The notes below the pieces were generated by a model. That model worked only from the letters and a program-made list of their open reading frames with translations, ran no database searches and was not told where the DNA came from. Below, in pieces: positions 1 through 64,000 of a stretch of 64,000 nt of DNA (positions are counted from its first letter, which is position 1; each line of letters begins with the position of its first letter). The position numbers and the translations under genes are program-made. Source of the DNA: Chloroflexota bacterium (GTDB taxonomy: Bacteria; Chloroflexota; Anaerolineae; UBA4142); the NCBI GenBank assembly GCA_016219275.1, contig JACRBM010000023.1, positions 1-64,000 on the forward strand. Reading direction: 5' to 3'.

Positions 1-99
1 CGGTTCGTGAAACATCCACCAGTGCCGGCTCAACTGCCTGTGGCGGTCTGGATCAATCCGCCCAAACCAGCGGGTGAAGTGGCGGCACCACTTCAGTAA
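1..99 (+). CDS. 3' end of an unidentified gene (partial)
   Basis: Frame 1 is open from the window edge to a TAA at 97-99, giving 32 residues that end in a Pro/Ala/Val-rich tail (VAVWINPPKPAGEVAAPLQ). The codons resemble those of the neighbouring genes. Only this tail is visible, so no family can be named. It could also be a chance open frame. Confidence 0.35.
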   Translation, partial: RFVKHPPVPAQLPVAVWINPPKPAGEVAAPLQ

Positions 100-167
100 A
101 TTCCGAAAAGAGTTGTACCAAACCTATTGACACATTCCGTTATGCCAAACCACGACGCGATGATCGT

Positions 168-482
168 ATGCTCGTTTGGTACGAAGATGCTAATGCCATA
201 AATTTTTTTCTATTTCAGCTCGGAGCGATGGACGAGATTTTAGATCTTGAATCGAATGCTCGTCCGATCAAGAAAAAAAGACCCTCTGTGTATTTCTTTG
301 GTAGACCATTGGCGGTATTTACATTTCAATCGCAGGTCTTGCCAGGAATACACCATATTGAAAGCCCAAGTTCATTTGCGGATTGGGGTGAAATTCTAGT
401 CCTTGGAAATTGTGAGATAGAGAATAAAAATCAATGGAAAATAATCGCGCGATATTCGGATTTTCGTTTGATAAGCAAATAG
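168..482 (+). CDS. Hypothetical protein, N-terminal part of a possible frameshifted gene
   Basis: This 104-residue ORF has no recognisable family. It is rich in aromatic residues and predicted beta strand, and is AT-richer than the genes downstream. It overlaps the next ORF by 49 bases in another frame. Up to about residue 89 (LVLGNCEIEN) it reads like a real protein, and the next ORF carries on naturally from there (NRAIFGFSFDKQ). I see no good Shine-Dalgarno sequence before the ATG. The pair is probably one gene of about 160-170 residues broken by a small insertion near 430-450. Two overlapping genes is the alternative. Confidence 0.45.
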   Translation: MLVWYEDANAINFFLFQLGAMDEILDLESNARPIKKKRPSVYFFGRPLAVFTFQSQVLPGIHHIESPSSFADWGEILVLGNCEIENKNQWKIIARYSDFRLISK

Positions 483-676
483 TTGAAGTTTATCCGCAAG
501 ATTGGTTTAACAAAGGTGATTATGATTTTGGCTATCAATGGATTACGCGTGTCGCGAGAGATGAAGATGGAAAGATCATCGGCGATGGAATTCGCCTAGA
601 CCGCTTCCGGCTCGATGCATCGGGTAGAAATATTGAAACCAAAGGTTTTCAAAGTTCGTACTTTGATTTCGATTAG
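434..676 (+). CDS. Hypothetical protein, C-terminal part of a possible frameshifted gene
   Basis: This 80-residue ORF has a strongly protein-like composition (VEVYPQDWF, GYQWITRVARDEDGKI) and ends at 676, just before the moaB-like gene. No family is recognised. Its ATG lies inside the preceding ORF and has no ribosome-binding site of its own, which favours a frameshift in a single ancestral gene. The local A-rich stretch at 430-450 looks like a short imperfect duplication and could be the lesion or a sequencing error. Confidence 0.5.
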   Translation: MENNRAIFGFSFDKQIVEVYPQDWFNKGDYDFGYQWITRVARDEDGKIIGDGIRLDRFRLDASGRNIETKGFQSSYFDFD

Positions 677-699
677 AACCTTTGGATAGGATGTTGTTC

Positions 700-1239
700 A
701 TGCGTATCGGCATTCTCACCATCAGCGACCGCGCGTCGCAAGGCATTTACGAAGATAAATCGGGTCCCGCGTTGCGTGAAATGGTCGTCCAACATTTCGG
801 CGAAGATGTGGACTTGTACCACATCGTCCCGGACGAATTCATGGAGATCAAGCGCGCACTGCTCAAGTGGTGCGACGACGCGAAACTCGATTTGATTTTG
901 ACAACCGGCGGCACCGGCTTTGCGCCGCGCGATGTAACGCCCGAAGCGACGCGCGTGGTGATCGAACGCGAAGCGCCGGGCTTGGTTTACGCGATGATCG
1001 CGGCAAGTTTGCAGAAAACGCCCTACGCGATGTTGACGCGCATGGTCGCCGGGATTCGCGGGCATACGCTCATCGTGAATTTGCCCGGCAGTCCAAAAGC
1101 CGCGTGCGAAAACCTCGCGGTGATTTTGCCCGCGTTGCCGCACGCCATCGAATTATTGCGCGGCGCGCCGGGCGATCATCATACGTACGAAAATCCGCTC
1201 GACGAAGCGGAACGCAAACGCGAAGTGGCGAGCGACTAA
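700..1239 (+). CDS. MoaB/MogA-like molybdopterin adenylyltransferase
   Basis: A 179-residue protein of the MogA/MoaB fold, which adenylylates molybdopterin before molybdenum insertion in cytoplasmic cofactor synthesis. Visible motifs are ISDRASQG at residues 8-15, the nucleotide-binding TTGGTG at 68-73 followed by PRDVTPEAT, and PGSPKA at 129-134. Length is typical. The start at 700 is preferred over in-frame TTG 682 and ATG 691 because GGATAGG at 684-690 is well spaced and the family begins with the first beta strand RIGILTISD. It is followed by the nitrilase-like gene after 3 bases. No other molybdenum-cofactor gene is in the window. Confidence 0.93.
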   Translation: MRIGILTISDRASQGIYEDKSGPALREMVVQHFGEDVDLYHIVPDEFMEIKRALLKWCDDAKLDLILTTGGTGFAPRDVTPEATRVVIEREAPGLVYAMIAASLQKTPYAMLTRMVAGIRGHTLIVNLPGSPKAACENLAVILPALPHAIELLRGAPGDHHTYENPLDEAERKREVASD

Positions 1240-1242
1240 TCC

Positions 1243-2124
1243 ATGAGCATCACCGTCTCCGCCGTCCAACTCGCGTTCACGCTCGCGAGTTCACCGCAAG
1301 AATTTTACGACCGCGTGTATCCGCCGATTCAGCGCGCCGTACAAGATGGCGCGCAAGTGGTCGTGCTCCCTAATTATGCCGGCTTGATGCTGTTGGGTGT
1401 CGCCGCGCCGTCGGAACAAAAGACGCTCGCATTGGGCGAGATTGCGCGCGCGGGCAGGTTCGCGACCGTCGGTGATTTGTTGCGCGCGACCGCGCCGACT
1501 ATCCGGATTTTTTATCTCCACTTGTTTCAGTCGCTCGCTGAACGCGCGCGGGTGTTTATCGCGCCAGGCACGGTGGTCGAGTGGCAAGGCGGTCGGTTGT
1601 TCAACACCGCGTATCTGTTTTCGCCGGAGGGACACATTGTCGGCGCGCAAAAACAAACGCATCGTTCGCCACGCGAAATCGGCTGGGGTTTGGATCAAGG
1701 GAGTGAACTCGCGGTGTGGGACATTGGCTTGGCGCGTGTCGGCATCGTCGTCGGCACGGACGTGGCGTATCCCGAAGTCGCGCGAATTCTCGTTCAGCAA
1801 AACGCGAATCTACTATTGCATCCTGCCGCATATCCGACATGGAACGACGACGCGTTGTTGCTCGACCTTTGGCGCGAGACGCAGACGAATGGCGTGTGCG
1901 GCGCGCAGGCGTGCGCGGTCGGCGAGTTTCGCGGCAAGTCCGCCTTGTATGCGCCGATTGAAATGACCCGTGCGCGTACGGGAATTGTCGCGCAATCCAC
2001 CGTCGCCGATGACGAGTGCGTCGTCACCGCGCCGCTCGAGGTAGACGCGTGCCCGTTGAACGGTGCGCGCAACCATCGCGGATTTTTCGCGCGCGAATTG
2101 CCGCGGGCGTATCGAGGCATGTAG
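1243..2124 (+). CDS. Nitrilase-fold protein lacking the catalytic residues
   Basis: A 293-residue protein of the carbon-nitrogen hydrolase fold (FNTAYLFSPEGHIVG at 120-134 is typical). In active members the catalytic triad is Glu-Lys-Cys. Here the Glu position in the LPNYAGL segment is Asn44, and the Cys of the usual CYDxxFPE motif is Gly171 in GTDVAYPEVAR. The Lys region reads AQKQTH, so Lys137 is shifted or replaced by Gln138. The protein therefore looks like a pseudo-enzyme, perhaps a partner of the adjacent paralogue, whose start lies 2 bases after this stop. This residue assignment is by eye. Confidence 0.85.
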   Translation: MSITVSAVQLAFTLASSPQEFYDRVYPPIQRAVQDGAQVVVLPNYAGLMLLGVAAPSEQKTLALGEIARAGRFATVGDLLRATAPTIRIFYLHLFQSLAERARVFIAPGTVVEWQGGRLFNTAYLFSPEGHIVGAQKQTHRSPREIGWGLDQGSELAVWDIGLARVGIVVGTDVAYPEVARILVQQNANLLLHPAAYPTWNDDALLLDLWRETQTNGVCGAQACAVGEFRGKSALYAPIEMTRARTGIVAQSTVADDECVVTAPLEVDACPLNGARNHRGFFARELPRAYRGM

Positions 2125-2126
2125 CG

Positions 2127-3149
2127 ATGCCGCTTCAGGGTCAATTTCGTTCTGCCGCGTTACGCGCGTCGCTCGCGCTCAAAGCTAATCCGCGCGCGGT
2201 GAACGCGGCATTGAGCAAACGCGCCTCGCAGCGTCCGCGCCTGCCCACGCGCGATCGCGTCACGGTCGCCGCGATTCAAATGCCGCTCTTGTTGGTGCAC
2301 GAGGTCGCGCCGTTCGTCGAGCAATGCGAACGGCTCGCGTGGCAAGCCGTCGAGCGCGGCGCGCAACTGATCGTGTTTCCCGAATACAGCGGTCTGCCGT
2401 TGCTGGGATTGTTGCCGAGTCTGCGCGATCTCGCCGGGTTGAGTGCGCCGTTCGCCCAGGTCATCGCGGAACCGGACACGCGCGCGTTTCTGCCGTTGAG
2501 CCAACGCCTCTTTGAAACGCTTGGCGCGACGCTCGCTGCGCGATTCAGCGTTTACGTGATGATGGGCACGACGATCACGAATGACAGCGCGGGCAGATTG
2601 TTCAACACCGCGTTTCTATTCAGCCCCGAAGGTCGGCGCGCCGGAACCTGGGACAAGTTGTTCGCCGCCGAGCACGAAGCCGACTGGATGATTCCCGGCG
2701 AAGATTTGCGCGTGTTGACCTTGCCTTTCGCGCAGATCAGTGTTTTGCTGGGCGCGGATTGCCAATACTGGGAAGCCGCGCGTCTAGCCATGTTGCGCGG
2801 CGCAGATATCATCTTGTCCGCGAGCGGCGAGCCGCGTGCGAACGAAGCCACCGCCGGTTTGCGCGGCATGGCGAGCCGCGCGCAAGAAAGTCTCGCGTTC
2901 GGCGTGCAAGCGCGCGCGGTGACCGAATTGTTTGGATTGAGTTGGGGCGGTCCGAGTGCGATCCTCGCGCCGGTCGGACTGCGCCAAACGACGAGCGCGT
3001 TTGTGGCGCGTACCCATACGCCGAATGTCGAAGAGGTGATCGTCGCCGATTTGGATCTGGCGGCGCTGCGCGAATTGCGCGACGCGCAACCGCGCGATTG
3101 GAATGTGGAACTGTATCGCAAATATTTGGCACGCGGGTTCGAGGTCTAG
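2127..3149 (+). CDS. Nitrilase-fold amidohydrolase paralogue with displaced cysteine
   Basis: A 340-residue carbon-nitrogen hydrolase-like protein, paralogous to its upstream neighbour. The general-base Glu86 (FPEYSG) and Lys177 (WDKLF) are present. The cysteine expected before Tyr-Asp is Gly209, and a cysteine sits three residues later in GADCQYWEAAR (Cys212). Whether Cys212 can act as nucleophile is unknown. The start at 2127 is chosen because AGG at 2115-2117 is 9 bases upstream and the previous stop is at 2124. The longer upstream frame is a shadow. About 45 residues precede the fold, more than usual. The two genes are probably co-translated. Confidence 0.87.
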   Translation: MPLQGQFRSAALRASLALKANPRAVNAALSKRASQRPRLPTRDRVTVAAIQMPLLLVHEVAPFVEQCERLAWQAVERGAQLIVFPEYSGLPLLGLLPSLRDLAGLSAPFAQVIAEPDTRAFLPLSQRLFETLGATLAARFSVYVMMGTTITNDSAGRLFNTAFLFSPEGRRAGTWDKLFAAEHEADWMIPGEDLRVLTLPFAQISVLLGADCQYWEAARLAMLRGADIILSASGEPRANEATAGLRGMASRAQESLAFGVQARAVTELFGLSWGGPSAILAPVGLRQTTSAFVARTHTPNVEEVIVADLDLAALRELRDAQPRDWNVELYRKYLARGFEV

Positions 3150-3154
3150 TCGCG

Positions 3155-3769
3155 ATGGAATTGTTTCTCACTGGCATCCTGGTTGGTTTCTCGATTGCCG
3201 CGCCGGTCGGACCGATCGGCGTACTGTGCATTCGCCGAACGTTGGCGGAGGGACGCGCCGCCGGCTTGGTGTCTGGTCTCGGCGCGGCAACTGCCGACGC
3301 AATGTACGGCACGATTGCCGGATTCGGACTGACGCTTGTATCGAGCGCGCTCGTGAGCCAACAAATGTGGCTGCGTTTGATCGGCGGCGCGTTCCTGTTA
3401 TATCTGGGTGTGCGGACATTTCTCGCGCAACCCGCCGATCGCGCGGCGAGCGCGGAAGGACGCGGTTTGCTCGGCGCGTACGCCTCGACGTTTTTCCTGA
3501 CTGTGACCAACCCAATGACGATCTTGTCTTTCGTCGCGATTTTTGCCGGCGTTGGATTGGCGAATGCGGCGGGCGATTACGTCGCCGCGGCGATGCTCGT
3601 CGCCGGCGTGTTTCTCGGTTCCGCGTTGTGGTGGCTCACGTTGAGCGGCGGCGTCGGATTGTTTCGCAACAAATTCGATCAACGCGCACTCGGCTGGGTC
3701 AATCGCGTGTCTGGCGTGATCGTCGCCGTCTTTGGTCTTGTCGCGCTCGTATCGTTGTGGAGTGTTTGA
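3155..3769 (+). CDS. LysE/RhtB-family amino-acid exporter
   Basis: A 204-residue integral membrane protein with about six hydrophobic segments and the family's N-terminal signature GFSIAAPVGPIGVLCIRR (residues 10-27). LysE-type proteins export amino acids or related small cations. The start at 3155 follows the previous stop by 5 bases and begins exactly at the family N-terminus. It is the last gene of the 0.7-3.8 kb co-oriented run, so export of a product of the nitrilase-like pair is conceivable, but this is only inference. Confidence 0.92.
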   Translation: MELFLTGILVGFSIAAPVGPIGVLCIRRTLAEGRAAGLVSGLGAATADAMYGTIAGFGLTLVSSALVSQQMWLRLIGGAFLLYLGVRTFLAQPADRAASAEGRGLLGAYASTFFLTVTNPMTILSFVAIFAGVGLANAAGDYVAAAMLVAGVFLGSALWWLTLSGGVGLFRNKFDQRALGWVNRVSGVIVAVFGLVALVSLWSV

Positions 3770-3808
3770 GAAACAAAGAGGACTAGCATTATCTAGAAAA
3801 TTCTTTCT

Positions 3809-3875
3809 CCCACGAAGGACACCAACGGCACGAATTTGTCAAACATTTTTCAGTGATCTTCGTGCGCTTCGTGGG
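3809..3875. repeat. Imperfect inverted repeat, CACGAAGG family, copy 1
   Basis: The left arm CCCACGAAGGACACC and the right arm TTCGTGCGCTTCGTGGG pair across a loop of about 25 bases. A second member lies at 39089-39160 with the same left arm. It sits between the lysE-like and cupin genes and is followed by an A/T-rich stretch. Confidence 0.75.
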
Positions 3876-3899
3876 AAAAAATCTTTTTCATACAATATG

Positions 3900-3951
3900 T
3901 TCGCCGATCAAAAAAAATCATGTGAAATTGTGGGGCAATTTTCCAAATTGC
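3900..3951. repeat. GGGGCAATTTTCCAAATTGC palindrome family, copy 1
   Basis: About 52 bases that recur at 47780-47830. Both copies begin TTCGCC(A/G)ATCAAAA and end in the short palindrome GCAATTTTCCAAATTGC. Both lie 19-43 bases upstream of a start codon, here the cupin at 3970. Confidence 0.8.
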
Positions 3952-3969
3952 TCGCTTCTGGGAGAGGGC

Positions 3970-4377
3970 ATGACAAAACCGTTCATCGCAGACCGCCGCA
4001 AGATTCAAAAATTTTCAGACAAGGAACTTGTCAATCTCAATCTATTCGACGGCGACGCGTTCTTCGGTCGCCTGCTGTGTTTCTCGCGTGGTCAGGTCGT
4101 GCGCTATCATCGCCACGAACATACCGACGAAGTATTCGACGTGCTTGAAGGCGAGGGCACGATCTTGATTGACGGCGGCGAAGTGCGCGGCACGGCTGGG
4201 ACGATTCTCTACGTGCCTGCCGGCATCGAGCATGGTTTTCGCGCGGATGGCACCGAAGAATGGATCGTGCGCGAGACGGTCCACGAACGCGTGTACGCGG
4301 GACGCGCCGCAAAGATGGTTCTGCGCGCGCTGCTCAAACGATTGCCGTTGATCGGCAAAAGGTGGAGTAGTGGATAG
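3970..4377 (+). CDS. Small cupin-domain protein
   Basis: A 135-residue single-domain cupin. The metal-binding motif 1 is visible as RYHRHEHTDEVFDVLEGEG (about residues 40-58), and motif 2 contains PAGIEHGF (about 84-91), giving the His/Glu set that binds a divalent metal. Function within the cupins cannot be fixed from sequence. The start has a strong GGGAGAGGG just upstream. The gene overlaps the Crp-like regulator by 8 bases, so the two are translationally coupled and the cupin may sense or process the regulator's effector. Confidence 0.88.
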   Translation: MTKPFIADRRKIQKFSDKELVNLNLFDGDAFFGRLLCFSRGQVVRYHRHEHTDEVFDVLEGEGTILIDGGEVRGTAGTILYVPAGIEHGFRADGTEEWIVRETVHERVYAGRAAKMVLRALLKRLPLIGKRWSSG

Positions 4378-5026
4378 TACTGCCGCGCTCGATGCGTTGA
4401 AAAGCCAACCGTACTTTGTCGCGCTGGATCATGTCGAACTCGAACGCCTCGCGCGGACATTGGTCGAGCGGTCGTACGATAAAGACCAGATTATTTTTCT
4501 CGAAGGCGAGCCGTGCCAGGGCTTGTACATATTGCGCGAGGGATTGGTGAAAATCTACAAACTCTCGGATGAAGGACGCGAACAGATTTTGCGCTTTATG
4601 AGTCCCGGCGAATCGTTCAACGAAGTCGCGGTGTTCGACGGCGGACCCAACCCAGCGAACGTCTCGGCAGTCCAGGCGAGTACGCTCTGGATCGTACCGA
4701 GCGCGAGCGTGGTGGACTTGATCACGCGCCGTCCCGAAGTCGCGCTCGCGGTGATTCGTAACCTGGGTGCGCGCATACGCCATCTCGTCACGCTCGTCGA
4801 GGATTTGGCGTTGCGGCACGTAACCGCGCGTCTAGCAAAACTGTTGCTCGAAACCGCGACGAGTCGCCAACCCGCGTTGACGCAACAAGAAATGGCATCG
4901 CGACTCGGCACGGTGCGCGAAATGATCGGACGTTCTCTGCGGCAGATGGAATCGAAAGGGCTGATCAAAACCGAGCGCGGCAAAATTGTGATCGTGGATC
5001 GCAAGGGCTTGGAAAAGTTGGTGTGA
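4370..5026 (+). CDS. Crp/Fnr-family transcriptional regulator
   Basis: A 218-residue protein with an N-terminal cyclic-nucleotide-binding-like beta barrel (about residues 15-125, with GEPCQGLYILREGLVKIY) and a C-terminal Crp-type winged helix (about 145-218, LTQQEMASRLGTVREMIGRS). It starts with GTG inside the cupin gene. There is no Fnr-type N-terminal cysteine cluster, so it is not an Fe-S oxygen sensor. The phosphate-binding pocket is not clearly conserved by eye, so the ligand is unknown. A terminator follows at 5034. Confidence 0.93.
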   Translation: MDSTAALDALKSQPYFVALDHVELERLARTLVERSYDKDQIIFLEGEPCQGLYILREGLVKIYKLSDEGREQILRFMSPGESFNEVAVFDGGPNPANVSAVQASTLWIVPSASVVDLITRRPEVALAVIRNLGARIRHLVTLVEDLALRHVTARLAKLLLETATSRQPALTQQEMASRLGTVREMIGRSLRQMESKGLIKTERGKIVIVDRKGLEKLV

Positions 5027-5033
5027 GGTAATC

Positions 5034-5066
5034 AACCCGAAGGCGGTTTGCCCGCTTCGGGTTTTT
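5034..5066 (+). terminator. Rho-independent terminator after the Crp-like gene
   Basis: The stem AACCCGAAG...CTTCGGGTT, with an inner GGC/GCC pairing, is followed by TTTTT. It lies 7 bases after the regulator stop and 12 bases before dinB. Confidence 0.85.
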
Positions 5067-5077
5067 ACATTTAATCA

Positions 5078-6124
5078 ATGAGACAAATCCTTCACCTCGA
5101 CCTGGACGCGTTTTTCGCGTCGGTTGAGGTTTTACTCAACCCCGAACTAGTAGACAAACCGCTCATTGTCGCGTGGGATGGACCGCGCAGTGTGGTCACG
5201 ACCGCATCCTATCCCGCGCGCAAATTCGGCGTCCATAGCGCGATGCCGCTTGCGCAAGCAGTCCGGCTCTGTCCGCAGGCGATCATCGTGCCGCCGCGTC
5301 GCGGCGTCTACTCGGAGTACTCGCAACGCGTGATGAATATTCTGCGCGAGCATTCGCCGCTCGTCGAGCAAGTTTCGATTGACGAGGCGTACGTCGAAAT
5401 CGAGCCCGACCGCGACGCGGTCCAAGTCGCGCGCGCAATTCAACAGCGCATCAAGAACGAAGTCGGACTCGATTGCACGGTCGCGGTCGCAAGCAACAAA
5501 CTCGTGTCGAAAATCGCGTGCAACATGGTCAAGCCGCGCGGGTTGATCGTCGTGTCGCCGGGCGAGGAAGCGAACTATCTCGCGCTCTTGCCGATTGACA
5601 AACTTCCGGGCGCGGGCAAAGCGACGCGCGCCAAACTCGCGCGCTGGCAAGTGCAAACGATTGGCGATCTGGCGCACGTGCCGGTTGAAGAACTGCGCGC
5701 GGCGTTCGGCAAGACCGGCGTTTACTTGCACGACGCGGCGAACGGGCGCGACGATTCGAGCATCGTGACGGATTGGAAGCCGAAATCGGTGAGCCAGGAA
5801 AATACGTTCGAGCGCGATATTCGCGATCACGCGCAAATCGAAAAATGGATCGCGGACATGAGCGCGGGCGTTGCGCACGAATTGAAACACGAGGGTTATC
5901 TCGCGCGCACCGTCGTGTTGAAACTGCGCTATGGCGATTTCACAACACTTACGCGACAAACAACCTTGCGCGCGCCGACCGCTGATGCTGACGAGATCGA
6001 AGTCTGCGCGATGCGTTTGTTGCGCGAACACTGGGACCAAAAACGCGCCCTCCGCCTAGTCGGCGTGGGCGCGCACAATTTGATTGAAGAATCCGGCGTG
6101 TGGCAGATGGAGTTGGAAGTGTGA
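5078..6124 (+). CDS. dinB: DNA polymerase IV (Y-family translesion polymerase)
   Basis: A 348-residue Y-family polymerase. The catalytic carboxylates are visible in LDLDAFFASVE (residues 6-16) and SIDEAYVE (about 101-108). The thumb helix-hairpin-helix region (LPGAGKATRAKL) and little-finger domain follow, with normal family length. It copies past damaged template bases in the cytoplasm. It has its own start after the terminator at 5034. No SOS box was recognised upstream. It converges with the PAP2 gene. Confidence 0.96.
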   Translation: MRQILHLDLDAFFASVEVLLNPELVDKPLIVAWDGPRSVVTTASYPARKFGVHSAMPLAQAVRLCPQAIIVPPRRGVYSEYSQRVMNILREHSPLVEQVSIDEAYVEIEPDRDAVQVARAIQQRIKNEVGLDCTVAVASNKLVSKIACNMVKPRGLIVVSPGEEANYLALLPIDKLPGAGKATRAKLARWQVQTIGDLAHVPVEELRAAFGKTGVYLHDAANGRDDSSIVTDWKPKSVSQENTFERDIRDHAQIEKWIADMSAGVAHELKHEGYLARTVVLKLRYGDFTTLTRQTTLRAPTADADEIEVCAMRLLREHWDQKRALRLVGVGAHNLIEESGVWQMELEV

Positions 6125-6131
6125 GGACTTG

Positions 6132-6168
6132 CCTCACCTAACCTCTCCCCTGCGGAGAGAGGAACTGA
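6132..6168. repeat. CT-rich hairpin overlapping the PAP2 3' end
   Basis: An imperfect palindrome of the form CCTCACCTAACCTCTCC...GGAGAGAGGAACTGAG. It resembles the palindrome inside the S9 peptidase gene at 28704. It encodes the last residues of the PAP2-like protein and also lies between convergent genes. Confidence 0.7.
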
Positions 6169-7018
6169 GCCGCATCGTCACAAACATCCACGGTGCGCCC
6201 ACGCCAATCCACAAACCAATCACCGCATAGCGGATGAACGAAAAGATGTCGCCTGGCGGCAAAAGCGGTTTGATGCCGAGACGCAAAGCCATTACTATCG
6301 CAAGCGCCAGTGCGAATTTCACGATTTGCTTCCACCACTCGCCGCGCGGATCGAACCGCACGACCTGAGTCTCGATCATCAAGCCGATGTTAAAACCCAG
6401 CATCGCACCAAGCGAAACAGCGGATTCGGGATTCAGCATGATCGCGGCGAGCAGGAGGGGCCAGCCAATCGCCATCACCCACAACATCACGCGCGGACGC
6501 GCGGCGAAGCGCTCGACCACTCTCCCGCGCACGACGACCGCGAGAACGAGCAAACCGATGAGGAGACTCGCAAGCACATCGGTCGGATAATGCGCGCCGA
6601 GATACACACGCGCAGATGCGATCATCACCACCGCGCAAATTGCCCAGACCCACAACGCACGATTGCGAAACTGGGTTGCGAGATAACCCCACAAGATCAA
6701 TACATCCAGCGTGCCCGCGCTCGGGAAACTCGAATCGGGTTGGTGATCGAGATCGCGCACACGACGATCCAGATCATACGGGCGCGTTTCGCCGGTCACA
6801 TTCTTGAGAAAGCGCGAGAGAAATTCGGTAGAGGTAAACAGAATCAAAAGCGATGCCCCGATCCGTTTGTCAATACACCACCACACGATCGGCAAAACAA
6901 GCAACATGAATTCTTCGGACTGCAAGAGGTTGAACGTGTTGAAAACAGCATCGAGCGCTGGATTCAAGGATTGGAACCAGAGCGTAAACGCGATTTGTGC
7001 TTGAAGCAGGTCGGTCAT
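6134..7018 (-). CDS. PAP2-superfamily membrane phosphatase-like protein with altered PSGH motif
   Basis: A 294-residue integral membrane protein with PAP2 motifs: KNVTGETRP at 72-80 for motif 1, FPSAG at 98-102 for motif 2, and ARVYLGAHYPTDV at 136-148 for motif 3. The catalytic PSGH of motif 2 is changed to PSAG, so the proton-donor His is absent while the motif-3 His is kept. Four or more membrane segments follow. Start 7018 has GAGGAG 7 bases upstream. The last 12 residues are encoded by the repeat at 6132. Function is uncertain because of the missing His. Confidence 0.88.
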   Translation of the reverse strand: MTDLLQAQIAFTLWFQSLNPALDAVFNTFNLLQSEEFMLLVLPIVWWCIDKRIGASLLILFTSTEFLSRFLKNVTGETRPYDLDRRVRDLDHQPDSSFPSAGTLDVLILWGYLATQFRNRALWVWAICAVVMIASARVYLGAHYPTDVLASLLIGLLVLAVVVRGRVVERFAARPRVMLWVMAIGWPLLLAAIMLNPESAVSLGAMLGFNIGLMIETQVVRFDPRGEWWKQIVKFALALAIVMALRLGIKPLLPPGDIFSFIRYAVIGLWIGVGAPWMFVTMRLSSSLRRGEVR

Positions 7019-7074
7019 CGGTGACTCCTCAGTGTACGATGTTACGGACAATTGTCATGTGAATTTATCGTGGA

Positions 7075-8847
7075 TCACGATTTACTTTTTACTTTTGATT
7101 TCTGACTTTTAACTTCATTCAATAACTCCTCCGCATTCTTACGCGTCGTCGCGGTTTCCGTGCCAAGCATTTGCGCGATTTCGTCAACGCGTTCCGACTC
7201 TTTCAACGGCTGGACCTGGGTGATCGTTCGCTCGCCGGCAACCTCTTTGCGAATCTTGAAATGCGTGTCGCCATACGCCGCGATTTGCGGCAGGTGCGTG
7301 ATACACAGCACTTGATGTTGCGGCACACCATCGGTGCGTTGCGCGCTCGGCGTGAGCGCCCACAACTTGTTGCCGACAATGCCGCCGGTGCGTCCGCCGA
7401 TACCCTGGTCAATCTCGTCAAAGATCAACGTCGGTGTGTTGTCCGCGACGGCGAGCACCGATTTCATCGCGAGCATCAAGCGCGATGTTTCACCGCCCGA
7501 CGCGATTTTCGCGAGCGGTTTGAGCGGCTCGCCCGGATTCGGCGCGACTATGAATTCGGCGCGATCAATCCCGGTCGCATCGAACGCGACGCGCTTGCCC
7601 TGTTCCGCATCCTCGACGCCGTTCGCGTCGTCCGCACGTTCGAGCGCGACGCCGAATTTCGCTTTCGCCATGCCCAGGTCTTGGAGTTGCGCTTCGATCT
7701 CGCGCGCCAAGCGTTCGCCCGCCTCGCGACGCGCGTGCGATAAATCCGTGGCGAGCGCGGCGATCTGCTTGAGCAGTTGCGCCTCTTGGTCTTTTAACTC
7801 CGCGATGCGTTCTTCGCTGTGCGAAATCGTTGCGAGTTCCGCCGCGGCGTTCTCGCCGTACTTGATGATCTCGGCGATCGTTTCGCCGTACTTGCGCTTC
7901 AAGCGAAAGATCAGATCGAGCCGCTCGTCAATCTGCGCGAGCCGCGCGGGGTCGTGGTCTACGTTGTCGCGATACGCGTGCAACGAACGCGCGAGGTCGT
8001 CCGCTTGCGCGGCAACCCCTTCGGCTTGCTCGCGCAAATTTTTCACCGACGGATCGTACTTTTCCAAACCCGTGACGGCTTGCAACGCTTCGGCGAACAT
8101 ATCTATCGCGCCTTTTTCGTCCTCGCCTTCGCCGTATAGCGCGCGGTACGCGTGATCCGCGAGATTCGCGCGTAGTTCCGCATTTCCCAAAAGTTCCCTT
8201 TCTTGCTTAAGCGCCTCTTCTTCGCCGTCTTGCAAATTGGCGTCCGTGATTTCTTCGACGACGTACGTCAAGCGATCCACGCGCCGCGCGATTTCGCGCT
8301 CGTCCACCATCAAGCGTTTGAGTTCACTCCGCACCGCGCGAATCGCTTTGACTTTTTCGGCGACGCGCGTGCGACTCTCCCAGAGGTTGCCATAGCGGTC
8401 GAGAAAATCAATGTGCTCGCGCACGCGCAGCAGCGACAAGTGTTCGCTCTGTCCGTGAATGTCAATCAAACGTTCGCCGATGCGTTGCAGCACGGTGAGC
8501 GTCACCGCGCGTCCGTTCACGCGGCAAACGTTGCGTCCCTCGCGTGAAATCTCGCGCGTGATGATGAGTGCATCCTCGGTGTGCTCCACGCCGATTTCGT
8601 CGAGGAGCGCGAACGCGTCCATCCGCATCGCGGCATCGAGCGTAAACATCGCTTCGACGCGCGCCTTGTCCGCGCCGGCGCGCACGAATTCGCTCTGCGC
8701 GCGTCCGCCGAGCAGGGTGCCGAGCGCGTCAATGATGATGGACTTGCCCGCGCCGGTCTCGCCGGTCAACACGTTGAACCCAGGATGGAATTGCAAATGC
8801 AAATGATCTATGATCGCGAAATTCGCAATATCGAGTTCGGCTAGCAT
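7075..8847 (-). CDS. recN: DNA repair protein RecN
   Basis: A 590-residue SMC-like ATPase involved in double-strand break repair. The N-terminus begins MLAELDIANFAIIDHL with Walker A GETGAGKSI (about 30-38). A coiled-coil region occupies about 150-370. The C-terminal half carries the signature SGGETSRLMLAMK and Walker B LIFDEIDQG. Length is normal except for a Lys/Ser tail (EVKSQKSKVKSKS) translated from a 7-nt tandem repeat. The repeat appears to have replaced the original terminus. Confidence 0.96.
   Translation of the reverse strand: MLAELDIANFAIIDHLHLQFHPGFNVLTGETGAGKSIIIDALGTLLGGRAQSEFVRAGADKARVEAMFTLDAAMRMDAFALLDEIGVEHTEDALIITREISREGRNVCRVNGRAVTLTVLQRIGERLIDIHGQSEHLSLLRVREHIDFLDRYGNLWESRTRVAEKVKAIRAVRSELKRLMVDEREIARRVDRLTYVVEEITDANLQDGEEEALKQERELLGNAELRANLADHAYRALYGEGEDEKGAIDMFAEALQAVTGLEKYDPSVKNLREQAEGVAAQADDLARSLHAYRDNVDHDPARLAQIDERLDLIFRLKRKYGETIAEIIKYGENAAAELATISHSEERIAELKDQEAQLLKQIAALATDLSHARREAGERLAREIEAQLQDLGMAKAKFGVALERADDANGVEDAEQGKRVAFDATGIDRAEFIVAPNPGEPLKPLAKIASGGETSRLMLAMKSVLAVADNTPTLIFDEIDQGIGGRTGGIVGNKLWALTPSAQRTDGVPQHQVLCITHLPQIAAYGDTHFKIRKEVAGERTITQVQPLKESERVDEIAQMLGTETATTRKNAEELLNEVKSQKSKVKSKS
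7079..7113. repeat. Heptamer tandem repeat inside the recN 3' end
   Basis: On the coding strand the units GTCAGAA, ATCAAAA, GTAAAAA and GTAAATC follow each other with 7-base spacing and run into the recN stop codon. Architecture matches the other heptamer arrays of the window, but the inverted arm is missing. Confidence 0.7.
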
Positions 8848-8860
8848 AAATCCCCTCTGA

Positions 8861-9394
8861 CTAGGCGCGCAGACGCGCGAAGACCGTGCTCACTGCGAGC
8901 ACGAGGTAAATGATCAAGCCCAGGTTGAACAACGTCGCCGGAATCGCGAGCAAGGCAAAGACAAAGCGCCCGCTCGTCAACGCGGCATACAGCGGCAGCG
9001 CGCCAGCGCCTATCACACTACCGACAACCGTCGCGCCTGCCGCGACCCACGCGATAAATTTGCCGCGTCGTTTTTGGATCGCGCGCCGAATAATTTCCGC
9101 CATCGCACCGCCGGCAGCGGGCGCATAGAAAATCGCGAGGAACCACATGCCGCTCAACACCATGGCAATCGCGCCGCCGATGCCGGCGAGAATCAAACCG
9201 ACGATGACGACAATCGCATAATCGAGTGCGGTCGCGGTGTAATACCCAGATTGTTGAACGTTCAGACAAGTCTTGCAGCGATAACCGACCGGCGTGCGGA
9301 CGACGCATTTGATACACACCGGGTTCCCGCATTTGTTGCAGCGCAACAATGTTTCGGTTTGCGGATGATTCACACAATAGACAGCCGTCGGCAT
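8861..9394 (-). CDS. Zinc-ribbon/B-box-type membrane protein
   Basis: A 177-residue protein. The N-terminus has the B-box-like metal site CVNHPQTE...CNKCGNPVCIKC...GYRCKTC (about residues 7-43), and three to four hydrophobic segments follow (about 55-175). Such proteins are common in Chloroflexota and have no assigned role. Start 9394 is chosen because GGAG is 9 bases upstream and the upstream extension would be translated through the palindrome at 9411-9460. It ends 13 bases before recN. Confidence 0.85.
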   Translation of the reverse strand: MPTAVYCVNHPQTETLLRCNKCGNPVCIKCVVRTPVGYRCKTCLNVQQSGYYTATALDYAIVVIVGLILAGIGGAIAMVLSGMWFLAIFYAPAAGGAMAEIIRRAIQKRRGKFIAWVAAGATVVGSVIGAGALPLYAALTSGRFVFALLAIPATLFNLGLIIYLVLAVSTVFARLRA

Positions 9395-9410
9395 TCTTAT
9401 TTCTCCGATA

Positions 9411-9460
9411 CTCAGCCCAACCTTACGAAGGTTTCGCGCAAGCGCCTTCGCAAGGTTGAG
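9411..9460. repeat. CTCAACCTTCGCAAGGTTGAG-family palindrome
   Basis: The arms CTCAGCCCAACCTTACGAAGG and CCTTCGCAAGGTTGAG surround a short GC loop. Related copies lie at 33526, 39740 and 63671. It lies in the leader of the zinc-ribbon gene. Confidence 0.8.
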
Positions 9461-9509
9461 CCGTTTTCTTTCCGAACAAATTTTCGATTCGTATTTTACC
9501 ACGAAATAA

Positions 9510-10160
9510 TCAGATGCGAAATACCATTAGCAGCCAGCCGGCGATGCAAAAGTACGGACCGTACGCAATCGGTACGCCCGTATTCACGCGCCGCGTGCGC
9601 GCAAATTGATACAGCAACACTCCGATCGCGGCAAACCCGCCGAGCAGGATCGCGACGACCATCGCATAAACACACATCGGAAATCCGGTGATGATGCCGA
9701 CGAACGCGGCGAGTTTGACATCGCCAAAGCCGAACGGCACCGCCAGTGTGTGCCCGCGCCAACGCGAAAACACCGGCGCGGCGATGTAAATCGCAAAGAC
9801 GAACGCGAACGCGACCACGCCCCCGAGCAGCGACAACATCCAACCCAGTTTGGTGAACGGACTCGCGATGAGCGCGAACACAATCGCGGGCAGGATGACG
9901 ACGTTGAGAATCAAACGATGCTCGTAGTCAATCACCAACACGAGCACGAGCACCGCCGTGTAAATCAACGCGAGCGCGAGTTGCACTGTCGCACTGTAGT
10001 ACACCCAGAGAAACGCGAACAGCGCCGCGGTTCCCAGGATGACGAGCGGCGCGCGATTTGGAATCCGCCACACGGGTGCGCGCGTGGGTAGCGCATCGGC
10101 TAAACGATGAATGCCTGCGCCGACAAGGAGACCCAATCCAATCAATAAAACAATTTCCAT
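9510..10160 (-). CDS. A24-family prepilin peptidase (type IV prepilin-like)
   Basis: A 216-residue polytopic membrane protein with the two aspartate motifs of type 4 prepilin peptidases: IDYEHRLI (about residues 77-84) and FGFGDVKLA (about 144-152). It lacks the N-terminal cysteine-rich methyltransferase domain, so it resembles the short Flp/TadV-like or archaeal forms that only cleave leader peptides. No pilin genes are nearby, so the substrate lies elsewhere. The divergent membrane-protein gene starts 36 bases away. Confidence 0.92.
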   Translation of the reverse strand: MEIVLLIGLGLLVGAGIHRLADALPTRAPVWRIPNRAPLVILGTAALFAFLWVYYSATVQLALALIYTAVLVLVLVIDYEHRLILNVVILPAIVFALIASPFTKLGWMLSLLGGVVAFAFVFAIYIAAPVFSRWRGHTLAVPFGFGDVKLAAFVGIITGFPMCVYAMVVAILLGGFAAIGVLLYQFARTRRVNTGVPIAYGPYFCIAGWLLMVFRI

Positions 10161-10196
10161 TTTGACAAAAATCCTTTCGGCGAATATGATGCGCCC

Positions 10197-11048
10197 ATGC
10201 TAGAACAATCCCACGTCGAACGCACCTTTATTCCGCTTGACCGTTTGAGTTTGCTGACCAGTCTGGTGCTCGTCGGCTTGACGCTCACGCTCGTCCTCGA
10301 GCTGCCTTCCGCACATATCCAGTTTTCGTTCCTCGGCTCGGATGCCGGGCTGACGATTTCGGGTACGTGGTTGATCGCGTTCGTGCTCGCCGCGCTCACC
10401 GCCGCCGGCGTGAATGGCATCGCGCGCGCACATCCGCGCATTCACCTCGCCGATACGCGGTACATTTTTATCTTGTGGATTCTCCCCGCGCTCATCGTCA
10501 TCGCGTCCACGATCATGTTGTCGTTTGTGAATGTGCGCGTGAACGGCGGATTCGGCTTGGCGGGCATCGTCATCACCGGCGTTTTTTTCGTCGCGGTCAT
10601 CATCGGCGAATATACCACGATTGATTTGAACGACCACTGGTACAGCGCGGCGCGCCTTGGCGTAAACCTCGCGGCGTATCTTGCCGCGCTCGTTTTCTTC
10701 GCGACGATTTACAGTTGGAAAATTCGCAGTCTGTTTTCCGCGACCGGGATCGGCATCGTCGCCGGGCTGCTTGCGCTCGAATTGCTGCGCGGGAGTGAAA
10801 CCGATTTTCGCCGCACTTGGTTGTTCGCCGCGTCCGTCGGTCTGACCATCGGCGAGATGGTGTGGGCGTTGAACTATTGGAATCTCACCGGCTTTATGGG
10901 CGGCGCGTTGCTCCTCGTTTTTTTCTACGCGATGACTGGCTTGCTTCAGCAATACCTCTGGAATCGCTTGAACCAAATTGTGTTCAGCGAATTCGCGCTC
11001 ATCGTCCTCGGTGCGCTCGTGCTGTTGTTCTGGCTCCGACCAGGTTAG
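10197..11048 (+). CDS. Polytopic membrane protein of unknown function
   Basis: A 283-residue protein with about eight hydrophobic segments, starting MLEQSHVERTFIPLDRLSLL. No catalytic or transport motif is recognised. Conserved-looking polar positions lie in LNDHWYSAARLGVN (about 143-156). Such proteins occur next to prepilin-peptidase genes in related bacteria, but no function is known to me. The start codon has only a weak ribosome-binding site. It is followed by the heptamer palindrome at 11061. Confidence 0.8.
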   Translation: MLEQSHVERTFIPLDRLSLLTSLVLVGLTLTLVLELPSAHIQFSFLGSDAGLTISGTWLIAFVLAALTAAGVNGIARAHPRIHLADTRYIFILWILPALIVIASTIMLSFVNVRVNGGFGLAGIVITGVFFVAVIIGEYTTIDLNDHWYSAARLGVNLAAYLAALVFFATIYSWKIRSLFSATGIGIVAGLLALELLRGSETDFRRTWLFAASVGLTIGEMVWALNYWNLTGFMGGALLLVFFYAMTGLLQQYLWNRLNQIVFSEFALIVLGALVLLFWLRPG

Positions 11049-11060
11049 TGCCAGGATTAA

Positions 11061-11145
11061 GTAATCAGTAATCAGTGTTCAGTATTCAGACTGAACACTG
11101 AATACTGATTACTGTTCACTGCTCACCGTTCACTGCCGACTGACC
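11061..11145. repeat. Long heptamer-array palindrome (NNNCAGT units)
   Basis: On the minus strand eight 7-base units ending in CAGT run in succession, followed by complementary TGAATAC/TGAACAC/TGATTAC units. The two arms fold on each other. The element lies between convergent genes, and its right end encodes the last residues and stop of the EamA-like protein. A related array lies at 60905. Confidence 0.88.
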
Positions 11146-12005
11146 ACCGCTCCCCCAATCACCATCACGCCACCCAGTATTTGCAACACCTCGACGCGTT
11201 CGCCGAGCAGGATGAACGCGAGCGCACTCGCGATGACCGGCTCGATGGTCGCGACGAGACTCGCGTTGCTCGCCGGTACATGTTTCAAGCCGATGTTGTA
11301 GAACACGTACGAACCAATCGTCGGACCCAACACGAGTCCCAGGAGAGACAACCACACAGCGGGTCTCTGCGCGAGCGGCGCAAACGCATCAAACGATTGG
11401 AACGGTGCGAGGAAGAGCGCGCCGATGAGCAAGGCGTACACGAGCGCGGTCAGCGATTCGAACTCGGCGAGCGCGAACTTGCTAAAGATCGTGTAGAGCG
11501 CGTACGTGAACCCCGCGCCCAGCCCCAACAAAATTCCCACCGCGTTGAGCCGCAACTGCGATAGATCGTATGCGCGCGCGACGAACGCGCAACCGGCGAA
11601 TGCGAGTACGAGCGCGAGCACTTTGCGCGCGTTGAGCGGCTCGCGCCACGCGCGCCACGCCATCAACGTCACAAACGCGGGCGCGGTGTAGAGGAGCACC
11701 ACCGCCGTCGTCACGCTCGTTTGAATCACCGCGTTGGTGTACGTGAAATAGAACGCGGCAACCGCGCAGAATCCATACGCGATGAAAAATGGGATCGCGC
11801 GGCGCGGAATTCTCAAGAGGCGCGGTTGTGTTAACGCAACCCAGGTCAGTAGAATCGCGCCGGTCAACACCGCGCGCAAGAATGGAATCGTCAAGCCGGA
11901 CAAACCAAAATCGTCGTACAACGAACGGAAAAATATTCCCAGTGTGCCCCATAAAATGGCGGCAAGCAAAACAAAAACATAACCCCGCGTAGATGAATGC
12001 CCCAA
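11130..12005 (-). CDS. EamA/DMT-family transporter
   Basis: A 291-residue drug/metabolite transporter with ten predicted helices in two EamA repeats (about residues 8-140 and 150-288; LGPTIGSYVFYNIGLKHVPA and ATIEPVIASALAFILLGE are typical of the second). The substrate cannot be assigned. I choose a TTG start at 12005 because GGAG lies 7 bases upstream and the family N-terminus begins here. An upstream extension to 12083 looks untranslated. The C-terminal SRQ-stop is contributed by the repeat at 11061. Confidence 0.88.
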   Translation of the reverse strand: MGHSSTRGYVFVLLAAILWGTLGIFFRSLYDDFGLSGLTIPFLRAVLTGAILLTWVALTQPRLLRIPRRAIPFFIAYGFCAVAAFYFTYTNAVIQTSVTTAVVLLYTAPAFVTLMAWRAWREPLNARKVLALVLAFAGCAFVARAYDLSQLRLNAVGILLGLGAGFTYALYTIFSKFALAEFESLTALVYALLIGALFLAPFQSFDAFAPLAQRPAVWLSLLGLVLGPTIGSYVFYNIGLKHVPASNASLVATIEPVIASALAFILLGERVEVLQILGGVMVIGGAVVSRQ

Positions 12006-12082
12006 ATTCCAATCTCCGATGTCGCGTCCATGTAAAACGTAGCGCGATTTTACCGCGATTTGCGCGGCAAGACAAGTAATCA

Positions 12083-12121
12083 AAAAGACCTGGAAGGTTT
12101 ACAAAACCTCCCAGGTCTTTT
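12083..12121 (-). terminator. Terminator hairpin after the RRM gene
   Basis: On the minus strand AAAGACCTGGGAGGTTT pairs with AAACCTTCCAGGTCTTT and ends in TTTTT. It belongs to the same AGACCT...AGGTCT palindrome family as 57099. It probably terminates the RRM transcript. Confidence 0.82.
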
Positions 12122-12125
12122 GCTT

Positions 12126-12515
12126 CTAGTAGCGTCCGCCGCCGCCGCCACCGCGACCGCCGCGTCCACCGCCGCGATGCGTGCCGTAGCCGCCGCCGCG
12201 ATGCGTGCCGTAGCCGCCGCCGCCGCCGCTGCTACCGCCGCGGAAGCCGCCGCCACCGCTGCGCTCTTCGCGTGGGCGCGCCACGTTCACCGTGATCGCG
12301 CGACCATCGAGTTCGTGGCTGTTGAACATCTGGATCGCTTTTTGCGCGTCCGCATCCGTCGCCATTTCGACAAAACCGAAACCTTTGGGGCGTCGCGTTT
12401 CGCGATCCAAAATCAAGGACACTTCCTTGACCTCGCCGGCTTGGGCAAAGAGCGCACGCAAGTCGTCCTCACTCACGTTGTAAGGCAAATTGCCAACGTA
12501 CAACTTCGATTCCAT
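12126..12515 (-). CDS. RRM-domain, glycine-rich RNA-binding protein
   Basis: A 129-residue protein with a single RRM: RNP2 LYVGNL at residues 5-10 and RNP1 KGFGFVEM at about 44-51. A Gly/Arg/Tyr-rich tail from about 88 contains two copies of the unit GGGYGTHR. It resembles cyanobacterial and Chloroflexota Rbp proteins that bind RNA, often in cold stress. AGGAGAGG precedes the ATG. It lies directly downstream of the DEAD-box helicase on the same strand, so joint cold-shock RNA remodelling is plausible. Confidence 0.95.
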   Translation of the reverse strand: MESKLYVGNLPYNVSEDDLRALFAQAGEVKEVSLILDRETRRPKGFGFVEMATDADAQKAIQMFNSHELDGRAITVNVARPREERSGGGGFRGGSSGGGGGYGTHRGGGYGTHRGGGRGGRGGGGGGRY

Positions 12516-12601
12516 TTTGAACCTCTCCTTTTGGGTTCTGGAAAAAATGCCCCGCTCTACGCGTCGGCAATTCCTTCCGAGTCAATTCGACGACGCGAGC
12601 A

Positions 12602-13816
12602 CTATGCCGGCGTCGCCACCATTTTTTGCCGCGCGTGACGCTGCGATTCGACGTACCGCCGAATCGCTTCGGCGTCCGGCTGAACCAACGCCGGCGCGCG
12701 ATAATCAACCCCGTCCAGACGACGGCGCTCAATTTTGCGTTGCAATACATTTTCGATGCGACGGACCATCGTTTCGTCCGTCGGTGTGACGAGTGTGTAC
12801 GCGCACCCCGCCGCTTGCGCGCGTCCGGTGCGACCGATGCGATGCACGTAATCTTCCGCTTGCATCGGCACGTCATAGTTGACGACGTGCGAAATGCCTT
12901 CGACGTCAATCCCGCGCGCGGCGATGTCGGTCGCGACGAGCACACGCGCTTTGCCGCGACGAAAAGCTTCGAGCGCGGCGATGCGTTGTCCTTGCGAGCG
13001 GTCGCCGTGAATCACATCGGCGCGAATGTTCGCGTTGCGTAATTGCCGCGCGACGCGATCGGCGCGCCGTTTGGTGCGCGCAAAGATCAGGACGCTGTCC
13101 ATTTCTTTTTCGCACAACAATCGTTGGAGCACTTGGACTTTTAAATGTTCCGGCACCGGGAAGAATGTTTGCGCAATCGCGTCGGGCGTGGTTTTCTTTT
13201 CGACTTGAATGCGCGCGGGGCGCCGCGTGATTTGCGCGGCGAGACTCACAATCGCGGGTACGAGCGTGGCGGAAAACAACAGCGTTTGCCGTTCGCGCGG
13301 CAATAACGCGATGATGCGGCGAATGTCCGGCAAAAAGCCGATGTCGAGCATCCGATCGGCTTCGTCGAGCACGAGCGCCTGGAGCGACGCGAACGCGACG
13401 TTCTTGCGCTCGATGTGATCGAGCAATCGTCCGGGCGTCGCGATGATCACATCCGCGCCACGCCGCAGCGCGTTCGTCTGATTACTCATCGCCACGCCGC
13501 CGTAAATCGCGGCGACGCGCAGATCGGTGTGTGCGCTCAACGCTTGTGCGTGCTCCGTGACCTGAAGCGCCAGTTCGCGCGTCGGCACGAGAATCAACAC
13601 GCGGGGTGTACGCATGCGCGTACCGAGCAAGCGTTGCAAAAGCGGCAGAAGGTACGCGGCTGTTTTGCCGGTGCCCGTCTCCGCCGAACCCAATACATCT
13701 TGACCAGTCAGCGCGGCGGGAATCGTCGCGGACTGAATCGGTGTGGGCTGGGTAAAACCCAACGACCGCACGCCTTGTTGTAAGCGCGGGTCAAGTGCAA
13801 AAGTACCAAAACTCAT
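12602..13816 (-). CDS. DEAD-box ATP-dependent RNA helicase (RhlE-like)
   Basis: A 404-residue helicase. It has the Q motif FTQPTPIQ (21-28), Walker A AETGTGKT (45-52), the DEAD box in VLDEADRM, SAT in LFSATL, and the C-terminal helicase domain ending in HRIGRTGRA. The C-terminal extension is short and lacks an RNA-binding accessory domain. Start 13816 is chosen because AGGAG is 5 bases upstream and the protein begins at the Q-motif region. A consensus-like promoter at 14017 and an attenuator-like hairpin at 13950 suggest leader control. Confidence 0.96.
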   Translation of the reverse strand: MSFGTFALDPRLQQGVRSLGFTQPTPIQSATIPAALTGQDVLGSAETGTGKTAAYLLPLLQRLLGTRMRTPRVLILVPTRELALQVTEHAQALSAHTDLRVAAIYGGVAMSNQTNALRRGADVIIATPGRLLDHIERKNVAFASLQALVLDEADRMLDIGFLPDIRRIIALLPRERQTLLFSATLVPAIVSLAAQITRRPARIQVEKKTTPDAIAQTFFPVPEHLKVQVLQRLLCEKEMDSVLIFARTKRRADRVARQLRNANIRADVIHGDRSQGQRIAALEAFRRGKARVLVATDIAARGIDVEGISHVVNYDVPMQAEDYVHRIGRTGRAQAAGCAYTLVTPTDETMVRRIENVLQRKIERRRLDGVDYRAPALVQPDAEAIRRYVESQRHARQKMVATPA

Positions 13817-13949
13817 CAAACTCCTATGCGGTGAAAGTATGCCGAGGTGAACAACCGCGAGGGACACATCGGTCGCAAAGCGTCACGGGCATTTTTTCAA
13901 TCACGCACAGTGCTCTTTGCGAGCGTTAGGGGATAGTAAGAGGTATAAG

Positions 13950-13978
13950 AAAAACCGACCAGCCACAAGACTGGACGG
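13950..13978 (-). terminator. Attenuator-like hairpin in the DEAD-box leader
   Basis: On the minus strand CCGTCCAGTC pairs with GGCTGGTCGG (nine of ten positions, one G-U) around a TTGT loop, followed at once by TTTTT. It lies about 35-60 bases after the predicted transcription start and about 135 bases before the helicase ATG. It has the shape of an intrinsic terminator inside a leader. Confidence 0.65.
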
Positions 13979-14016
13979 CTTTGATTAACCGAATCTACTT
14001 GGCTCTAACGGTCAAT

Positions 14017-14045
14017 ACTATATCATACATTCGCCGGTTCGTCAA
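14017..14045 (-). promoter_or_regulatory. Sigma-70-type promoter for the DEAD-box gene
   Basis: TTGACG (14045-14040) and TATAGT (14022-14017) are separated by exactly 17 bases on the minus strand. Transcription would begin near 14010, giving a leader of about 190 bases before the ATG at 13816. Confidence 0.75.
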
Positions 14046-14063
14046 GCGGGAGGAATTTCTGAA

Positions 14064-14175
14064 CACGGTTTTTCAAAAGTCATTTGCCGACCCATCCCCC
14101 TGCCCCCGTCCCTTATAGGGAAGGGGGTTGAGGGTTAGGTTAGCAAGTGAGTCAAGCGACTTTAGAAAAGCCGTG
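14064..14175. repeat. Nested palindrome: outer CACGGTTTTTCAAAAGTC arms around an inner C-rich hairpin
   Basis: The outer arms are 14064-14081 and 14158-14175 (GACTTTAGAAAAGCCGTG). The inner palindrome at about 14088-14142 has heptamer-like units around a TTATA loop. The same outer arms, with a different inner hairpin, occur at 31777-31915. This element fills most of the 13817-14199 gap outside the helicase leader. Confidence 0.8.
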
Positions 14176-14199
14176 ATTTCTGAATTTCTGCAACGAAAT

Positions 14200-14718
14200 T
14201 TACTTTGCCGCGCCAGTTTCCAACTTGCCCAACGCGATCAAACTTTCGAGATCACTCACATCATTCGGCGCGTAACGTTTGAACAACACACGTACGGCAT
14301 CCAGGTCTGCCGCGCTCGCCAATCCCAACATTCGGGTCACATCCGCAATATCCTGAACGCGCCCCGACTGGAATTTCATCAAGACCAGATAATGCAGTGG
14401 CAACACGGGCAATCCTTGCTCGTCGCGATTCGATTGCGCTTCGGCGAGCGCATCTGTCCACCACTCGTCGCGACCTTCGATCACGTCAATGATCTGCCCA
14501 TCCGGTGCGCGCCACGTTGATTCGCCGATGCTCAATTCGCCTTGAAGCACGAATCCTGCTTGCACCAGTTTCTGCCGCGCCGCGAAGGTGTCTTGAGCGC
14601 GAATTGCCGCGTCCATATCGCGCGTTGCGCGTTCAGGCATGTACAAACGCGTCGCTACCGCGCCAACACAAGCCCAGTGAATTGGCGCAAGCGTTGGTGT
14701 CAGGTCGAGCCATTTCAT
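14200..14718 (-). CDS. Nucleotidyltransferase-like protein
   Basis: A 172-residue protein. The segment ATRLYMPERATRDMDAAIR (about 21-39) matches the Arg...Thr-x-Asp-hydrophobic-Asp pattern of the minimal nucleotidyltransferase fold, although the second Asp of the usual DxD is Ala here (DMDAAI). The usual Gly-Gly-Ser helix start is not obvious, so activity is doubtful. Start 14718 is chosen for an upstream AGGA. Related proteins include toxin-type and uncharacterised nucleotidyltransferases. No antitoxin partner lies beside it. Confidence 0.7.
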   Translation of the reverse strand: MKWLDLTPTLAPIHWACVGAVATRLYMPERATRDMDAAIRAQDTFAARQKLVQAGFVLQGELSIGESTWRAPDGQIIDVIEGRDEWWTDALAEAQSNRDEQGLPVLPLHYLVLMKFQSGRVQDIADVTRMLGLASAADLDAVRVLFKRYAPNDVSDLESLIALGKLETGAAK

Positions 14719-14958
14719 CCGGGCTGTCCTTTCTGCGAGAAATGCCGGCGCGCTACCTGTTCCCGCATGTTGACGCCGTTGGGCGAGTCGGATAATCGTT
14801 TGTCGCGTGAGAATCCGAATATCAGTTACCAATTGTCTACCTACAACACAATTATAGCCAAGAACACGGCGAATGACAACTGACCAAAAAGATTTTCCCC
14901 ACTTTGCCCTCCTGGGTCGGTTGCGCCAATCTGACCATTTGACCATTCGACTAATGAA

Positions 14959-15735
14959 CTATTTCCCTTGCCACACCGGCGCGCGTTTTTGCAGAAACGC
15001 GTTCATCCCTTCCTGCGCGTCGCACGTCAGCGCGCTTTCCGCCATCGTCTCTGCCATCAACGCGTACGCGGCTTGTTGCGACAAATCAATCTGCCGGTAA
15101 AACGATTGCTTACCGATCTTCAACGTGAGCGGACTCGCGGACGCGATTTGTTGCGCGAGATCCATCACCTGCGCGTCGAGTTGCTCGGCGGGCACGACGC
15201 GATTGACCAAGCCCCAATCAGCGGCAGTCGCCGCGTCAATCATCTTGCCGGTCAACAGCATCTCCAACGCGCGCTTGCGTCCGATGCAACGACTTAACGC
15301 GACCTGGGGCGTTGAGCAGAACAAACCGATCTTGACGCCGGGTGTCGCGAATTTCGCGTGCTCGGACGCGATGGCGAGGTCGCACGTCGCGACGAGTTGG
15401 CACCCTGCCGCCGTCGCGATGGCGTGCACTGACGCAATCACCGGTTGCGGAATGCGCTGAATCATTTGCATCAACTCGACGCACACATCGAAAATCGCGC
15501 GTTCGTCTTCGCGCGTGCGATTGAGCATCTCGCGCAAATCGTGTCCCGCGGAGAACGCGACGCCCGCGCCTTTGAGGATGATGACGCGACATTCTGCGCG
15601 CGCGCTGGTCTGGTCGAGCGCGGTAATCAGCGCGCGCATCAGTTCAGTCGAGAGCGCGTTGCGTTGCTCGGGACGATTCATTGTCACGATTACCGCAGGC
15701 AAAGCGTTTTCAATCAACACGTAATTCGCGGTCAT
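14959..15735 (-). CDS. Enoyl-CoA hydratase/isomerase family protein
   Basis: A 258-residue crotonase-fold protein (typical length). The oxyanion-hole segments FSAGHDLREML (about 63-73) and AAGCQLVATCDLAIASE (about 105-121) are present, and the second hydratase Glu position is not clear by eye. The AGHDL motif is typical of the ECHDC3-like branch. The ribosome-binding site AAGGAGG is strong. It is co-oriented with the branched-chain amino-acid transport genes upstream, which fits degradation of Leu/Ile/Val acyl-CoA intermediates, but a terminator-like hairpin separates it from livM. Confidence 0.92.
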   Translation of the reverse strand: MTANYVLIENALPAVIVTMNRPEQRNALSTELMRALITALDQTSARAECRVIILKGAGVAFSAGHDLREMLNRTREDERAIFDVCVELMQMIQRIPQPVIASVHAIATAAGCQLVATCDLAIASEHAKFATPGVKIGLFCSTPQVALSRCIGRKRALEMLLTGKMIDAATAADWGLVNRVVPAEQLDAQVMDLAQQIASASPLTLKIGKQSFYRQIDLSQQAAYALMAETMAESALTCDAQEGMNAFLQKRAPVWQGK

Positions 15736-15752
15736 TGCGTCCTCCTTGTCAC

Positions 15753-15815
15753 GACGGAGGACGGATGACCAAAGACGGAAAATCATCCGTCCTCCGTCTT
15801 TCGTCTTCCGTCTTC
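15753..15815. repeat. Heptamer palindrome (GACGGAG/GACGGAT units)
   Basis: The units GACGGAG, GACGGAT, GACCAAA and GACGGAA are followed by CCGTCCT, CCGTCTT, TCGTCTT and CCGTCTT, all spaced by 7 bases. It lies immediately upstream of the echA-like Shine-Dalgarno sequence. Confidence 0.85.
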
Positions 15816-15827
15816 TTCAAACAACAA

Positions 15828-15852
15828 GGGGCTGGAGACGCACTCCAACCCC
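15828..15852 (-). terminator. Terminator-like hairpin between livM and the enoyl-CoA hydratase
   Basis: On the minus strand GGGGTTGGAGTG pairs with CTCCAGCCCC around GCGT, followed by TTGTTG. It lies 7 bases after the livM stop. The U-run is weak, so it may only attenuate. Confidence 0.6.
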
Positions 15853-15858
15853 ATTCGG

Positions 15859-17274
15859 TTACACAATCGCTTCGACTTCCTTGTCTTGGTGAATCTCCAC
15901 GCGCCGCCGTTTTGCCGGCAACAATCCCTCCGGTCGCACGAGCATCATCACGATGAGCACCAAGCCAAACACCATGCGTTGGTACTTGGCAGGCTCGAAC
16001 TGACTCGGCAGTTGCGCGAGATTATAGTTGATGACTGGGATGACGTACCCAGCTTGGCGAATGCTGTTCAGGGCGAGTGAAATGTTCGGGAGAATCTGCA
16101 GGTTGAGCACCGTCAACGCGGTCGCGCCGAGCACGACGCCGGGAATACTGCCCATGCCCCCGACGATGACCATGGCGAGCACGCCGATGGATTCGAGGAA
16201 TGTGAACGATTCGGGATTGATGAACACTTGCTTTGCCGCGAACAACATGCCCATCGCGCCGGCGAACGATGCGCCCGTCGCGAACGCGGCGAGTTTGGTC
16301 GTCACAATCGGAATGCCCATCGCGACTGCGGCGTCTTCGTCTTCGCGCACCGCTTCCCACGCGCGCCCGATGCGCGAATCGCTCACGCGACGCGACACGA
16401 AAATGACGATCGCGATAACCAGGAGCACGAGAAAATAAAAGTAGATCGGATACAACTGCGCGGGGTTTGCATTCTCCATCCAACTACCGATGCCACCGAA
16501 GACTTTATCGAGTCCAAGCGGGAGTCCCGTTGATGCGCCGTGCAGTGCTGTGCCAAAGCCCTCGAACCAGGATCGGAAAAAGAGCGGCGGTCGCTGGATC
16601 GGCGTGATGCCTTGCGGACCGTTCGTGATGTTCACCGGCTTGTCGAGATTGTTTGCGACGACGCGCAATAGCTCGCCAAAGCCGAGCGTGACGACGGCGA
16701 GATAGTCGCCGCGCACGCGCAATACCGGCAAGCCGAGCATGATGCCGGTCAGCGCGGCGAGGAACGTTGCGAGGAAAAAGAACGGAAAGAAAAATTCTTG
16801 CGCGAGCGGGAACTTGAGCAATTCGGGCGGGATGAATTTTTGCGCCTGCGGCGATCCGAAGATCGCCCAGGTGTACGCGCCGACGAGATAGAACGCAACG
16901 TAACCCAGGTCGAGCAGACCGGCAAACCCGACGACGATGTTCAAGCCGAGTGCGAGGGCAGAGAAGATACACACCTGGGTCGCGACTTCCAAATAATATT
17001 GGTTCAATCCGCCGAAGACCGGAATCAGGACGCCGAGGACGAGAAAGCCGATGACGACTTTGAGCGCGTTCGGAATCTGGAGATAGTAAAGCCAGAGCAC
17101 CGAACCGGCAAAGAGAATGAACACGGCTTGTGTCGCCAAACCGAACGCCAATTGGCGCGGGGTTGCCACGACGAGGTACGACGTGATGACGACCCACGCC
17201 AAGATGAACGTGATGCGCGCGTTCTGCGTTGCCATTAAGCGTTGCCACAAACTGGGCGTAGTTGATTTGCTCAT
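15859..17274 (-). CDS. livM: Branched-chain amino-acid ABC transporter permease LivM
   Basis: A 471-residue polytopic membrane protein of the LivM family, longer than the enterobacterial form because of extra N-terminal helices and loop insertions (about residues 145-285). The conserved transporter segment SRIGRAWEAVREDEDAAVAMGI (about 320-341) is clear. It forms a permease heterodimer with LivH, driven by LivG and LivF. Its start is 12 bases after the livH stop, so the two are co-transcribed. Confidence 0.95.
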   Translation of the reverse strand: MSKSTTPSLWQRLMATQNARITFILAWVVITSYLVVATPRQLAFGLATQAVFILFAGSVLWLYYLQIPNALKVVIGFLVLGVLIPVFGGLNQYYLEVATQVCIFSALALGLNIVVGFAGLLDLGYVAFYLVGAYTWAIFGSPQAQKFIPPELLKFPLAQEFFFPFFFLATFLAALTGIMLGLPVLRVRGDYLAVVTLGFGELLRVVANNLDKPVNITNGPQGITPIQRPPLFFRSWFEGFGTALHGASTGLPLGLDKVFGGIGSWMENANPAQLYPIYFYFLVLLVIAIVIFVSRRVSDSRIGRAWEAVREDEDAAVAMGIPIVTTKLAAFATGASFAGAMGMLFAAKQVFINPESFTFLESIGVLAMVIVGGMGSIPGVVLGATALTVLNLQILPNISLALNSIRQAGYVIPVINYNLAQLPSQFEPAKYQRMVFGLVLIVMMLVRPEGLLPAKRRRVEIHQDKEVEAIV

Positions 17275-17285
17275 CGCGTCCCCCT

Positions 17286-18404
17286 CTACGCCTTTTCCCG
17301 TACGACCTGCCCGAGCAAACCGGCGGGTCGGAAAATCAAAATGATGATCAAAATACTAAACGCCAGAATATCTTTGTACTCCGCGCCGAACGCGCCGCTG
17401 GTAAAGATCGAGAGGTACGACGCGCCGTACGCTTCCATGATGCCGAGCACGATGCCGCCCAGCATCGCGCCGCTGATGTTGCCGATGCCGCCGAGCACCG
17501 CGGCGGTGAATGCTTTCAACCCAGGAATAAAACCGGTGAACGGATTGATCGTGTTGTACTGCAAGCCGAACAACACGCCCGCCGCGCCGCCCATCGCACC
17601 GCCGATGAAGAACGTGAGCACGATGATTTGGTTCACGTCAATCCCCATCAAACTGGCGGTCGCGCGGTCTTGCGCGACGGCGCGAATCGCGGTACCGATC
17701 TTGGTCGCGTTGACGAAATAGTTGAGAATGACCAGCATCAAAATCGCGCCCAGAATGACGATGATGGACTTGACCGAGAAATCAATCGTGGAGGAAAGGA
17801 TGATGCGCTGTTCAAAAAATTTGATAGTGGGATACGTGAGGTAGAATTCGTTGCGCCAAATGCCTTCGAAAAAACGCACGGCGTCTTGGAGAAAGAGCGA
17901 GACGCCAATCGCCGAGATGAGGGGAACCAAACGCGGCGCGCCGCGTAGTGGACGATACGCGATGCGTTCGACGGTCACTGCCAAGCCGCCGCTCCCAAGC
18001 ATTCCGAACAGAAGAATGAGGAGGAGCAGAATCAGCGGATGCACCGCGCCAAGGACGCCCGCCGAGTTCATGATTAACAAAACTTCCGCGCCGATAAACG
18101 CGCCGACCATGAAAATTTCACTGTGCGCGAAATTGATGAATTCGAGCACGCCGTACACCATGGTGTAACCGAGCGCGATCATCGCGTACACAAAACCGGC
18201 GGAGATGCCGTCCACGGCGACCTGGGGCAAAATCAACCAGACCCGTTCAAGCAAATTGAAATCAGTGCGAATGTCGCGGAAAATAAATCCGAGGATCAAC
18301 ACAAGCGCAGACAGAATGAATACGGTGCCCGCGACGTACAGCAGCATCTGCGCGACCGGCAAGATCAAAAATTTGTACACTCTGGAATCAAGAAAACTTC
18401 TCAA
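17286..18404 (-). CDS. livH: Branched-chain amino-acid ABC transporter permease LivH
   Basis: A 372-residue membrane protein of the LivH family. The core begins near residue 60 (VDGISAGFVYAMIALGYTMVYGVLEFINFAHSE shows the typical GYTMVYG and NFAHG-like motifs), and an N-terminal extension adds one or two helices. The cytoplasmic EAA-like segment TAIRAVAQDRATASLMGI is present. It lies between livK and livM and is separated from livK by the hairpin at 18426. Confidence 0.95.
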   Translation of the reverse strand: MRSFLDSRVYKFLILPVAQMLLYVAGTVFILSALVLILGFIFRDIRTDFNLLERVWLILPQVAVDGISAGFVYAMIALGYTMVYGVLEFINFAHSEIFMVGAFIGAEVLLIMNSAGVLGAVHPLILLLLILLFGMLGSGGLAVTVERIAYRPLRGAPRLVPLISAIGVSLFLQDAVRFFEGIWRNEFYLTYPTIKFFEQRIILSSTIDFSVKSIIVILGAILMLVILNYFVNATKIGTAIRAVAQDRATASLMGIDVNQIIVLTFFIGGAMGGAAGVLFGLQYNTINPFTGFIPGLKAFTAAVLGGIGNISGAMLGGIVLGIMEAYGASYLSIFTSGAFGAEYKDILAFSILIIILIFRPAGLLGQVVREKA

Positions 18405-18425
18405 CGCGTTCCTCCAACCAGCAAG

Positions 18426-18458
18426 GTGGGGAAGGGAGCACGCGGCTCCCTTCCCACT
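18426..18458 (-). terminator. Intercistronic hairpin between livK and livH
   Basis: GTGGGAAGGGAGCC pairs with GCTCCCTTCCCCAC around a short loop, giving a very stable stem 12 bases after the livK stop. With no good U-run it more likely protects livK mRNA or lowers read-through into livHM. Confidence 0.65.
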
Positions 18459-18470
18459 CAGTGATGCGGA

Positions 18471-19793
18471 CTATTTCTTTTCGGGCGGCGCGATTTCAAG
18501 CGTCTTGGCGATGGGGTTGGCGTCCCACTTGGCGGGATCACCCGATGTAACTTTGATGAAGAAGTACTTGGCAATGGTCGGGTCGCCATTCTTGTTGAAG
18601 GTGTAGACGCCGGTGATACCCTTGAAATCTTTCGTCGCGCGGATCGCGGCGGAGACTGCCTTGCGGGTTGGCTTGGCGTCCTTGGCGACGGCGGCGATGG
18701 CTTTCAACGCGATCGCGGCGGAGTCGTACGCGTGCGCGGCGAACGGTTGCGGGTCTTTGTTGAATTTCGCTTTGAAATCTTTGATGAACTGCGCGGCATC
18801 CGGGAACGCGGCGGCTGGCGCGGCAACGCTAGTGTAGTACGTGTTGACGGCGGCATCGCCGGCAAGCTTGGCAAAGTCGGACGAGTCGAGACCATCGGGT
18901 CCAAGCAAGATCGAATTGATGCCCTTGGCGCGCGCTTGCTTGATCAACGGACCGGCTTGCGGATACAGACCGCCAAAGTAGATCAAGTCGGGATTCGCGG
19001 CTTTGATCGGTGTCAAGATCGGATCAAAGTTCGCTTTTTCTTCGGTGCCTTCGAAACCGAGGATGTTCAAGCCCAACGTCTTGGCAGTGTCGCGGAAGAA
19101 TTCGGCGACGCCTTGACCGTAGGTCGTCTTGTCGTGCAGGATGTAGACCGACTTGACTTTCAGTTCTTTCGCCGCGAATTCCGCGCCGGAAGGACCTTGC
19201 ACATCATCGCGACCGCAGACGCGGTTCACGGTAGCATAACCACGATCGGTTACGTTCGGGTTGGTGTTCGCGGGGGAAACCATCGCGAGGTCGGTATCTT
19301 TGTATACTTCGGACGATGGAATCGCAACGCCAGAGTTCAAGTGACCGATGACGACCATGATGTCGGGATCGGTGACCAGGTTCTTGGCGTTCGCCACGCC
19401 CACGTCCGGCTTGGCTTGGTCATCGAACGGAACGTACTCGACCTTGTAGCCCAGGTCCACGAGCGGCTTGCTCAATTGCTCGACTGCGAGTTGCGTGCCG
19501 AGTTTGATGCCTTCACCGAGCGACGCTTGGTCGCCGGAGAGCGGGCTTTGCGACGCGATCTTGATCGTGCCCTTGGACGTTGCCGCCGGCGCCGTCGTTG
19601 GCGCGGGGGCTTTGGTCGGTTCGGGCGCTTTGGTCGCCGCCGCAGGCGCGGCAGTCGGCGCGGCAGGAGCCGTAGTCGGCGCAGCCGCCGGCGCCTTGGT
19701 CGGCGGGGCGGCGGTTGGCGCGGCGGTCGGCGCCGCGCAAGCGGTTGCGATCAACGCGACCAGCAGTACCACAAACAAAATTTTCGCTTTCAT
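18471..19793 (-). CDS. livK: Branched-chain amino-acid ABC transporter substrate-binding lipoprotein LivK
   Basis: A 440-residue periplasmic-binding-fold type I protein. The signal peptide has a lipobox ending at Cys19 (LIATAC), and a tract of about 55 residues rich in Ala, Pro, Thr and Lys follows (to about residue 73). The Leu/Ile/Val-binding domain then starts at KIASQSPLSGDQASLGEGI. The linker is typical of Chloroflexota lipoproteins. GGAGGAG precedes the start. A consensus promoter lies at 20024, and the leader between holds a second, apparently unused Shine-Dalgarno sequence. Confidence 0.95.
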   Translation of the reverse strand: MKAKILFVVLLVALIATACAAPTAAPTAAPPTKAPAAAPTTAPAAPTAAPAAATKAPEPTKAPAPTTAPAATSKGTIKIASQSPLSGDQASLGEGIKLGTQLAVEQLSKPLVDLGYKVEYVPFDDQAKPDVGVANAKNLVTDPDIMVVIGHLNSGVAIPSSEVYKDTDLAMVSPANTNPNVTDRGYATVNRVCGRDDVQGPSGAEFAAKELKVKSVYILHDKTTYGQGVAEFFRDTAKTLGLNILGFEGTEEKANFDPILTPIKAANPDLIYFGGLYPQAGPLIKQARAKGINSILLGPDGLDSSDFAKLAGDAAVNTYYTSVAAPAAAFPDAAQFIKDFKAKFNKDPQPFAAHAYDSAAIALKAIAAVAKDAKPTRKAVSAAIRATKDFKGITGVYTFNKNGDPTIAKYFFIKVTSGDPAKWDANPIAKTLEIAPPEKK

Positions 19794-20023
19794 CGGACTT
19801 CTCCTCCTTAAGGATTGTGTCTGTTCACATCATCGTGCTCGGCGCGCGTTGGCGAAACGTGCTGACGCTTCGTCAAACGGTTTGCCAAACCGATCACGGG
19901 CGAGCATTCGCAATTCAAACCCACATCGGTAGCGTGACTCACCTCCTTTAGTTGTCTCGTCTCATCGTCGAGCCAAGCGTTCGGAAAAAGATCGGCAGAA
20001 ATCCCCAACCGCAAATTGCGGCA

Positions 20024-20052
20024 ATTATATGTACCTTGAAAACGCGTGTCAA
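20024..20052 (-). promoter_or_regulatory. Consensus sigma-70 promoter and long leader of livK
   Basis: TTGACA (20052-20047), 17 bases, then TATAAT (20029-20024) on the minus strand, a perfect match. The promoter overlaps the intergenic edge of livF. The leader to livK is about 225 bases. It holds tiny open frames, an isolated AAAGGAGGTGA at about 19943-19953 not followed by a convincing gene, and several small hairpins. No known riboswitch was recognised in it. Confidence 0.88.
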
Positions 20053-20074
20053 ACAAATGGGCGGCGTCCGTTCG

Positions 20075-20788
20075 TTACGATTCGCCGAGGTACGATTTGC
20101 GAACCATTTCGTTTTGGCGCAGATTCGCAGCCGCGTCTTTGACGACGATCTGCCCAGTCTCGATGACATAGCCGCGATGCGCGACCTGGAGCGCCTTCGC
20201 CGCGTTCTGTTCGATCAGCAAAATTGTTGTGCCTTCGCCGTTCAACTTGCGAATCGTTTCAAAGATCGCTTCGACGAGCACCGGCGCAAGCCCCATCGAA
20301 GGTTCGTCGAGCATCAACACGCGCGGGTGCGACATCAAGGCGCGACCCATCGCGAGCATTTGTTGTTCGCCGCCGGAGAGCGTGCCGCCCAATTGCGCGC
20401 GGCGTTCCGCCAAACGCGGAAACAACGCGTAGACAAATTCCAAGTCGCGCGCGATGCTGGCGGTGTCGGTGCGCGAGTACGCACCCATTTGCAGATTCTC
20501 TTCCACGGTGAGACGCGAAAACACCTTGCGACCTTCCGGCGATTGACCGATGCCTTTGGTCACGATAACGTGCGCGGGCAATCCGTCAATCCGTTCGCCT
20601 TCGAGCCAGATTTCGCCTTGGCGCGGACGCAGCAAACCGGAAATCGTTTTGAGCGTCGTGGTTTTGCCCGCGCCGTTCGCGCCAATCAGCGTGACGATTT
20701 CACCTTTTTCCACCGTGAGACTGACGCCCTTGAGCGCGTGGATATGTCCATAGTACGTGTGAATGTCTTTGACTTCGAGCATTGGCAT
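20075..20788 (-). CDS. livF: Branched-chain amino-acid ABC transporter ATPase LivF
   Basis: A 237-residue ABC ATPase with Walker A GANGAGKTT (about 37-45), signature LSGGEQQMLAMGRAL (about 135-149), Walker B VLMLDEPSMGLAP, and the family's C-terminal YVIETGQIV. It energises LivHM in the cytoplasm. It lies downstream of livG and upstream of the strong livK promoter, so the liv genes are split into two transcription units of the same strand. Confidence 0.96.
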   Translation of the reverse strand: MPMLEVKDIHTYYGHIHALKGVSLTVEKGEIVTLIGANGAGKTTTLKTISGLLRPRQGEIWLEGERIDGLPAHVIVTKGIGQSPEGRKVFSRLTVEENLQMGAYSRTDTASIARDLEFVYALFPRLAERRAQLGGTLSGGEQQMLAMGRALMSHPRVLMLDEPSMGLAPVLVEAIFETIRKLNGEGTTILLIEQNAAKALQVAHRGYVIETGQIVVKDAAANLRQNEMVRKSYLGES

Positions 20789-20810
20789 AGTTCGTTACCT
20801 TTTGTTGATT

Positions 20811-20844
20811 CCTATTAGCCACGTCCTTAAGCGTGGCTAATAGG
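20811..20844. repeat. TTAGCCACG palindrome, copy 1
   Basis: CCTATTAGCCACG and CGTGGCTAATAGG are perfect arms around TCCTTAAG. It shares its core with the longer copy at 21639. It lies between livG and livF. Confidence 0.85.
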
Positions 20845-20847
20845 GGG

Positions 20848-21627
20848 TTACGCGGCGATCTCGCCGTACTCTTTGCCGAGGTATGCCTCGCGCACGCGCG
20901 CGTCTTTTTGCACCTGGGCGGGCGTGCCTTCCGCAATTTTTGCGCCAAAGTCGAGCACGCTCACATAATCCGAAATCGTCATCACAACTTTCATTTGATG
21001 CTCGATCAGCAGAATCGTCAACTTGAGTTCATCGCGCAGACGGCGAATGAAACCAACCATCTCGGAGGTCTCTTGCGGATTCATCCCAGCAGTCGGCTCG
21101 TCGAGTAAAAGTAGTTTCGGTTCGGTTGCGAGCGCGCGCGCGACTTCGAGACGGCGTTGACTGCCGTATGCCAGGTTCTTCGCCAGTTCGTTCTCGTACC
21201 CGCGCAGTCCGACAAATTCGAGCAGTTCGCGCGAACGTTGGGCGACGCGTTTCTCTTCGGCGACTGTCCCGCCGTCGCGCACGATCGCGCCGAACACGTT
21301 CGCCTTGGTGCGCGTGTGTTGCCCGATCATCACGTTTTCGAGCGCGGACATGTTGGCAAAGAGCCGAATGTTCTGGAATGTGCGTCCGATGCCCAACGCG
21401 GTAATACGATCCGAACGTTGTCCGACGAGCGCATGACCATCGAAAATAATGTGTCCTTCTTCGGGACGATAAAACCCGGTGATGCAATTAAAGAACGTCG
21501 TCTTGCCCGCGCCGTTGGGACCGATCAAACTGGCGATCATGCCTTGTTCGATCACAAAATCAACTCGATCCACGGCGGTCAACCCACCGAATCGTTTCGT
21601 CACTTGTTTCGCGTCGAGTAGTGCCAT
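20848..21627 (-). CDS. livG: Branched-chain amino-acid ABC transporter ATPase LivG
   Basis: A 259-residue ABC ATPase. Walker A is GPNGAGKTT (about 37-45). The family-specific long insertion after it contains GIGRTFQNIRLFANMSALENV. The signature is a variant, NLAYGSQRRLEVARAL rather than LSYG, followed by Walker B LLLLDEPTAGMNP. It pairs with LivF. It is flanked on both sides by TTAGCCACG palindromes. Confidence 0.96.
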   Translation of the reverse strand: MALLDAKQVTKRFGGLTAVDRVDFVIEQGMIASLIGPNGAGKTTFFNCITGFYRPEEGHIIFDGHALVGQRSDRITALGIGRTFQNIRLFANMSALENVMIGQHTRTKANVFGAIVRDGGTVAEEKRVAQRSRELLEFVGLRGYENELAKNLAYGSQRRLEVARALATEPKLLLLDEPTAGMNPQETSEMVGFIRRLRDELKLTILLIEHQMKVVMTISDYVSVLDFGAKIAEGTPAQVQKDARVREAYLGKEYGEIAA

Positions 21628-21638
21628 GCTGCCTCCGC

Positions 21639-21678
21639 ACCCCTTTAGCCACGCCCTTAAGGGCGTGGCTAAAGGGGT
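21639..21678. repeat. TTAGCCACG palindrome, copy 2 (perfect)
   Basis: The arms ACCCCTTTAGCCACGCCCTT and AAGGGCGTGGCTAAAGGGGT form a perfect 40-base palindrome between the amino-acid permease gene and livG. The core matches 20811. Confidence 0.9.
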
Positions 21679-21679
21679 G

Positions 21680-22516
21680 TTATTTCGGAATCTGAAATTT
21701 GCGTTCGATATAGCGCACGATCAAAGATAGACCCAGGGTCATTACGAGATACAACAATGCCGCCATCGTCCAGTGTTCGAGCGGACGAAACGTGTTCGCG
21801 CTGCGCTGGCGCGTCCACAGCGTCAACTCCTTGACGCTGATCGCGGACGTGAGCGCGGAATCCTTGAGCATCGAAATGAAATCGTTGCCAAGCGGCGGCA
21901 GAATCACGCGCAACGCTTGCGGCAGAATCACGAGCTGCATCGCTTGCAAGTACGACATACCGAGCGCGCGCGCCGCTTCGACTTGTCCGCGCGCGATGGA
22001 TTGGATGCCGGCGCGGTACACCTCGGCAAGGTACGCGCCGTAGCCGATCGCGAGAGCGATGATGCCCTGGATCACTTCATCGCGAAAAATGCCGGAGACG
22101 GGGTCGGGTGTGTGCTCGGCGAAGAATGGCGCGATGACGTAGAAAAAGTACAGAATCTGCACGAGCAACGGAATGCCGCGCACGACTTCGACGTAGAGTG
22201 TGGCAATCGTATTGAGAACCGGATTCTGCGATACGCGCATCAGCCCGGCGACCAAGCCAATGACGAGCGCAAGGAGAAACGCGAAGAGTGTGACGGTCAG
22301 TGTTAGGTAGATGCCACTGCCGAGGATCAGCAGGATCGAGATATAATCTTGGCTTGTGGCAATGACGACAATCGCGATGACGCCGACGATGGCGAGGATG
22401 ACAATCCACCATGGCATCTCGGCGATGCCAGGGATGGGTAGAGCGCGACCCGAACTCGGCGCGGGGCGCGCCGAGCGAACCGGGGTTGGTTTAGACGATG
22501 GGTCAGGATCAGACAT
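21680..22516 (-). CDS. Polar amino-acid ABC transporter permease (GlnP/HisM type)
   Basis: A 278-residue permease. After a Pro/Ser-rich N-terminus and one extra helix (about 35-60), the core begins at GSGIYLTLTVTLFAFLLALVIG. It includes VRGIPLLVQILYF and the EAA motif EAARALGMSYLQAMQLVILP. It would import a polar amino acid with the binding protein encoded upstream. No cognate GlnQ-type ATPase lies in the cluster, whose next gene is livG. The start at 22516 is one of two candidates (GTG 22534 is the other). Confidence 0.92.
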   Translation of the reverse strand: MSDPDPSSKPTPVRSARPAPSSGRALPIPGIAEMPWWIVILAIVGVIAIVVIATSQDYISILLILGSGIYLTLTVTLFAFLLALVIGLVAGLMRVSQNPVLNTIATLYVEVVRGIPLLVQILYFFYVIAPFFAEHTPDPVSGIFRDEVIQGIIALAIGYGAYLAEVYRAGIQSIARGQVEAARALGMSYLQAMQLVILPQALRVILPPLGNDFISMLKDSALTSAISVKELTLWTRQRSANTFRPLEHWTMAALLYLVMTLGLSLIVRYIERKFQIPK

Positions 22517-22685
22517 TGGGCATTTGTCGGTCACCGCGATGATCGCGGCTCTGCAATGCAGCGCAGTTAGGAATTGCGGTCACGTCGTGGTGCCCGCACA
22601 AGGATACGTCTGGTCGAACGCGCCAGGGTAAATTATCTCGCTGGTTTTCTCGCGGCCATGGCGAAACGCGCTCGGGGAATTCTCG

Positions 22686-22759
22686 CGCTACCTCCCTGCC
22701 TCCCTAACTCCCTCTGTTTCGTATCGCAGGGGGAGAAGGGACGACAGGGGAGGGTAGCG
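22686..22759. repeat. Octamer palindrome (CTCCCT units)
   Basis: The 8-base units ACCTCCCT, GCCTCCCT and AACTCCCT are followed by a complementary arm ending GGGAGGGTAGCG. It lies between glnH and the permease gene and may act as an intercistronic stabiliser or attenuator. Confidence 0.78.
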
Positions 22760-22769
22760 TGAGGGATGG

Positions 22770-23627
22770 TTATTTGCCCAATTTGTCGGACAGCAATTTG
22801 CCGGCGCAATCTGGTTTGGGGTCAATGCCCTTCCACCATTTTTCGCAGAGCTTGGTCCACGTGCCGTCCTTGTAGACCGCCTTCAAACCGGCGTCAAAGG
22901 CGTCCCTGAGTTCCTTGTCGCCTTTGCGGAAGACGAGTCCGAGAAATTCGTTGCCGAATTGCTTGCCGGTCAATTTGATTTTGCCTTTGTTGTCTTCGAG
23001 CAATGCCGACGCGGCAAAGGTGTCAATCACGACGGCATCGGCTTGCTTGTTGATGAGCGCGGCAATGGCGGCGGGAAAATCCTGGAATTCCTTAACCTGC
23101 TTGTTCGCGTCGGCGACCAATTTCTTAGCGGTCACCGCGTTGGTCGTGCCGAGTTGCGTGGCGACGATGAATTCCGGTTTCTTCAAATCTTCCGGTTCCT
23201 TGACACGCGCTTCATCGGCGCGGACGACGAGGACTTCGGTGTTGGGCATGTATGGCAGCGAGAAATCCACGGTCTTGGCGCGTTCGTCGGTGATCGTCCA
23301 ACCGGACGCGGAGAAATCGTACGTCTTGTTGTTGACCGCGATCATCAAGCCGTCGAAATCGGCGGTGTTGAACGTCGCGGTGCAGTTGACCTTTTTGCAG
23401 ATTTCGGCGACGAGTTCAACGTCAAAGCCGACGACTTTTTTGTCCTTGTCGAGGGATTCGAATGGGGGGTACGTCGTGTCACTACCGACTTTGAGCGTGC
23501 GTCCTTTGAGATCGGGCATGCCACTGGCGGCAGAACCGGACGAACTCGGGGCGGTGGTGGGCGCGGCGCACGCGACGACGATCAACGCGACAACGAGAAT
23601 AACGAGAGCGAGTACAGAGCGTTTCAC
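22770..23627 (-). CDS. Polar amino-acid ABC transporter substrate-binding lipoprotein (GlnH/HisJ type)
   Basis: A 285-residue bacterial family 3 solute-binding protein. The lipobox ends at Cys20 (LIVVACAAP), with a short Ser/Ala linker, and the domain starts at LKVGSDTTYPPFESLDKDKKVVGFDVEL, a clear family signature. Two cysteines (CKKVNC) lie near residue 93. The GTG start at 23627 has GGAGGAGAAGAA just upstream. It has its own strong promoter at 23709. It partners the downstream permease. Confidence 0.94.
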   Translation of the reverse strand: MKRSVLALVILVVALIVVACAAPTTAPSSSGSAASGMPDLKGRTLKVGSDTTYPPFESLDKDKKVVGFDVELVAEICKKVNCTATFNTADFDGLMIAVNNKTYDFSASGWTITDERAKTVDFSLPYMPNTEVLVVRADEARVKEPEDLKKPEFIVATQLGTTNAVTAKKLVADANKQVKEFQDFPAAIAALINKQADAVVIDTFAASALLEDNKGKIKLTGKQFGNEFLGLVFRKGDKELRDAFDAGLKAVYKDGTWTKLCEKWWKGIDPKPDCAGKLLSDKLGK

Positions 23628-23673
23628 TTCTTCTCCTCCAAAGAAAAAATGCCGGCGCTGGAAATGATGTTAT

Positions 23674-23695
23674 GCAACCGCGTCGGCGCGGTTGC
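23674..23695. repeat. Hairpin in the glnH-like leader
   Basis: GCAACCGCG and CGCGGTTGC are perfect 9-base arms around TCGG. It starts about 14 bases after the -10 box of the glnH-like promoter, so it could be an operator or a leader hairpin. Confidence 0.7.
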
Positions 23696-23708
23696 AAATT
23701 TGGGCGCA

Positions 23709-23737
23709 AGTATATCCGAGATGGGGGTACGTGTCAA
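23709..23737 (-). promoter_or_regulatory. Sigma-70 promoter of the glnH-like gene
   Basis: TTGACA (23737-23732), 17 bases, TATACT (23714-23709) on the minus strand. The leader to the GTG at 23627 is about 75 bases. Confidence 0.85.
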
Positions 23738-23840
23738 ATTTTCCTGGAAGATTTTCTATGGATGCCACTCTGTGGCGCGGGCGGCTTGCTCGTATATTGC
23801 AAGTGGGCGATCCGTTCGTACCACAAACTATGATTTTGAC

Positions 23841-23869
23841 TTGCCAAGCCAAAAACAAGATGGTATAGT
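23841..23869 (+). promoter_or_regulatory. Sigma-70 promoter of the MFS gene
   Basis: TTGCCA (23841-23846), 17 bases, TATAGT (23864-23869). Transcription would start about 12 bases before the TTG start codon, with GGAGG between. Confidence 0.8.
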
Positions 23870-23887
23870 GCGCGTTGGAGGATTAAA

Positions 23888-25078
23888 TTGAATCTAGACA
23901 ATGCGCGTTCGACTTTTTCGCAGTATCGTTCTCTCACCGCCGCGACGCTCGGACATTTCAGCGTGGATATGTATTCGGGCATGTTGCCGATGATTCTCGT
24001 CGTACTCACCGACACATTGCACCTGACATATTTTCAAATCGGTTTCATCTCAACGGTCTACAGTCTCGCCGGCTCGTTGAGTCAACCATTTTTCGGTTGG
24101 CTGGGCGATCAACGCGGCAATCGCCCGATGGCGGTGTTGGGCGTCGCCGGCATTGCGGTGACGGTCGGCGTGATGCGATTTGTGGATGATTACTATGTTC
24201 TGCTCGCGCTCTCGATCATCGCGGGGTTGGGTTCGGGCGCGTTCCATCCGCAGGGCGCAACGCTCGCCGCGGATGTGCCGGCGAAACAGCGCGGCGTCGC
24301 GGCTTCGATTTTCATGTTCGGCGGCAACGGCGGCTATTCGACTGGTCCGATTTTCGGGACTGCGCTCTTTGGGTTGACTGGCGCGTTGATGCCGCAAACG
24401 TTCGCGGTGTTGGGGTTTGCGCAAGCCGCGCTGATTTTTTGGTTGCTCGCGGAACGCCAGCGTCAGTTCCACGCCGCGCCGACCAAACAACCAATTGCCG
24501 CGGCGAAAGTGATGGCGCCGATCGCGGTCATTATCATATTGACGCTCGTCATCTTTTTTCGTTCGTGGATGAGCGCGGCGGTTTCGACGTACGTGCCGCA
24601 AGTGTTCAAGTCGTTCGGGTACTCGAACGACGATTCGGGGCGCGTGTTGTTCAGCGTCTTGTTCCCCGTCGCCGTCGGCGGTTTGATGGGGGGCACGCTT
24701 TCCGATCGCTTCGGGCGTCGCCGCGTGTTGATCGCTTCGACGATTCTGAGCGGTCCCGCGTTAGTCGGATTGATGCTGGCGAATGGCGCGATGGTGTACG
24801 CCTCGGGTGCGCTCCTGGGTGTCGCTATCGGCGCATCGTTTCCGGTGACACTTGTGATGGCGCAATCGCTTGTTCCGCGCGGGCTGGGGTTGATGTCCGG
24901 CATCGTCCTGGGATTTACGTTTGTCGCCGGCGCGGTGGGCACTGCCGCGAGCGGTTATGCCGCCGATACGATCGGGCTGTTGCCGACGATGTACCTGAAC
25001 GCGGCGTTGCCGGTGATCGCGGGTTTGCTCGCGTTCTGGTTGCCGAAGGATGAATCGCCGCAGAAACAACGCGCGTAG
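23888..25078 (+). CDS. Major facilitator transporter (fosmidomycin-resistance-like)
   Basis: A 396-residue MFS protein with 12 hydrophobic segments in two halves. Loop 2-3 carries GWLGDQRGNRPM (about 75-86), the equivalent loop in the second half carries GGTLSDRFGRRRVL (about 269-282), and GLGSGAFHPQGATLA is typical of the Fsr-like subgroup. The substrate is unknown. The TTG start is supported by GGAGG 8 bases upstream and the promoter at 23841. It is transcribed divergently from the glnH-like gene. Confidence 0.92.
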   Translation: MNLDNARSTFSQYRSLTAATLGHFSVDMYSGMLPMILVVLTDTLHLTYFQIGFISTVYSLAGSLSQPFFGWLGDQRGNRPMAVLGVAGIAVTVGVMRFVDDYYVLLALSIIAGLGSGAFHPQGATLAADVPAKQRGVAASIFMFGGNGGYSTGPIFGTALFGLTGALMPQTFAVLGFAQAALIFWLLAERQRQFHAAPTKQPIAAAKVMAPIAVIIILTLVIFFRSWMSAAVSTYVPQVFKSFGYSNDDSGRVLFSVLFPVAVGGLMGGTLSDRFGRRRVLIASTILSGPALVGLMLANGAMVYASGALLGVAIGASFPVTLVMAQSLVPRGLGLMSGIVLGFTFVAGAVGTAASGYAADTIGLLPTMYLNAALPVIAGLLAFWLPKDESPQKQRA

Positions 25079-25295
25079 TTTGCCAATGTCCGATCAACCA
25101 CAAAGCATGGGAATGCCCACTGCGCGGAAATTTTGGCTTGGCGTCAATTGTGATATAATCTTACACATACGCTTGTCTTTGTTCCTGGTATGATCCAGTT
25201 CGCTTCTCATCACGGAGCGCGCGATGTTTACACGCGGGATGCAAGCGCAATTGAATAGCGATTCGAACCCAGCAACTATGGCACCTGCTTGTTGA

Positions 25296-25463
25296 TGCGC
25301 GTGCGCGCGTCGGCGGCAGGTGTTTTTGTTGGAAGACGGGGTGAATACGCTTCGCGGGTACATTCCGGAATTACTTGGGTGCGGTAGTATCGAGACGACC
25401 GAACGTGGAATGCAGAAAATCAAAAGCCCGCTCGACAATATGAAACTAGATGACGTCAAGTAA
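25296..25463 (+). pseudogene. Decayed C-terminus of a tyrosine recombinase/integrase
   Basis: In one frame the translation ends FLLEDGVNTLRGYIPELLG, then GSIETTERGMQKIKSPLDNM, then LDDVK and TAA. This matches the end of XerC/D-like integrases, which typically read HLLE-G-dLR-YIQELLGHsS-KTTeIYTHV and finish KSPLD. The catalytic His after LLG is Cys, the nucleophilic Tyr region is shortened and lost, and a stop at 25293 cuts the frame. So this is a remnant rather than an active gene, marking past integration. Confidence 0.6.
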
Positions 25464-25618
25464 AAGATGTTCACGCGTTTTTGCATCAGACAAAATAGAA
25501 AGCCAAACGCAGAAAAAATGAGGAGGAGTCGGCATAGATGGATGAGACCTGACCAGGTCAAAATAGTTACGGAAAATGCCGTTTGGTTTTCCGCAATCGG
25601 CATTGCGGGAAGCAAGGA

Positions 25619-25708
25619 GTTTCGCGATGGGCGAGTTCCGTTTGAATGTCCTGGGATGGCAAAGGTGGGTATTCAGATAGCCGATAGAGTGGACGCCCAT
25701 CGCGAAAC
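25619..25708. repeat. Perfect 15-base inverted repeat with a third half-copy
   Basis: GTTTCGCGATGGGCG (25619-25633) and its exact reverse complement (25694-25708) are 60 bases apart. GTTTCGCG occurs once more at 25790-25797, so 25701-25797 is also an inverted pair. It could be recombination-site debris linked to the integrase remnant. Confidence 0.8.
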
Positions 25709-25852
25709 ATACGCCGCCCAACCGCGCGCGCGGGAAGGCGCGTGACACCAGGACGTCGAAGCGCGCGCGCCGTCGTGCGGCTCTAACGTTTCGCGCCATG
25801 CCGCTGATATTTGAATCGAATCTTTCGTCAGAAGAATGGAGAAGTTAGCAAA

Positions 25853-26374
25853 ATGAATTTGACCTCAATCGAGGAATGGCTCAAGGGCACTATTCCTGGA
25901 ATTATCGTGCTTGGCATCATCGCCAGCATGATTGCATACTACCTAATTCAGGTGCTAGCCAAGCTTTTTCGTCAGTGGTTACCAAGCAGTTGGCGAACAA
26001 TTTACAACTATGTCTACGACAAGGGGTATCGACAGGGTGCTATGATGGCATTCTTTGGGAGTAGCTCTGATGATAGGGCTATTCTGGTGTACGTCGTTTA
26101 TCATGCTTTGGTAACACTGCTGGCAGCGTTAAGCGGCATCCTATTCTTTGTAATATTTCTTTTCGCGGCGACCACGAACAGTTACCCTCTGACAATAACC
26201 AGTTTTCTATCTGTTGTCGTGGCAATTGCCAGTCTATACATAGCGAGTATCGAATTCTTATACGTGCAGATGACTTACCATTTCCTTGTAGAGAAGACGT
26301 TCGAGCAGGACTTTGGGCAGCAGTACAGGGAAATGAAGAGCACTCAAGTACAAGATATGTCGGATACTCATTAA
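25853..26374 (+). CDS. Hypothetical membrane protein
   Basis: A 173-residue protein with three or four hydrophobic segments (about 14-38, 78-105, 113-140) and a polar, Gln-rich C-terminus. No family is recognised. GGAGAAG lies 11 bases before the ATG. Codon use is less GC-rich than in flanking core genes, and the gene stands alone between structured non-coding stretches, consistent with acquisition by transfer. Confidence 0.7.
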   Translation: MNLTSIEEWLKGTIPGIIVLGIIASMIAYYLIQVLAKLFRQWLPSSWRTIYNYVYDKGYRQGAMMAFFGSSSDDRAILVYVVYHALVTLLAALSGILFFVIFLFAATTNSYPLTITSFLSVVVAIASLYIASIEFLYVQMTYHFLVEKTFEQDFGQQYREMKSTQVQDMSDTH

Positions 26375-26419
26375 CAGAGATTGTTGCTCACACCAGAACA
26401 CGGCGTGAAACACACACAC

Positions 26420-26514
26420 GCCGATTCCGCCACGGTCGCCGCCTTTTGGCGGGCGGTGGTTTGCGCTGGCAAACGTACTTGCATTTCGCAAGCCACCTTG
26501 CCGCGGAATCAGCC
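26420..26514. repeat. Multi-branched palindrome (closing stem with three inner hairpins)
   Basis: A closing stem GATTCCGC (26423-26430) / GCGGAATC (26503-26510) encloses three hairpins: GCC-TTTT-GGC with extension (about 26438-26453), TTTGC-GCTG-GCAAA (26460-26473), and TTGC-ATTTC-GCAA (26479-26491). The arrangement is cloverleaf-like but has no tRNA features. It lies in the 233-base gap before the SnoaL-like gene. Confidence 0.65.
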
Positions 26515-26607
26515 AGCGGCAGCATTCTGCGGCATGGCTTTTCAATCAAGACACTGTCGCTCACGGCGAATTAGGCGTGTGGGCGAAAAGATAGGGAGAT
26601 GATGAAA

Positions 26608-26988
26608 ATGTCCAGCCATCCCACAGTTACCATTGATATCTTGAAAGAAATTACCGAAGCATTCAATCGGCATGATTTGGATGCCATCATGGAGTTCTTT
26701 GCGGAAGATTGTACCTTTGACCTGCCCCGTGGTTCTTCTCCCTGGGGAACACGTTATATAGGCAAGGCGCAAGTCCGCGAAGGACTTGCGAGCCGTTTCA
26801 AGGGACTTCCCGATGTTCATTATGGAGATGCTCGTCATTGGGTGTGCGGCAACATGGGTGTTTCTGAATGGACATTGACAGGCACGACGACCTCGGGTGT
26901 TCGCGTTGAAGTACGTGGTTGCGACCTCTGGGAATTCCGTGAGGATAAAATCATCCGAAAAGATTCTTACTGGAAGATAGTCGAGTAA
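26608..26988 (+). CDS. SnoaL-like/NTF2-fold protein
   Basis: A 126-residue single-domain protein of the NTF2-like superfamily. Its start ILKEITEAFNRHDLDAIMEFFAEDCTFD is the usual first helix-and-strand unit, and the end (LWEFREDKIIRKDSYW) is typical. Members include polyketide cyclases, small-molecule isomerases and non-enzymatic binding proteins. The specific role is unknown. GGGAG is 9 bases before ATG 26608. The earlier ATGs at 26599 and 26602 are too close. It sits alone in the accessory island. Confidence 0.88.
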   Translation: MSSHPTVTIDILKEITEAFNRHDLDAIMEFFAEDCTFDLPRGSSPWGTRYIGKAQVREGLASRFKGLPDVHYGDARHWVCGNMGVSEWTLTGTTTSGVRVEVRGCDLWEFREDKIIRKDSYWKIVE

Positions 26989-27256
26989 GAGAATCTCGCT
27001 ATTCCTTGAGCGACAAACACGCACGAATGCAGAAACACGCGCGCACGGCGACCACGCCACGTACACGGCTTTTGGCAAAGTTGGTTGGCGCAGTTGGACG
27101 GCGGCTCCATTTCGCGTGTGACTTAACGCGGTCGGTGCGTTACGGCGTTTGGCGTCATTCCTTTTCAATCGGAGTGCGACGCAACATACCAGCATCTGAA
27201 AACATAAACCGCCGCGCAATGGCGACGGTTCGAGCATTCGCAAAGTTGCTGGACAA

Positions 27257-27622
27257 TTATCGCAACGGCAAGTAGACCATTCTATCCGTGTATTCGTTTT
27301 CTGTGGATGCCGTCCATATCAGCAACAGTTCTTCGATAGTGTCGTTGATGCTCATCTTGTCGTTCATAACGAGGATTCCTGGGATGTGTCGTCCTTGCGC
27401 TAAATGGTCTTTCAAGTGTGGTGGCATGGATGCGCGGTTGTTCGTTACCAAAATGAACGCGTGCTTCTCGCACCAATCTAAAATGTCTGGGTCAGGTGTT
27501 CCTCTTGGCGGCACACCAACCATACCCACACGCCAGACAACCAGCGTCCGCTCTCGCTTCAACAACTCGGTGCGATAAAGCGGATGAACGTTTTCGTCCA
27601 GCAGAAAACGAATGGTATTCAT
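27257..27622 (-). CDS. DUF5615 PIN-like protein (putative toxin)
   Basis: A 121-residue protein beginning with the FLLDENVHP strand of the DUF5615/Mut7-C PIN-like fold. DILDWCEKHAFILVTNNRASM (about 50-70) carries further acidic and polar residues typical of these putative nucleases. It overlaps the DUF433 gene by four bases (ATGA), the usual arrangement of DUF433-DUF5615 toxin-antitoxin-like modules. I infer a toxin role from this pairing. Confidence 0.82.
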   Translation of the reverse strand: MNTIRFLLDENVHPLYRTELLKRERTLVVWRVGMVGVPPRGTPDPDILDWCEKHAFILVTNNRASMPPHLKDHLAQGRHIPGILVMNDKMSINDTIEELLLIWTASTENEYTDRMVYLPLR

Positions 27623-27957
27623 CTCGCCTGTGCCATTGCCGCTTTTTCACGTTCGGCTTTTAGCGCACGCAAACGAATAACTACAGGTGGGGGATTGCGG
27701 TCTTGCTCTGCGCGCATCTGGTCTCCCCACTCCAACCAAGCAGTAATGTATGCTTCTACTTTCTCGCGGTTGTGAAGATAGTAAAGAATGGTGGCTTGAA
27801 TCTCCTCAAGCGTCAATGTTGGAAAATGTTGTTGAATCTCTTGAGGAGTTTGCTCGCGATAAATATAATCATACAAAATTGATTCGATGCCAACGCGCGA
27901 TCCCTTGATGCGAATATCATCGGGCGCAAGAAAATCAAAATAATCTTCGAGTTGCAT
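27619..27957 (-). CDS. DUF433-family protein (putative antitoxin)
   Basis: A 112-residue protein. The DUF433 helix-turn-helix-like core is visible in IRIKGSRVGIESILYDYIYR and TPQEIQQHFPTLTLEEIQATILYYL (about 15-65), followed by a charged C-terminal helix. GGAGGTGAG precedes the ATG at 27957, and a promoter lies at 27978. It is the first gene of a two-gene module with the DUF5615 protein. Such modules usually regulate themselves. Confidence 0.88.
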   Translation of the reverse strand: MQLEDYFDFLAPDDIRIKGSRVGIESILYDYIYREQTPQEIQQHFPTLTLEEIQATILYYLHNREKVEAYITAWLEWGDQMRAEQDRNPPPVVIRLRALKAEREKAAMAQAR

Positions 27958-27977
27958 AGTACTCACCTCCGACACAG

Positions 27978-28007
27978 ATTATATCACAGAACGATGGACG
28001 CCGCCAA
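27978..28007 (-). promoter_or_regulatory. Promoter of the DUF433/DUF5615 module
   Basis: TTGGCG (28007-28002), 18 bases, TATAAT (27983-27978) on the minus strand. The short leader leads directly into GGAGGTGAG. Confidence 0.65.
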
Positions 28008-28179
28008 AGGCGCACTGGCTGACAATGCCGCGCGTGAAATTGCCTAGCTTTGCGATGTTGAATTGTGCCGCATTGTGCCTTGCTCCATCGTTTCTCGTTT
28101 TTGTAGATCACGCAGTCTGGCTTCGCCATGTTTTCCCTTCGCGAGTATAATGCAAGTACATTTTTCGAAGGAGACCCTG

Positions 28180-30213
28180 ATGCCCAAACGCGCTATCACC
28201 GTTGACGATTTGTTCAACATTCGACTTGTTTTCGATCCGCAGATTTCGCCCGACGGCAAAACCGTTGCGTTTGTTTTGACGACGCCCGATCTCGCGCGCG
28301 ATGCGTACCACTCGCACATCTGGCTCGTGCCAAGCGATGGTTCGGCGTCGCCGCGCCAATTCACGTTCGGCGAAGGCAAAGACCGCGCACCGCGTTGGTC
28401 GCCGGATGGCAAACGGCTTGCGTTCATCTCGGATCGCGAAAAGGACAAGGCGGAGCAACTCTGTCTCATCGCGATCACCGGCGGCGAAGCGCAACGCCTC
28501 ACCGACGACGCGAACAAACCGAGCGCGCCGGTCTGGTCGCCTGACGGCACATTGATCGCGTACACTTCGAAGGTGGTTACACAAGACTCAAAAACCGCGA
28601 ACGGCGTGCGCGATAACTCTGACGTGAAATCGTACACGCGGCTCAACTATAAAGCCGATGGCGAAGGATTGTGGGATTACGCGTGGCGACAGGTCTTCGT
28701 CTTCACCCCTCTCCCCTCTCCTGACCAAAAGTCAGGAGAGGGGAGAGGGGGCAGGGGGAGTGGGGTGAGGCAACTCACGCGCGGCGCGTTCAACCACACC
28801 GCACCGACCTGGTCGCCCGATAGCAAAACGCTTGTGTTCGCGGCGAATCGTACCGCGCGCGCCGACGAAACGAACGTCACCGATTTGTGGGCAGTGCCGG
28901 CGCAGGGTGGTGCGATCAGACGGCTCACGCGCGGCAGAGGTCCAGCGAGCGCGCCGGCGTTTTCGCCCGATGGCAAGTGGCTCGCGTTCGTTGGACATGC
29001 GAATGAATTCTCGCGCGTGACCCAGCCCGGTATCTATCTGCTTCCGGCGCGCGGCGGCGTGGTTCGCAAACTCACGATCAATTTTGATCGCGGGTACGGC
29101 AGCACGATTGTCACCGACCTACGTGCGGGCGAAGAGTCTGTGCTTGCTCCGCAGTGGTCGGGCGATTCCAGCACGGTGTACTTTCTCGCGACCGACGGCG
29201 GCACGAGTAATGTTTACACCGCGACAATGCGCGATCTCCAGGTCAAACAGGTTACACAAGGCGAACACCAGGTCTTTGATTTCTCGTACTCGCGCGCGGC
29301 GAATCGTTTTGCGCTGGCGATCACCGATGCGCTCAACCCGAACGATGTGTTTGTCGCGCGCGCGAACAATCCGCGCCCGACGCGTGTCACGCGTGTCAAC
29401 GCCGATTGGCTCGCGTCGGTGCAACTTGCCATGCCGGAGCGATTCACGGTGCCGCGTGACGATGGCTGGGATGTCGAAGCGTGGTTGATGAAGCCGATTG
29501 GCTGGCGCGCCGGGAAGAAATATCCGGTCGTGTTGGAAATTCACGGCGGTCCGCACAGCGCGTACGGCGCGGCGTTCTTTCACGAGTTTCAACTGTTGTG
29601 TGCGCGCGGATTCGCCGTCGTGTTCACGAATCCGCGCGGCAGTGCCGGCTATGGTCAGGATTTCGTCAAGGCGACGTACCACGATTGGGGCGGGGGCGAT
29701 TATCGCGACTTGATGGCGGCGATGGATCACGCGCTCGAAAAATGTCCCTGGCTTGATAGCAAACAGTGCGGCGTCGCGGGCGGATCGTACGGCGGGTACA
29801 TGACCGATTGGATTATCACGCACACGCATCGTTTTCGCGCGGCGGTCGCGATGCGCGCGCTCAATAATTTTTACTCGTTCTACGGCACGAGCGACATCGG
29901 ACACTTTTTCGCGACGGACTGGGAAGTGGGGGACGAGCCGTGGAATAATCCGGAGGAATATCTCGCGCATTCGCCGATCGCGCACGTGGCGCAGTGCCAG
30001 ACGCCACTGCTGATTTTGCACGGCGAAAAAGATATGCGTTGTCCCACCGAACAAGCCGAACAATTTTACATCGCGCTCAAAAAACTGGGCGTGCCGACCG
30101 AGTTCGTCCGTTTCCCCGATGCGTCGCACAACTTGTCGCGCAATGGCAAGCCGAAACTGCGAAAGGAACGGTTAGAACGAATTGTCGCATGGTTTGCACG
30201 CTACTTGAGGTAA
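28180..30213 (+). CDS. S9-family prolyl oligopeptidase-like serine peptidase
   Basis: A 677-residue peptidase with an N-terminal beta-propeller (about 10-420, with repeated SPDGK blades) and a C-terminal alpha/beta hydrolase domain (about 430-677). The triad is visible as Ser in GGSYGGYMTD, Asp in GEKDMRCP and His in SHNLSRNG. It cleaves short peptides and is probably cytoplasmic, as no signal peptide is seen. A palindromic repeat is inserted in frame at residues about 175-197. Start 28180 has AAGGAG upstream, and TATAAT lies at 28146. Confidence 0.95.
   Translation: MPKRAITVDDLFNIRLVFDPQISPDGKTVAFVLTTPDLARDAYHSHIWLVPSDGSASPRQFTFGEGKDRAPRWSPDGKRLAFISDREKDKAEQLCLIAITGGEAQRLTDDANKPSAPVWSPDGTLIAYTSKVVTQDSKTANGVRDNSDVKSYTRLNYKADGEGLWDYAWRQVFVFTPLPSPDQKSGEGRGGRGSGVRQLTRGAFNHTAPTWSPDSKTLVFAANRTARADETNVTDLWAVPAQGGAIRRLTRGRGPASAPAFSPDGKWLAFVGHANEFSRVTQPGIYLLPARGGVVRKLTINFDRGYGSTIVTDLRAGEESVLAPQWSGDSSTVYFLATDGGTSNVYTATMRDLQVKQVTQGEHQVFDFSYSRAANRFALAITDALNPNDVFVARANNPRPTRVTRVNADWLASVQLAMPERFTVPRDDGWDVEAWLMKPIGWRAGKKYPVVLEIHGGPHSAYGAAFFHEFQLLCARGFAVVFTNPRGSAGYGQDFVKATYHDWGGGDYRDLMAAMDHALEKCPWLDSKQCGVAGGSYGGYMTDWIITHTHRFRAAVAMRALNNFYSFYGTSDIGHFFATDWEVGDEPWNNPEEYLAHSPIAHVAQCQTPLLILHGEKDMRCPTEQAEQFYIALKKLGVPTEFVRFPDASHNLSRNGKPKLRKERLERIVAWFARYLR
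28704..28770. repeat. Heptamer palindrome inserted inside the S9 peptidase gene
   Basis: CACCCCTCTCCCCTCTCC pairs with GGAGAGGGGAGAGG around TGACCAAAAGTCA, and the right arm continues as heptamers GGGCAGG, GGGAGTG and GGGTGAG. It adds about 23 residues rich in Gly, Arg, Ser and Pro (SPDQKSGEGRGGRGSG) between two propeller strands without breaking the frame. Confidence 0.88.
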
Positions 30214-30214
30214 A

Positions 30215-30259
30215 AATAAAATCCAGGTTTCTCCCCTTCGGAGAAACCTGGATTTTATT
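30215..30259. terminator. Bidirectional terminator between S9 peptidase and amylase
   Basis: AATAAAATCCAGGTTTCTCC and GGAGAAACCTGGATTTTATT are perfect arms around CCTTC. A/T runs on both sides let it serve the two convergent genes. Confidence 0.92.
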
Positions 30260-31704
30260 TACGACGCGAATAGCGCACCGGTGCGCGCGGGCAGGTGAAT
30301 GCCGCGCGCGTATCCGTCTTGCACGACGATTTCTTCGCGTGACCATTCCTCGATCAAGCGCGTGTCGTTCGGCGCGAACGGCGCGACGCGCACATCCAAC
30401 GTGACCGGCTCGCGGCTCGCGTTGATGGCGATGAGCGCGCAATCACCCTCGCGATGCCGCGCGAACACGATGACCTTGCCCTCGGCGTACAGCACGTGGA
30501 AACTGCCGCGCCGCAACGCGGGATGATTCGTGCGCGCCAGGGCGAGCCGCCGCGTCCACTCGATCAACTCGCGATTGACCCGCGCCGGATCCCAGATCAT
30601 CCCGCGCCGATTGTCCGGGTCTTTGCCGCCTTCCAACGCGATTTCATCGCCATAGTACAGCATCGGCGCGCCGACGAACGCAAAGAGCGTGAGCAGTGCG
30701 AGTTTGAATAAACCGAGATCGCCGCGCAAGAGCGTCGCAAAGCGCGCGGTGTCGTGGCTATTCAGCAGATTCATTTGCGCGAAGGTGATGTCTTCGGGAT
30801 ACCAGGTCAATTGATCGGCGAGCGCGCGCGCGAACGCGTCCGCATCCATCGCGGGCACGTCGCCGTACGTGTGTCCGTAGATCAGCCCGCGCGTGGTGTG
30901 GTCGAGATCGGCAAAGAAACCAATCGCCGCGCGCGTGAACTGATAATTCATCACCGCGTCGAACTGATCGCCTTGCAACCAGCGGTCGGCGCGCTGCCAA
31001 ATTTCGCCGACGATGTACGCCTGGGAGTTGATCGCTTTGACGCGGCGGCGAAACTCGCGCCAGAATTCGTCGTCGTCAATTTCGCTCGGCACGTCGAGCC
31101 GCCAACCGTCAATGCCGGCGCGCGTCCAATGCTCCGCGACGCGAAAAATAAACTCGCGCACCTGGGTGTTGCGATGGTTGAATTTCGGCAATGCCGGGAT
31201 GCCCCACCACGCGTCATAGTTGCTCGCGCCCTCGTATGCCTTGACCGGAAAACCATGAAAGTTGAACCACTCGCGGTACGGCGACCGCGCGCCGTTTTCG
31301 AGCGCGTGGTTGAATTGATAAAACCCGCGGCTCGCGTGATTGAACACGCCGTCGAGAATCACGCGCAAGCCGCGCGCGTGCGCCGCGTCGAGCAAGGTCT
31401 GGAACGCCGCGTTGCCGCCGAGGATCGGGTCAATCTGAAAATAATCGTGCGTGTGGTAGCGATGATTCGCAGTGGATTGAAACACGGGCGTAAAGTACAG
31501 CGTGTTCACACCCAGGTGTTGGAGATAATCGAGTCGCTCGACGACGCCGAGCAGATCGCCGCCTTTGAATCCGAACGCCGTCGGCGGTGTGTCCCAGGGT
31601 TCGAGGTTGTCCGGTTTTTCGACCTGACTGTTCGAGGCGAAACGGTCGGGGAAGATTTCGTAGATGATGGCGTCGTGCACCCAGTCGGGGGTTATGGCTG
31701 ACAT
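30259..31704 (-). CDS. GH13 alpha-amylase-family glycosidase (neopullulanase-like)
   Basis: A 481-residue GH13 enzyme without a signal peptide, so it acts on imported or stored alpha-glucans. Conserved regions are DGVFNH (region I), GWRLDVPSEI with the Asp nucleophile, VGEIW with the acid/base Glu, and NSHDTAR with the third Asp. The N-terminal VHDAIIYEIFPDRF is typical of neopullulanase and cyclomaltodextrinase forms, but the usual extra N-terminal domain is absent. GGAG lies 9 bases before the ATG. Confidence 0.95.
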   Translation of the reverse strand: MSAITPDWVHDAIIYEIFPDRFASNSQVEKPDNLEPWDTPPTAFGFKGGDLLGVVERLDYLQHLGVNTLYFTPVFQSTANHRYHTHDYFQIDPILGGNAAFQTLLDAAHARGLRVILDGVFNHASRGFYQFNHALENGARSPYREWFNFHGFPVKAYEGASNYDAWWGIPALPKFNHRNTQVREFIFRVAEHWTRAGIDGWRLDVPSEIDDDEFWREFRRRVKAINSQAYIVGEIWQRADRWLQGDQFDAVMNYQFTRAAIGFFADLDHTTRGLIYGHTYGDVPAMDADAFARALADQLTWYPEDITFAQMNLLNSHDTARFATLLRGDLGLFKLALLTLFAFVGAPMLYYGDEIALEGGKDPDNRRGMIWDPARVNRELIEWTRRLALARTNHPALRRGSFHVLYAEGKVIVFARHREGDCALIAINASREPVTLDVRVAPFAPNDTRLIEEWSREEIVVQDGYARGIHLPARTGALFAS

Positions 31705-31776
31705 TCACTAGTGCTCCGGGAAGAATTCATGCGCGAGATGATAACATGATTTGCGCGGCGTGTCCAGTTATCGAGT

Positions 31777-31915
31777 ACGGCTTTTCAAACGTCCGGAGAA
31801 AAATGTCATTTCGACGCGAAGCGAGAAATCTCCACCCGCTAAAGCGAGATTTCTCGTCGCAAAAAACGCTCCTCGAAATGACAGCAAAGGTTTGTCAAGC
31901 GACTTTTGAAAAACC
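31777..31915. repeat. Nested palindrome, second copy of the outer ACGGyTTTTCAAAnGTC module
   Basis: The outer arms 31777-31793 and 31901-31915 match those at 14064 and 14158. The inner hairpin differs: TGTCATTTCGACGCGAAGCG and AGCGAGATTTCTCG...CGAAATGACA. It fills most of the 306-base gap upstream of the GH13 gene. Confidence 0.82.
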
Positions 31916-31936
31916 CTGGTTGTCGAGCGAAAACAG

Positions 31937-31963
31937 CAACCGTCTGCATTACGCAGACGGTTG
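31937..31963. terminator. Perfect hairpin downstream of the DUF5666 gene
   Basis: CAACCGTCTGC and GCAGACGGTTG around ATTAC. There is no long U-run. It lies about 50 bases after the DUF5666 stop on the minus strand and may terminate or protect that transcript. Confidence 0.6.
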
Positions 31964-32010
31964 ACTCGGCATTGCCAATTTTCGCGTGGTGGTAATGTCG
32001 GATTGTACGA

Positions 32011-32457
32011 TCACTGCCCCAGTCCGACGATAATCAAGCGCGCGTTCACCGTGCCGCTACTCGCGTTGCCTTGAACGGTAATGCGTTCGCCGGCTTTCAA
32101 ATCGGCGTTTGTGCCCGGGACCATTTTCTGAACATTCGTTTGCGCGTCCAGGTTCACGTTGACCGTACTGCCGTCTTGCGCGGTCACTTGGAGCGTGTTG
32201 CCTTGAATGCTTTTGATGATGCCGGCGGTGCCGCGTAACGCGGCGAGTCCTGCGCCGCGCGCTTGGTTTTGTTGACCGGGTTGGGTCGCGGCGTTCGGGT
32301 CGGCGGATGGATTGCTGGGCGCGGCGCGCGCGGCAAAGAATTCGGCGCGCACATTCGTGGCTTCAGTCTTGCCTTGATCCACTCCGTACAGATAACCGGT
32401 CGCCGCGCCGGCGATGGCGGCGATCAGGATAAAGACGATCATTAAAACGGTTTTCAT
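32011..32457 (-). CDS. DUF5666-like membrane-anchored protein
   Basis: A 148-residue protein with an N-terminal signal anchor (about 3-25) and an Ala/Pro/Gln linker (about 45-70). A small beta domain follows: GIIKSIQGNTLQVTAQDGSTVNVNLDAQT (about 79-107), as in DUF5666/OB-like repeats. The domain faces the outside. The role is unknown. A second protein of this type is encoded at 38587-39015 beside the efflux genes. Confidence 0.75.
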   Translation of the reverse strand: MKTVLMIVFILIAAIAGAATGYLYGVDQGKTEATNVRAEFFAARAAPSNPSADPNAATQPGQQNQARGAGLAALRGTAGIIKSIQGNTLQVTAQDGSTVNVNLDAQTNVQKMVPGTNADLKAGERITVQGNASSGTVNARLIIVGLGQ

Positions 32458-32466
32458 CGCGGCTCC

Positions 32467-32712
32467 TTAGGATGAGTAATGATTGTAGAAAAAAGTATCA
32501 ATCAGTAATTTGCCGATGTAGCAAATCAAGAAAAAAATAATGATTGGAATTTGGATGTACGCGACCCAGATGTGGGGCGCGAGTCGCGGGAGCGGTATGT
32601 TCGCGAGCAACCACGCCAACGTCGTGGCGATGACCACGCGCACGAGCAACGCGCGCCAACGTCGCGACGCGTGGCTTGGGACGGGGGTCGGGTGATGGGA
32701 CCGATTGCTCAC
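32467..32712 (-). CDS. Small hypothetical membrane protein
   Basis: An 81-residue protein with a His/Pro/Ser-rich N-terminus, one hydrophobic segment at about 23-40 and a second at about 48-70 (HIWVAYIQIPIIIFFLICYIG). No family is recognised. It ends 9 bases upstream of the DUF5666-like start, so it is probably co-transcribed with it. Confidence 0.6.
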   Translation of the reverse strand: MSNRSHHPTPVPSHASRRWRALLVRVVIATTLAWLLANIPLPRLAPHIWVAYIQIPIIIFFLICYIGKLLIDTFFYNHYSS

Positions 32713-32734
32713 GACAAACTCTCCAATCGGCAGT

Positions 32735-32772
32735 AGACCCGAAGGGTTGCTTGGCGCAAACCCTTCGGGTCT
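32735..32772. repeat. AGACCCGAAGGGTT palindrome
   Basis: AGACCCGAAGGGTT and AACCCTTCGGGTCT are perfect 14-base arms around TGCTTGGCGC-like sequence. It lies just after the YceI-like stop and may act as its terminator. Confidence 0.8.
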
Positions 32773-32780
32773 GGGTTGTA

Positions 32781-33491
32781 CTATTCGCGCACGAGCACCA
32801 AATCCACTTCGAGTTTGATATTATCTTCGATGCTCAACACGAGCGGCACACTGGGTCGGGTCAGACCAAAGTAGGCAAAGTTGAAACTGGTTTTGGCAGT
32901 GCCAATGCCTTGGTTGCCGTTGACTTTGCCTGCCACATCCCAGGTAATGGACTTGGTCACATCGCGTACGGTCAAATCGCCAATCAATTGAAAGGCGACA
33001 TCGCCGTCCTTGACTGGCAGAGGAAATCCTTTGGCTTCGGTCGGCACAAATTCCGCAAATGGAAACCGGTCGCTCTCCAACGTGTTGCGGCGCAAGAATT
33101 GGTCGCGGCGATCTTGATCGCTCTTGAGCGTCCGCAAATCCACGCGGAACTTGGATTGTTCTTTGACGATCGTACCGTCCGGTCTGCCGACAATCGTACC
33201 GGAAACTACTTTGGTCGCGCCGATCGCGTCGCTCGGCAGGGACACGCCGGCGAGTTGCTCGCGCACGCGAAAGCGCGCTTCGCTTTGTCCTTCCTTCATC
33301 ACGATGCGAATCACCGCGCGCGTCGGCTCCGCCGCGACGGCGGGCTTGGGCGCATCAGTTGGCTTGGGCGCATCGGTCGGTTTGGGCGCGGGCGTCGGTG
33401 GCGGCGGGGTCGCGGTGGGTGCGGGCGTCGCGCACGCGACAATGACCAACGCGAGAATCGTTAGAACGATGATTTGGCTAATGCGGTTCAC
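32781..33491 (-). CDS. YceI-domain lipoprotein
   Basis: A 236-residue lipoprotein. The lipobox ends at Cys20 (LVIVACATP), a Pro/Thr/Ala/Lys linker with APKPTD repeats spans about 22-52, and a YceI lipocalin-like domain spans about 60-236. Typical YceI landmarks are SKFRVDLRTLKSDQDRRDQFLR and LTVRDVTKSITWDV. YceI proteins bind isoprenoid-like lipids in known cases. The ligand here is unknown. The GTG start follows GGAGGAAGT. Confidence 0.9.
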   Translation of the reverse strand: MNRISQIIVLTILALVIVACATPAPTATPPPPTPAPKPTDAPKPTDAPKPAVAAEPTRAVIRIVMKEGQSEARFRVREQLAGVSLPSDAIGATKVVSGTIVGRPDGTIVKEQSKFRVDLRTLKSDQDRRDQFLRRNTLESDRFPFAEFVPTEAKGFPLPVKDGDVAFQLIGDLTVRDVTKSITWDVAGKVNGNQGIGTAKTSFNFAYFGLTRPSVPLVLSIEDNIKLEVDLVLVRE

Positions 33492-33525
33492 ACTTCCTCC
33501 TTAAATAGGGTTTCAAACAGCGACT

Positions 33526-33550
33526 GCTCAACCTTCGCAAGGTTGGGCTG
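33526..33550. repeat. CTCAACCTTCGCAAGGTTGAG-family palindrome
   Basis: GCTCAACCTT and AAGGTTGGGC around CGC. It lies in the leader of the YceI-like gene. Related copies are at 9411, 39740 and 63671. Confidence 0.82.
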
Positions 33551-33590
33551 GGTAGATACTTTAACATACGGCTAGGCAGCGGCGGAGGTT

Positions 33591-35012
33591 TTATCGCGCC
33601 CAGTCAATCATACGCTCGTTCGAAAAATTATACACGATGCCGACCGAATCGGTGACATTCTTGAGCACTTGGCGCAAACCGGTGCCATCAATATTGATCG
33701 CAAAGAATTCCCATTTGCCGTTGCGGTCGGACAAGAAAATGAGTTGAGTTCCGTCGGGCGACCACGCCGGCGCGACGTTGTTGACCGGGCGAAACTCGAA
33801 TGGATTCGCCGGGGTCATGCCAGTGATGTTCGTGCCATCCCAGACCATGATCGCAACTTGCCAGTGATCGTTCTGCCAAATTTGCAGCGCAACGCGATTG
33901 CCGTCCGGACTCAATGTCGCGGTTTGCACGCGCGGATTCGCATCGTAGATCGTCTTGACCGTATTGCTGATCACGTCGGTGCGGAGCACGCCGACATCGG
34001 TATAGCCAATATAACGCGGGTCGTTGCTCCACGAGGGCGAGAAACAGTGGCGCGTGCAAGCCGGTTCCGTGAACTGGGTTTCCGTCTCGTTCTCGCTGAT
34101 CACCTTGTCGAGTTCGACGACACCCAGTTTCCAATACGGCTCGGCGGGCAAGGTAAAGGTCGAACGACCGAACGCGAAGCTGGATTCCGGTTTGCCGCCC
34201 TTTTGTTGTGAAAAGACGATTTTCTTGCCGTCGGGACTCCAGCGCGGCGAGACGAGCTGGGACGACGCAAAGACGCCGCGCTCGTTCGAGCCGTCGGCAT
34301 TCGCGACACGCAAGCCGCCGTTCGCGCCCCAACGCGCGAACGCGATTTGTGTCGCGTTCGGCGACCAAGCCGGGTCAATGCCTTCGTTGAGAATGCGCTT
34401 GAGTCCAGAGCCATCGCCGTTCACGGTGTAGATCGGTCCGCCCGCCCATTGTTGGAAAACGAATTTACCGGTGGCGACGCCTTGAGCAACCGGTGTTTTG
34501 AATATCGGCGTGGGGTACGGCGAGGGAGTGGGCGTGGGATAGAGCGTTACGCTCTCGCCGGTCACGTACGCGCGAAACGTGATAGATGTGTTCGCGTTGT
34601 CGTTGAACACAACCGCGTAGAAACGACCCGGGAAATTGAACGCGCCTTCCCAGGTTTGCTTGTAGACCTTGATCTCATCGTTCTGGGGCGGTGCTTTGGT
34701 GCCCCAGCCAACCGGTTTGATCTTGGGGTCTTGAATCCACTCGTACGCTTGCTGAGGCGTGAAAATCGCCAAGCGCACATTGTCGGTTTGATAGTCAGTG
34801 AGTTCCGCGCGGATTTTCGAGCGGTCGCCGGAGTAGTCAAAGTAAAACCACATACTCGATTGGGGCGCGAGCGTGGTCGGCGCGCCGCTGATCATCAACG
34901 CTTCAAACGGACTCGACCCAGGATTGTCCGCGAAGATGCTGGGTACTGCAAACGCGGCGAATGCCGCCGCAACCAACAAAATCAAAAGCAGCCATTTCAA
35001 TTGTTTCATCAT
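33591..35012 (-). CDS. Secreted TolB-like beta-propeller protein
   Basis: A 473-residue protein with an N-terminal signal peptide (about 3-28, cut near IFADNP). A beta-rich domain spans about 30-150, a Thr/Pro linker (YPTPTPSPYPTP) follows, and a propeller made of WD40-like PD40 repeats follows that. Its blades are marked DPAWSPNATQIAFAR, SPRWSPDGKKIVFSQ, TATLSPDGNRVALQ and APAWSPDGTQLIFLSD. Such domains usually bind other envelope proteins. It is the last gene after the MacB-type permease. Start 35012 or 35009 (ATGATG). Confidence 0.88.
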   Translation of the reverse strand: MMKQLKWLLLILLVAAAFAAFAVPSIFADNPGSSPFEALMISGAPTTLAPQSSMWFYFDYSGDRSKIRAELTDYQTDNVRLAIFTPQQAYEWIQDPKIKPVGWGTKAPPQNDEIKVYKQTWEGAFNFPGRFYAVVFNDNANTSITFRAYVTGESVTLYPTPTPSPYPTPIFKTPVAQGVATGKFVFQQWAGGPIYTVNGDGSGLKRILNEGIDPAWSPNATQIAFARWGANGGLRVANADGSNERGVFASSQLVSPRWSPDGKKIVFSQQKGGKPESSFAFGRSTFTLPAEPYWKLGVVELDKVISENETETQFTEPACTRHCFSPSWSNDPRYIGYTDVGVLRTDVISNTVKTIYDANPRVQTATLSPDGNRVALQIWQNDHWQVAIMVWDGTNITGMTPANPFEFRPVNNVAPAWSPDGTQLIFLSDRNGKWEFFAINIDGTGLRQVLKNVTDSVGIVYNFSNERMIDWAR

Positions 35013-35035
35013 GTCCTCTTGTTGGAATTGGTACA

Positions 35036-35086
35036 CAGTCAACAGTCAATAGTCGTCTACTTTTGACTGTTGACTGTTGACTGACG
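35036..35086. repeat. Heptamer palindrome (CAGTCAA units)
   Basis: CAGTCAACAGTCAATAGTC is followed by GACTGTTGACTGTTGACTG, with 7-base periodicity. It lies between the MacB-type permease stop and the TolB-like start. Confidence 0.85.
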
Positions 35087-35095
35087 ACGGGCAAC

Positions 35096-36331
35096 TTATT
35101 CGTAGCGCAACGCGTCAATCGGGTGCAAGTTCGCCGCGCGGTTCGCCGGATAAATGCCAAAGAACAGACCGACGCCGACCGAAAATCCGACGGCAAGCAA
35201 AACCGAATCGAAATCCACGACGGTGTTCAACGCGCTATTGCCCATTTGAATTCCGGAAATCACGCGCGCGATGAGCGCGCCAAATAAAATGCCGATCAAA
35301 CCGCCCGACACGCTCAGGATAATCGCTTCGGTAAGAAATTGGACCAAAATGTCGGCGCGGCGCGCGCCAATCGCTTTGCGAATGCCAATCTCGCGCGTGC
35401 GTTCCGTCACCGAGACGAGCATAATGTTCATAATGCCGATGCCGCCGACGACCAACGAAATTGCCGCGATGCCGCCGAGAAAAATCGTGAGCGTGCCGGT
35501 GATCTGGCTCGCGGTGTTCAAAATGTCTTGCTGACTTTGAATCTGAAAATCGTCCTGAAACAAAACGCGATGACGCTCGCGCAACACCGCGCTAATGTCC
35601 TGGACGACCAAGTCTTGCACCGCGGGATCGGTGATCTTGACGTTGACGGTGTTGACATTGTTCTGCCCGCGAAAACGGTCGCGCCCAAGCAAGCGGCTCG
35701 TCGCGGTGGTGAGTGGCACAATAACTTGCATGTCCACGTTCATAAACCCAGTGCCGCCACGCGGCGCCAGTACACCGATCACGCGAAAATTTTGATTGTT
35801 GAGGCGGATCGTTTGCCCGATCGGATCAAGGTCGCTGAACAAGGTCGTCGCCAATTGACTACCCAGGATCGCGACGGTCGAACGCGCGGTGATGTTGGCA
35901 TTCGATACGAATTCGCCCGAGGCGAGCGTCGCGTTCATGATGTCGAGGTACTCGGGCGTGACGCCGAGCAAACGCGCGTTCGCGTTCGTGCCGAGATAGA
36001 CGACCTGCGCGCCGCCTTGCACTTCGGGCGCGACGCCGATCACGTCCGGCAAACCGACGAGCGCGTCGGCGTCTTCGAGCGTCAACGTCGCCGCCGAACC
36101 TTGCGCGGTCGCAACGCCTTCTTGCCGCACCGCGCCGGGTCGGATGAACAACAAGTTCGTGCCGATGCTTTGGATTTGATTGATGATTGTCGCCTGCGCG
36201 CCGCGTCCGATGGACATCATCGCAATGACCGCCATCACGCCGATGATGATGCCAAGCATCGTGAGGATCGCGCGCAGTTTATTCGCGGTGAGACTGCGAA
36301 TGGCAATCCGCACACTTTCGAATAGATTCAT
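35096..36331 (-). CDS. MacB-type ABC transporter permease
   Basis: A 411-residue protein with an N-terminal helix (about 20-42, LTMLGIIIGVMAVIAMMSIG), a large external MacB periplasmic core domain (about 43-270), and three C-terminal helices of the FtsX fold, including VGGIGIMNIMLVSVTERTREIG. Partnered with the ATPase and the HlyD-type adaptor, it forms a mechanotransmitting efflux or export complex. Substrates are unknown. It begins 13 bases after the ATPase gene. Confidence 0.95.
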   Translation of the reverse strand: MNLFESVRIAIRSLTANKLRAILTMLGIIIGVMAVIAMMSIGRGAQATIINQIQSIGTNLLFIRPGAVRQEGVATAQGSAATLTLEDADALVGLPDVIGVAPEVQGGAQVVYLGTNANARLLGVTPEYLDIMNATLASGEFVSNANITARSTVAILGSQLATTLFSDLDPIGQTIRLNNQNFRVIGVLAPRGGTGFMNVDMQVIVPLTTATSRLLGRDRFRGQNNVNTVNVKITDPAVQDLVVQDISAVLRERHRVLFQDDFQIQSQQDILNTASQITGTLTIFLGGIAAISLVVGGIGIMNIMLVSVTERTREIGIRKAIGARRADILVQFLTEAIILSVSGGLIGILFGALIARVISGIQMGNSALNTVVDFDSVLLAVGFSVGVGLFFGIYPANRAANLHPIDALRYE

Positions 36332-36344
36332 CTTGACTCCCTCG

Positions 36345-37016
<672 letters not shown>

Positions 37017-37171
37017 AACGACCTCACTTGAACTACCTTCGCAATATCACAACTTTTTTTAGCCACACGCTTTGCGCCACACGGAAACACACCGAAAATT
37101 TTTCCGTGAAATTCAGCGCGTCGCGCAGCGTGTGGCAGAAGAAGAAATGTGACTTGCCAAAATACTCGCGC

Positions 37172-38569
37172 TTACCTGGGAATGAGAATCGGACCTGCGC
37201 CCGGCACGCCCAAGCCACCGGTCTGGCGGGTTTGCGTTTGCTGCAACAATACTTGGTCGCCTTCGCGCAAACCTGCCACGATTTCAATATTCTGATCGCC
37301 GGTCATCCCGGTCGTGACCGGCATCGCGATTTGCTGACCTTTGTAAAGAACCGTGACGACGCGTTGCGTGCCTTGCGTGCGAACCGCGCGCGTCGGTAGC
37401 ATCAACACGTCTTCGCGTTTTTCGATCGAGATCGCGAGGTTCGCGGTCATCCCAGGTTTGATCGCGCCGTCGTTGTTGTTGACGATGACGGTGAGCGGAA
37501 AATTGACGACGCCTTGCGTGATCGTGCCGACGGGACCGACGGCGAGCACCTTGGCAGTGTACGTCTTGCCTGGGATCGCGTCAAGCGTAACCTGCGCGGT
37601 CTGGTCGGCTTTGATCTTGGGTATATCCACTTCTGCGACCGTCACTTTGATTTGTAATGTACTCACATCCACGACCGTGATTGCGTTGCCGGTGCCCGCC
37701 GAATCGCCGACGCTAAAGTTAAGCGCGGCAATTGCGCCGTCGTACGGTGCGTAGATGCGCGCCTTGTCCACATTGCGTAGCGCCTGTTCGACCGCGACTT
37801 GATCTTTGTCCACCGCCGCCTGCGCGGTTCGCAGTTGCGTGTCCAGGTTGCGCTGCGCTTGTTCGAGCGCGACCTGGTCTTTGTCAAACTGGGTTTGCGC
37901 GGACTTGAGCGCGGTGTCATTGATCGTCGCAATCGTCAAATTGTAATTCGCGAGCGCGGACTGGTAATCGAGTGTGGCTTGCTGTAAATCGCTCGCTTGC
38001 TTGGTGAGCGCCACATCGCCGCGCCACGCGATTTGATTGTACGCGCCTTGCGCCTGTTGCAACGCGACCGCCGCTTTTTCGAGCTGGGTCTTGGCGATGA
38101 TGATTTGATTCGCGTTTTGCGCGTTCTTGGCTTTGGCGGCGTCGAGGTTCGCTTGCGAACTAGCGAGCGCGCCTTGCGCGTTACGCAGCGCAAATTGCAA
38201 GTTCGCTTTGGTCTGGTCAAGACTGGCTTGCGAACTGGCGAGATTCACTTTGGCAGTCTTGAGCGCCAAGTCCAGGTCGGTCGTGTCCAATTCCATCAAC
38301 AACTGACCTTTCTTGACCCGGTCGCCGATTTGAACGTTGACCTTGGCGACGCGCCCCGACGTTTGAAATGCCATCACCGCGTCTTCCGGCGCGGCGACGT
38401 TGCCAGCCGCGCTGACTGTCGCGGCAATCGTGCCGCGCTCGACAGTTGCTGTTTGCAGACGCACGCTCGCCGCCGCCGCGTTCGCGCTCACTTTCTGCCA
38501 GCCGAGAAAACCGGACACGGCGACGATCACTAACACGACAATCAACACCATTGTCATTTCGCGTTTCAT
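37172..38569 (-). CDS. HlyD/RND-type periplasmic adaptor (MacA-like)
   Basis: A 465-residue membrane-fusion protein. It has an N-terminal anchor helix (about 5-27), a lipoyl/barrel-sandwich half (AAPEDAVMAFQTSGRVAKVNVQIGD region), and a very long coiled-coil hairpin rich in Ala/Gln (about 105-265). The second lipoyl half begins at RIYAPYDGAIAALN, and beta-barrel domains follow. The long hairpin suggests a wide envelope gap. It is encoded directly upstream of the MacB pair and belongs with it. Confidence 0.94.
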   Translation of the reverse strand: MKREMTMVLIVVLVIVAVSGFLGWQKVSANAAAASVRLQTATVERGTIAATVSAAGNVAAPEDAVMAFQTSGRVAKVNVQIGDRVKKGQLLMELDTTDLDLALKTAKVNLASSQASLDQTKANLQFALRNAQGALASSQANLDAAKAKNAQNANQIIIAKTQLEKAAVALQQAQGAYNQIAWRGDVALTKQASDLQQATLDYQSALANYNLTIATINDTALKSAQTQFDKDQVALEQAQRNLDTQLRTAQAAVDKDQVAVEQALRNVDKARIYAPYDGAIAALNFSVGDSAGTGNAITVVDVSTLQIKVTVAEVDIPKIKADQTAQVTLDAIPGKTYTAKVLAVGPVGTITQGVVNFPLTVIVNNNDGAIKPGMTANLAISIEKREDVLMLPTRAVRTQGTQRVVTVLYKGQQIAMPVTTGMTGDQNIEIVAGLREGDQVLLQQTQTRQTGGLGVPGAGPILIPR

Positions 38570-38586
38570 TCCAAAACCTCGATCAA

Positions 38587-39015
38587 TTATTTCGAATCGC
38601 TCGCGCCGCGAGTAGGCGTCGCGGGAGTGCGTGTTGTAGTCGTCCCAAGTTGGCTGATCAATTTGGCGACGATTTGACCCTGGTCGTTCGGCGAGCCGAT
38701 CACGGCGATCCGGTCGCCCACGCGCAATTCCGCCAACGTGATCGTTTTGCCGCGCGTCGCGCGTTCGATCAGTGTTTTCTGGTCTACGACGACTTGTACG
38801 ATTCCATCGCGTGTGGCGAGCGTAATGACCGGACCTTCGATAGATTGAATCGCACCCAGCGCACCGTGACCGCCAGGTATCACGCGTGGAGCGTCGGCGC
38901 GAGTGGTAAAGCGGACGCTCATTCGCCCGGCGACAAATCCCGCGCCAAACACCAGAGCCAGTATAATAACAGCGCCGAAAATTAGCAATCCGCGACGCGT
39001 CGTTGCGTTTTTCAT
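38587..39015 (-). CDS. DUF5666-like membrane-anchored protein
   Basis: A 142-residue protein with an N-terminal anchor (about 9-31, GLLIFGAVIILALVFGAGFVAG) and a small beta domain (GAIQSIEGPVITLATRDGIVQVVVDQKT, about 53-80). A Thr/Ala/Pro-rich C-terminus follows. It resembles the protein at 32011. It lies 17 bases upstream of the adaptor gene, inside the ECF-linked efflux set, which suggests an accessory envelope role. Confidence 0.75.
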   Translation of the reverse strand: MKNATTRRGLLIFGAVIILALVFGAGFVAGRMSVRFTTRADAPRVIPGGHGALGAIQSIEGPVITLATRDGIVQVVVDQKTLIERATRGKTITLAELRVGDRIAVIGSPNDQGQIVAKLISQLGTTTTRTPATPTRGASDSK

Positions 39016-39088
39016 TTATCTCCAGCTTTCACTTGTAACTGAATTTGATTAAACCCAGATGAGAATTGGAATTCAAAATAACTTTTCA

Positions 39089-39160
39089 CCCACGAAGGAC
39101 ACGAAGGAACACGAATTTTTCTGCTTTTCTTCGTAAACTGGGTGTTCTTCATGGAAAAAA
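39089..39160. repeat. CACGAAGG-family inverted repeat, copy 2
   Basis: CCCACGAAGGACACGAAGGA is followed by CACGAATTTTT and a degenerate right arm with TTCTTCGT...GTGTTCTTCATGG. It shares the left arm with 3809 and shows a 9-10-base internal period. It lies between the anti-sigma and DUF5666 genes. Confidence 0.7.
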
Positions 39161-39186
39161 TCGTAATTCCACAAATGTCGGGTATG

Positions 39187-39729
39187 TTAGCTCTTGTCCG
39201 GCGCAAAGATTGCCTGCGGATGAACTGAGTCCAGCCATTGTTGCGCCAAGACGGCAACGGTGAATAGCGCAAAGAGCGTCAGGAACATTTCCGAAATCGG
39301 CAAGAGTTCGAACAACGCCGAGAGTGATTCAACGAAATGCGTTTGGACTATTTCGGGATGACTTGCAATCCAGAAAAAGAAATCCACCGCGTTGTTATCT
39401 TCGAGTGTGACGATCATCGAAAAACCGAACCAGAGCAAAAGCAGGATCGAAAACAAGGTTGCCGCGGCGATGAGCGGCGCGCGCGAGCGGCGCGCCTGGT
39501 CTTGCGTCGTGCGCCATTCGATCGCGGTGGTGATGAGTGTCGCGAGATCGCGCGGCGCGGTCGCGCGGGGCAGCGCGCGCAACGCGGCTTCGACGCGTTG
39601 CGCGTTCGCCGCACGGGCGCGGCACCGCGCGCATTCGGCGAGGTGTCGCGTGACGCGCGCCTGTTCATCCGCGTTCAGCGCGTCATCCAGATAGCGTTCC
39701 AGGTCGGTTGCGGTGAGATGCTCGTTCAT
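39187..39729 (-). CDS. Zinc-finger anti-sigma factor
   Basis: A 180-residue protein. The N-terminus contains the zinc-binding anti-sigma motif, with His and CxxC in RVTRHLAECARCRARA (about 25-40). One membrane helix lies at about 83-105 (LIAAATLFSILLLLWFGFSM), and a second hydrophobic segment is near 140-165. It would hold the ECF sigma factor at the membrane. The start at 39729 lies in the correct frame for the domain. The longer upstream frame is a shadow of the sigma gene. Confidence 0.9.
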   Translation of the reverse strand: MNEHLTATDLERYLDDALNADEQARVTRHLAECARCRARAANAQRVEAALRALPRATAPRDLATLITTAIEWRTTQDQARRSRAPLIAAATLFSILLLLWFGFSMIVTLEDNNAVDFFFWIASHPEIVQTHFVESLSALFELLPISEMFLTLFALFTVAVLAQQWLDSVHPQAIFAPDKS

Positions 39730-39739
39730 TTTGCTTCTA

Positions 39740-39784
39740 CTCAGCCCATCCTTGCGAAGGTTACCAAACCTTCGCAAAGTTGAG
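39740..39784. repeat. CTCAACCTTCGCAAGGTTGAG-family palindrome
   Basis: CTCAGCCCATCCTTGCGAAGG pairs with CCTTCGCAAAGTTGAG around TTACCAAA. It separates the sigma gene from the anti-sigma gene, whose start is only 11 bases away. Confidence 0.82.
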
Positions 39785-39791
39785 CAGACCT

Positions 39792-40364
39792 TTATTTTTC
39801 TTTCTGTTCGTTTTCTGCAATGTGGGCGCGCAGTTGTTGCTTGGCGCGGCGCAAGTGCGTGCGAACGGTATTCAACGGCAAGTCCAAGGTTTGCGCGATG
39901 TCTTCGTACGACAACTCTTCGATATAGCGCAGCGTGATGACGATTTGATAGTGCGGCGGCAACGCGTTGACCGCATCCGATACGCGCGCGTAGAGTTCTT
40001 GCTCCGCGAGTTGTTCCCACAAGGGCGACGCGCCATCGGCAAACATCTCGTCGTCGCGCAGTTCTTCCGCGCGTTCCAGGTCGGCGAACAGCAAGGGTTG
40101 GCGTTTGCGCGCCCGGTCGCGGCACGCGTTGACCGCGATGCGAAAGAGGTACGGCTTGAACGGCGCATCCACGCGCACGCGGTCGCGCGCGGTGAGGACG
40201 CGCAGAAACGTTTCTTGCGTAATGTTTTCGGCTTCCATCGGGTCGCGCAACCAGCGCAAGGCGAGATTGTAAATTGGCGGGGTGTACTGTTCGACGAGCG
40301 CGCGAAACGCGTTCGCATCCCCTTGTTTGAATTGGACGAGCAGTTCCTGATCCGGAGCAAGCAT
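39792..40364 (-). CDS. ECF-type RNA polymerase sigma factor
   Basis: A 190-residue sigma-70 family protein with region 2 (about 20-90, YNLALRWLRDPMEAENITQETFLRV) and region 4 (about 128-182, LPPHYQIVITLRYIEELSYEDIAQTL and a helix-turn-helix ending VRTHLRRAKQQLR). It has no region 1 or 3, so it is an extracytoplasmic-function sigma. It heads the anti-sigma, DUF5666, adaptor and MacB genes and probably controls them and itself. Confidence 0.95.
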   Translation of the reverse strand: MLAPDQELLVQFKQGDANAFRALVEQYTPPIYNLALRWLRDPMEAENITQETFLRVLTARDRVRVDAPFKPYLFRIAVNACRDRARKRQPLLFADLERAEELRDDEMFADGASPLWEQLAEQELYARVSDAVNALPPHYQIVITLRYIEELSYEDIAQTLDLPLNTVRTHLRRAKQQLRAHIAENEQKEK

Positions 40365-40392
40365 AGCAGCTGGTCAAGACTCTTTCTATAAC

Positions 40393-40416
40393 ACGTTGCA
40401 AGCGTCGAAAAGTTTC
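40393..40416 (-). promoter_or_regulatory. Candidate ECF-type promoter of the sigma gene
   Basis: On the minus strand GAAAC (40416-40412) and CGT (40395-40393) are spaced with 16 bases between AAC and CGT, the usual geometry of ECF promoters (AAC...CGT). It lies about 30 bases before the ATG, so it could mediate autoregulation. Confidence 0.4.
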
Positions 40417-40752
40417 AATAGGGCAATAAAGTATCGTATCGCGTGGCGCAACGTGCCAATACCAAGAGCAGCGCGCCAACGAGAAAACGAAGATGATGCA
40501 CGGTGGGATGATTATAGCACATCTTGCGATGGCTCTGAAACTTGCGTTGGGAGCGCGAGTGACATGTGGTTGGAATTATTTTACTGCCAAGAATGCAAAG
40601 AGCGCAAAGGACAGCGACGGGTTTGCATGCCAAACGCGCGGTTGTCGAGGCGGGGTTACAGGTGTTGAGCCAAGTTATCGCTCAAGCCAGTATCCGATGT
40701 TTGCGTGGCAACGTTCGTTACGAGGGTTATTTTGATGAGATGCGCGCGTGAT
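40417..40752. other. 336-base gap without a recognised gene
   Basis: Open frames here are short and have no ribosome-binding site. A mildly repetitive patch AAGAATGCAAAGAGCGCAAAGG lies near 40591-40612, and a 3' end for the minus-strand phosphomutase-like gene lies at the right edge. Nothing else is recognised. Confidence 0.5.
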
Positions 40753-41685
40753 TCACGATTGAATCGCGCCAAGGTTAGCTTGGAGGTACTCTTCCATCGC
40801 GGGAGCAAGGTCGGTCAATGATCGAATTCGCCCCGCGATTTTTTCGCGCCCCGCGCCAACCAGGATCGTCGGCACCGGATTGAGCGTGTGACCTTTAGCA
40901 GACGTATCTTCGACGTTACCATGATCGCTCGTGGCGATGACGAGCGTATCGGCGAGATTCGTTTCCGCGAGCACTCCCGCGACCAGTTCATCCACTTCGT
41001 CCAACACGCGTAGCGTGTACTCCGCGTTGTGTTTGTGCCCTGCCGCGTCCGTCAAAAAATATTCGAACACGGTAAACGCGTGTTCGCGCGCAATGCGCGC
41101 GAGAATGTGCCCGGCATCGCGCGCGGTGATGAGCGGAACATCCGCGCCATGTTCGATCCAGAGTTTATTCGTGACGAATCCGCTGACCGCGCGTCCATCG
41201 CGCAAATCGTCAATGTCGCGATAGCGCACACCCGCCGCGCCCACCGCGTAGGCGGTCGCCGAGCGGCGCGCTTTGTTGCGTTTGAGTCGGTCGAAGAAGA
41301 AGGGTGGATACGCGTTCGCAAATGCCGCGCTCGCGCCGGACGCGATGATGCTCCGAAAAATGTTGTGTTCGGTGAGAATCGCGCGGAGCGTGTCGTTGGG
41401 GTACGGACCAGAATGCGCGCCATTTGCGTGCGCGGCGTTGACGCCGGAGAAAATCGTCGTTTGCCCGGTACCGCTCTGCGGCAACCCAGGCACGCCGAGC
41501 GTCGCATCCGTCGGCACGAGCGTGGCGCGCGTGGAACGATAGTGCCCGTTCGTGTTTGTCGGCATCGCGCCGTCGAACAAGCCGCGCAGCGTGGGCATGG
41601 GCGCAGTCAAAAAAGGATTGGTCGCCGGATCATCCGCGCCCAATCCCCAGCCATCGAAAAAGAGGAACAAGAGTCGGTTCGTCAA
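40753..41685 (-). CDS. Alkaline-phosphatase-superfamily metalloenzyme (phosphomutase-like)
   Basis: A 310-residue metalloenzyme related to cofactor-independent phosphoglycerate mutase and phosphopentomutase. Metal ligands are visible in LFLFFDGWGLG at the N-terminus, the nucleophile region SGTGQTTIFSG (about 76-86), DAAGHKHN, and TSDHGNVED near the C-terminus. It is shorter than classical iPGM (about 510), lacking the inserted domain. The TTG start at 41685 is an estimate from the family N-terminus. A GTG/ATG start with a good Shine-Dalgarno was not found. Confidence 0.82.
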   Translation of the reverse strand: MTNRLLFLFFDGWGLGADDPATNPFLTAPMPTLRGLFDGAMPTNTNGHYRSTRATLVPTDATLGVPGLPQSGTGQTTIFSGVNAAHANGAHSGPYPNDTLRAILTEHNIFRSIIASGASAAFANAYPPFFFDRLKRNKARRSATAYAVGAAGVRYRDIDDLRDGRAVSGFVTNKLWIEHGADVPLITARDAGHILARIAREHAFTVFEYFLTDAAGHKHNAEYTLRVLDEVDELVAGVLAETNLADTLVIATSDHGNVEDTSAKGHTLNPVPTILVGAGREKIAGRIRSLTDLAPAMEEYLQANLGAIQS

Positions 41686-41717
41686 TTGGTCGGTTTGATA
41701 GAAGAGTCGAGCCAGGT

Positions 41718-42251
41718 TTACGGCGTGTGGTCGAGCGCGTAGTAATGACCGTCTATCCACACGAGCGGACTTGCGTCGCGCGCGTTCCCAAAGCCGAGCG
41801 CGACGACCTCGCCAATGAAAATTGTGTGGTCGCCGGCGTCGTGCGTCGCCACGACGCGACAATCTAGGTATGCGACGCTCTCATCGAAAATCGGCGCGCC
41901 AGTCGTCGCCGCGTGATACGGAATATCGAAGAACGGGTCGGGCGGTTGCGGCGCTTGTTTCGCAAAGCGTTTCGCGAGATGTTCCTGCGCCTGACTTAGG
42001 ATGTTGATGGCGAAACCGCCGGTGCGCGCGACGAAATCGTACGTCGTGTTGTGACGTTTGATGCAGACGAGCACTAACAGCGGATCGAGCGATACGGACG
42101 TGAACGAGTTCGCGGTCATGCCGTGAATCTGCGCGCCGTCGCGCGCGGTGAGGATGGTCACGCCGGTCGGCAAGCGGCGCATCACTTTACGAAACTGGGT
42201 CGCGTCTATCGGCGCGTCGGCGCGCGCTAGAAAAGTTTGTAGTTGAATCAT
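41718..42251 (-). CDS. Flavin reductase-like (FMN-binding split-barrel) protein
   Basis: A 177-residue protein of the flavin reductase family. The FMN-binding landmarks LPTGVTILTARDG (about 27-39), GMTANSFTSVSLDPLLVLVCI (44-64) and the family's C-terminal PLVWIDGHYYAL are present. Such proteins reduce FMN/FAD for partner monooxygenases or act as flavoprotein reductases. No monooxygenase is adjacent. It lies 32 bases before the phosphomutase-like start. Confidence 0.93.
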   Translation of the reverse strand: MIQLQTFLARADAPIDATQFRKVMRRLPTGVTILTARDGAQIHGMTANSFTSVSLDPLLVLVCIKRHNTTYDFVARTGGFAINILSQAQEHLAKRFAKQAPQPPDPFFDIPYHAATTGAPIFDESVAYLDCRVVATHDAGDHTIFIGEVVALGFGNARDASPLVWIDGHYYALDHTP

Positions 42252-42308
42252 CGTGAGCGCATTGTAGCAGATTCACGCGCCGAGCGCATAAAGAAATCAC
42301 AAAACTTG

Positions 42309-43244
42309 TTACCCGATCACGCGCAGACGTTTGGGCAAGATGTGAATATCCAAGCGATCTACTGCATCGAACCAAATCTCGCCGTCGGTCTCGAACTCGA
42401 ATGGCTTGGCGCTTTCGACGATGACGCGCGCCGAGCGCGCCACCTTGACGCGCGGGTCGGTGATGTGGGTGCCCTTCATCACTTTGGGAATGAGCGAGAG
42501 AATCCCCGCGCGTCCCAGCCCGTCCGCGACCGTTACGTCGAATAGACCATCGTCGGGTTGCGCGTTCGGCGACATCCAAAATCCGCCGCCGATGCAACGA
42601 CCATTGCCGACCGTGATGAGCGTGCTCGTCTGGTTGATCGTTCGGTCGTCGAGTGTCAGTTTCAGATCGTCAATCGCGAATTTGATCAGCGTCTTGAAAA
42701 TCGCGGCGAGGTACATCGCGGTGCTGGTAAGCTGGGGAAAGGAGTGCGCGTGTTTGTTGGCTTGCGCGGCAAAGCCCGTGTCGAGTGCGTTGAGAAAATA
42801 GCGACTCGCCGATTCGGTGCCGCGCGATGCCGTGACCTGGCATACGTCCACGAGACGCGGCGCGCTGTTGAGCAGATTCTGCACGGCGGTCTGCCAATTC
42901 GGTTGCGGCGAACTGGGAGTGCGCGGCGCGGGAAACATTTTCGCAAAATCGTTGCCCGACCCGATGGGAATAATGCCGAGCGTGCCGGCGGTGCCGTCGC
43001 CCGCGGCGCGCATCAAGCCGTTGACGACCTCGTTCGTCGTGCCGTCGCCGCCGACCGCGATAACGTTGACGTAGCCGTCGCGTTTCGCGTCGTGCGCGAA
43101 CTGAATCGCTTGCAACGGACCGGTCGTGCGCGCAAGATCGAACGCCATGCCGCCCGCGCGTAACGCGGCTTCGATAGAGAGCCAGACCCGCGCGCCTTTG
43201 TCGTTGGCGGAATGGGGATTGAGGATGATACAAGTCTTGTCCAT
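42309..43244 (-). CDS. Diacylglycerol kinase-family lipid kinase
   Basis: A 311-residue protein with the DAGK/YegS catalytic fold. The nucleotide-binding GGDGTTNEVVNGL (about 65-77) and GSGNDFAKM (about 96-104) are clear, followed by the C-terminal beta-sandwich. It probably phosphorylates diacylglycerol or a related lipid at the membrane. The start at 43244 (MDKTCIILNPHS) is typical. It stands between the Ddn-like and flavin reductase genes on the same strand. Confidence 0.94.
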   Translation of the reverse strand: MDKTCIILNPHSANDKGARVWLSIEAALRAGGMAFDLARTTGPLQAIQFAHDAKRDGYVNVIAVGGDGTTNEVVNGLMRAAGDGTAGTLGIIPIGSGNDFAKMFPAPRTPSSPQPNWQTAVQNLLNSAPRLVDVCQVTASRGTESASRYFLNALDTGFAAQANKHAHSFPQLTSTAMYLAAIFKTLIKFAIDDLKLTLDDRTINQTSTLITVGNGRCIGGGFWMSPNAQPDDGLFDVTVADGLGRAGILSLIPKVMKGTHITDPRVKVARSARVIVESAKPFEFETDGEIWFDAVDRLDIHILPKRLRVIG

Positions 43245-43292
43245 GATTTCTCCTATTCAGTTACAACCCCGTTGTCGGGCACGCGTTGCGCG

Positions 43293-43727
43293 TTATTCCA
43301 ACTGAATGCGTACGATCACGCGATTCTGCGCGAATGGCGCGAGCGAATTCGCGTCGGGCGCTTGACCGACCGCGAGCCGGAACGCGCGGCGAAACATCGG
43401 CGAATGTTCGACGAGCACGCACAAACCGGCGATGACGGACACATTATCTTCGAATACCTGGGCGTGCCCGGTCATTGGCTTGCCTTTGACCCACACGCGC
43501 ACCGGCGCGCCGCCGCGTAGATTTTTCCACCACGACCGCGCGGTGCGGCTAGTGAACACGAGTGTGTTGTCATCGCGCACGTAATTGACCGGCGTGCTGA
43601 ATGTCTTGCCCGATTTTTTGCCGGCGAATTCGACGAGCATCGTATCGCGGCTGAGGATGCCGTGCAGAGACGACTGCAAGAGGGAGCGGTTGATCGCGTT
43701 GAAGAATTGCATAAACCAGTTTGACAT
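43293..43727 (-). CDS. Deazaflavin/flavin-dependent oxidoreductase, Ddn-like
   Basis: A 144-residue split-barrel protein of the Ddn family. FAGKKSGKTFSTPVNYV (about 34-50) and SRTARSWWKNLRGGAPVRVWVKG (about 59-81) match the cofactor-binding segments of F420- or flavin-dependent nitroreductase-like enzymes. Which cofactor is used cannot be decided. Chloroflexota often encode F420-linked proteins. No F420 biosynthesis gene is in the window. Confidence 0.88.
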   Translation of the reverse strand: MSNWFMQFFNAINRSLLQSSLHGILSRDTMLVEFAGKKSGKTFSTPVNYVRDDNTLVFTSRTARSWWKNLRGGAPVRVWVKGKPMTGHAQVFEDNVSVIAGLCVLVEHSPMFRRAFRLAVGQAPDANSLAPFAQNRVIVRIQLE

Positions 43728-43764
43728 AGAGTTCCTTCGCGATTGAATCTGGTCAACTGCGCTT

Positions 43765-44844
43765 TCAGGGAACGCTCAGACCTAGCCGTTTTGCAAAACT
43801 TTTAACCCACTCGCGTTGCGCGCCAAACTCCGCGCCGCCGAGGGTTGCTTGGACGACCGGGCGCGTGTGCCAGTCCCATGCCCATTCGATCCAGAGTATG
43901 CCATCCAATTTACCGCGCGCTTGCAAATCGGACGACCAAAGGAGGTCCGCCATTTGCTGTAATTCATCGGGCTTGGGCATATAGTACCACGAGTTTTCAT
44001 CTGTGGGAATGCGCGTGGTCGCGCCGAATACTTGCGCGTTTGTCCAGAGCTGCGCTCTGGGGTCTTCGCGCTTGATGACGGCGCGCGCGCTCCGTTGTTG
44101 GGCGAGCAAATCATCGCGGCGGAAACGGTTGCCATCGCCAGTATTGCGAAACTCGCTAGCGCTGATGACGCAAATATCGCACTGACCACTTTTGAAAGTA
44201 AAGTTGGGATTGTTTTCCGTTTCGGCTCGAGCGAGCGATTTGTTGAACGTGACCATCACGCGCACATTTGGCGCGAGGTCTTTGACCTGGCGATACAACG
44301 CGCGCAAACGTTCGGTTGAAATGACGCCATTGAATTTTGGATTGTATGGATCGTCTATAATCGCGAACGCGTACAGCGAAGGTTGCGTTTGCGCCGCACG
44401 GAGAAACGCTTCGTTGATGCCCAGGTCAAAGCGCGACTCTTTCCACACAGGAGGCGCATTGTTGAACGTGGCGATCACCGCGAGATTATCCTGTTCCGCC
44501 GCTTGGAGATACGCGAGCCAGTCGTACGCGTTCGTCGTCGGCGCGAACGATTGTGCGACCGCGTTAAAGCCCAATGCCTTGAGCGCGCTAAATTGGAGAC
44601 GTATCCCGCCGATGTTCGCGGCGTTCGCGCGATCCATCGGCACGGGCATCGCGGCGACGAAAGGAAATCCTGGCACGATCGGGCGATGTGTGGGCGAGGG
44701 CGAAGGCAACGGCAAGGTTGGCGCGACCGGCACGAGCGAAACTGTCGGCGCGGGGACGCGCGTGACCGGGCGCGGGGTTGCTTCGGTGCACGACACCAGC
44801 GCGAGTAGTGCGATCATGCAGAGCGCGATGACGAATTTACGCAC
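43765..44844 (-). CDS. Riboswitch-controlled lipoprotein with TIM-barrel-like domain
   Basis: A 359-residue lipoprotein. The lipobox ends at Cys19 (LALVSCTEA), followed by a Pro/Val/Thr linker (about 22-60) and a globular domain. LGFNAVAQSFAPTTNAYDWLAYLQAAEQDNLAVIATF and GILWIEWAWDWHTRP suggest a glycoside-hydrolase-like barrel. No catalytic pair is certain. The GTG start follows GAGG. The terminator at 44857 and the cyclic-di-GMP-I aptamer at 44945 lie directly upstream, so its synthesis should follow the biofilm or motility signal. Confidence 0.88.
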   Translation of the reverse strand: MRKFVIALCMIALLALVSCTEATPRPVTRVPAPTVSLVPVAPTLPLPSPSPTHRPIVPGFPFVAAMPVPMDRANAANIGGIRLQFSALKALGFNAVAQSFAPTTNAYDWLAYLQAAEQDNLAVIATFNNAPPVWKESRFDLGINEAFLRAAQTQPSLYAFAIIDDPYNPKFNGVISTERLRALYRQVKDLAPNVRVMVTFNKSLARAETENNPNFTFKSGQCDICVISASEFRNTGDGNRFRRDDLLAQQRSARAVIKREDPRAQLWTNAQVFGATTRIPTDENSWYYMPKPDELQQMADLLWSSDLQARGKLDGILWIEWAWDWHTRPVVQATLGGAEFGAQREWVKSFAKRLGLSVP

Positions 44845-44856
44845 GAGTCCTCACAT

Positions 44857-44885
44857 AAAAAACCTGTCCACCGACAGGGGACAGG
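44857..44885 (-). terminator. Expression platform (terminator) of the c-di-GMP riboswitch
   Basis: On the minus strand CCTGTCC...GGACAGG is followed by TTTTTT, ending 12 bases before the GTG start of the lipoprotein gene. The aptamer upstream probably controls whether this hairpin forms. Confidence 0.82.
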
Positions 44886-44944
44886 CAATTCTAAAAATAT
44901 GTGTAGAGGACGCTGTGCCAAGCCATGTCTGGCGCGGTCAGGCG

Positions 44945-45044
44945 TCTTGCCACTTCGGTAGCCCGGCGACCCGGCTCGCGATGCGAGTGGAGGGTCCGTA
45001 GCTTTGCGTCCCTGCCTTTCGACGGGTTTGCCTTTGTCGGTCTA
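44945..45044 (-). ncRNA. Cyclic-di-GMP-I (GEMM) riboswitch aptamer
   Basis: The minus strand reads AAAGGCAAACC, then CGAAAGG, then GGGACGCAAAGC, the hallmark conserved core of the GEMM-I motif. Further on come GCGAGCCGGG and GGCTACCGAAG, the second-stem receptor side. The predicted transcription start lies at its 5' edge. It sits in the 304-base gap between etfA and the lipoprotein gene. Confidence 0.94.
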
Positions 45045-45050
45045 CAGATT

Positions 45051-45078
45051 ATTTTATCGAACCTGTGCGTACCTGCAA
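45051..45078 (-). promoter_or_regulatory. Promoter for the riboswitch transcript
   Basis: TTGCAG (45078-45073), 16 bases, TAAAAT (45056-45051) on the minus strand. Transcription would start near 45044, exactly before the aptamer. Confidence 0.55.
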
Positions 45079-45105
45079 TAGCCCTTGTGGCGGGTTTCGA
45101 CAAGC

Positions 45106-45136
45106 AAGCCCGTCCCAGCATAACTGAGACGGGCTT
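45106..45136 (-). terminator. Hairpin after etfA
   Basis: AAGCCCGTC and GACGGGCTT are perfect arms around CCAGCATAACTGA. It lies 13 bases beyond the etfA stop and separates it from the riboswitch promoter. The U-run is poor. Confidence 0.7.
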
Positions 45137-45148
45137 GGTTCATCTAGA

Positions 45149-46135
45149 TTATTTTTCTGCCAAGACTTTTTTCAATTCCTCGTTCAAAACCGGAAGCACC
45201 TGGAACAAATCGCCGACGATTCCATAATCGGCAACCTGGAAAATGGGCGCATCCGGATCTTTGTTGATCGCGACGATTACTTTGGAGGACGACATGCCAG
45301 CCAGGTGCTGAATCGCGCCGGAAATTCCGGCGGCGATGTACAACTGCGGCGCGACCGTCTTGCCGGTCTGACCGACCTGGGTGCTGTAATCAATCCAGCC
45401 CGCGTCCACCGCCGCGCGCGACGCGCCAACCGCCGCGCCCAACGTGTTCGCGAGTTGCTTGACGATTTCAAAGCCCTCAGTGTTCTTGACGCCGCGTCCA
45501 CCGGACACGACGACCTTGGCTTCTGCGAGGTCAACCGCGACCGATTCCTTCATGACCTTTTCGACGACGCGTGCGCGCGGCGCGGGCAAACTCACCGCGA
45601 CATTTTCGATCGGCGCGGTAGACGCATTCGTTGACGCTGGCGCGGGTGGAAAGATATTCGGTCGAACGCTCAACATGACTGGCAATGCCTTGGCTTTCAC
45701 GGTTGCCATCGCCTTGCCCGCGTAAATCGGACGCGTCATCATCAGCGCGCCGTTCTCGATTTTGACGCCGACGCAATCCGTGACGAGACCCCAACCCAGT
45801 CGCGCGGCAACACGTGAACCCAGCTCTTTGCCAAAGCCGGTTGCGCCAAACAACACGATGCTGGGGGCGATTTTGCGAATGATTTCGGTCAGCGCGGTCG
45901 TGTACGTTTCCGGCGCAAACAGCGCGAGCGCCGAATCATCCACCGCGTACACGTGCGCGATACCGGTCGTCGCGAGCGCCTGCGCGTTCGCAGCGACGTT
46001 GCTGCCGATGATTGCCGCGTCCACCGCGCCGCCTAACGCGTGCGCGAGTTCGTTCGCGACGGTGATCAATTCAAACGAGACTTTGCGGAGCGCGCCTTCG
46101 CGCTCTTCGGGAACGATTAGAATCTGGTTTGCCAT
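45149..46135 (-). CDS. etfA: Electron transfer flavoprotein alpha subunit
   Basis: A 328-residue protein with an N-terminal nucleotide-binding-like domain. The C-terminal FAD domain has VVSGGRGVKNTEGFEIVKQLA (about 210-230), GASRAAVDAGW, QVGQTGKTVAPQLYIAAGISGAIQHLAGM and INKDPDAPIF, all FAD-contact signatures. With EtfB it shuttles electrons from acyl-CoA or other dehydrogenases to the membrane. It follows etfB by one base. No dehydrogenase is adjacent. Confidence 0.97.
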   Translation of the reverse strand: MANQILIVPEEREGALRKVSFELITVANELAHALGGAVDAAIIGSNVAANAQALATTGIAHVYAVDDSALALFAPETYTTALTEIIRKIAPSIVLFGATGFGKELGSRVAARLGWGLVTDCVGVKIENGALMMTRPIYAGKAMATVKAKALPVMLSVRPNIFPPAPASTNASTAPIENVAVSLPAPRARVVEKVMKESVAVDLAEAKVVVSGGRGVKNTEGFEIVKQLANTLGAAVGASRAAVDAGWIDYSTQVGQTGKTVAPQLYIAAGISGAIQHLAGMSSSKVIVAINKDPDAPIFQVADYGIVGDLFQVLPVLNEELKKVLAEK

Positions 46136-46136
46136 T

Positions 46137-46913
46137 TCAAATCACCTTCGCTTCTTCGCGCAAGAGACGCGCCAATTCCTTCGCCGCGGTCGCGGCGTCG
46201 CCGGCAATCTTTTTGCCGGGCGGGCGCGCGGGCGGCGGGTCCACGCGCACGATCTCGACCTTGGCGTTCAACGACCCTGGGTCAATCCCCAGGTTCGCCG
46301 CTTTCCAATCGGCGATCGGTTTTTTCTTCGCGCCCATAATGCCTTTGAGCGAAGGATAACGCGGCTCGTTCAATCCTTGTTGCGCGGTGATGAGCGCGGG
46401 CAAACTCGTCTCGGCGACATCGCGATCGCCGTCCACTTCGCGCAGACAGCGCGCCGATTTCTTGTCGTCGCTCAAATCGAGTTTGATCACCGAGTTGACG
46501 TGGGGCAGATCGAGGAGTTCGGCGACGCGCAACGCGACCTGGGCGTTGTCTTCGTCCACCGCTTGCTTGCCGGCAAGTACCAGATCGTACTGCATCTTTT
46601 TCAACGCGGCGGCAAGCACGACCGCGGTGGTCGTCGCATCGCCGTTGAGGAACGCGGGATCGTTGAGATGCACCGCGTCGTCCGCGCCGAGCGCGAGACC
46701 TTTGCGAATCGTCTCTTTCGCTTCTTCCGGTCCCAGGCAAAGCAACGTCACTTTACCGGTGTGCTTTTCGATCAATCGCAGGGCTTCTTCGACGGCGTAC
46801 TCGTCGTACGGACTGATGATCCATGCAATGCCATCCGTCGCGATTTTACCGTCTTTGATTTGGATGCGCGTTTCTGTGTCGGGGACGCGCTTGATCAGAA
46901 CCACAATGTTCAT
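46137..46913 (-). CDS. etfB: Electron transfer flavoprotein beta subunit
   Basis: A 258-residue protein starting MNIVVLIKRVPDTETRIQI, with the AMP-binding signature region ADDAVHLNDPAFLNGDATTTA and the recognition loop VALRVAELLDLPHVNSV. It is the standard partner of EtfA. It is the first gene of the two-gene unit. The enoyl-CoA hydratase elsewhere in the window is a possible but unproven functional relative. Confidence 0.97.
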   Translation of the reverse strand: MNIVVLIKRVPDTETRIQIKDGKIATDGIAWIISPYDEYAVEEALRLIEKHTGKVTLLCLGPEEAKETIRKGLALGADDAVHLNDPAFLNGDATTTAVVLAAALKKMQYDLVLAGKQAVDEDNAQVALRVAELLDLPHVNSVIKLDLSDDKKSARCLREVDGDRDVAETSLPALITAQQGLNEPRYPSLKGIMGAKKKPIADWKAANLGIDPGSLNAKVEIVRVDPPPARPPGKKIAGDAATAAKELARLLREEAKVI

Positions 46914-46942
46914 CAGCCATTCTCCTTACGCGCAATGTACAG

Positions 46943-47521
46943 TTAGCGTGGGCTAGGTTTCGCCATCGTTTCCGGCGGCGGAGGTTCGTTCGGAAGTGCG
47001 AGCGGAGCAACCTCACTTGCTTGAACGGGTGCAGGGTCAGTAGGTGGTTTTGCGGGCGGCGCGTCGACTTGCTTTGCCGGCGATGGTTCGCTCGGTGTCG
47101 GCGCAGGAGACGCGAAAGTGGTATTGCTTGGAACTGCCTCGGTTCGGGGTTTGGGCGCACGTTCTGTCGCGCGCGGTGGCGGCGGGACGATTTTTGAAGA
47201 CGCCTTCTCGGCTTTGAGAGGTGTCGCGGGCTTGACCGGCTGAGGATGCGCCGTTTCGATTTTGAGTGGCGTCTCGGGTTTGATCGGTTGGACTGTTGTC
47301 GTTTCAGTCTTGGGCGTCGCCGCTTTGATCGGCTGAACTGCTGCCGGTTCGGTCTTTGGCGTTACGAGTTCGACGGGCTGGGGCGCGGCAACCTCGGTTG
47401 ACGCGGTCGCTGTTCGACGCGCGTCGCGACGATAAACCCAATCCATGATAAAGAGTACGATGAAGGTGGTGATGAGCGACACAACTCCGCCGCCCAAAAC
47501 GAGAATAAAGTCACGGCTCAT
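46943..47521 (-). CDS. Membrane-anchored Pro/Lys/Thr repeat protein
   Basis: A 192-residue protein. A single N-terminal helix (about 6-28, LVLGGGVVSLITTFIVLFIMDW) is followed by a low-complexity tail. The tail starts with about four imperfect 15-residue repeats of the type VQPIKxxTPKTETTT (about 46-105), then Pro/Ala-rich sequence to the end. No enzymatic domain. It may span the envelope. Start 47521 has AGAGGA 10 bases upstream. The upstream extension in the same frame lacks protein-like character. Confidence 0.75.
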   Translation of the reverse strand: MSRDFILVLGGGVVSLITTFIVLFIMDWVYRRDARRTATASTEVAAPQPVELVTPKTEPAAVQPIKAATPKTETTTVQPIKPETPLKIETAHPQPVKPATPLKAEKASSKIVPPPPRATERAPKPRTEAVPSNTTFASPAPTPSEPSPAKQVDAPPAKPPTDPAPVQASEVAPLALPNEPPPPETMAKPSPR

Positions 47522-47872
47522 ACGAAATTCTATCCTCTGGTCATGCTGGTCGAATGATCCAGTGTTGATTTCACGCAATCCACCGCGCGGCATCGTGCGC
47601 GTTAACGATGATGGAAACAAATCACGAGTGCGGGGGATGTTGGATTTCATTCTACGTCTTTTGCGGATTGTGTCAAATCATTCGACGCTGGACGCCAAAC
47701 ACACGCGAGCACGGCGGATTTGCCGCAATCGCGCCGACCGAGTAAAATCGAACCAAACCTGTTGCGTAGTGATGATACCTTCGCCAATCAAAATACGCGC
47801 GCGAAATCGTGGGGCAATTTTCCAAATTGCCAAACAAATCCGTATTCGGCGAAGATATTGTAGTGAGGAAGC
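47522..47872. other. 351-base intergenic region upstream of the catabolic cluster
   Basis: Contains the leaders of two divergent genes. Outer inverted arms CTTCGCC (47779-47785) and GGCGAAG near 47855 enclose the palindrome at 47780-47830. No clear sigma-70 promoter was found for the cluster. Confidence 0.5.
47780..47830. repeat. GGGGCAATTTTCCAAATTGC palindrome family, copy 2
   Basis: Matches 3900-3951 through TTCGCC(A/G)ATCAAAA and the shared GTGGGGCAATTTTCCAAATT. It lies 43 bases before the first enolase-like gene. Confidence 0.82.
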
Positions 47873-49261
47873 ATGTTCAATTCGGATGTTCGCATTCTGG
47901 AGATCGAACCGTACTTTGCAAACGAAAAAGCCCGCGAGCCATTAAAGTTCGGGGCGTCGGTGATGGACGTGGTCACGTTCTGCCACGTCCGCGTGCGCGT
48001 CGAGAACCGGCGCGGTCAAGTCGCGGACGGTTGGGGCGCAATTTTTCTTTCCGATTTTTGGGCGTTCCCGACGCCGCGTATTCCGCACGAAACGCGCGAT
48101 CACGTGATGCGTCGCGTGACGCAAGAAATTTGCGAACGCTTTGCCGAATACAAAGAGTTCGCGCACCCGCTTGATATTTTTTGGAGCATCGAGCCGGAAT
48201 TGCAAACGATCAACGCGCGCGTCTGTGCCGAGATGCAATTGCCGGAAACGATGCCGTTTCTCGGCGCGCTCGTCTGCGCGTCGCCGGTGGACGCCGCGCT
48301 TCACGACGCGTTCGGCAATGTGAACGGCATTTCGAGTTATGAGGGGTACGGACGCGATTTTGTCGCGCACGATCTCAGCGCATTCCTGGGTGACGCATTT
48401 CGGGGACGCTACCTGAGCGAATTTGTGCGCGATGAATTTTCGCCGACGGTCCCGGTCTTTCATCTCGTCGGCGGACTCGACAAACTGCGCGCGAGCGAGG
48501 TGAGCGAAAGCGCGCCGCGCGATGGTCGCCCGAATTCGCTCGACGCGTGGATCGAGCAAGATGGCGTTTACTGCCTCAAAGTGAAATTGCGCGGGACGGA
48601 TCTCGCGTGGGATGTGGCGCGAACGATTGAGGTGTATCGCATCGCGAGCGAAATTTTGATGCGACGAGATCAAAGGGAATTGCACTTGTCGGCGGACACG
48701 AACGAGCAGTGCGAATCGCCCGCGTACATTGTCGAGTATCTGCATCATTTGCGCGAACAAGAACCGCGCGCGTACGCCGCGCTCCTCTACGTCGAACAAC
48801 CGACCGAACGCGATTTGACCGCGCATCGGTTCGACATGCGCGCGATTGCCGCGCTCAAGCCAGTCATCTTGGACGAGAGTCTGACCGGTTTTGCGGAGAT
48901 GGACATGGCATTGCAACTTGGGTGGTCGGGTGTCGCGCTCAAAACGTGCAAATGCCACTCGATGGCTCTGCTCACCGCCGCGCGCTGTTCGGTCGCGAAT
49001 ATTCCGTACACGGTCCAGGACTTGACAAACCCAGGTTTGTCTCTGCTTCATTCGGTTGGACTCGGCGCGCGGCTCTCGCCATTGATGGGCGTTGAGGCGA
49101 ACTCGCGCCAGTACTATCCGGACACGTCGCGCCCCGAAGCCACTGTGCACTCGGAAATCGTGAACCTGCATTATGGCGTCGCGCACACTGGTTCGTTGCG
49201 CGGGACGGGATTGGGCTATCGAGTCAACGAAATCAAACGAGACATTTTTTCAAAAGGATGA
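47873..49261 (+). CDS. Enolase-superfamily enzyme (mandelate racemase/muconate lactonizing type), first copy
   Basis: A 462-residue TIM-barrel enzyme that would abstract a proton alpha to a carboxylate. Visible are the KxK pair in CLKVKLRG (about 238-245), metal ligands in LSADTNEQ (Asp), LYVEQPT (Glu) and ILDESL (Glu), and a second lysine region in ALKTCKCHS. The protein is longer than most family members because of insertions around 60-190. Start 47873 has GAGGAAG upstream. The stop lies inside the palindrome at 49254. First gene of the cluster. Confidence 0.9.
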   Translation: MFNSDVRILEIEPYFANEKAREPLKFGASVMDVVTFCHVRVRVENRRGQVADGWGAIFLSDFWAFPTPRIPHETRDHVMRRVTQEICERFAEYKEFAHPLDIFWSIEPELQTINARVCAEMQLPETMPFLGALVCASPVDAALHDAFGNVNGISSYEGYGRDFVAHDLSAFLGDAFRGRYLSEFVRDEFSPTVPVFHLVGGLDKLRASEVSESAPRDGRPNSLDAWIEQDGVYCLKVKLRGTDLAWDVARTIEVYRIASEILMRRDQRELHLSADTNEQCESPAYIVEYLHHLREQEPRAYAALLYVEQPTERDLTAHRFDMRAIAALKPVILDESLTGFAEMDMALQLGWSGVALKTCKCHSMALLTAARCSVANIPYTVQDLTNPGLSLLHSVGLGARLSPLMGVEANSRQYYPDTSRPEATVHSEIVNLHYGVAHTGSLRGTGLGYRVNEIKRDIFSKG

Positions 49262-49325
49262 AGGCGGAGGGATGAAGAATGAATTTTTTCATCCTTCATC
49301 CCTCACGCGAAGCGTTCATCCTTCA
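49254..49325. repeat. Heptamer palindrome between the enolase-like and MtaA-like genes
   Basis: GGATGAA, GGCGGAG, GGATGAA and GAATGAA are spaced by 7 bases, followed by TTCATCC-type units in the opposite sense. It contains the stop codon of the upstream gene and ends next to the GGAG used by the downstream gene. Confidence 0.85.
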
Positions 49326-49334
49326 GGAGTCACG

Positions 49335-50339
49335 ATGAATACTAAACAACGCTTTCTCAACGCGATGAATCGCCTGCCCGTTGATCGTCCGCCGGTTGCG
49401 AGTGTGGTTACGGCAGTGACGGTCGGGATGATGGACAAGGTCGGCATCCATTGGCCCCAGGCGCATAGCGATGCGAACCAACTCGCGACGCTCGCGGCGA
49501 CGGTGTGGGAACAATCGCGGATCGAGTGCATCAAACTGCCATTCGATATGAACGTCGAAATCGAAGCCATCGGCGCGCCGATTGATTACGGGAGCGTGGA
49601 TATTTTGCCGATGGAGGCGACGAACATGTACGATCATCCCGATCAACTCGTCATCCCGGACGATTGGATGAAGCGCGGGCGTGTGCCGGTCGTACTCGAC
49701 GCGATTAGCCAACTTCGCAAGCGGTACGACAACGAGGTCGCGATTGTCACGTCCATCGTTGGACCATTTTCGATGGCGGGCAAGTTGTTTGGCTTTGGCA
49801 ACTTTTTTATCTGGCTCGTCGAGAATCCAGAGTTCGTGCATCAAGCGATGGCGAAGCTGAACGACCTCGCGATGCAATACGCGCGGATGCAGGTCGAAGC
49901 CGGCGCGGACACGATCACGATTGGTGAGGCGAGTTGCTCCGGCGATCTCGTGTCGCCGCAGGTGTACGCAGAATTCATCATGCCGTACCATCAGAAATTG
50001 TGTCCCAGCATACCCGCGCCAAACCTCTTGCACATTTGCGGCAAGTCCACGCGCCACTTGCCGTTCATCGCGCAGACCGGCGCAACCGCATACAACTTTG
50101 ACGAAGGTGTGGACATTGCCAAGGCGCGCGAGCACATGCACGGCAAGATGGCGCTCATCGGTTATGTGCCGACCGTCAAAACATTTCTCGATGGTACGCC
50201 AGACGATGTGTACCAAATGTCAATGCAGTGTCTCGAAAATGGTGTGGACATTCTCGCGCCCGGTTGCTCGATGCCGCCGCACACGACGTTCGAAAATATC
50301 GCGGCGATGGTGCGCGCGGCGGACGATTGGGCGAAATGA
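49335..50339 (+). CDS. UroD/MtaA-family methyltransferase-like protein
   Basis: A 334-residue protein of the uroporphyrinogen decarboxylase superfamily, MtaA/CmuA branch. The zinc ligands of corrinoid-dependent methyltransferases are present as LLHICGKS (about 232-239, His and Cys) and LAPGCSMPPHT near the C-terminus (Cys). These ligands separate it from true UroD decarboxylases. It would move a methyl group between a corrinoid protein and an acceptor such as tetrahydrofolate, but no corrinoid protein gene is in the window. GGAG precedes the ATG. Confidence 0.9.
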   Translation: MNTKQRFLNAMNRLPVDRPPVASVVTAVTVGMMDKVGIHWPQAHSDANQLATLAATVWEQSRIECIKLPFDMNVEIEAIGAPIDYGSVDILPMEATNMYDHPDQLVIPDDWMKRGRVPVVLDAISQLRKRYDNEVAIVTSIVGPFSMAGKLFGFGNFFIWLVENPEFVHQAMAKLNDLAMQYARMQVEAGADTITIGEASCSGDLVSPQVYAEFIMPYHQKLCPSIPAPNLLHICGKSTRHLPFIAQTGATAYNFDEGVDIAKAREHMHGKMALIGYVPTVKTFLDGTPDDVYQMSMQCLENGVDILAPGCSMPPHTTFENIAAMVRAADDWAK

Positions 50340-50343
50340 AAAT

Positions 50344-50397
50344 AACCACAGAGTTCACGAATTTCACAGATTGTTTTTTCTGTGAAATCCGTGGTTT
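50344..50397. repeat. Hairpin after the MtaA-like gene
   Basis: AACCACAGAGTTCACGAATT and TGTGAAATCCGTGGTTT fold around TTGTTTTTT. It resembles the CACGAA-type palindromes and may terminate or insulate. Confidence 0.8.
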
Positions 50398-50414
50398 GTT
50401 TTTGGAGTGTACGT

Positions 50415-51521
50415 GTGGGTAAAATTGTGCGCGTGGATGTCGCGCGTTTTGATTACGCACTGGTTGGCGAGTTCAAATTCTTCAAGACGCCTTCTCGTCC
50501 CTCGGTGCTCGTGCGGTTGATGGACGAGAACGGCGTGCAGGGCTGGGGGCAGTCCGTCCCAGTCGAATCGTGGACGTACGAAACGCCGGAGACGGTCGAG
50601 ACGACGCTGCGAAATTATCTCGCGCCCGCAATCCTGGGTGCCGACCCAGCCGACCTCGCTGACATTCACGCGCGGATGAATCGCACAATCACGTCCGCTT
50701 TCTCGGTCGGGCAACCGTTGTGCAAAGCCGCGATTGATCTCGCGTGCTACGATTTGTGGGGCAAGCAGACGAATCGCAGTGCGTCCGATCTGCTCGGCGG
50801 TGCGAAGCAAGCGCAGATGAAGTTGAGTTGGACGATTCAATCTCCAACCATCGCAGGCATCGAACAGCAACTCGAACAAGGTCGCGCACTGGGTTACGAT
50901 AGTTTCAACGTCAAACTCGGCGCGCCGCAATCGCCCGAGTACGATCTCGAAATCGTTCGCCAGGTGTGCGCGGTCGCGCCGAACGGTTTTCACTGGGCAG
51001 ATGCGAACACGCATTACGATCTCGACACCGCGCTCGCCCTCGCGCCTAAACTCGCGGACGCCGGTTTGCGCGCGCTCGAATCACCGTTGCCGGCGACGCG
51101 GTTTCGCGATTATCAGCGATTGCGGAAGCAAGGCGCGTTACCGATTCTGATGGACGAAGGCATCATCGCGCCGGACGAGACCGCCGAGTTCATCGCGCTT
51201 GGTATGATGGACGGTATCGCGATGAAGGTCGCGCGGTGCGGCGGATTGTGGAACGCGTCGCGCGTTGTCAATCTGCTTCAAGAAAACGGACTGTTGATTT
51301 TCGCGTCCGGCTTGTGCGATCCGGATTTATCGCTCGCGGCGTCGTTGCATTTGTTCGCGTGGGCGAACGTGACGACACCGCTCGCGTTGAACGGACCCGA
51401 GTACCTCGCGGGGCGGGGTACGACCGATGCGCGCTGGCGCGCGGAACGCAATCAAATTCGCGTGCCGACTGGCGCGGGGTTGGGGATTGTTCCACCCGGT
51501 AGGGGCGAGGCATTCGCCTAA
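50415..51521 (+). CDS. Enolase-superfamily enzyme (muconate lactonizing/dipeptide epimerase-like), second copy
   Basis: A 368-residue TIM-barrel enzyme. Catalytic and metal residues visible are Lys in FNVKLGA (about 172-178), Asp in WADANTHYD, Glu in ALESPLP, Glu in LMDEGI, and Lys in AMKVARCGG. These correspond to the K...D...E...D/E...K pattern of the muconate lactonizing subgroup. The GTG start at 50415 has GGAG 7 bases upstream. The last residues GRGEAFA are translated from the repeat at 51500. It is only distantly similar to the first enolase-like protein. Confidence 0.92.
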   Translation: MGKIVRVDVARFDYALVGEFKFFKTPSRPSVLVRLMDENGVQGWGQSVPVESWTYETPETVETTLRNYLAPAILGADPADLADIHARMNRTITSAFSVGQPLCKAAIDLACYDLWGKQTNRSASDLLGGAKQAQMKLSWTIQSPTIAGIEQQLEQGRALGYDSFNVKLGAPQSPEYDLEIVRQVCAVAPNGFHWADANTHYDLDTALALAPKLADAGLRALESPLPATRFRDYQRLRKQGALPILMDEGIIAPDETAEFIALGMMDGIAMKVARCGGLWNASRVVNLLQENGLLIFASGLCDPDLSLAASLHLFAWANVTTPLALNGPEYLAGRGTTDARWRAERNQIRVPTGAGLGIVPPGRGEAFA

Positions 51522-51599
51522 TCGCGTTGAATACTAGGGCGGTTTTGCATTGGGCGAGCATTTTGCAATGAGTGGTTGATTGCGAATGCCTCGCCCCTA
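51500..51599. repeat. Long inverted repeat TAGGGGCGAGGCATTCGC
   Basis: TAGGGGCGAGGCATTCGC (51500-51517) and GCGAATGCCTCGCCCCTA (51582-51599) are perfect 18-base arms, 64 bases apart, followed by TTTTTT. The left arm encodes the end of the enolase-like protein. It probably terminates the upstream transcript. Confidence 0.9.
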
Positions 51600-51659
51600 T
51601 TTTTTCGTACCCAATTTTGACCAAAAGATATTGATTTTCTTTCGTGTGGCTGTTAATAT

Positions 51660-51681
51660 GATATAGGATATATGATATATC
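51660..51681 (+). promoter_or_regulatory. Putative operator/promoter of the GntR gene
   Basis: GATATAT-G-ATATATC (51667-51681) is a perfect 7-base dyad within an A/T-rich stretch with -10-like boxes, about 45 bases before the regulator. It fits an autoregulatory FCD-GntR site. Confidence 0.5.
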
Positions 51682-51724
51682 TGTGTCAGTGGTCTGAATT
51701 TCAACGAAGCAATCAGACGGACAA

Positions 51725-52408
51725 ATGCTAACCTCACTCGAACTCCCCAGGTACCGCACGAAAGAAGAGTACGCCTACGAGATTTTGCGTCGGGCGATTT
51801 TGCATTGCGAGCTCAAGCCCGGTGAAAAACTCGTCGTGGATAACCTCTCCACAAAACTTGGTATCAGCCCCATTCCGATTCGAACCGCACTGCAACGATT
51901 GCAATCCGATGGTCTCGTCGAAATTACGCCGCATACCGGCGCGGTCGTCTCCGACCTGTCGCCCGACGATTTTGAACCGGTGTCCTTGCTCCTCGAAAAA
52001 CTCGAAATCCTTGCGTTCGAAGTTGCCGCGCATAAAGCGACCGACGAGGACGTTGCGCGTCTACGTCAGATTGTCGAAGACCTCGGCAAAACGCTCGAGA
52101 CGAAAGATCTCGAACGCTGGGCGGAGTTGAACATTGAATTTCACCGCACTGTCGCCGGCATCTCGCGCATGAAACTGCTCATCGAATTCTCGAGACGCAT
52201 TCTCGATACGTGGACGCGACTCCGTCGCTGGTACTTGCCGCCGATCATCGCGCAACTGCCGCAAGCGCAAGCCGAGCATCGCAAAATGGTGGACCTCCTC
52301 GCGCGGCATGATGTTGAAGGATTAACCAAGATTGTCGCGCGGCACAGCCAACGCTTGCGGCAGTACGCGCATCAAGCCACGGCGAATATTCCGACCGAAG
52401 AACGGTAA
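51725..52408 (+). CDS. GntR-family regulator with FCD domain
   Basis: A 227-residue regulator. The winged helix (about 10-75) has TKEEYAYEILRRAILHCELKPGEKL and a recognition helix in IPIRTALQRLQSDGLVEI. The all-helical FCD ligand domain (about 85-215) has metal-binding His in LNIEFHRTVAG, AEHRKMVDLLARHD and VARHSQRL. FCD regulators usually bind small carboxylates or sugar acids. It sits between the enolase-like and transporter genes and probably controls the cluster. Confidence 0.94.
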   Translation: MLTSLELPRYRTKEEYAYEILRRAILHCELKPGEKLVVDNLSTKLGISPIPIRTALQRLQSDGLVEITPHTGAVVSDLSPDDFEPVSLLLEKLEILAFEVAAHKATDEDVARLRQIVEDLGKTLETKDLERWAELNIEFHRTVAGISRMKLLIEFSRRILDTWTRLRRWYLPPIIAQLPQAQAEHRKMVDLLARHDVEGLTKIVARHSQRLRQYAHQATANIPTEER

Positions 52409-52438
52409 CGCAACATGTATTGAGAAAGGATAATCCAA

Positions 52439-53263
52439 ATGGCAACTCTAACTGCAACGGCTCAACCCCGCAAGCGTAACTGGATGAACATGATGCTCCA
52501 ATGGTTGACTCCATTAGCGGGCACATTGCTCTTTTTGCTCATCTGGCAATTTGGTGTGATGTTGTTCAATGTGCCGGCGTACTTTTTGCCCACGCCCACG
52601 CGGATTCTGGAAGAGGGCATCAAAGAGTGGTCCAAACTCAGCACGCATAGCTGGATCACGGTCTATGAAATGCTCGCCGGGTATTTTCTCGCCGTGATTG
52701 TTGGCGTACCGCTTGCCATCGCAATGACCTCGTCGCGCCGCTTTGACGAATTCGTAACGCCGACGATGCTCTTTTTCCAAGTTGTGCCCAAGATTGCGGT
52801 TGCGCCCTTGTTCATCGTTTGGTTCGGCGTTGGCATTACGCCCAAAATTCTGGTTGCGTTTCTGATTTCGTTTTTCCCCATTGTGATTGACACGGCAGTC
52901 GGTTTGCGTTCGATTACACCCGACATGATTGACCTCGCGCGCTCGATGGGCGCGAGCACGATGCAAATCTTTCGCGAGTTTCGCTTGCCGACCAGTTTGC
53001 CGTACCTGTTCAGCGGTCTCAAAGTCGCGGCGACGCTCGCCGTCGCGGGCGCAGTCGTCGGCGAGTTTGTCGGCGCGGACAAGGGGCTGGGTTATCTCTT
53101 GCTCGTCACCAACTCGAATATGCAGACCGCGTTGATGTTCGCGACAATTGTCGTTCTCACGATTATCGGTTTGATTTTCTTCTACATTATCGAATTTCTC
53201 GAAACGCTATTGATCCCATGGCACGTCACACAACGCACCAAAGAAGAAGCGCCAACAATGTAG
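52439..53263 (+). CDS. ABC transporter permease, SsuC/TauC/NMT1-associated type
   Basis: A 274-residue permease with six membrane segments. The EAA motif is visible in DLARSMGASTMQIFREFRLPTSLPY (about 163-187). This permease type serves NMT1/TauA-like binding proteins that import nitrate, sulfonates, pyrimidines or aromatic acids. It lies between the regulator and the binding-protein gene, with the ATPase further downstream. Confidence 0.95.
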   Translation: MATLTATAQPRKRNWMNMMLQWLTPLAGTLLFLLIWQFGVMLFNVPAYFLPTPTRILEEGIKEWSKLSTHSWITVYEMLAGYFLAVIVGVPLAIAMTSSRRFDEFVTPTMLFFQVVPKIAVAPLFIVWFGVGITPKILVAFLISFFPIVIDTAVGLRSITPDMIDLARSMGASTMQIFREFRLPTSLPYLFSGLKVAATLAVAGAVVGEFVGADKGLGYLLLVTNSNMQTALMFATIVVLTIIGLIFFYIIEFLETLLIPWHVTQRTKEEAPTM

Positions 53264-53402
53264 GCAAAAGGGAGGTGGGTAGCACACCAATCGTTCAGCC
53301 GATCAAACTGTTGCCGATTCGTTCAATTGACCATCGTAGCAATCGTCTTGCATGGTAAGAGGATTGCAAGTTCAAAATTACTCAAAGAGGAGAAGAACCA
53401 AA

Positions 53403-54593
53403 ATGAAAAAGACGTTGATCGTCTCGTTGTTGGTCGCGCTCGTCGCGCTGACCGTAGTGGTGGCATGTGCGCCTGCGCCGACGGCGACGCCGGTTCCCCC
53501 GACCAAAGCGCCGGAACCGACCAAAGCTGCTGCCCAGCCCACCGCTGCCCCCGCGCAACCGACTGCCGCGCCCAAGCCAACGGATGCGCCCAAGCCAACT
53601 GAAGCACCCAAGCCAACTACCGCCCCCACCGCCGCACCCGTTGTTTTGACCAAGTTCCCCTTCCGTTTGAATTGGACACTGTACGGCGAACATGCCGGGT
53701 TCTTTGTTGCGCGTGAAAAAGGATTCTACGCGGAAGAAGGACTGGACGTTGACATTCAAGAAGGCGGCGGATCGGGTGTGGTTGCCGGTCTCGTTGCCAA
53801 CAACCAAAGCCCGGTCGCGTACATTGATTCGGCGACGATGATCCAGCGCGTCGTCGGCGGTATGCCGATCAAAGCGGTCGCCGTAATGTTGCAACAATCG
53901 CCGATGGCATTCATCTATCGCGCCGATGCCGCCAAACCGACCAAGGTTTCGGAAATCAAAGGTTCGCGCATTGCCATCACGCAAGGCGATGCGAGTCTCG
54001 CCATCTTCACCGCGTTCCTGGGTAAAGAAGGCTTGAAGTTGGACGATGTCCAATTTGTCATGACTGCAAATCCTCAAGCCAAAGAACAAGCCGTGCTGAA
54101 CAAGCAAGCGGATGCTCTGCTCGGTTACTTTATGGACCAAGGTCCGCGCATGCAGTTGCAGACCGGCGTCAAGATGGGTTGGACGCGCTTGTACGACATC
54201 AATGGCACGAGCACGCTTTCCAGCGCCATCGTCGTCAACAATGAATGGATCAAGGACGCCAAGAACCAGGATGTGTTGAAACGATTCTTGCGCGCGACGC
54301 AACGCGGTTGGCAATACACCTCGGAAAATCGCGCGGAAGCGGCGAAGATCTTTATCAAGTACGCGCCGGCGTTCACCGAAGAAATCGCCAAGTTGGAAAT
54401 TGACGGCACGATGACGATCCTGCAATCGCCGCGCACCAAGGGCAAAGCGCTGGGTTATTCCGACGAAGCGGACTGGAAAGATTCGCAAGACTTGCTCGCC
54501 AAGTTTGCGGAGATGAAAGACCCCAAGTCCGATGTCAAAGTGTTCTTTGACAACTCGTTCCTGTCCGAAGCGCCGTACATGCTGAAGAAGTAA
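53403..54593 (+). CDS. NMT1/THI5-like ABC transporter substrate-binding lipoprotein
   Basis: A 396-residue lipoprotein. The lipobox ends at Cys22 (LTVVVACAPA), and a long Ala/Pro/Thr/Lys linker with APKPTEAPKPT repeats runs to about 78. The NMT1 domain then begins FPFRLNWTLYGEHAGFFVAREKGFYAEEGLDVDI. Family members bind thiamine pyrimidine precursors, taurine, nitrate, riboflavin or aromatic acids. The ligand cannot be predicted. AGGAG lies before the ATG at 53403. It is followed by a palindrome and then the ATPase gene. Confidence 0.93.
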   Translation: MKKTLIVSLLVALVALTVVVACAPAPTATPVPPTKAPEPTKAAAQPTAAPAQPTAAPKPTDAPKPTEAPKPTTAPTAAPVVLTKFPFRLNWTLYGEHAGFFVAREKGFYAEEGLDVDIQEGGGSGVVAGLVANNQSPVAYIDSATMIQRVVGGMPIKAVAVMLQQSPMAFIYRADAAKPTKVSEIKGSRIAITQGDASLAIFTAFLGKEGLKLDDVQFVMTANPQAKEQAVLNKQADALLGYFMDQGPRMQLQTGVKMGWTRLYDINGTSTLSSAIVVNNEWIKDAKNQDVLKRFLRATQRGWQYTSENRAEAAKIFIKYAPAFTEEIAKLEIDGTMTILQSPRTKGKALGYSDEADWKDSQDLLAKFAEMKDPKSDVKVFFDNSFLSEAPYMLKK

Positions 54594-54600
54594 AATCCGA

Positions 54601-54632
54601 ACGTGTAGGGGCGGGGGAACCCCGCCCCTACG
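54601..54632. repeat. GTAGGGGCGGGG palindrome
   Basis: ACGTGTAGGGGCGGGG and CCCCGCCCCTACGT pair around GAA. It lies between the binding-protein and ATPase genes and may reduce read-through or protect the binding-protein mRNA. Confidence 0.88.
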
Positions 54633-54643
54633 TAAAGGCAATT

Positions 54644-55420
54644 ATGGCTGAACCTTTCATTCGTCTTCAGAACCTCAACAAGATTTACAAAACTAAAGAC
54701 GGTGATGTGCACGCCGTCGTAGATGTCAATCTTGACATTAGCAAGTCCGAGTTTGTCGCGGTGGTGGGACCGAGCGGATGCGGCAAAACGACGATTCTCA
54801 AAATGCTTGCCGGGCTTGTGCCGTACACGTCCGGCGCAATCACGATTGATGGCAAGCGCGTGGACAAGCCGCAGACCGATGTCGGCATCGTGTTTCAAGA
54901 CGCGATCATGCTCGATTGGCGCGATGTGTTTTCGAATGTGATGATTCAGATTGACATTCGCAAAATGGATCGCGCGCAAAACACTGCGGTCGCGATGGAC
55001 CTCCTGAAAAAAGTGGGTTTGGATGGGTTCGAAAAGAAAAAACCGTTCGAATTATCTGGCGGCATGCGTCAGCGTGTTTCCATTTGCCGCGCGCTCGTTC
55101 ACGATCCACCCTTGCTCTTACTGGACGAACCATTTGGCGCGCTCGACGCGTTGACGCGCGAGCAAATTTCGATGGACATTCAACGCTTGTGGATGGACAA
55201 GCGCAAGACGGCGCTGCACATCACGCACTCGATTCCCGAAGCGGTTCTGCTCGCGGATCGCGTGGTCGTGATGAGTCCGCGCCCAGGACGCATCGTCGAG
55301 ATCATTGACATTGATTTGCCGCGTCCGCGTCGTCTCGACAAACTACCGCCCAAGTTCAACGATTACGCCGGGCACATTCGCGATTTGTTCAAGTCCGCCG
55401 GGGTGTTGGCGATGGATTGA
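54644..55420 (+). CDS. ABC transporter ATPase, SsuB/TauB/NrtD type
   Basis: A 258-residue ATPase with Walker A GPSGCGKTT (about 42-50), Q-loop VFQDAIMLDWRDVFSNV, signature LSGGMRQRVSICRAL (about 139-153), Walker B LLLLDEPFGALD and H-loop HSIPEAVLLADRVVVMSPRPGRI. These features are typical of the nitrate/taurine subfamily. It energises the permease encoded at 52439. Confidence 0.96.
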   Translation: MAEPFIRLQNLNKIYKTKDGDVHAVVDVNLDISKSEFVAVVGPSGCGKTTILKMLAGLVPYTSGAITIDGKRVDKPQTDVGIVFQDAIMLDWRDVFSNVMIQIDIRKMDRAQNTAVAMDLLKKVGLDGFEKKKPFELSGGMRQRVSICRALVHDPPLLLLDEPFGALDALTREQISMDIQRLWMDKRKTALHITHSIPEAVLLADRVVVMSPRPGRIVEIIDIDLPRPRRLDKLPPKFNDYAGHIRDLFKSAGVLAMD

Positions 55421-55453
55421 CGGAATGCGAAATCGAATTGCAAATTACATGTG

Positions 55454-55804
55454 ATGGTACTGATGGCTAGCTATTTGTTCGCTCAACTCAATGAGATCAA
55501 TCAACAACGCTGTCCCTGTGGATTCACGCGCCGCGCGTTCGTGTCGCCGGACAATCCGACCGCGACGGTTCATCTGCTCGATGTCGAATCGGACGCGCAG
55601 GTGCACTATCACAAAACGCTGACCGAGATTTATTTGATTCTCGAAGGCGAAGGCGCGTTGGAGTTGGACGGCGCGCGTGTGCCGGTCAAACCGATGAGCG
55701 CGGTGATGATCAAACCTGGGTGTCGCCATCGCGCGCTCGGCAAACTTCGCATCGCGATCATTCCGATCCCCGCGTTCGATCCCAGCGACGAGTGGTTCGA
55801 TTAG
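55454..55804 (+). CDS. Small cupin-domain protein
   Basis: A 116-residue single cupin. Motif 1 is VHYHKTLTEIYLILEGEG (about 48-65) and motif 2 is PGCRHRAL (about 93-100). These give two His and one Glu in motif 1 and one His in motif 2, a plausible metal site. It may be a sugar-acid isomerase or an oxygenase-like protein of the cluster. There is no good Shine-Dalgarno; GTG 55451 and ATG 55463 are alternative starts. It is unlike the cupin at 3970. Confidence 0.87.
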   Translation: MVLMASYLFAQLNEINQQRCPCGFTRRAFVSPDNPTATVHLLDVESDAQVHYHKTLTEIYLILEGEGALELDGARVPVKPMSAVMIKPGCRHRALGKLRIAIIPIPAFDPSDEWFD

Positions 55805-55929
55805 ATGTCGCGTGATTGGAAAAGCGTCGCCGGGGCGTGGCTCGGCGCGGGACTTGCGCGCGGGTGCGCTTCTGTTTGTTTCGATGTTCGGCGCGATGGC
55901 GCTGATTTTTATTCGTAAAGGGAAAGGGT

Positions 55930-57093
55930 ATGATTCGAGTTGCTATCATCGGCGCCGGCTCGATTGCCGACACACACATCGAAGCGTTTCTGAAATTTTC
56001 CGAGCGTTGCGAGATTGTCGCGCTCGCGGATATTTATCCGGACAAGATCGCGGAGAAAATCCAAAAGTACAACTTGAATGCCAAGGCGTACCGCGATCAT
56101 CGCGCGTTGCTCGACGACGCGCGGTGCGATCTCGTCGCGATTTGCGCGCCGCCGTTCGCGCACGCGCCCGCGACGATTGACGCGCTCAACGCGGGCAAGC
56201 ACGTCTTCGTCGAAAAACCGATGGCGACCTGCCTCGCCGAGTGCGATCAAATGATCGCGGCGGCGCGCGCGAACAAGCGATTGCTTTCGGTCGTCGCGCA
56301 AAATCGGTACCGCACGCCGCTGATGAAACTGAAACAGATCGTCGCATCCGGTATCATCGGCGACATTCGCCACGCACAAGTAGATTCGTTTTGGTGGCGT
56401 GGCGCGAATTATTACGATTTGTGGTGGCGCGGCACTTGGGAAAAAGAGGGCGGCGGGTGTACGATCAATCACGCCGTCCATCAAATTGATTTGTTTCAAT
56501 GGATCGTCGGCATGCCGCAATCGCTCCAAGCAATGGTCGCGAACATCGCGCACCCGAATTCCGAAGTCGAAGATTTTTCGACGACGGTGTTGTTCTACGC
56601 CAATGGCGCGATTGGGCAGGTGAACGCGTCGCTTGTGCATCACGGCGAGCCGCAGCAACTCGTCGTGCAAGGCGCGTGTGCGACGGTAGGCGTACCCTGG
56701 AAAGTGAAAGCATCGCGCCAACGCGACAATGGTTTTCCGGAGGACGCTCCCGCGCTCGCGGCGCAGATTCAAGCGATGTATGAGCATCTCCCTGTTCTCG
56801 CGCATGAAAAGCACGCCGGACAAATTGCAAACGTTCTCGCGGCGATTGAGGGTCGCGAGGAATTGTTGATTGACGGAATCGTCGGACGGAACACGATTGA
56901 ACTCGTGACCGCGATCTATTTTTCCGGATTCACCAACTCGCGCGTGGGGCTGCCGCTCGCGTCGGATAATCCGTTCTACACGCGCGAAGGCATTCTCGCG
57001 AACGTCAAGCGCTTTCACCAGAAAACTAAGAGCGTCGAAAATTTTGCGGACAGCCCGATCATCGTCGGCGCTGCAAGCGATGAGAAGAAATGA
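55930..57093 (+). CDS. Gfo/Idh/MocA-family oxidoreductase, first copy
   Basis: A 387-residue NAD(P)-dependent dehydrogenase. The Rossmann motif is VAIIGAGSIADTH (about 4-16), the catalytic Lys is in FVEKPMA (about 94-100), and the family His/Asp pair is in INHAVHQIDLFQW (about 179-191). Such enzymes oxidise or isomerise sugars, inositols and uronates. AAGGG precedes the ATG. It is followed by a palindrome and a second, diverged family member. Confidence 0.94.
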   Translation: MIRVAIIGAGSIADTHIEAFLKFSERCEIVALADIYPDKIAEKIQKYNLNAKAYRDHRALLDDARCDLVAICAPPFAHAPATIDALNAGKHVFVEKPMATCLAECDQMIAAARANKRLLSVVAQNRYRTPLMKLKQIVASGIIGDIRHAQVDSFWWRGANYYDLWWRGTWEKEGGGCTINHAVHQIDLFQWIVGMPQSLQAMVANIAHPNSEVEDFSTTVLFYANGAIGQVNASLVHHGEPQQLVVQGACATVGVPWKVKASRQRDNGFPEDAPALAAQIQAMYEHLPVLAHEKHAGQIANVLAAIEGREELLIDGIVGRNTIELVTAIYFSGFTNSRVGLPLASDNPFYTREGILANVKRFHQKTKSVENFADSPIIVGAASDEKK

Positions 57094-57098
57094 ATATT

Positions 57099-57136
57099 AG
57101 ACCTTCGAGGCGCTAGCGCGAAAACCTTGGAGGTCT
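57099..57136. repeat. AGACCTTCGAGG palindrome
   Basis: AGACCTTCGAGG and CCTTGGAGGTCT flank GCGCTAGCGC-like sequence. It belongs to the same family as 12083. Its right arm supplies GGAGG near the downstream start. Confidence 0.8.
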
Positions 57137-57147
57137 GGATAACCGCC

Positions 57148-58230
57148 ATGACCACATTTCAAAAAGCAGACGGCGCGAGTTACGCGCCCAAAGGCAAGGC
57201 AAACATCGTCGTCGGCAAGGGCGAATTCCGGTTTGCCGCAATCGGACTCGATCACGGGCACATTTTCGGAATGTGTAACGGCTTGATCGAAGCCGGCGCG
57301 GAACTCGCGTGGGTGTACGACCCAGACCCGGAAAAGGTCGCGGATTTTTGCAAGACATTCACTGCCGTGCGCGTCGCGCGATCCGAACAAGAAATAATGG
57401 ACGATGCGACGATCAAACTTGTCGCGAGCGCGGCGGTCGCGTCGGAGCGTTGCGCGTTGGGTTTGCGCGCGATGGACGCCGGCAAGGATTATTTCGCGGA
57501 CAAGCCGCCGCTCACGACGCTCGCACAACTCGACGCGGCGAAGGCAAAGGTACAGACGACCGGGCGAAAGTACGCGGCGTACTATTCCGAGCGCATCCAC
57601 GTCGAAGCCGCGATCTATGCGGGTGAGTTGATCCAGTCCGGCGCGATTGGGCGCGTGATTCAGGTCATCGGCATGGGACCGCATCGCATTAGTTTGACGA
57701 CGCGCCCCGCGTGGTTTTTCGAAAAAGACAAGTACGGCGGAATTTTGTGCGACATTGGTTCGCATCAAATCGAGCAATTTTTATTTTACGCCGGCGCAAA
57801 GGATGCCCAGGTTTTGCACAGCAAGGTCGCCAATTATCATCACCCCGACTATCCGGGCTTGGAAGATTTTGGCGATGCGACGCTCGTCGCGGATAATGGG
57901 GCGACCCAGTATTTTCGCGTGGACTGGTTCACGCCGAACGGGCTGGGTTCGTGGGGCGATGGACGCACGTTCATTCTCGGTACAGATGGCTACATCGAAC
58001 TTCGCAAGTATCTCGACGTGGCGCGCGAATCGGAAGGCGATCACGTTTATCTCGTAGATCACCAGGGCGAGCATCACATTCCGGTTCACGGCAAGGTTGG
58101 TTATCCCTTCTTCGGTCAACTGATTCTCGATTGTTTGAATCGCACCGAGAACGCGATGACGCAAGCGCACACGTTCAAGGCAATCGAGTTGGCGATTCGC
58201 GCGGAGATGCAAGCGTTGAAGGTGGCGTAG
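57148..58230 (+). CDS. Gfo/Idh/MocA-family oxidoreductase, second copy with altered nucleotide loop
   Basis: A 360-residue protein of the same fold. In place of the usual GxGxxG the loop reads IGLDHGHIFGM (about 31-41), and the catalytic EKP is DKPP (about 117-120), so the Lys is kept. The sugar-site His is in CDIGSHQIEQFLF. These changes mark a separate subfamily and may alter the cofactor mode. The ATG at 57148 is preferred over upstream TTG 57127. The repeat-derived GGAGG is rather far (about 14 bases). Confidence 0.88.
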   Translation: MTTFQKADGASYAPKGKANIVVGKGEFRFAAIGLDHGHIFGMCNGLIEAGAELAWVYDPDPEKVADFCKTFTAVRVARSEQEIMDDATIKLVASAAVASERCALGLRAMDAGKDYFADKPPLTTLAQLDAAKAKVQTTGRKYAAYYSERIHVEAAIYAGELIQSGAIGRVIQVIGMGPHRISLTTRPAWFFEKDKYGGILCDIGSHQIEQFLFYAGAKDAQVLHSKVANYHHPDYPGLEDFGDATLVADNGATQYFRVDWFTPNGLGSWGDGRTFILGTDGYIELRKYLDVARESEGDHVYLVDHQGEHHIPVHGKVGYPFFGQLILDCLNRTENAMTQAHTFKAIELAIRAEMQALKVA

Positions 58231-58270
58231 GGCGGATAGCGGATGGCGAATGGCGTGATGCGTGAAAGGA
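58230..58270. repeat. Heptamer tandem repeat (GGCGGAT units)
   Basis: GGCGGAT, AGCGGAT, GGCGAAT, GGCGTGA and TGCGTGA follow each other with 7-base spacing, starting at the stop codon of the oxidoreductase and ending at the AAGGAGG used by the next gene. An inverted arm is not evident. Confidence 0.82.
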
Positions 58271-58277
58271 GGGGGCG

Positions 58278-58961
58278 ATGAGTGAAAAGAGTGACGACCT
58301 AATTTGGCAAGTGCGCGCGTTTGTCTACGAACATTTCGCCGCGACGACACGACCGCCGACGATAGATGAAGCGGCAACGCGATTTGGGTTGACGCCGGAG
58401 CATGCCGCGACGATCTACGTTGAACTTGGTCAACGGCACGCGATCTTTCTTGACCCAGGTACACACAACATTCGGATGGCGAATCCGTTTTCCGCGATTC
58501 CTACGTCGTTCCAGGTTCACGCGAACGGAAAAACGTACTGGGCGAATTGTGCCTGGGATTCGCTGGGCATTCCTGCCGCGCTCCACACGGATGCAACCAT
58601 CGAAGCGATGTGCGCGGAAAATCAACAACCGATTGCGTTACGTGTGCAGAATGGTCAGGTGGTGAGCGGCGATGAGCGCGTGCATTTTCTTGTGCCGTTT
58701 CGCCGCTGGTATGATGATTTGATTCGGACTTGAGCGACGATTCTTCTCTTCCGGTCGGAAGACGCAGTGGACCGTTTGTGCGCGGTCAATAAACTGACGC
58801 GCGGCGAAATACTCACGGTTGCTCAAGTCTGGGAACTCTCGAAATTGTGGTATCACAATCGAATGATGCTCGAATATCACGGAAGAACCGTCGTCGAAGT
58901 TGAAGCAATTTTCAAACAACTCGGTTTGACATCGTCGTTTTGGTATATGGAGTTGCAATGA
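58278..58961 (+). CDS. Alkylmercury-lyase (MerB)-like protein with in-frame TGA at a catalytic Cys: candidate selenoprotein
   Basis: The frame reads 151 residues, meets TGA at 58731-58733, and continues in the same frame for 75 more residues to 58961. The whole 227-residue product resembles the MerB family: an N-terminal helical region, ANCAWDSLGIPAAL with Cys91 and Asp94 (MerB Cys96 and Asp99), then HFLVPFRRWYDDL. The TGA falls where MerB has Cys159, and family-like ILLFRSEDAVDRLC and a C-terminal helix follow. A GGUC-loop hairpin follows the TGA. The true stop overlaps the next start as ATGA. Nonsense mutation is the alternative. Confidence 0.78.
58731..58770 (+). promoter_or_regulatory. 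Candidate bacterial SECIS element
   Basis: Starting at the TGA, TCTTCC (58747-58752) pairs with GGAAGA (58757-58762) around the loop GGTC. Counting the T of TGA as 1, the loop is at 23-26, close to the G23-U24 that SelB reads in the E. coli fdhF element. The lower stem is weak. No selA, selB or selC is in the window. Confidence 0.6.
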
Positions 58962-60064
58962 CAACGCTCGAAGCCAAACTCACCCGCACGTTCGATTTCG
59001 CGGGCAAGCAGCTCAAATATCTCATCGAAACGTATCCGCGCCTATTGCCGATGTACACGATGAACGGCAAGTGGAAACACAGCGGCGAGTCGTGGACGAA
59101 CTGGTGCGAAGGATTTCTCGGCGGGCAGTTGTGGTTGATGTTCCAACATACCGGCGACGCGCGCTTCGCGTGGCGCGCCAAAGCCGAATACTATTCGCGC
59201 CTCATCGAAGAACGTAAAGATGATCGCAACGTGCACGATCTGGGATTTCTCTTCTGGTCAACGTGGAAACGCTGGTACGATGTGACCGGCGATCCAGTGA
59301 TCAACGACGTGGTCGTCCACGCGGGCAAAACGTTGTCGTTGCGTTTCAAAGAAAAAGGTCAATACTTGCGTTCGTTCGTTTCGGATGAAAGTTGCTTCAT
59401 TGACATTATGATGAATGTCGGCATCATTTTCTACGCGGCGCAACAATTGAACGACGCCGATATGCTCCGCAAGGCGACCCAGCATTGTCTCACGACGCGC
59501 AAGTACCTGGTGCGTGGCGATGGCAGTACGTCGCACGAAGGAATCTTTGACACGAACACCGGCGAATTTCTCCGGCAAACGACGCATCAAGGTTTTCGCA
59601 ATGATTCATCCTGGGCGCGTGGATTGACCTGGGCGTTGTACGGATTCGGCGCCGCGTACTCGTTCACGCGCGACGAGCGCTTGTTGCAAACCGCTGAGGC
59701 GTGCGCGAATTTCTACATCGAGCGCACACCCGCGCATGGCGTCCCGCCGAACGACTGGGACGAGCCGAATCCCAAACTGCCGTACGAAAGTTCCGCCGCC
59801 GCGATTGCCGCGAGCGGAATGTGGAATCTTGCGAAACTCACGGGCGACACGGCGCGCGCGCGCCTGTATCGCGATTACGCGCTAAACATTCTCGACACGC
59901 TCACCGAGCCGGAATTTCTCGCGATGGAAACGCCGGGCTGGGAAGGCATTTTGAAGCACGGGATGTACCATCAACGCAAAGGTCTGGGCGTGGACGAAAG
60001 CGTGATGTGGGGCGAGTATTTCTTCCTTGAGGCAGTCTATAAAGTTTTGCACGAGGGGCAGTGA
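58958..60064 (+). CDS. GH88-family unsaturated glucuronyl hydrolase-like protein
   Basis: A 368-residue (alpha/alpha)6-barrel protein of glycoside hydrolase family 88. The two Asp positions of this family are visible in VHDLGFLFW (about 87-95) and CFIDIMMNVGI (about 146-156), and the C-terminal LPYESSAAAIAASGMWNLA is typical. Members remove unsaturated uronic acids from oligosaccharides made by polysaccharide lyases. There is no signal peptide, so it acts on imported material. Start 58958 overlaps the preceding stop by four bases (ATGA). Confidence 0.93.
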   Translation: MTTLEAKLTRTFDFAGKQLKYLIETYPRLLPMYTMNGKWKHSGESWTNWCEGFLGGQLWLMFQHTGDARFAWRAKAEYYSRLIEERKDDRNVHDLGFLFWSTWKRWYDVTGDPVINDVVVHAGKTLSLRFKEKGQYLRSFVSDESCFIDIMMNVGIIFYAAQQLNDADMLRKATQHCLTTRKYLVRGDGSTSHEGIFDTNTGEFLRQTTHQGFRNDSSWARGLTWALYGFGAAYSFTRDERLLQTAEACANFYIERTPAHGVPPNDWDEPNPKLPYESSAAAIAASGMWNLAKLTGDTARARLYRDYALNILDTLTEPEFLAMETPGWEGILKHGMYHQRKGLGVDESVMWGEYFFLEAVYKVLHEGQ

Positions 60065-60115
60065 CAGGTAGACAGGGAGACAAGTAAACCTGTCTCCCTG
60101 TCTACCTGTTTACCC
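60063..60115. repeat. Octamer palindrome (ACAGGTAG units)
   Basis: ACAGGTAG, ACAGGGAG and ACAAGTAA face TGTCTCCC, TGTCTACC and TGTTTACC. Both arms have 8-base units. It begins at the stop codon of the GH88 gene. Confidence 0.87.
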
Positions 60116-60138
60116 CCTCCTTCTGAAAGGCATCGGAG

Positions 60139-60900
60139 ATGACAGATAAAATCGCGCTCGTCACCGGCGCGGCGCGCGGAATTGGTCGCGGGATTGCGGT
60201 TGCACTCGCCGCGCGCGGTTGGGGGATTGTCGTCAATTATCGCGGCAACGCGGACGCGGCGGCGGAGGCATTGCGCTTAATCGTCCAAGCTGGTGGGCGC
60301 GGCATCATCGTGCAGGGCGACGTTGCGGTTACACAAGACAGAGAGCGCCTCGTCGCCGCGACGCTCGAACATTTCGGTCATGTTGATTTGCTCGTGAACA
60401 ATGCGGGTATGGCGCCGCGCGTGCGTACCGACATGCTTCAGGTTGGCGAAGCGAGTTACGACGAAGTGATGGCGACGAATTTGAAGGGACCATTTTTCCT
60501 GACACAACTCGTCGCGCGGAAAATGATCGAACTCAAAACGCCGAACGCGAAAATCGTCAATATCGGTTCGCTCAGCGCGTACGCCAGCAGTCCCAATCGC
60601 GCCGAGTACTGCGTCTCGAAAGCCGGCGTCGCGATGATGACCGCGCTCTTTGCGGATCGCCTCGCCGAGTACGGCATCAACGTTTACGAAATTCGTCCTG
60701 GGATCATCGAAACGGATTTGACAAGTGTGGTCAAAGCCAAGTACGACAAGCTGATCGCCGAAGGATTATTGCCGATCAAACACTGGGGGCAGCCGGATGA
60801 CGTTGCGCGCGCGGTCGTCGCGATTGCCGAAGACGCGCTGCCGTACTCGACCGGCGAAGTAATCAACGTGGACGGCGGATTTCATTTGCGAAGATTGTGA
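60139..60900 (+). CDS. Short-chain dehydrogenase/reductase (FabG-like)
   Basis: A 253-residue classical SDR with the cofactor motif TGAARGIG (about 9-16), NNAG in LVNNAGMAP, catalytic Ser in NIGSLSAY, and YCVSKAG with Tyr and Lys. The C-terminal [11 protein letters not shown]-like end is present. NADP or NAD preference is not certain ([11 protein letters not shown] after beta-2). It likely oxidises a hydroxyl of a sugar-acid intermediate in the cluster. AAAGG lies 8 bases upstream. Confidence 0.95.
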
Positions 60901-60904
60901 TGCC

Positions 60905-60968
60905 AGCATTCAGTGTTCAGTATTCAGAAACTGAACACTGAACACTGAACACTGAATACTGAATACTG
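60905..60968. repeat. Heptamer palindrome (CAGTGTT/CTGAACA units)
   Basis: CAGCATT, CAGTGTT and CAGTATT are followed by CTGAACA three times and CTGAATA twice. The family is the same as at 11061. The last unit reads CTGGAG and supplies the Shine-Dalgarno for the next gene. Confidence 0.9.
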
Positions 60969-60976
60969 GAGTACTC

Positions 60977-62407
60977 ATGCCTTCATACCCTCGAATCGCT
61001 TCATTCAAAACCACCGACGCGTTTCGCAAGCACTTGGTCGCGTCGAACATCGCGCTGGAATTGGACGACGCGATTCAATCTGGCGCGGACGCGCCGCTCG
61101 CGCAATCGTACCGCTTGCCGAACGGTTTCGTCGTCGGCAATCGTTTCGCGGTTGCGCCGATGGAGGGCTGGGACGGCACGCGCGATGGTCGTCCGAGCGA
61201 GTTGACGATGCGGCGTTGGCAACGGTTTGGTTTGAGCGGCGCGAAATTTATTTGGGGTGGCGAAGCAGTCGCCGTGCGGCACGACGGACGCGCGAACCCG
61301 CTTCAGTTGACCGCGAAACCGGAATTTCTGCGCGAGTTTGTCCAACTGCGCGAGGGACTCGTTGACGCGCATCGCGAGCGATTTGGGAACGCCGACGATT
61401 TGTGGATCGGTTTGCAGTTGACGCACTCGGGACGGTTTTGTCGTCCGAACGACAAGAAGAAACTCGAACCGATGATCGCGTATCATCATCCGATTTTGGA
61501 TCGCAAGTTCGGCGTGCCGCCGGATTATCCGGTGTTGAGCGACGGCGACATCGCGCGTTTGATCGAGGATTTCGTCGCCGCCGCGCAATTCGCGCAACGC
61601 GCCGGTTTTCACTTTGTGGATATCAAACACTGTCACGGATACCTGGGTCACGAGTTGTTGAGCGCGCATGATCGCCCCGGCAAGTACGGCGGCAGTTTCG
61701 AAAATCGGACGCGCTACGCGCGCGAGATTATCGCGGGCATTCGCGCGAACGCGCCGGGGCTGGAGATTGGCGTGCGTTTGAGTGCGTGGGATTTTGTGCC
61801 GTTCAAGCCAGGCATGGATGGGGTGGGCGAACCGGAATCGTGCGAGAAACCGTACCGCTACGCGTTCGGCGGCGACGGTACCGGGTTGGGGATTGACCTC
61901 GCCGAGCCGAAAAAATTTCTCGATCTGCTCGCTTCGCTCGATGTGAAAATGGTGTGCGTCACGTGTGCGAGTCCGTACTACAATCCGCACCTGATGCGCC
62001 CCGCGACGTTTCCGCCGTCCGATGGGTATCAGCCGCCCGAAGACCCGCTCGTTGGCGTCGCGCGACAAGTCAACGCGGCAACCGAATTGAAAGCGCATTG
62101 TCCCGATATGACGATCATCGGCTCGACGTACTCGTACCTACAGGAATTTTTGCCGAACGTCGCGCAGAATGTCGTCCGCACTGGCAAAGCGGATTTCGTC
62201 GCGCTGGGTCGGATGGTGTTGACGTACCCGGAAATGTGCGCGGATGTACTCGCCGGTCGCGCGCTCGAACGCAAGCGGATTTGCCGCACGTTCAGCGATT
62301 GCACGACCGCGCCGCGCAATGGCATTGTCTCCGGCTGTTACCCGCTCGACGAGTTTTACAAGACGAGCGAGGAAGCGAAGGCGCTCGCGGCAGTCAAGGG
62401 GAAGTGA
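60977..62407 (+). CDS. Old Yellow Enzyme-like NADH:flavin oxidoreductase
   Basis: A 476-residue protein with the OYE TIM barrel. It has N-terminal [13 protein letters not shown] (about 56-68), the substrate-binding and proton-donor region [20 protein letters not shown] (about 213-232), and [17 protein letters not shown] for the phosphate site. Near the C-terminus cysteines lie as C-x5-C-x11-C (ICRTFSDC to VSGC), unlike the CxxCxxxC cluster of 2,4-dienoyl-CoA reductases. The repeat at 60905 supplies GGAG. It is the last + strand gene of the cluster. Confidence 0.92.
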
Positions 62408-62412
62408 GATTT

Positions 62413-62463
62413 GGACGCGGATGAACGCGGACAAACGCGGATTATTTTTTTCGTCCGCGTCCG
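62413..62463. repeat. Decamer palindrome (ACGCGGATGA units)
   Basis: ACGCGGATGA, ACGCGGACAA and ACGCGGATTA are followed by TTTTTT and CGTCCGCGTCC. The period is 10 bases. It probably terminates the cluster transcript. Confidence 0.87.
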
Positions 62464-62520
62464 ACATGATGGTTTCTTGTTTGGTTTCGACTTGTCCGAA
62501 TAAGGTTGCTGGTAGCAATG

Positions 62521-63570
62521 TTATACGGTCGAGTGTTCCCAGTAATTGATTGCCAAGCCGCGCGGATCGAGTGCGGTTTGAAATTCGCGCAATTCGTCCG
62601 AATCCAATTCGCCCCACAGCACAATCGTTTTGTTATGCGCTTGGATCGTGCGGCACGTTGCCAGGATGGATTCCTTTTCCCAGACGCCGGTCTCGCGATC
62701 CAAGTGAATTTCGATGCCGCGTAATTCTGGGGTCGTGATGAGCGATGCGACGTGGCGCAACCCGGTCGCGTGAGTGTGTACGATGGAATACGGGAACGCG
62801 CTCAAGACTTGGCGATCTGCCTCCAAAAAATGTTCGCGGTACATTTTGATGGAGAACAGACTCGACGCGTCAACTTGGTAATCAATGACCGGTTCGGGGG
62901 CGTAGACGCGCCACGCTGAAACATAGCCCGCGTTCCATCGCTGGCGCAATTCCACACCGCGTTGTGCCACCGCGACCCAGGTTTGCGCGAACCTGTCCGC
63001 GAGCGAATGTAAAGCATCGGGAGCATCGTAGACGGCGGTGCACAGCTGTGCTTCGCCAAAATACGCGGCGAGCATATCTACGACGCCGCGCATGTGCCAT
63101 TGTCGCACGGCGAGTTGCCCCTGCGTGGCTTGGTCGGCGCGCGCGAGCATACGCACCATCACCGCGAACCATTCCGATTTGAGCGCGGCATCCATCGAGA
63201 AATTTTCGGCGGCTTGACGCAAATCAATCCCAGGACTCTTGGCGACGCATCCAAATGCCGAGGCGTGAATCGAACAACCGATTACGGATTCCATCCATGC
63301 GGTTGGAAATACGTTGCCGACCGACTCGATCATATCGTCTTGCGCCCAGTGAGACAATGGGCGATCCAAACCCAGTAAGCGATCAAGGTCTATGTCGTCC
63401 GGCGCGATCGAGGTTGGCTCGGTGATGTCGCGTCCGCGCAGAGGGTACGGCTTGCCACCCCAGTACGGTTGCGCCATTTTGCTAACGAGCGCAGTTGTAT
63501 TGGCGCGTTGCCAAAATGCGCGATGCTTGTTCAAGAGCGACGATGGGTCGTTGAAACTTTCGGCATTCAT
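62521..63570 (-). CDS. UroD-superfamily protein (uncharacterised branch)
   Basis: A 349-residue protein. The C-terminal half reads like the UroD/MtaA barrel: SIVHTHATGLRHVASLITTPELRGIEIHLDRE (about 245-276). The zinc-site pattern of MtaA (HxC...C) is not obvious, so it is not a clear methyltransferase. CysThr and Trp-rich segments near the N-terminus are unusual. Start 63570 is chosen because AGGAG lies 7 bases upstream; a longer frame to 63993 is not protein-like. It is transcribed toward the cluster end, convergent with the OYE gene. Confidence 0.82.
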   Translation of the reverse strand: MNAESFNDPSSLLNKHRAFWQRANTTALVSKMAQPYWGGKPYPLRGRDITEPTSIAPDDIDLDRLLGLDRPLSHWAQDDMIESVGNVFPTAWMESVIGCSIHASAFGCVAKSPGIDLRQAAENFSMDAALKSEWFAVMVRMLARADQATQGQLAVRQWHMRGVVDMLAAYFGEAQLCTAVYDAPDALHSLADRFAQTWVAVAQRGVELRQRWNAGYVSAWRVYAPEPVIDYQVDASSLFSIKMYREHFLEADRQVLSAFPYSIVHTHATGLRHVASLITTPELRGIEIHLDRETGVWEKESILATCRTIQAHNKTIVLWGELDSDELREFQTALDPRGLAINYWEHSTV

Positions 63571-63670
63571 GCGTTGCTCCTTCCGTATTGCATAGATTGT
63601 GCATGAGACATTCTCACGGACGGATACAACATACTCCTGTTCGCTTTTTTTGCAAGTTAGAATCTTTATC

Positions 63671-63778
63671 AGCGCCATCCTTGCGAAGGTTCCTCGTTGT
63701 TTCGGAATAGATAACACTTTTGGAAAGCAAGAGACCTTGTCGCCCAAGCATTTTCGTAACCTTCGCAAGGATGAGCGG
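63671..63778. repeat. Split CTCAACCTTCGCAAGGTTGAG-family palindrome
   Basis: The arms GCCATCCTTGCGAAGGTT and AACCTTCGCAAGGATGAGC are separated by about 70 bases. Related short copies lie at 9411, 33526 and 39740. It lies between the divergent UroD-like and SDR genes. Confidence 0.82.
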
Positions 63779-63801
63779 CAATGAATCTTTTCGAGGAACC
63801 G

Positions 63802-64000
63802 ATGAACCGTTTCGATCTTACCGGCAAGCGCGCGATCATCACCGGCGGCGCGGGCGACCTGGGTCAGGCGTTGACGCGCGGTTTGCATGCGGCTGGCGTG
63901 ACCGTCGCGATTTTGGACCGCTCGGTGCGCTTGGACGAATTCGTCGCGTCGTTCGATGCGCGCGTCACCGGCATACGCGTTGATCTCACTCAACGCGATG
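63802..64000 (+). CDS. Short-chain dehydrogenase/reductase (cut by window end)
   Basis: The N-terminal 66 residues of an SDR. MNRFDLTGKRAIITGGAGDLG shows the TGxxxGxG-type cofactor loop (residues 15-21), and VAILDRSVRLDEF has an acidic residue after beta-2, which suggests NAD. This start type is common in D-mannonate/gluconate oxidoreductases. CGAGGAAC lies before ATG 63802; ATG 63781 is an alternative. The rest lies outside the window. Confidence 0.9.
   Translation, partial: MNRFDLTGKRAIITGGAGDLGQALTRGLHAAGVTVAILDRSVRLDEFVASFDARVTGIRVDLTQRD

Follow-up and report, generated by a model that had tools for sequence, protein, structure and literature searches.

Introduction

Between two propeller strands of an S9 peptidase gene located in the window, that is, the whole stretch of 64,000 nucleotides analysed in this work, a perfect palindrome is translated in frame, and its presence raises the question of whether it grew in place from a short repeated unit or entered the gene as a copy of an element that also occurs elsewhere. 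A preliminary description of the locus had proposed an inserted heptamer-type palindrome. The analysis carried out here on the gene, its orthologues and the rest of the genome indicates that the stretch is very probably a copy of a non-autonomous REP/RPE-like family, which has become dispersed and has been kept where it is in frame and free of stop codons.

Results and Discussion

The palindrome of the S9 peptidase gene

The S9 frame is open from the ATG at 28180 to the stop codon ending at 30213, and its product gave a Peptidase_S9 match (E 5e-54) together with PD40 propeller repeats, the closest solved relatives being 8wt1 (S9 peptidase) and 5yzm (acyl-peptide hydrolase). The features of the locus and the copies of the repeat found inside genes are presented in Table 1. 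The insert forms a hairpin with perfect 20-bp arms, of 2.3 CCCCTCT units each, around a 5-nt loop; in 20 simulated Markov-1 sequences of 64 kb, perfect arms reached at most 10-16 bp, and a chance origin of the palindrome is therefore excluded. The last 17 nt of the right tail (GGGGGAGTGGGGTGAGG) are exactly conserved in other copies of the family (e.g. L049, L054, L062, L052 and L072). The hairpin and the right tail have been kept in the window copy, which is devoid of the left tail of about 20 nt present in other copies; judging from the sequence, part of that tail may survive as TTCACCCC at 28702-28709.

Table 1. Coordinates of the S9 peptidase gene and its insert, and copies of the repeat family located within genes.
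Feature	Position in the window or locus	Strand	Remarks
S9 peptidase gene (prolyl oligopeptidase/acylaminoacyl-peptidase-like)	28180..30213	+	677 aa, uninterrupted frame
Copy of the dispersed palindromic repeat	28706..28770		65 nt; possible left-end remnant from 28702
Hairpin left arm CCCCTCTCCCCTCTCCTGAC	28706..28725		Inverted-repeat search
Hairpin right arm GTCAGGAGAGGGGAGAGGGG	28731..28750		Perfect complement of the left arm
Right tail GCAGGGGGAGTGGGGTGAGG	28751..28770		Ends in the family-terminal GGGGTGAGG; comparison with other copies
TTCACCCC	28702..28709		Putative truncated left terminal repeat (family form CCTCACCCC)
22 codons TPLPSPDQKSGEGRGGRGSGVR	28705..28770	+	In place of the 8-residue turn of orthologues (e.g. 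PVAGGKAR)
S9 peptidase	Window copy		In frame
Cas6	L054		In frame
Double-GNAT protein	L056		In frame
RlmD/TrmA-like methyltransferase	L067/L083		In frame, at CxxC-type cysteine loop
URO-D family protein	L062/L081		In frame
MrfA-like helicase	L087		In frame
GT4 glycosyltransferase	L085		In frame
NB-ARC protein	L086		In frame

These data support the preliminary description in that a palindromic repeat lies in frame within the S9 gene. From the span originally given (28704-28770), the end is correct, but the recognisable start of the element is at 28706, with 28702-28705 as a possible left-end remnant. The residues VRQLTRG, taken at that time as native flank, are native only from Q, since V and R are encoded by GTG AGG, the end of the element. 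In the structure predicted by AlphaFold from a nine-sequence alignment, a strand at residues 169-175 is followed by a region with pLDDT below 50 (181-194) and by another strand (197-198). Thus, as expected, the insert is predicted to sit in a tolerant, disordered surface turn between two propeller strands, in agreement with the earlier proposal that a tolerant loop had received a protein-coding insertion.

Directly 3' of the S9 stop codon, a perfect 21-bp hairpin flanked by runs of A and of T (30214-30260) was also observed, which lies between convergent genes as a bidirectional terminator-like site.

A dispersed family with conserved ends

A BLAST search with a 69-nt query (72 matches) and a covariance model built on 17 copies (89 hits over both strands) have revealed about 37 loci of the family in the same Anaerolineales genome, the best of the other loci being 80-89% identical to the window repeat over nearly its full length. 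Full copies have 76-117 nt (unit of about 90 nt) and share a consensus with 9-bp inverted ends, CCTCACCCC...GGGGTGAGG, and the layout CCTCACCCC - variable tail - CCCCTCTCCCCTCTCC-TGA - variable loop - TCA-GGAGAGGGGAGAGGGG - tail - GGGGTGAGG. The term heptamer palindrome used initially fits the arms, but the whole unit is a palindrome of about 90 nt with conserved ends. Similar CCCTCTCC...GGAGAGGG palindromes were found in 46 of the 60 relatives searched, in many of which their number clearly exceeded that of the reversed control, and in the genome of the window they amount to 49, versus 2 in its reversed control. A literature search for the motif TCATTGCGAG returned chance matches only.

Other palindromes are present in the window. 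A second type, TAGCCACG(C/T)CCTTAAGG(A/G)CGTGGCTA, occurs alone at 20811-20844 and 21638-21679, and it is nested as the loop of CCCCTCT-family copies at L062/L081, L157, L085, L158, L077, L154 and L084. In addition, hairpins located at gene borders (11055-11140, 15753-15798, 35035-35084, 60064-60114 and 60904-60968) have arms composed of runs of 7- or 8-nt units (ACTGAAC, CAGTCAA, ACAGGTAG and others); they are separate from the CCCCTCT family and have the same build.

Loss of the native turn in the S9 peptidase

Orthologues of the S9 peptidase from four other genera of the same family (L002, L003, L004 and L008) were compared with the window protein, with identities of 69% (G002), 65% (G010), 61% (G008) and 70% (G001); all comparisons in this work correspond to draft genomes in many contigs, metagenome assemblies among them. 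At the insert site the orthologues show ordinary turns of 8 residues (PVAGGKAR, QIADGISQ, SPDGGNEK) or, in G008, of 13 residues (PSPFQNESEGKAR), which indicates that the insertion in the window is lineage-specific. Turns at this site are also short in most of the more distant S9 proteins. A GTDB contig scan for closer relatives returned only the S9 orthologues already found. An equally long loop of unrelated sequence at the same place, which had been named in advance as the result that would speak against an insertion, was not found in any of the four orthologues.

The turn of the window protein contains 22 residues, all or nearly all encoded by the element, and the native turn has disappeared. 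The addition of about 23 residues first proposed is close to the 22 that the element encodes, but the net gain is only 14 amino acids (42 nt) because the 8-residue native turn is missing. The clean boundary expected from an orthologue alignment was not obtained either, since the native loop is replaced and the left tail of the element is mostly absent, and the S9 site shows no sign of a target duplication. A simple insertion is ruled out by the disappearance of the native loop, which points to a replacement or to an insertion followed by deletion; a clean insertion with target duplication was rejected on the same ground. In the flanks of the other copies inspected, among which there were no exact empty sites, target duplications were not obvious.

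In-frame copies and different palindromes at the same loops

Eight of the 37 loci are in-frame copies in unrelated conserved genes, as established by codon-usage score and Pfam (Table 1). Shorter related palindromes were found in a YfhO protein (L080) and, in frame, in a second loop of the L087 helicase (TPPAPSPEGEGRGEV). The net gain was 99 nt at the URO-D site, for an element of 98 nt, and 78 nt at the RlmD site, for an element of 76 nt, so that at both places the element acts as an addition of about its own length.

The comparison among genera revealed that the same loops hold different palindromes. The RlmD loop is empty in G004 (HFGACGGC) and G009 (HFGDCGGC) and contains the CCCCTCT family in G000, G007 and G008, with a common loop GACGAAYTRCGTC that probably reflects one old insertion. 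The palindrome has remained perfect in these three genera, and G008 differs from G007 by a paired change of T-A to C-G. In G011 the RlmD loop contains a palindrome of a different type (CCCCCTTCTCCCTCCCC...), which shares 90% identity with a locus elsewhere in that genome, and in G001 the loop contains GTAGGGGCGGGG-TCA-CCCCGCCCC. A second loop of MrfA carries in G006 (L125) an in-frame TGTCATTGCGAG...CGCAATGACA palindrome, with about 40 more copies in that genome that are up to 92% identical, and CCCTCCCC-type palindromes in G010, G012 and G000, with none in G011 and G001. The URO-D insert is absent in four genera (G002, G004, G006 and G013), and in G012 the same place is occupied, as read from the sequence, by the different palindrome GCAACCTT-CGC-AAGGTTGC. 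The presence of different palindromes at the same loops in different genera indicates that palindrome families repeatedly enter coding loops in these organisms. The RlmD copy of G007 is 89% identical to the MrfA copy of G000 and 81% identical to the RlmD copy of G000, values compatible both with independent insertions in G011 and the other genera and with replacements of an older one.

As separate observations, many copies of the TGTCATTGCGAG...CGCAATGACA palindrome are also present in the genome of the window, and a GTAG-tagged REP-like palindrome, GTAGGGGCGGGG..CCCCGCCCCTAC, is located between genes at 54605-54631 of the window, the same kind being found in frame in the RlmD loop of G001 (L101).

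These differences among genera bear on whether the S9 stretch was produced by templated replacement, with another family copy as the source for gene conversion or template switching, rather than by transposition. Such a process would fit the loss of the native S9 loop, the lack of visible target duplications, the RlmD palindromes kept perfect with a paired change and the different palindromes at one site. However, the gains at URO-D and RlmD, close to the full element length, fit plain insertion, and a deletion after insertion accounts for the S9 site equally well, so that templated replacement at this gene is considered rather unlikely. In a wider form, the RlmD Fe-S, MrfA, URO-D and S9 loops could be recurrent landing sites at which unrelated palindromes swap in frame by templated replacement, keeping the palindromes perfect, a proposal that we regard as speculative.

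Location outside genes and avoidance of coding sequences

In most non-genic copies (19 of 29), the distance between the start of the copy and the stop codon of the adjoining upstream gene is 0-11 nt, and these near-stop copies are mostly placed between co-directional genes (L048, L153, L157, L088, L089 and L076 are examples of non-genic copies). Four copies lie between the genes of a sugar-transport operon (C91:21.7-28.8 kb, L076). No broken genes were seen at five non-genic copies, four of them with different Pfam families at their flanks and the fifth considered on one side. Coding sequences are avoided, with 8 of the 37 loci in genes (P<1e-13 even at 80% coding), and open frames are rarer in the family copies (32%) than in their shuffled versions (47%), which argues that the element is not built for translation and that the in-frame copies are survivors. 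In-frame placement is thus very probably the outcome of selection and not a property of the element, and the S9 copy would survive because it is in frame, free of stop codons and situated in a disordered surface loop.

A location mostly just behind upstream stop codons, with some copies in ORFs, together with the small palindromic structure, agrees with the description of REPs (PMC3733652), and no target duplication was seen, as would suit a true REP, of the GTAG or CGTC superfamily, mobilised by a RAYT/Y1 transposase. Nevertheless, the element ends lack a GTAG or CGTC tag, and the Y1_Tnp search in the same genome yielded a single gene (C40:90181) with no neighbouring copy of the element, which makes this assignment improbable. 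A mobilising enzyme or a parent transposon was not found in the transposase search, which covered Y1_Tnp.

Unlikely alternatives (local expansion, assembly artefact) and the preferred reading

A growth of the palindrome in place, from a G/C-rich native turn (PDGSG, for instance) that underwent slippage of heptamers and repair templated by the hairpin, would agree with the 2.3 CCCCTCT units of each arm, with the net gain of 42 nt, equal to six heptamers, and with the GSGVR encoded by the tail, which could pass as a native turn. This explanation is very unlikely, because unrelated loci contain the 65-nt sequence, 17-nt tail included, with 80-89% identity and the unit with conserved ends is found at about 36 other places; local heptamer expansion at S9 was consequently rejected. 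The claim that these repeats do not only expand in place is therefore sustained by about 37 unrelated loci with the same ends, eight of them in genes, and by four orthologues without the insert. That the assembler joined a repeat into the S9 contig, as might happen with a repetitive sequence in a draft assembly of 107 contigs, is hardly credible, given that the frame and the S9 homology are kept on both sides and that there are eight independent in-frame cases, with more in other assemblies.

Under the preferred reading of a dispersed family, a unit of about 90 nt with inverted ends disperses, as seen from copies at unrelated loci, and its movement would take place in trans by an enzyme or by template switching. 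A copy would have entered the S9 turn between propeller strands after the split from the sister genera, and about 24-27 nt of the native loop and most of the left tail of the element would have been lost at insertion or by later deletion. Purifying selection would have acted as the filter.

Comparison with known palindromic elements

The family resembles MITEs as a non-autonomous repeat with terminal inverted repeats, present in full-length copies and represented in the window copy by the right end only. MITE TIRs have 15-30 bp (PMC3733652), whereas the ends described here have 9 bp, target duplications are not visible and no parent transposon was found in the Y1_Tnp search.

Intragenic REPs have been described in many species, as well as REPs close behind stop codons, and different REPs were found at about the same recB site in two Xanthomonas species (PMC3733652), so that the phenomenon itself is not new. 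The family shares with REPs the placement near stop codons. Its ends place it outside both the GTAG and the CGTC superfamily of REPs, from which it differs by the lack of a tag (ends CCTCACCCC/GGGGTGAGG), the larger two-tailed palindrome and the absence of a RAYT neighbour. Apart from PMC3733652, a literature search on coding palindromes in Chloroflexi/Anaerolineae was without result. As far as the literature searched shows, the novelty resides in the repeat family and in the host lineage.

Anaerolineales offer many genera, and several palindrome families, for comparison at one codon position, and this comparison could address how the repeats move and whether the proteins benefit from them. 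Caution is also advisable, since Gly/Arg/Pro/Ser-rich inserts in proteins from such genomes can derive from repeats.

The closest likeness in coding behaviour is to RPEs (Ogata et al. 2000, 2002), which, as summarised in PMC10969869 and PMC3733652, have about 150 bp, are located in genes in nearly half of the cases and encode a conserved peptide each. Like them, going by those summaries, the family consists of dispersed palindromes (about 37 loci with common ends) found in frame in several unrelated genes with conserved flanks (eight genes, with orthologues devoid of the insert) and adds tens of tolerated residues. Compared with the published description of RPEs, the unit is shorter (about 90 nt), 8 of 37 loci are in genes, the ends are different and the host belongs to Chloroflexota. 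Protein-coding palindromic repeats outside Rickettsia were already reported as WPE (Ogata 2005, cited in PMC3733652), and with respect to that description the host group is another one and the sequence presumably so. Palindromes that code for protein, known above all from Rickettsia and Wolbachia, are thus extended to free-living Anaerolineales.
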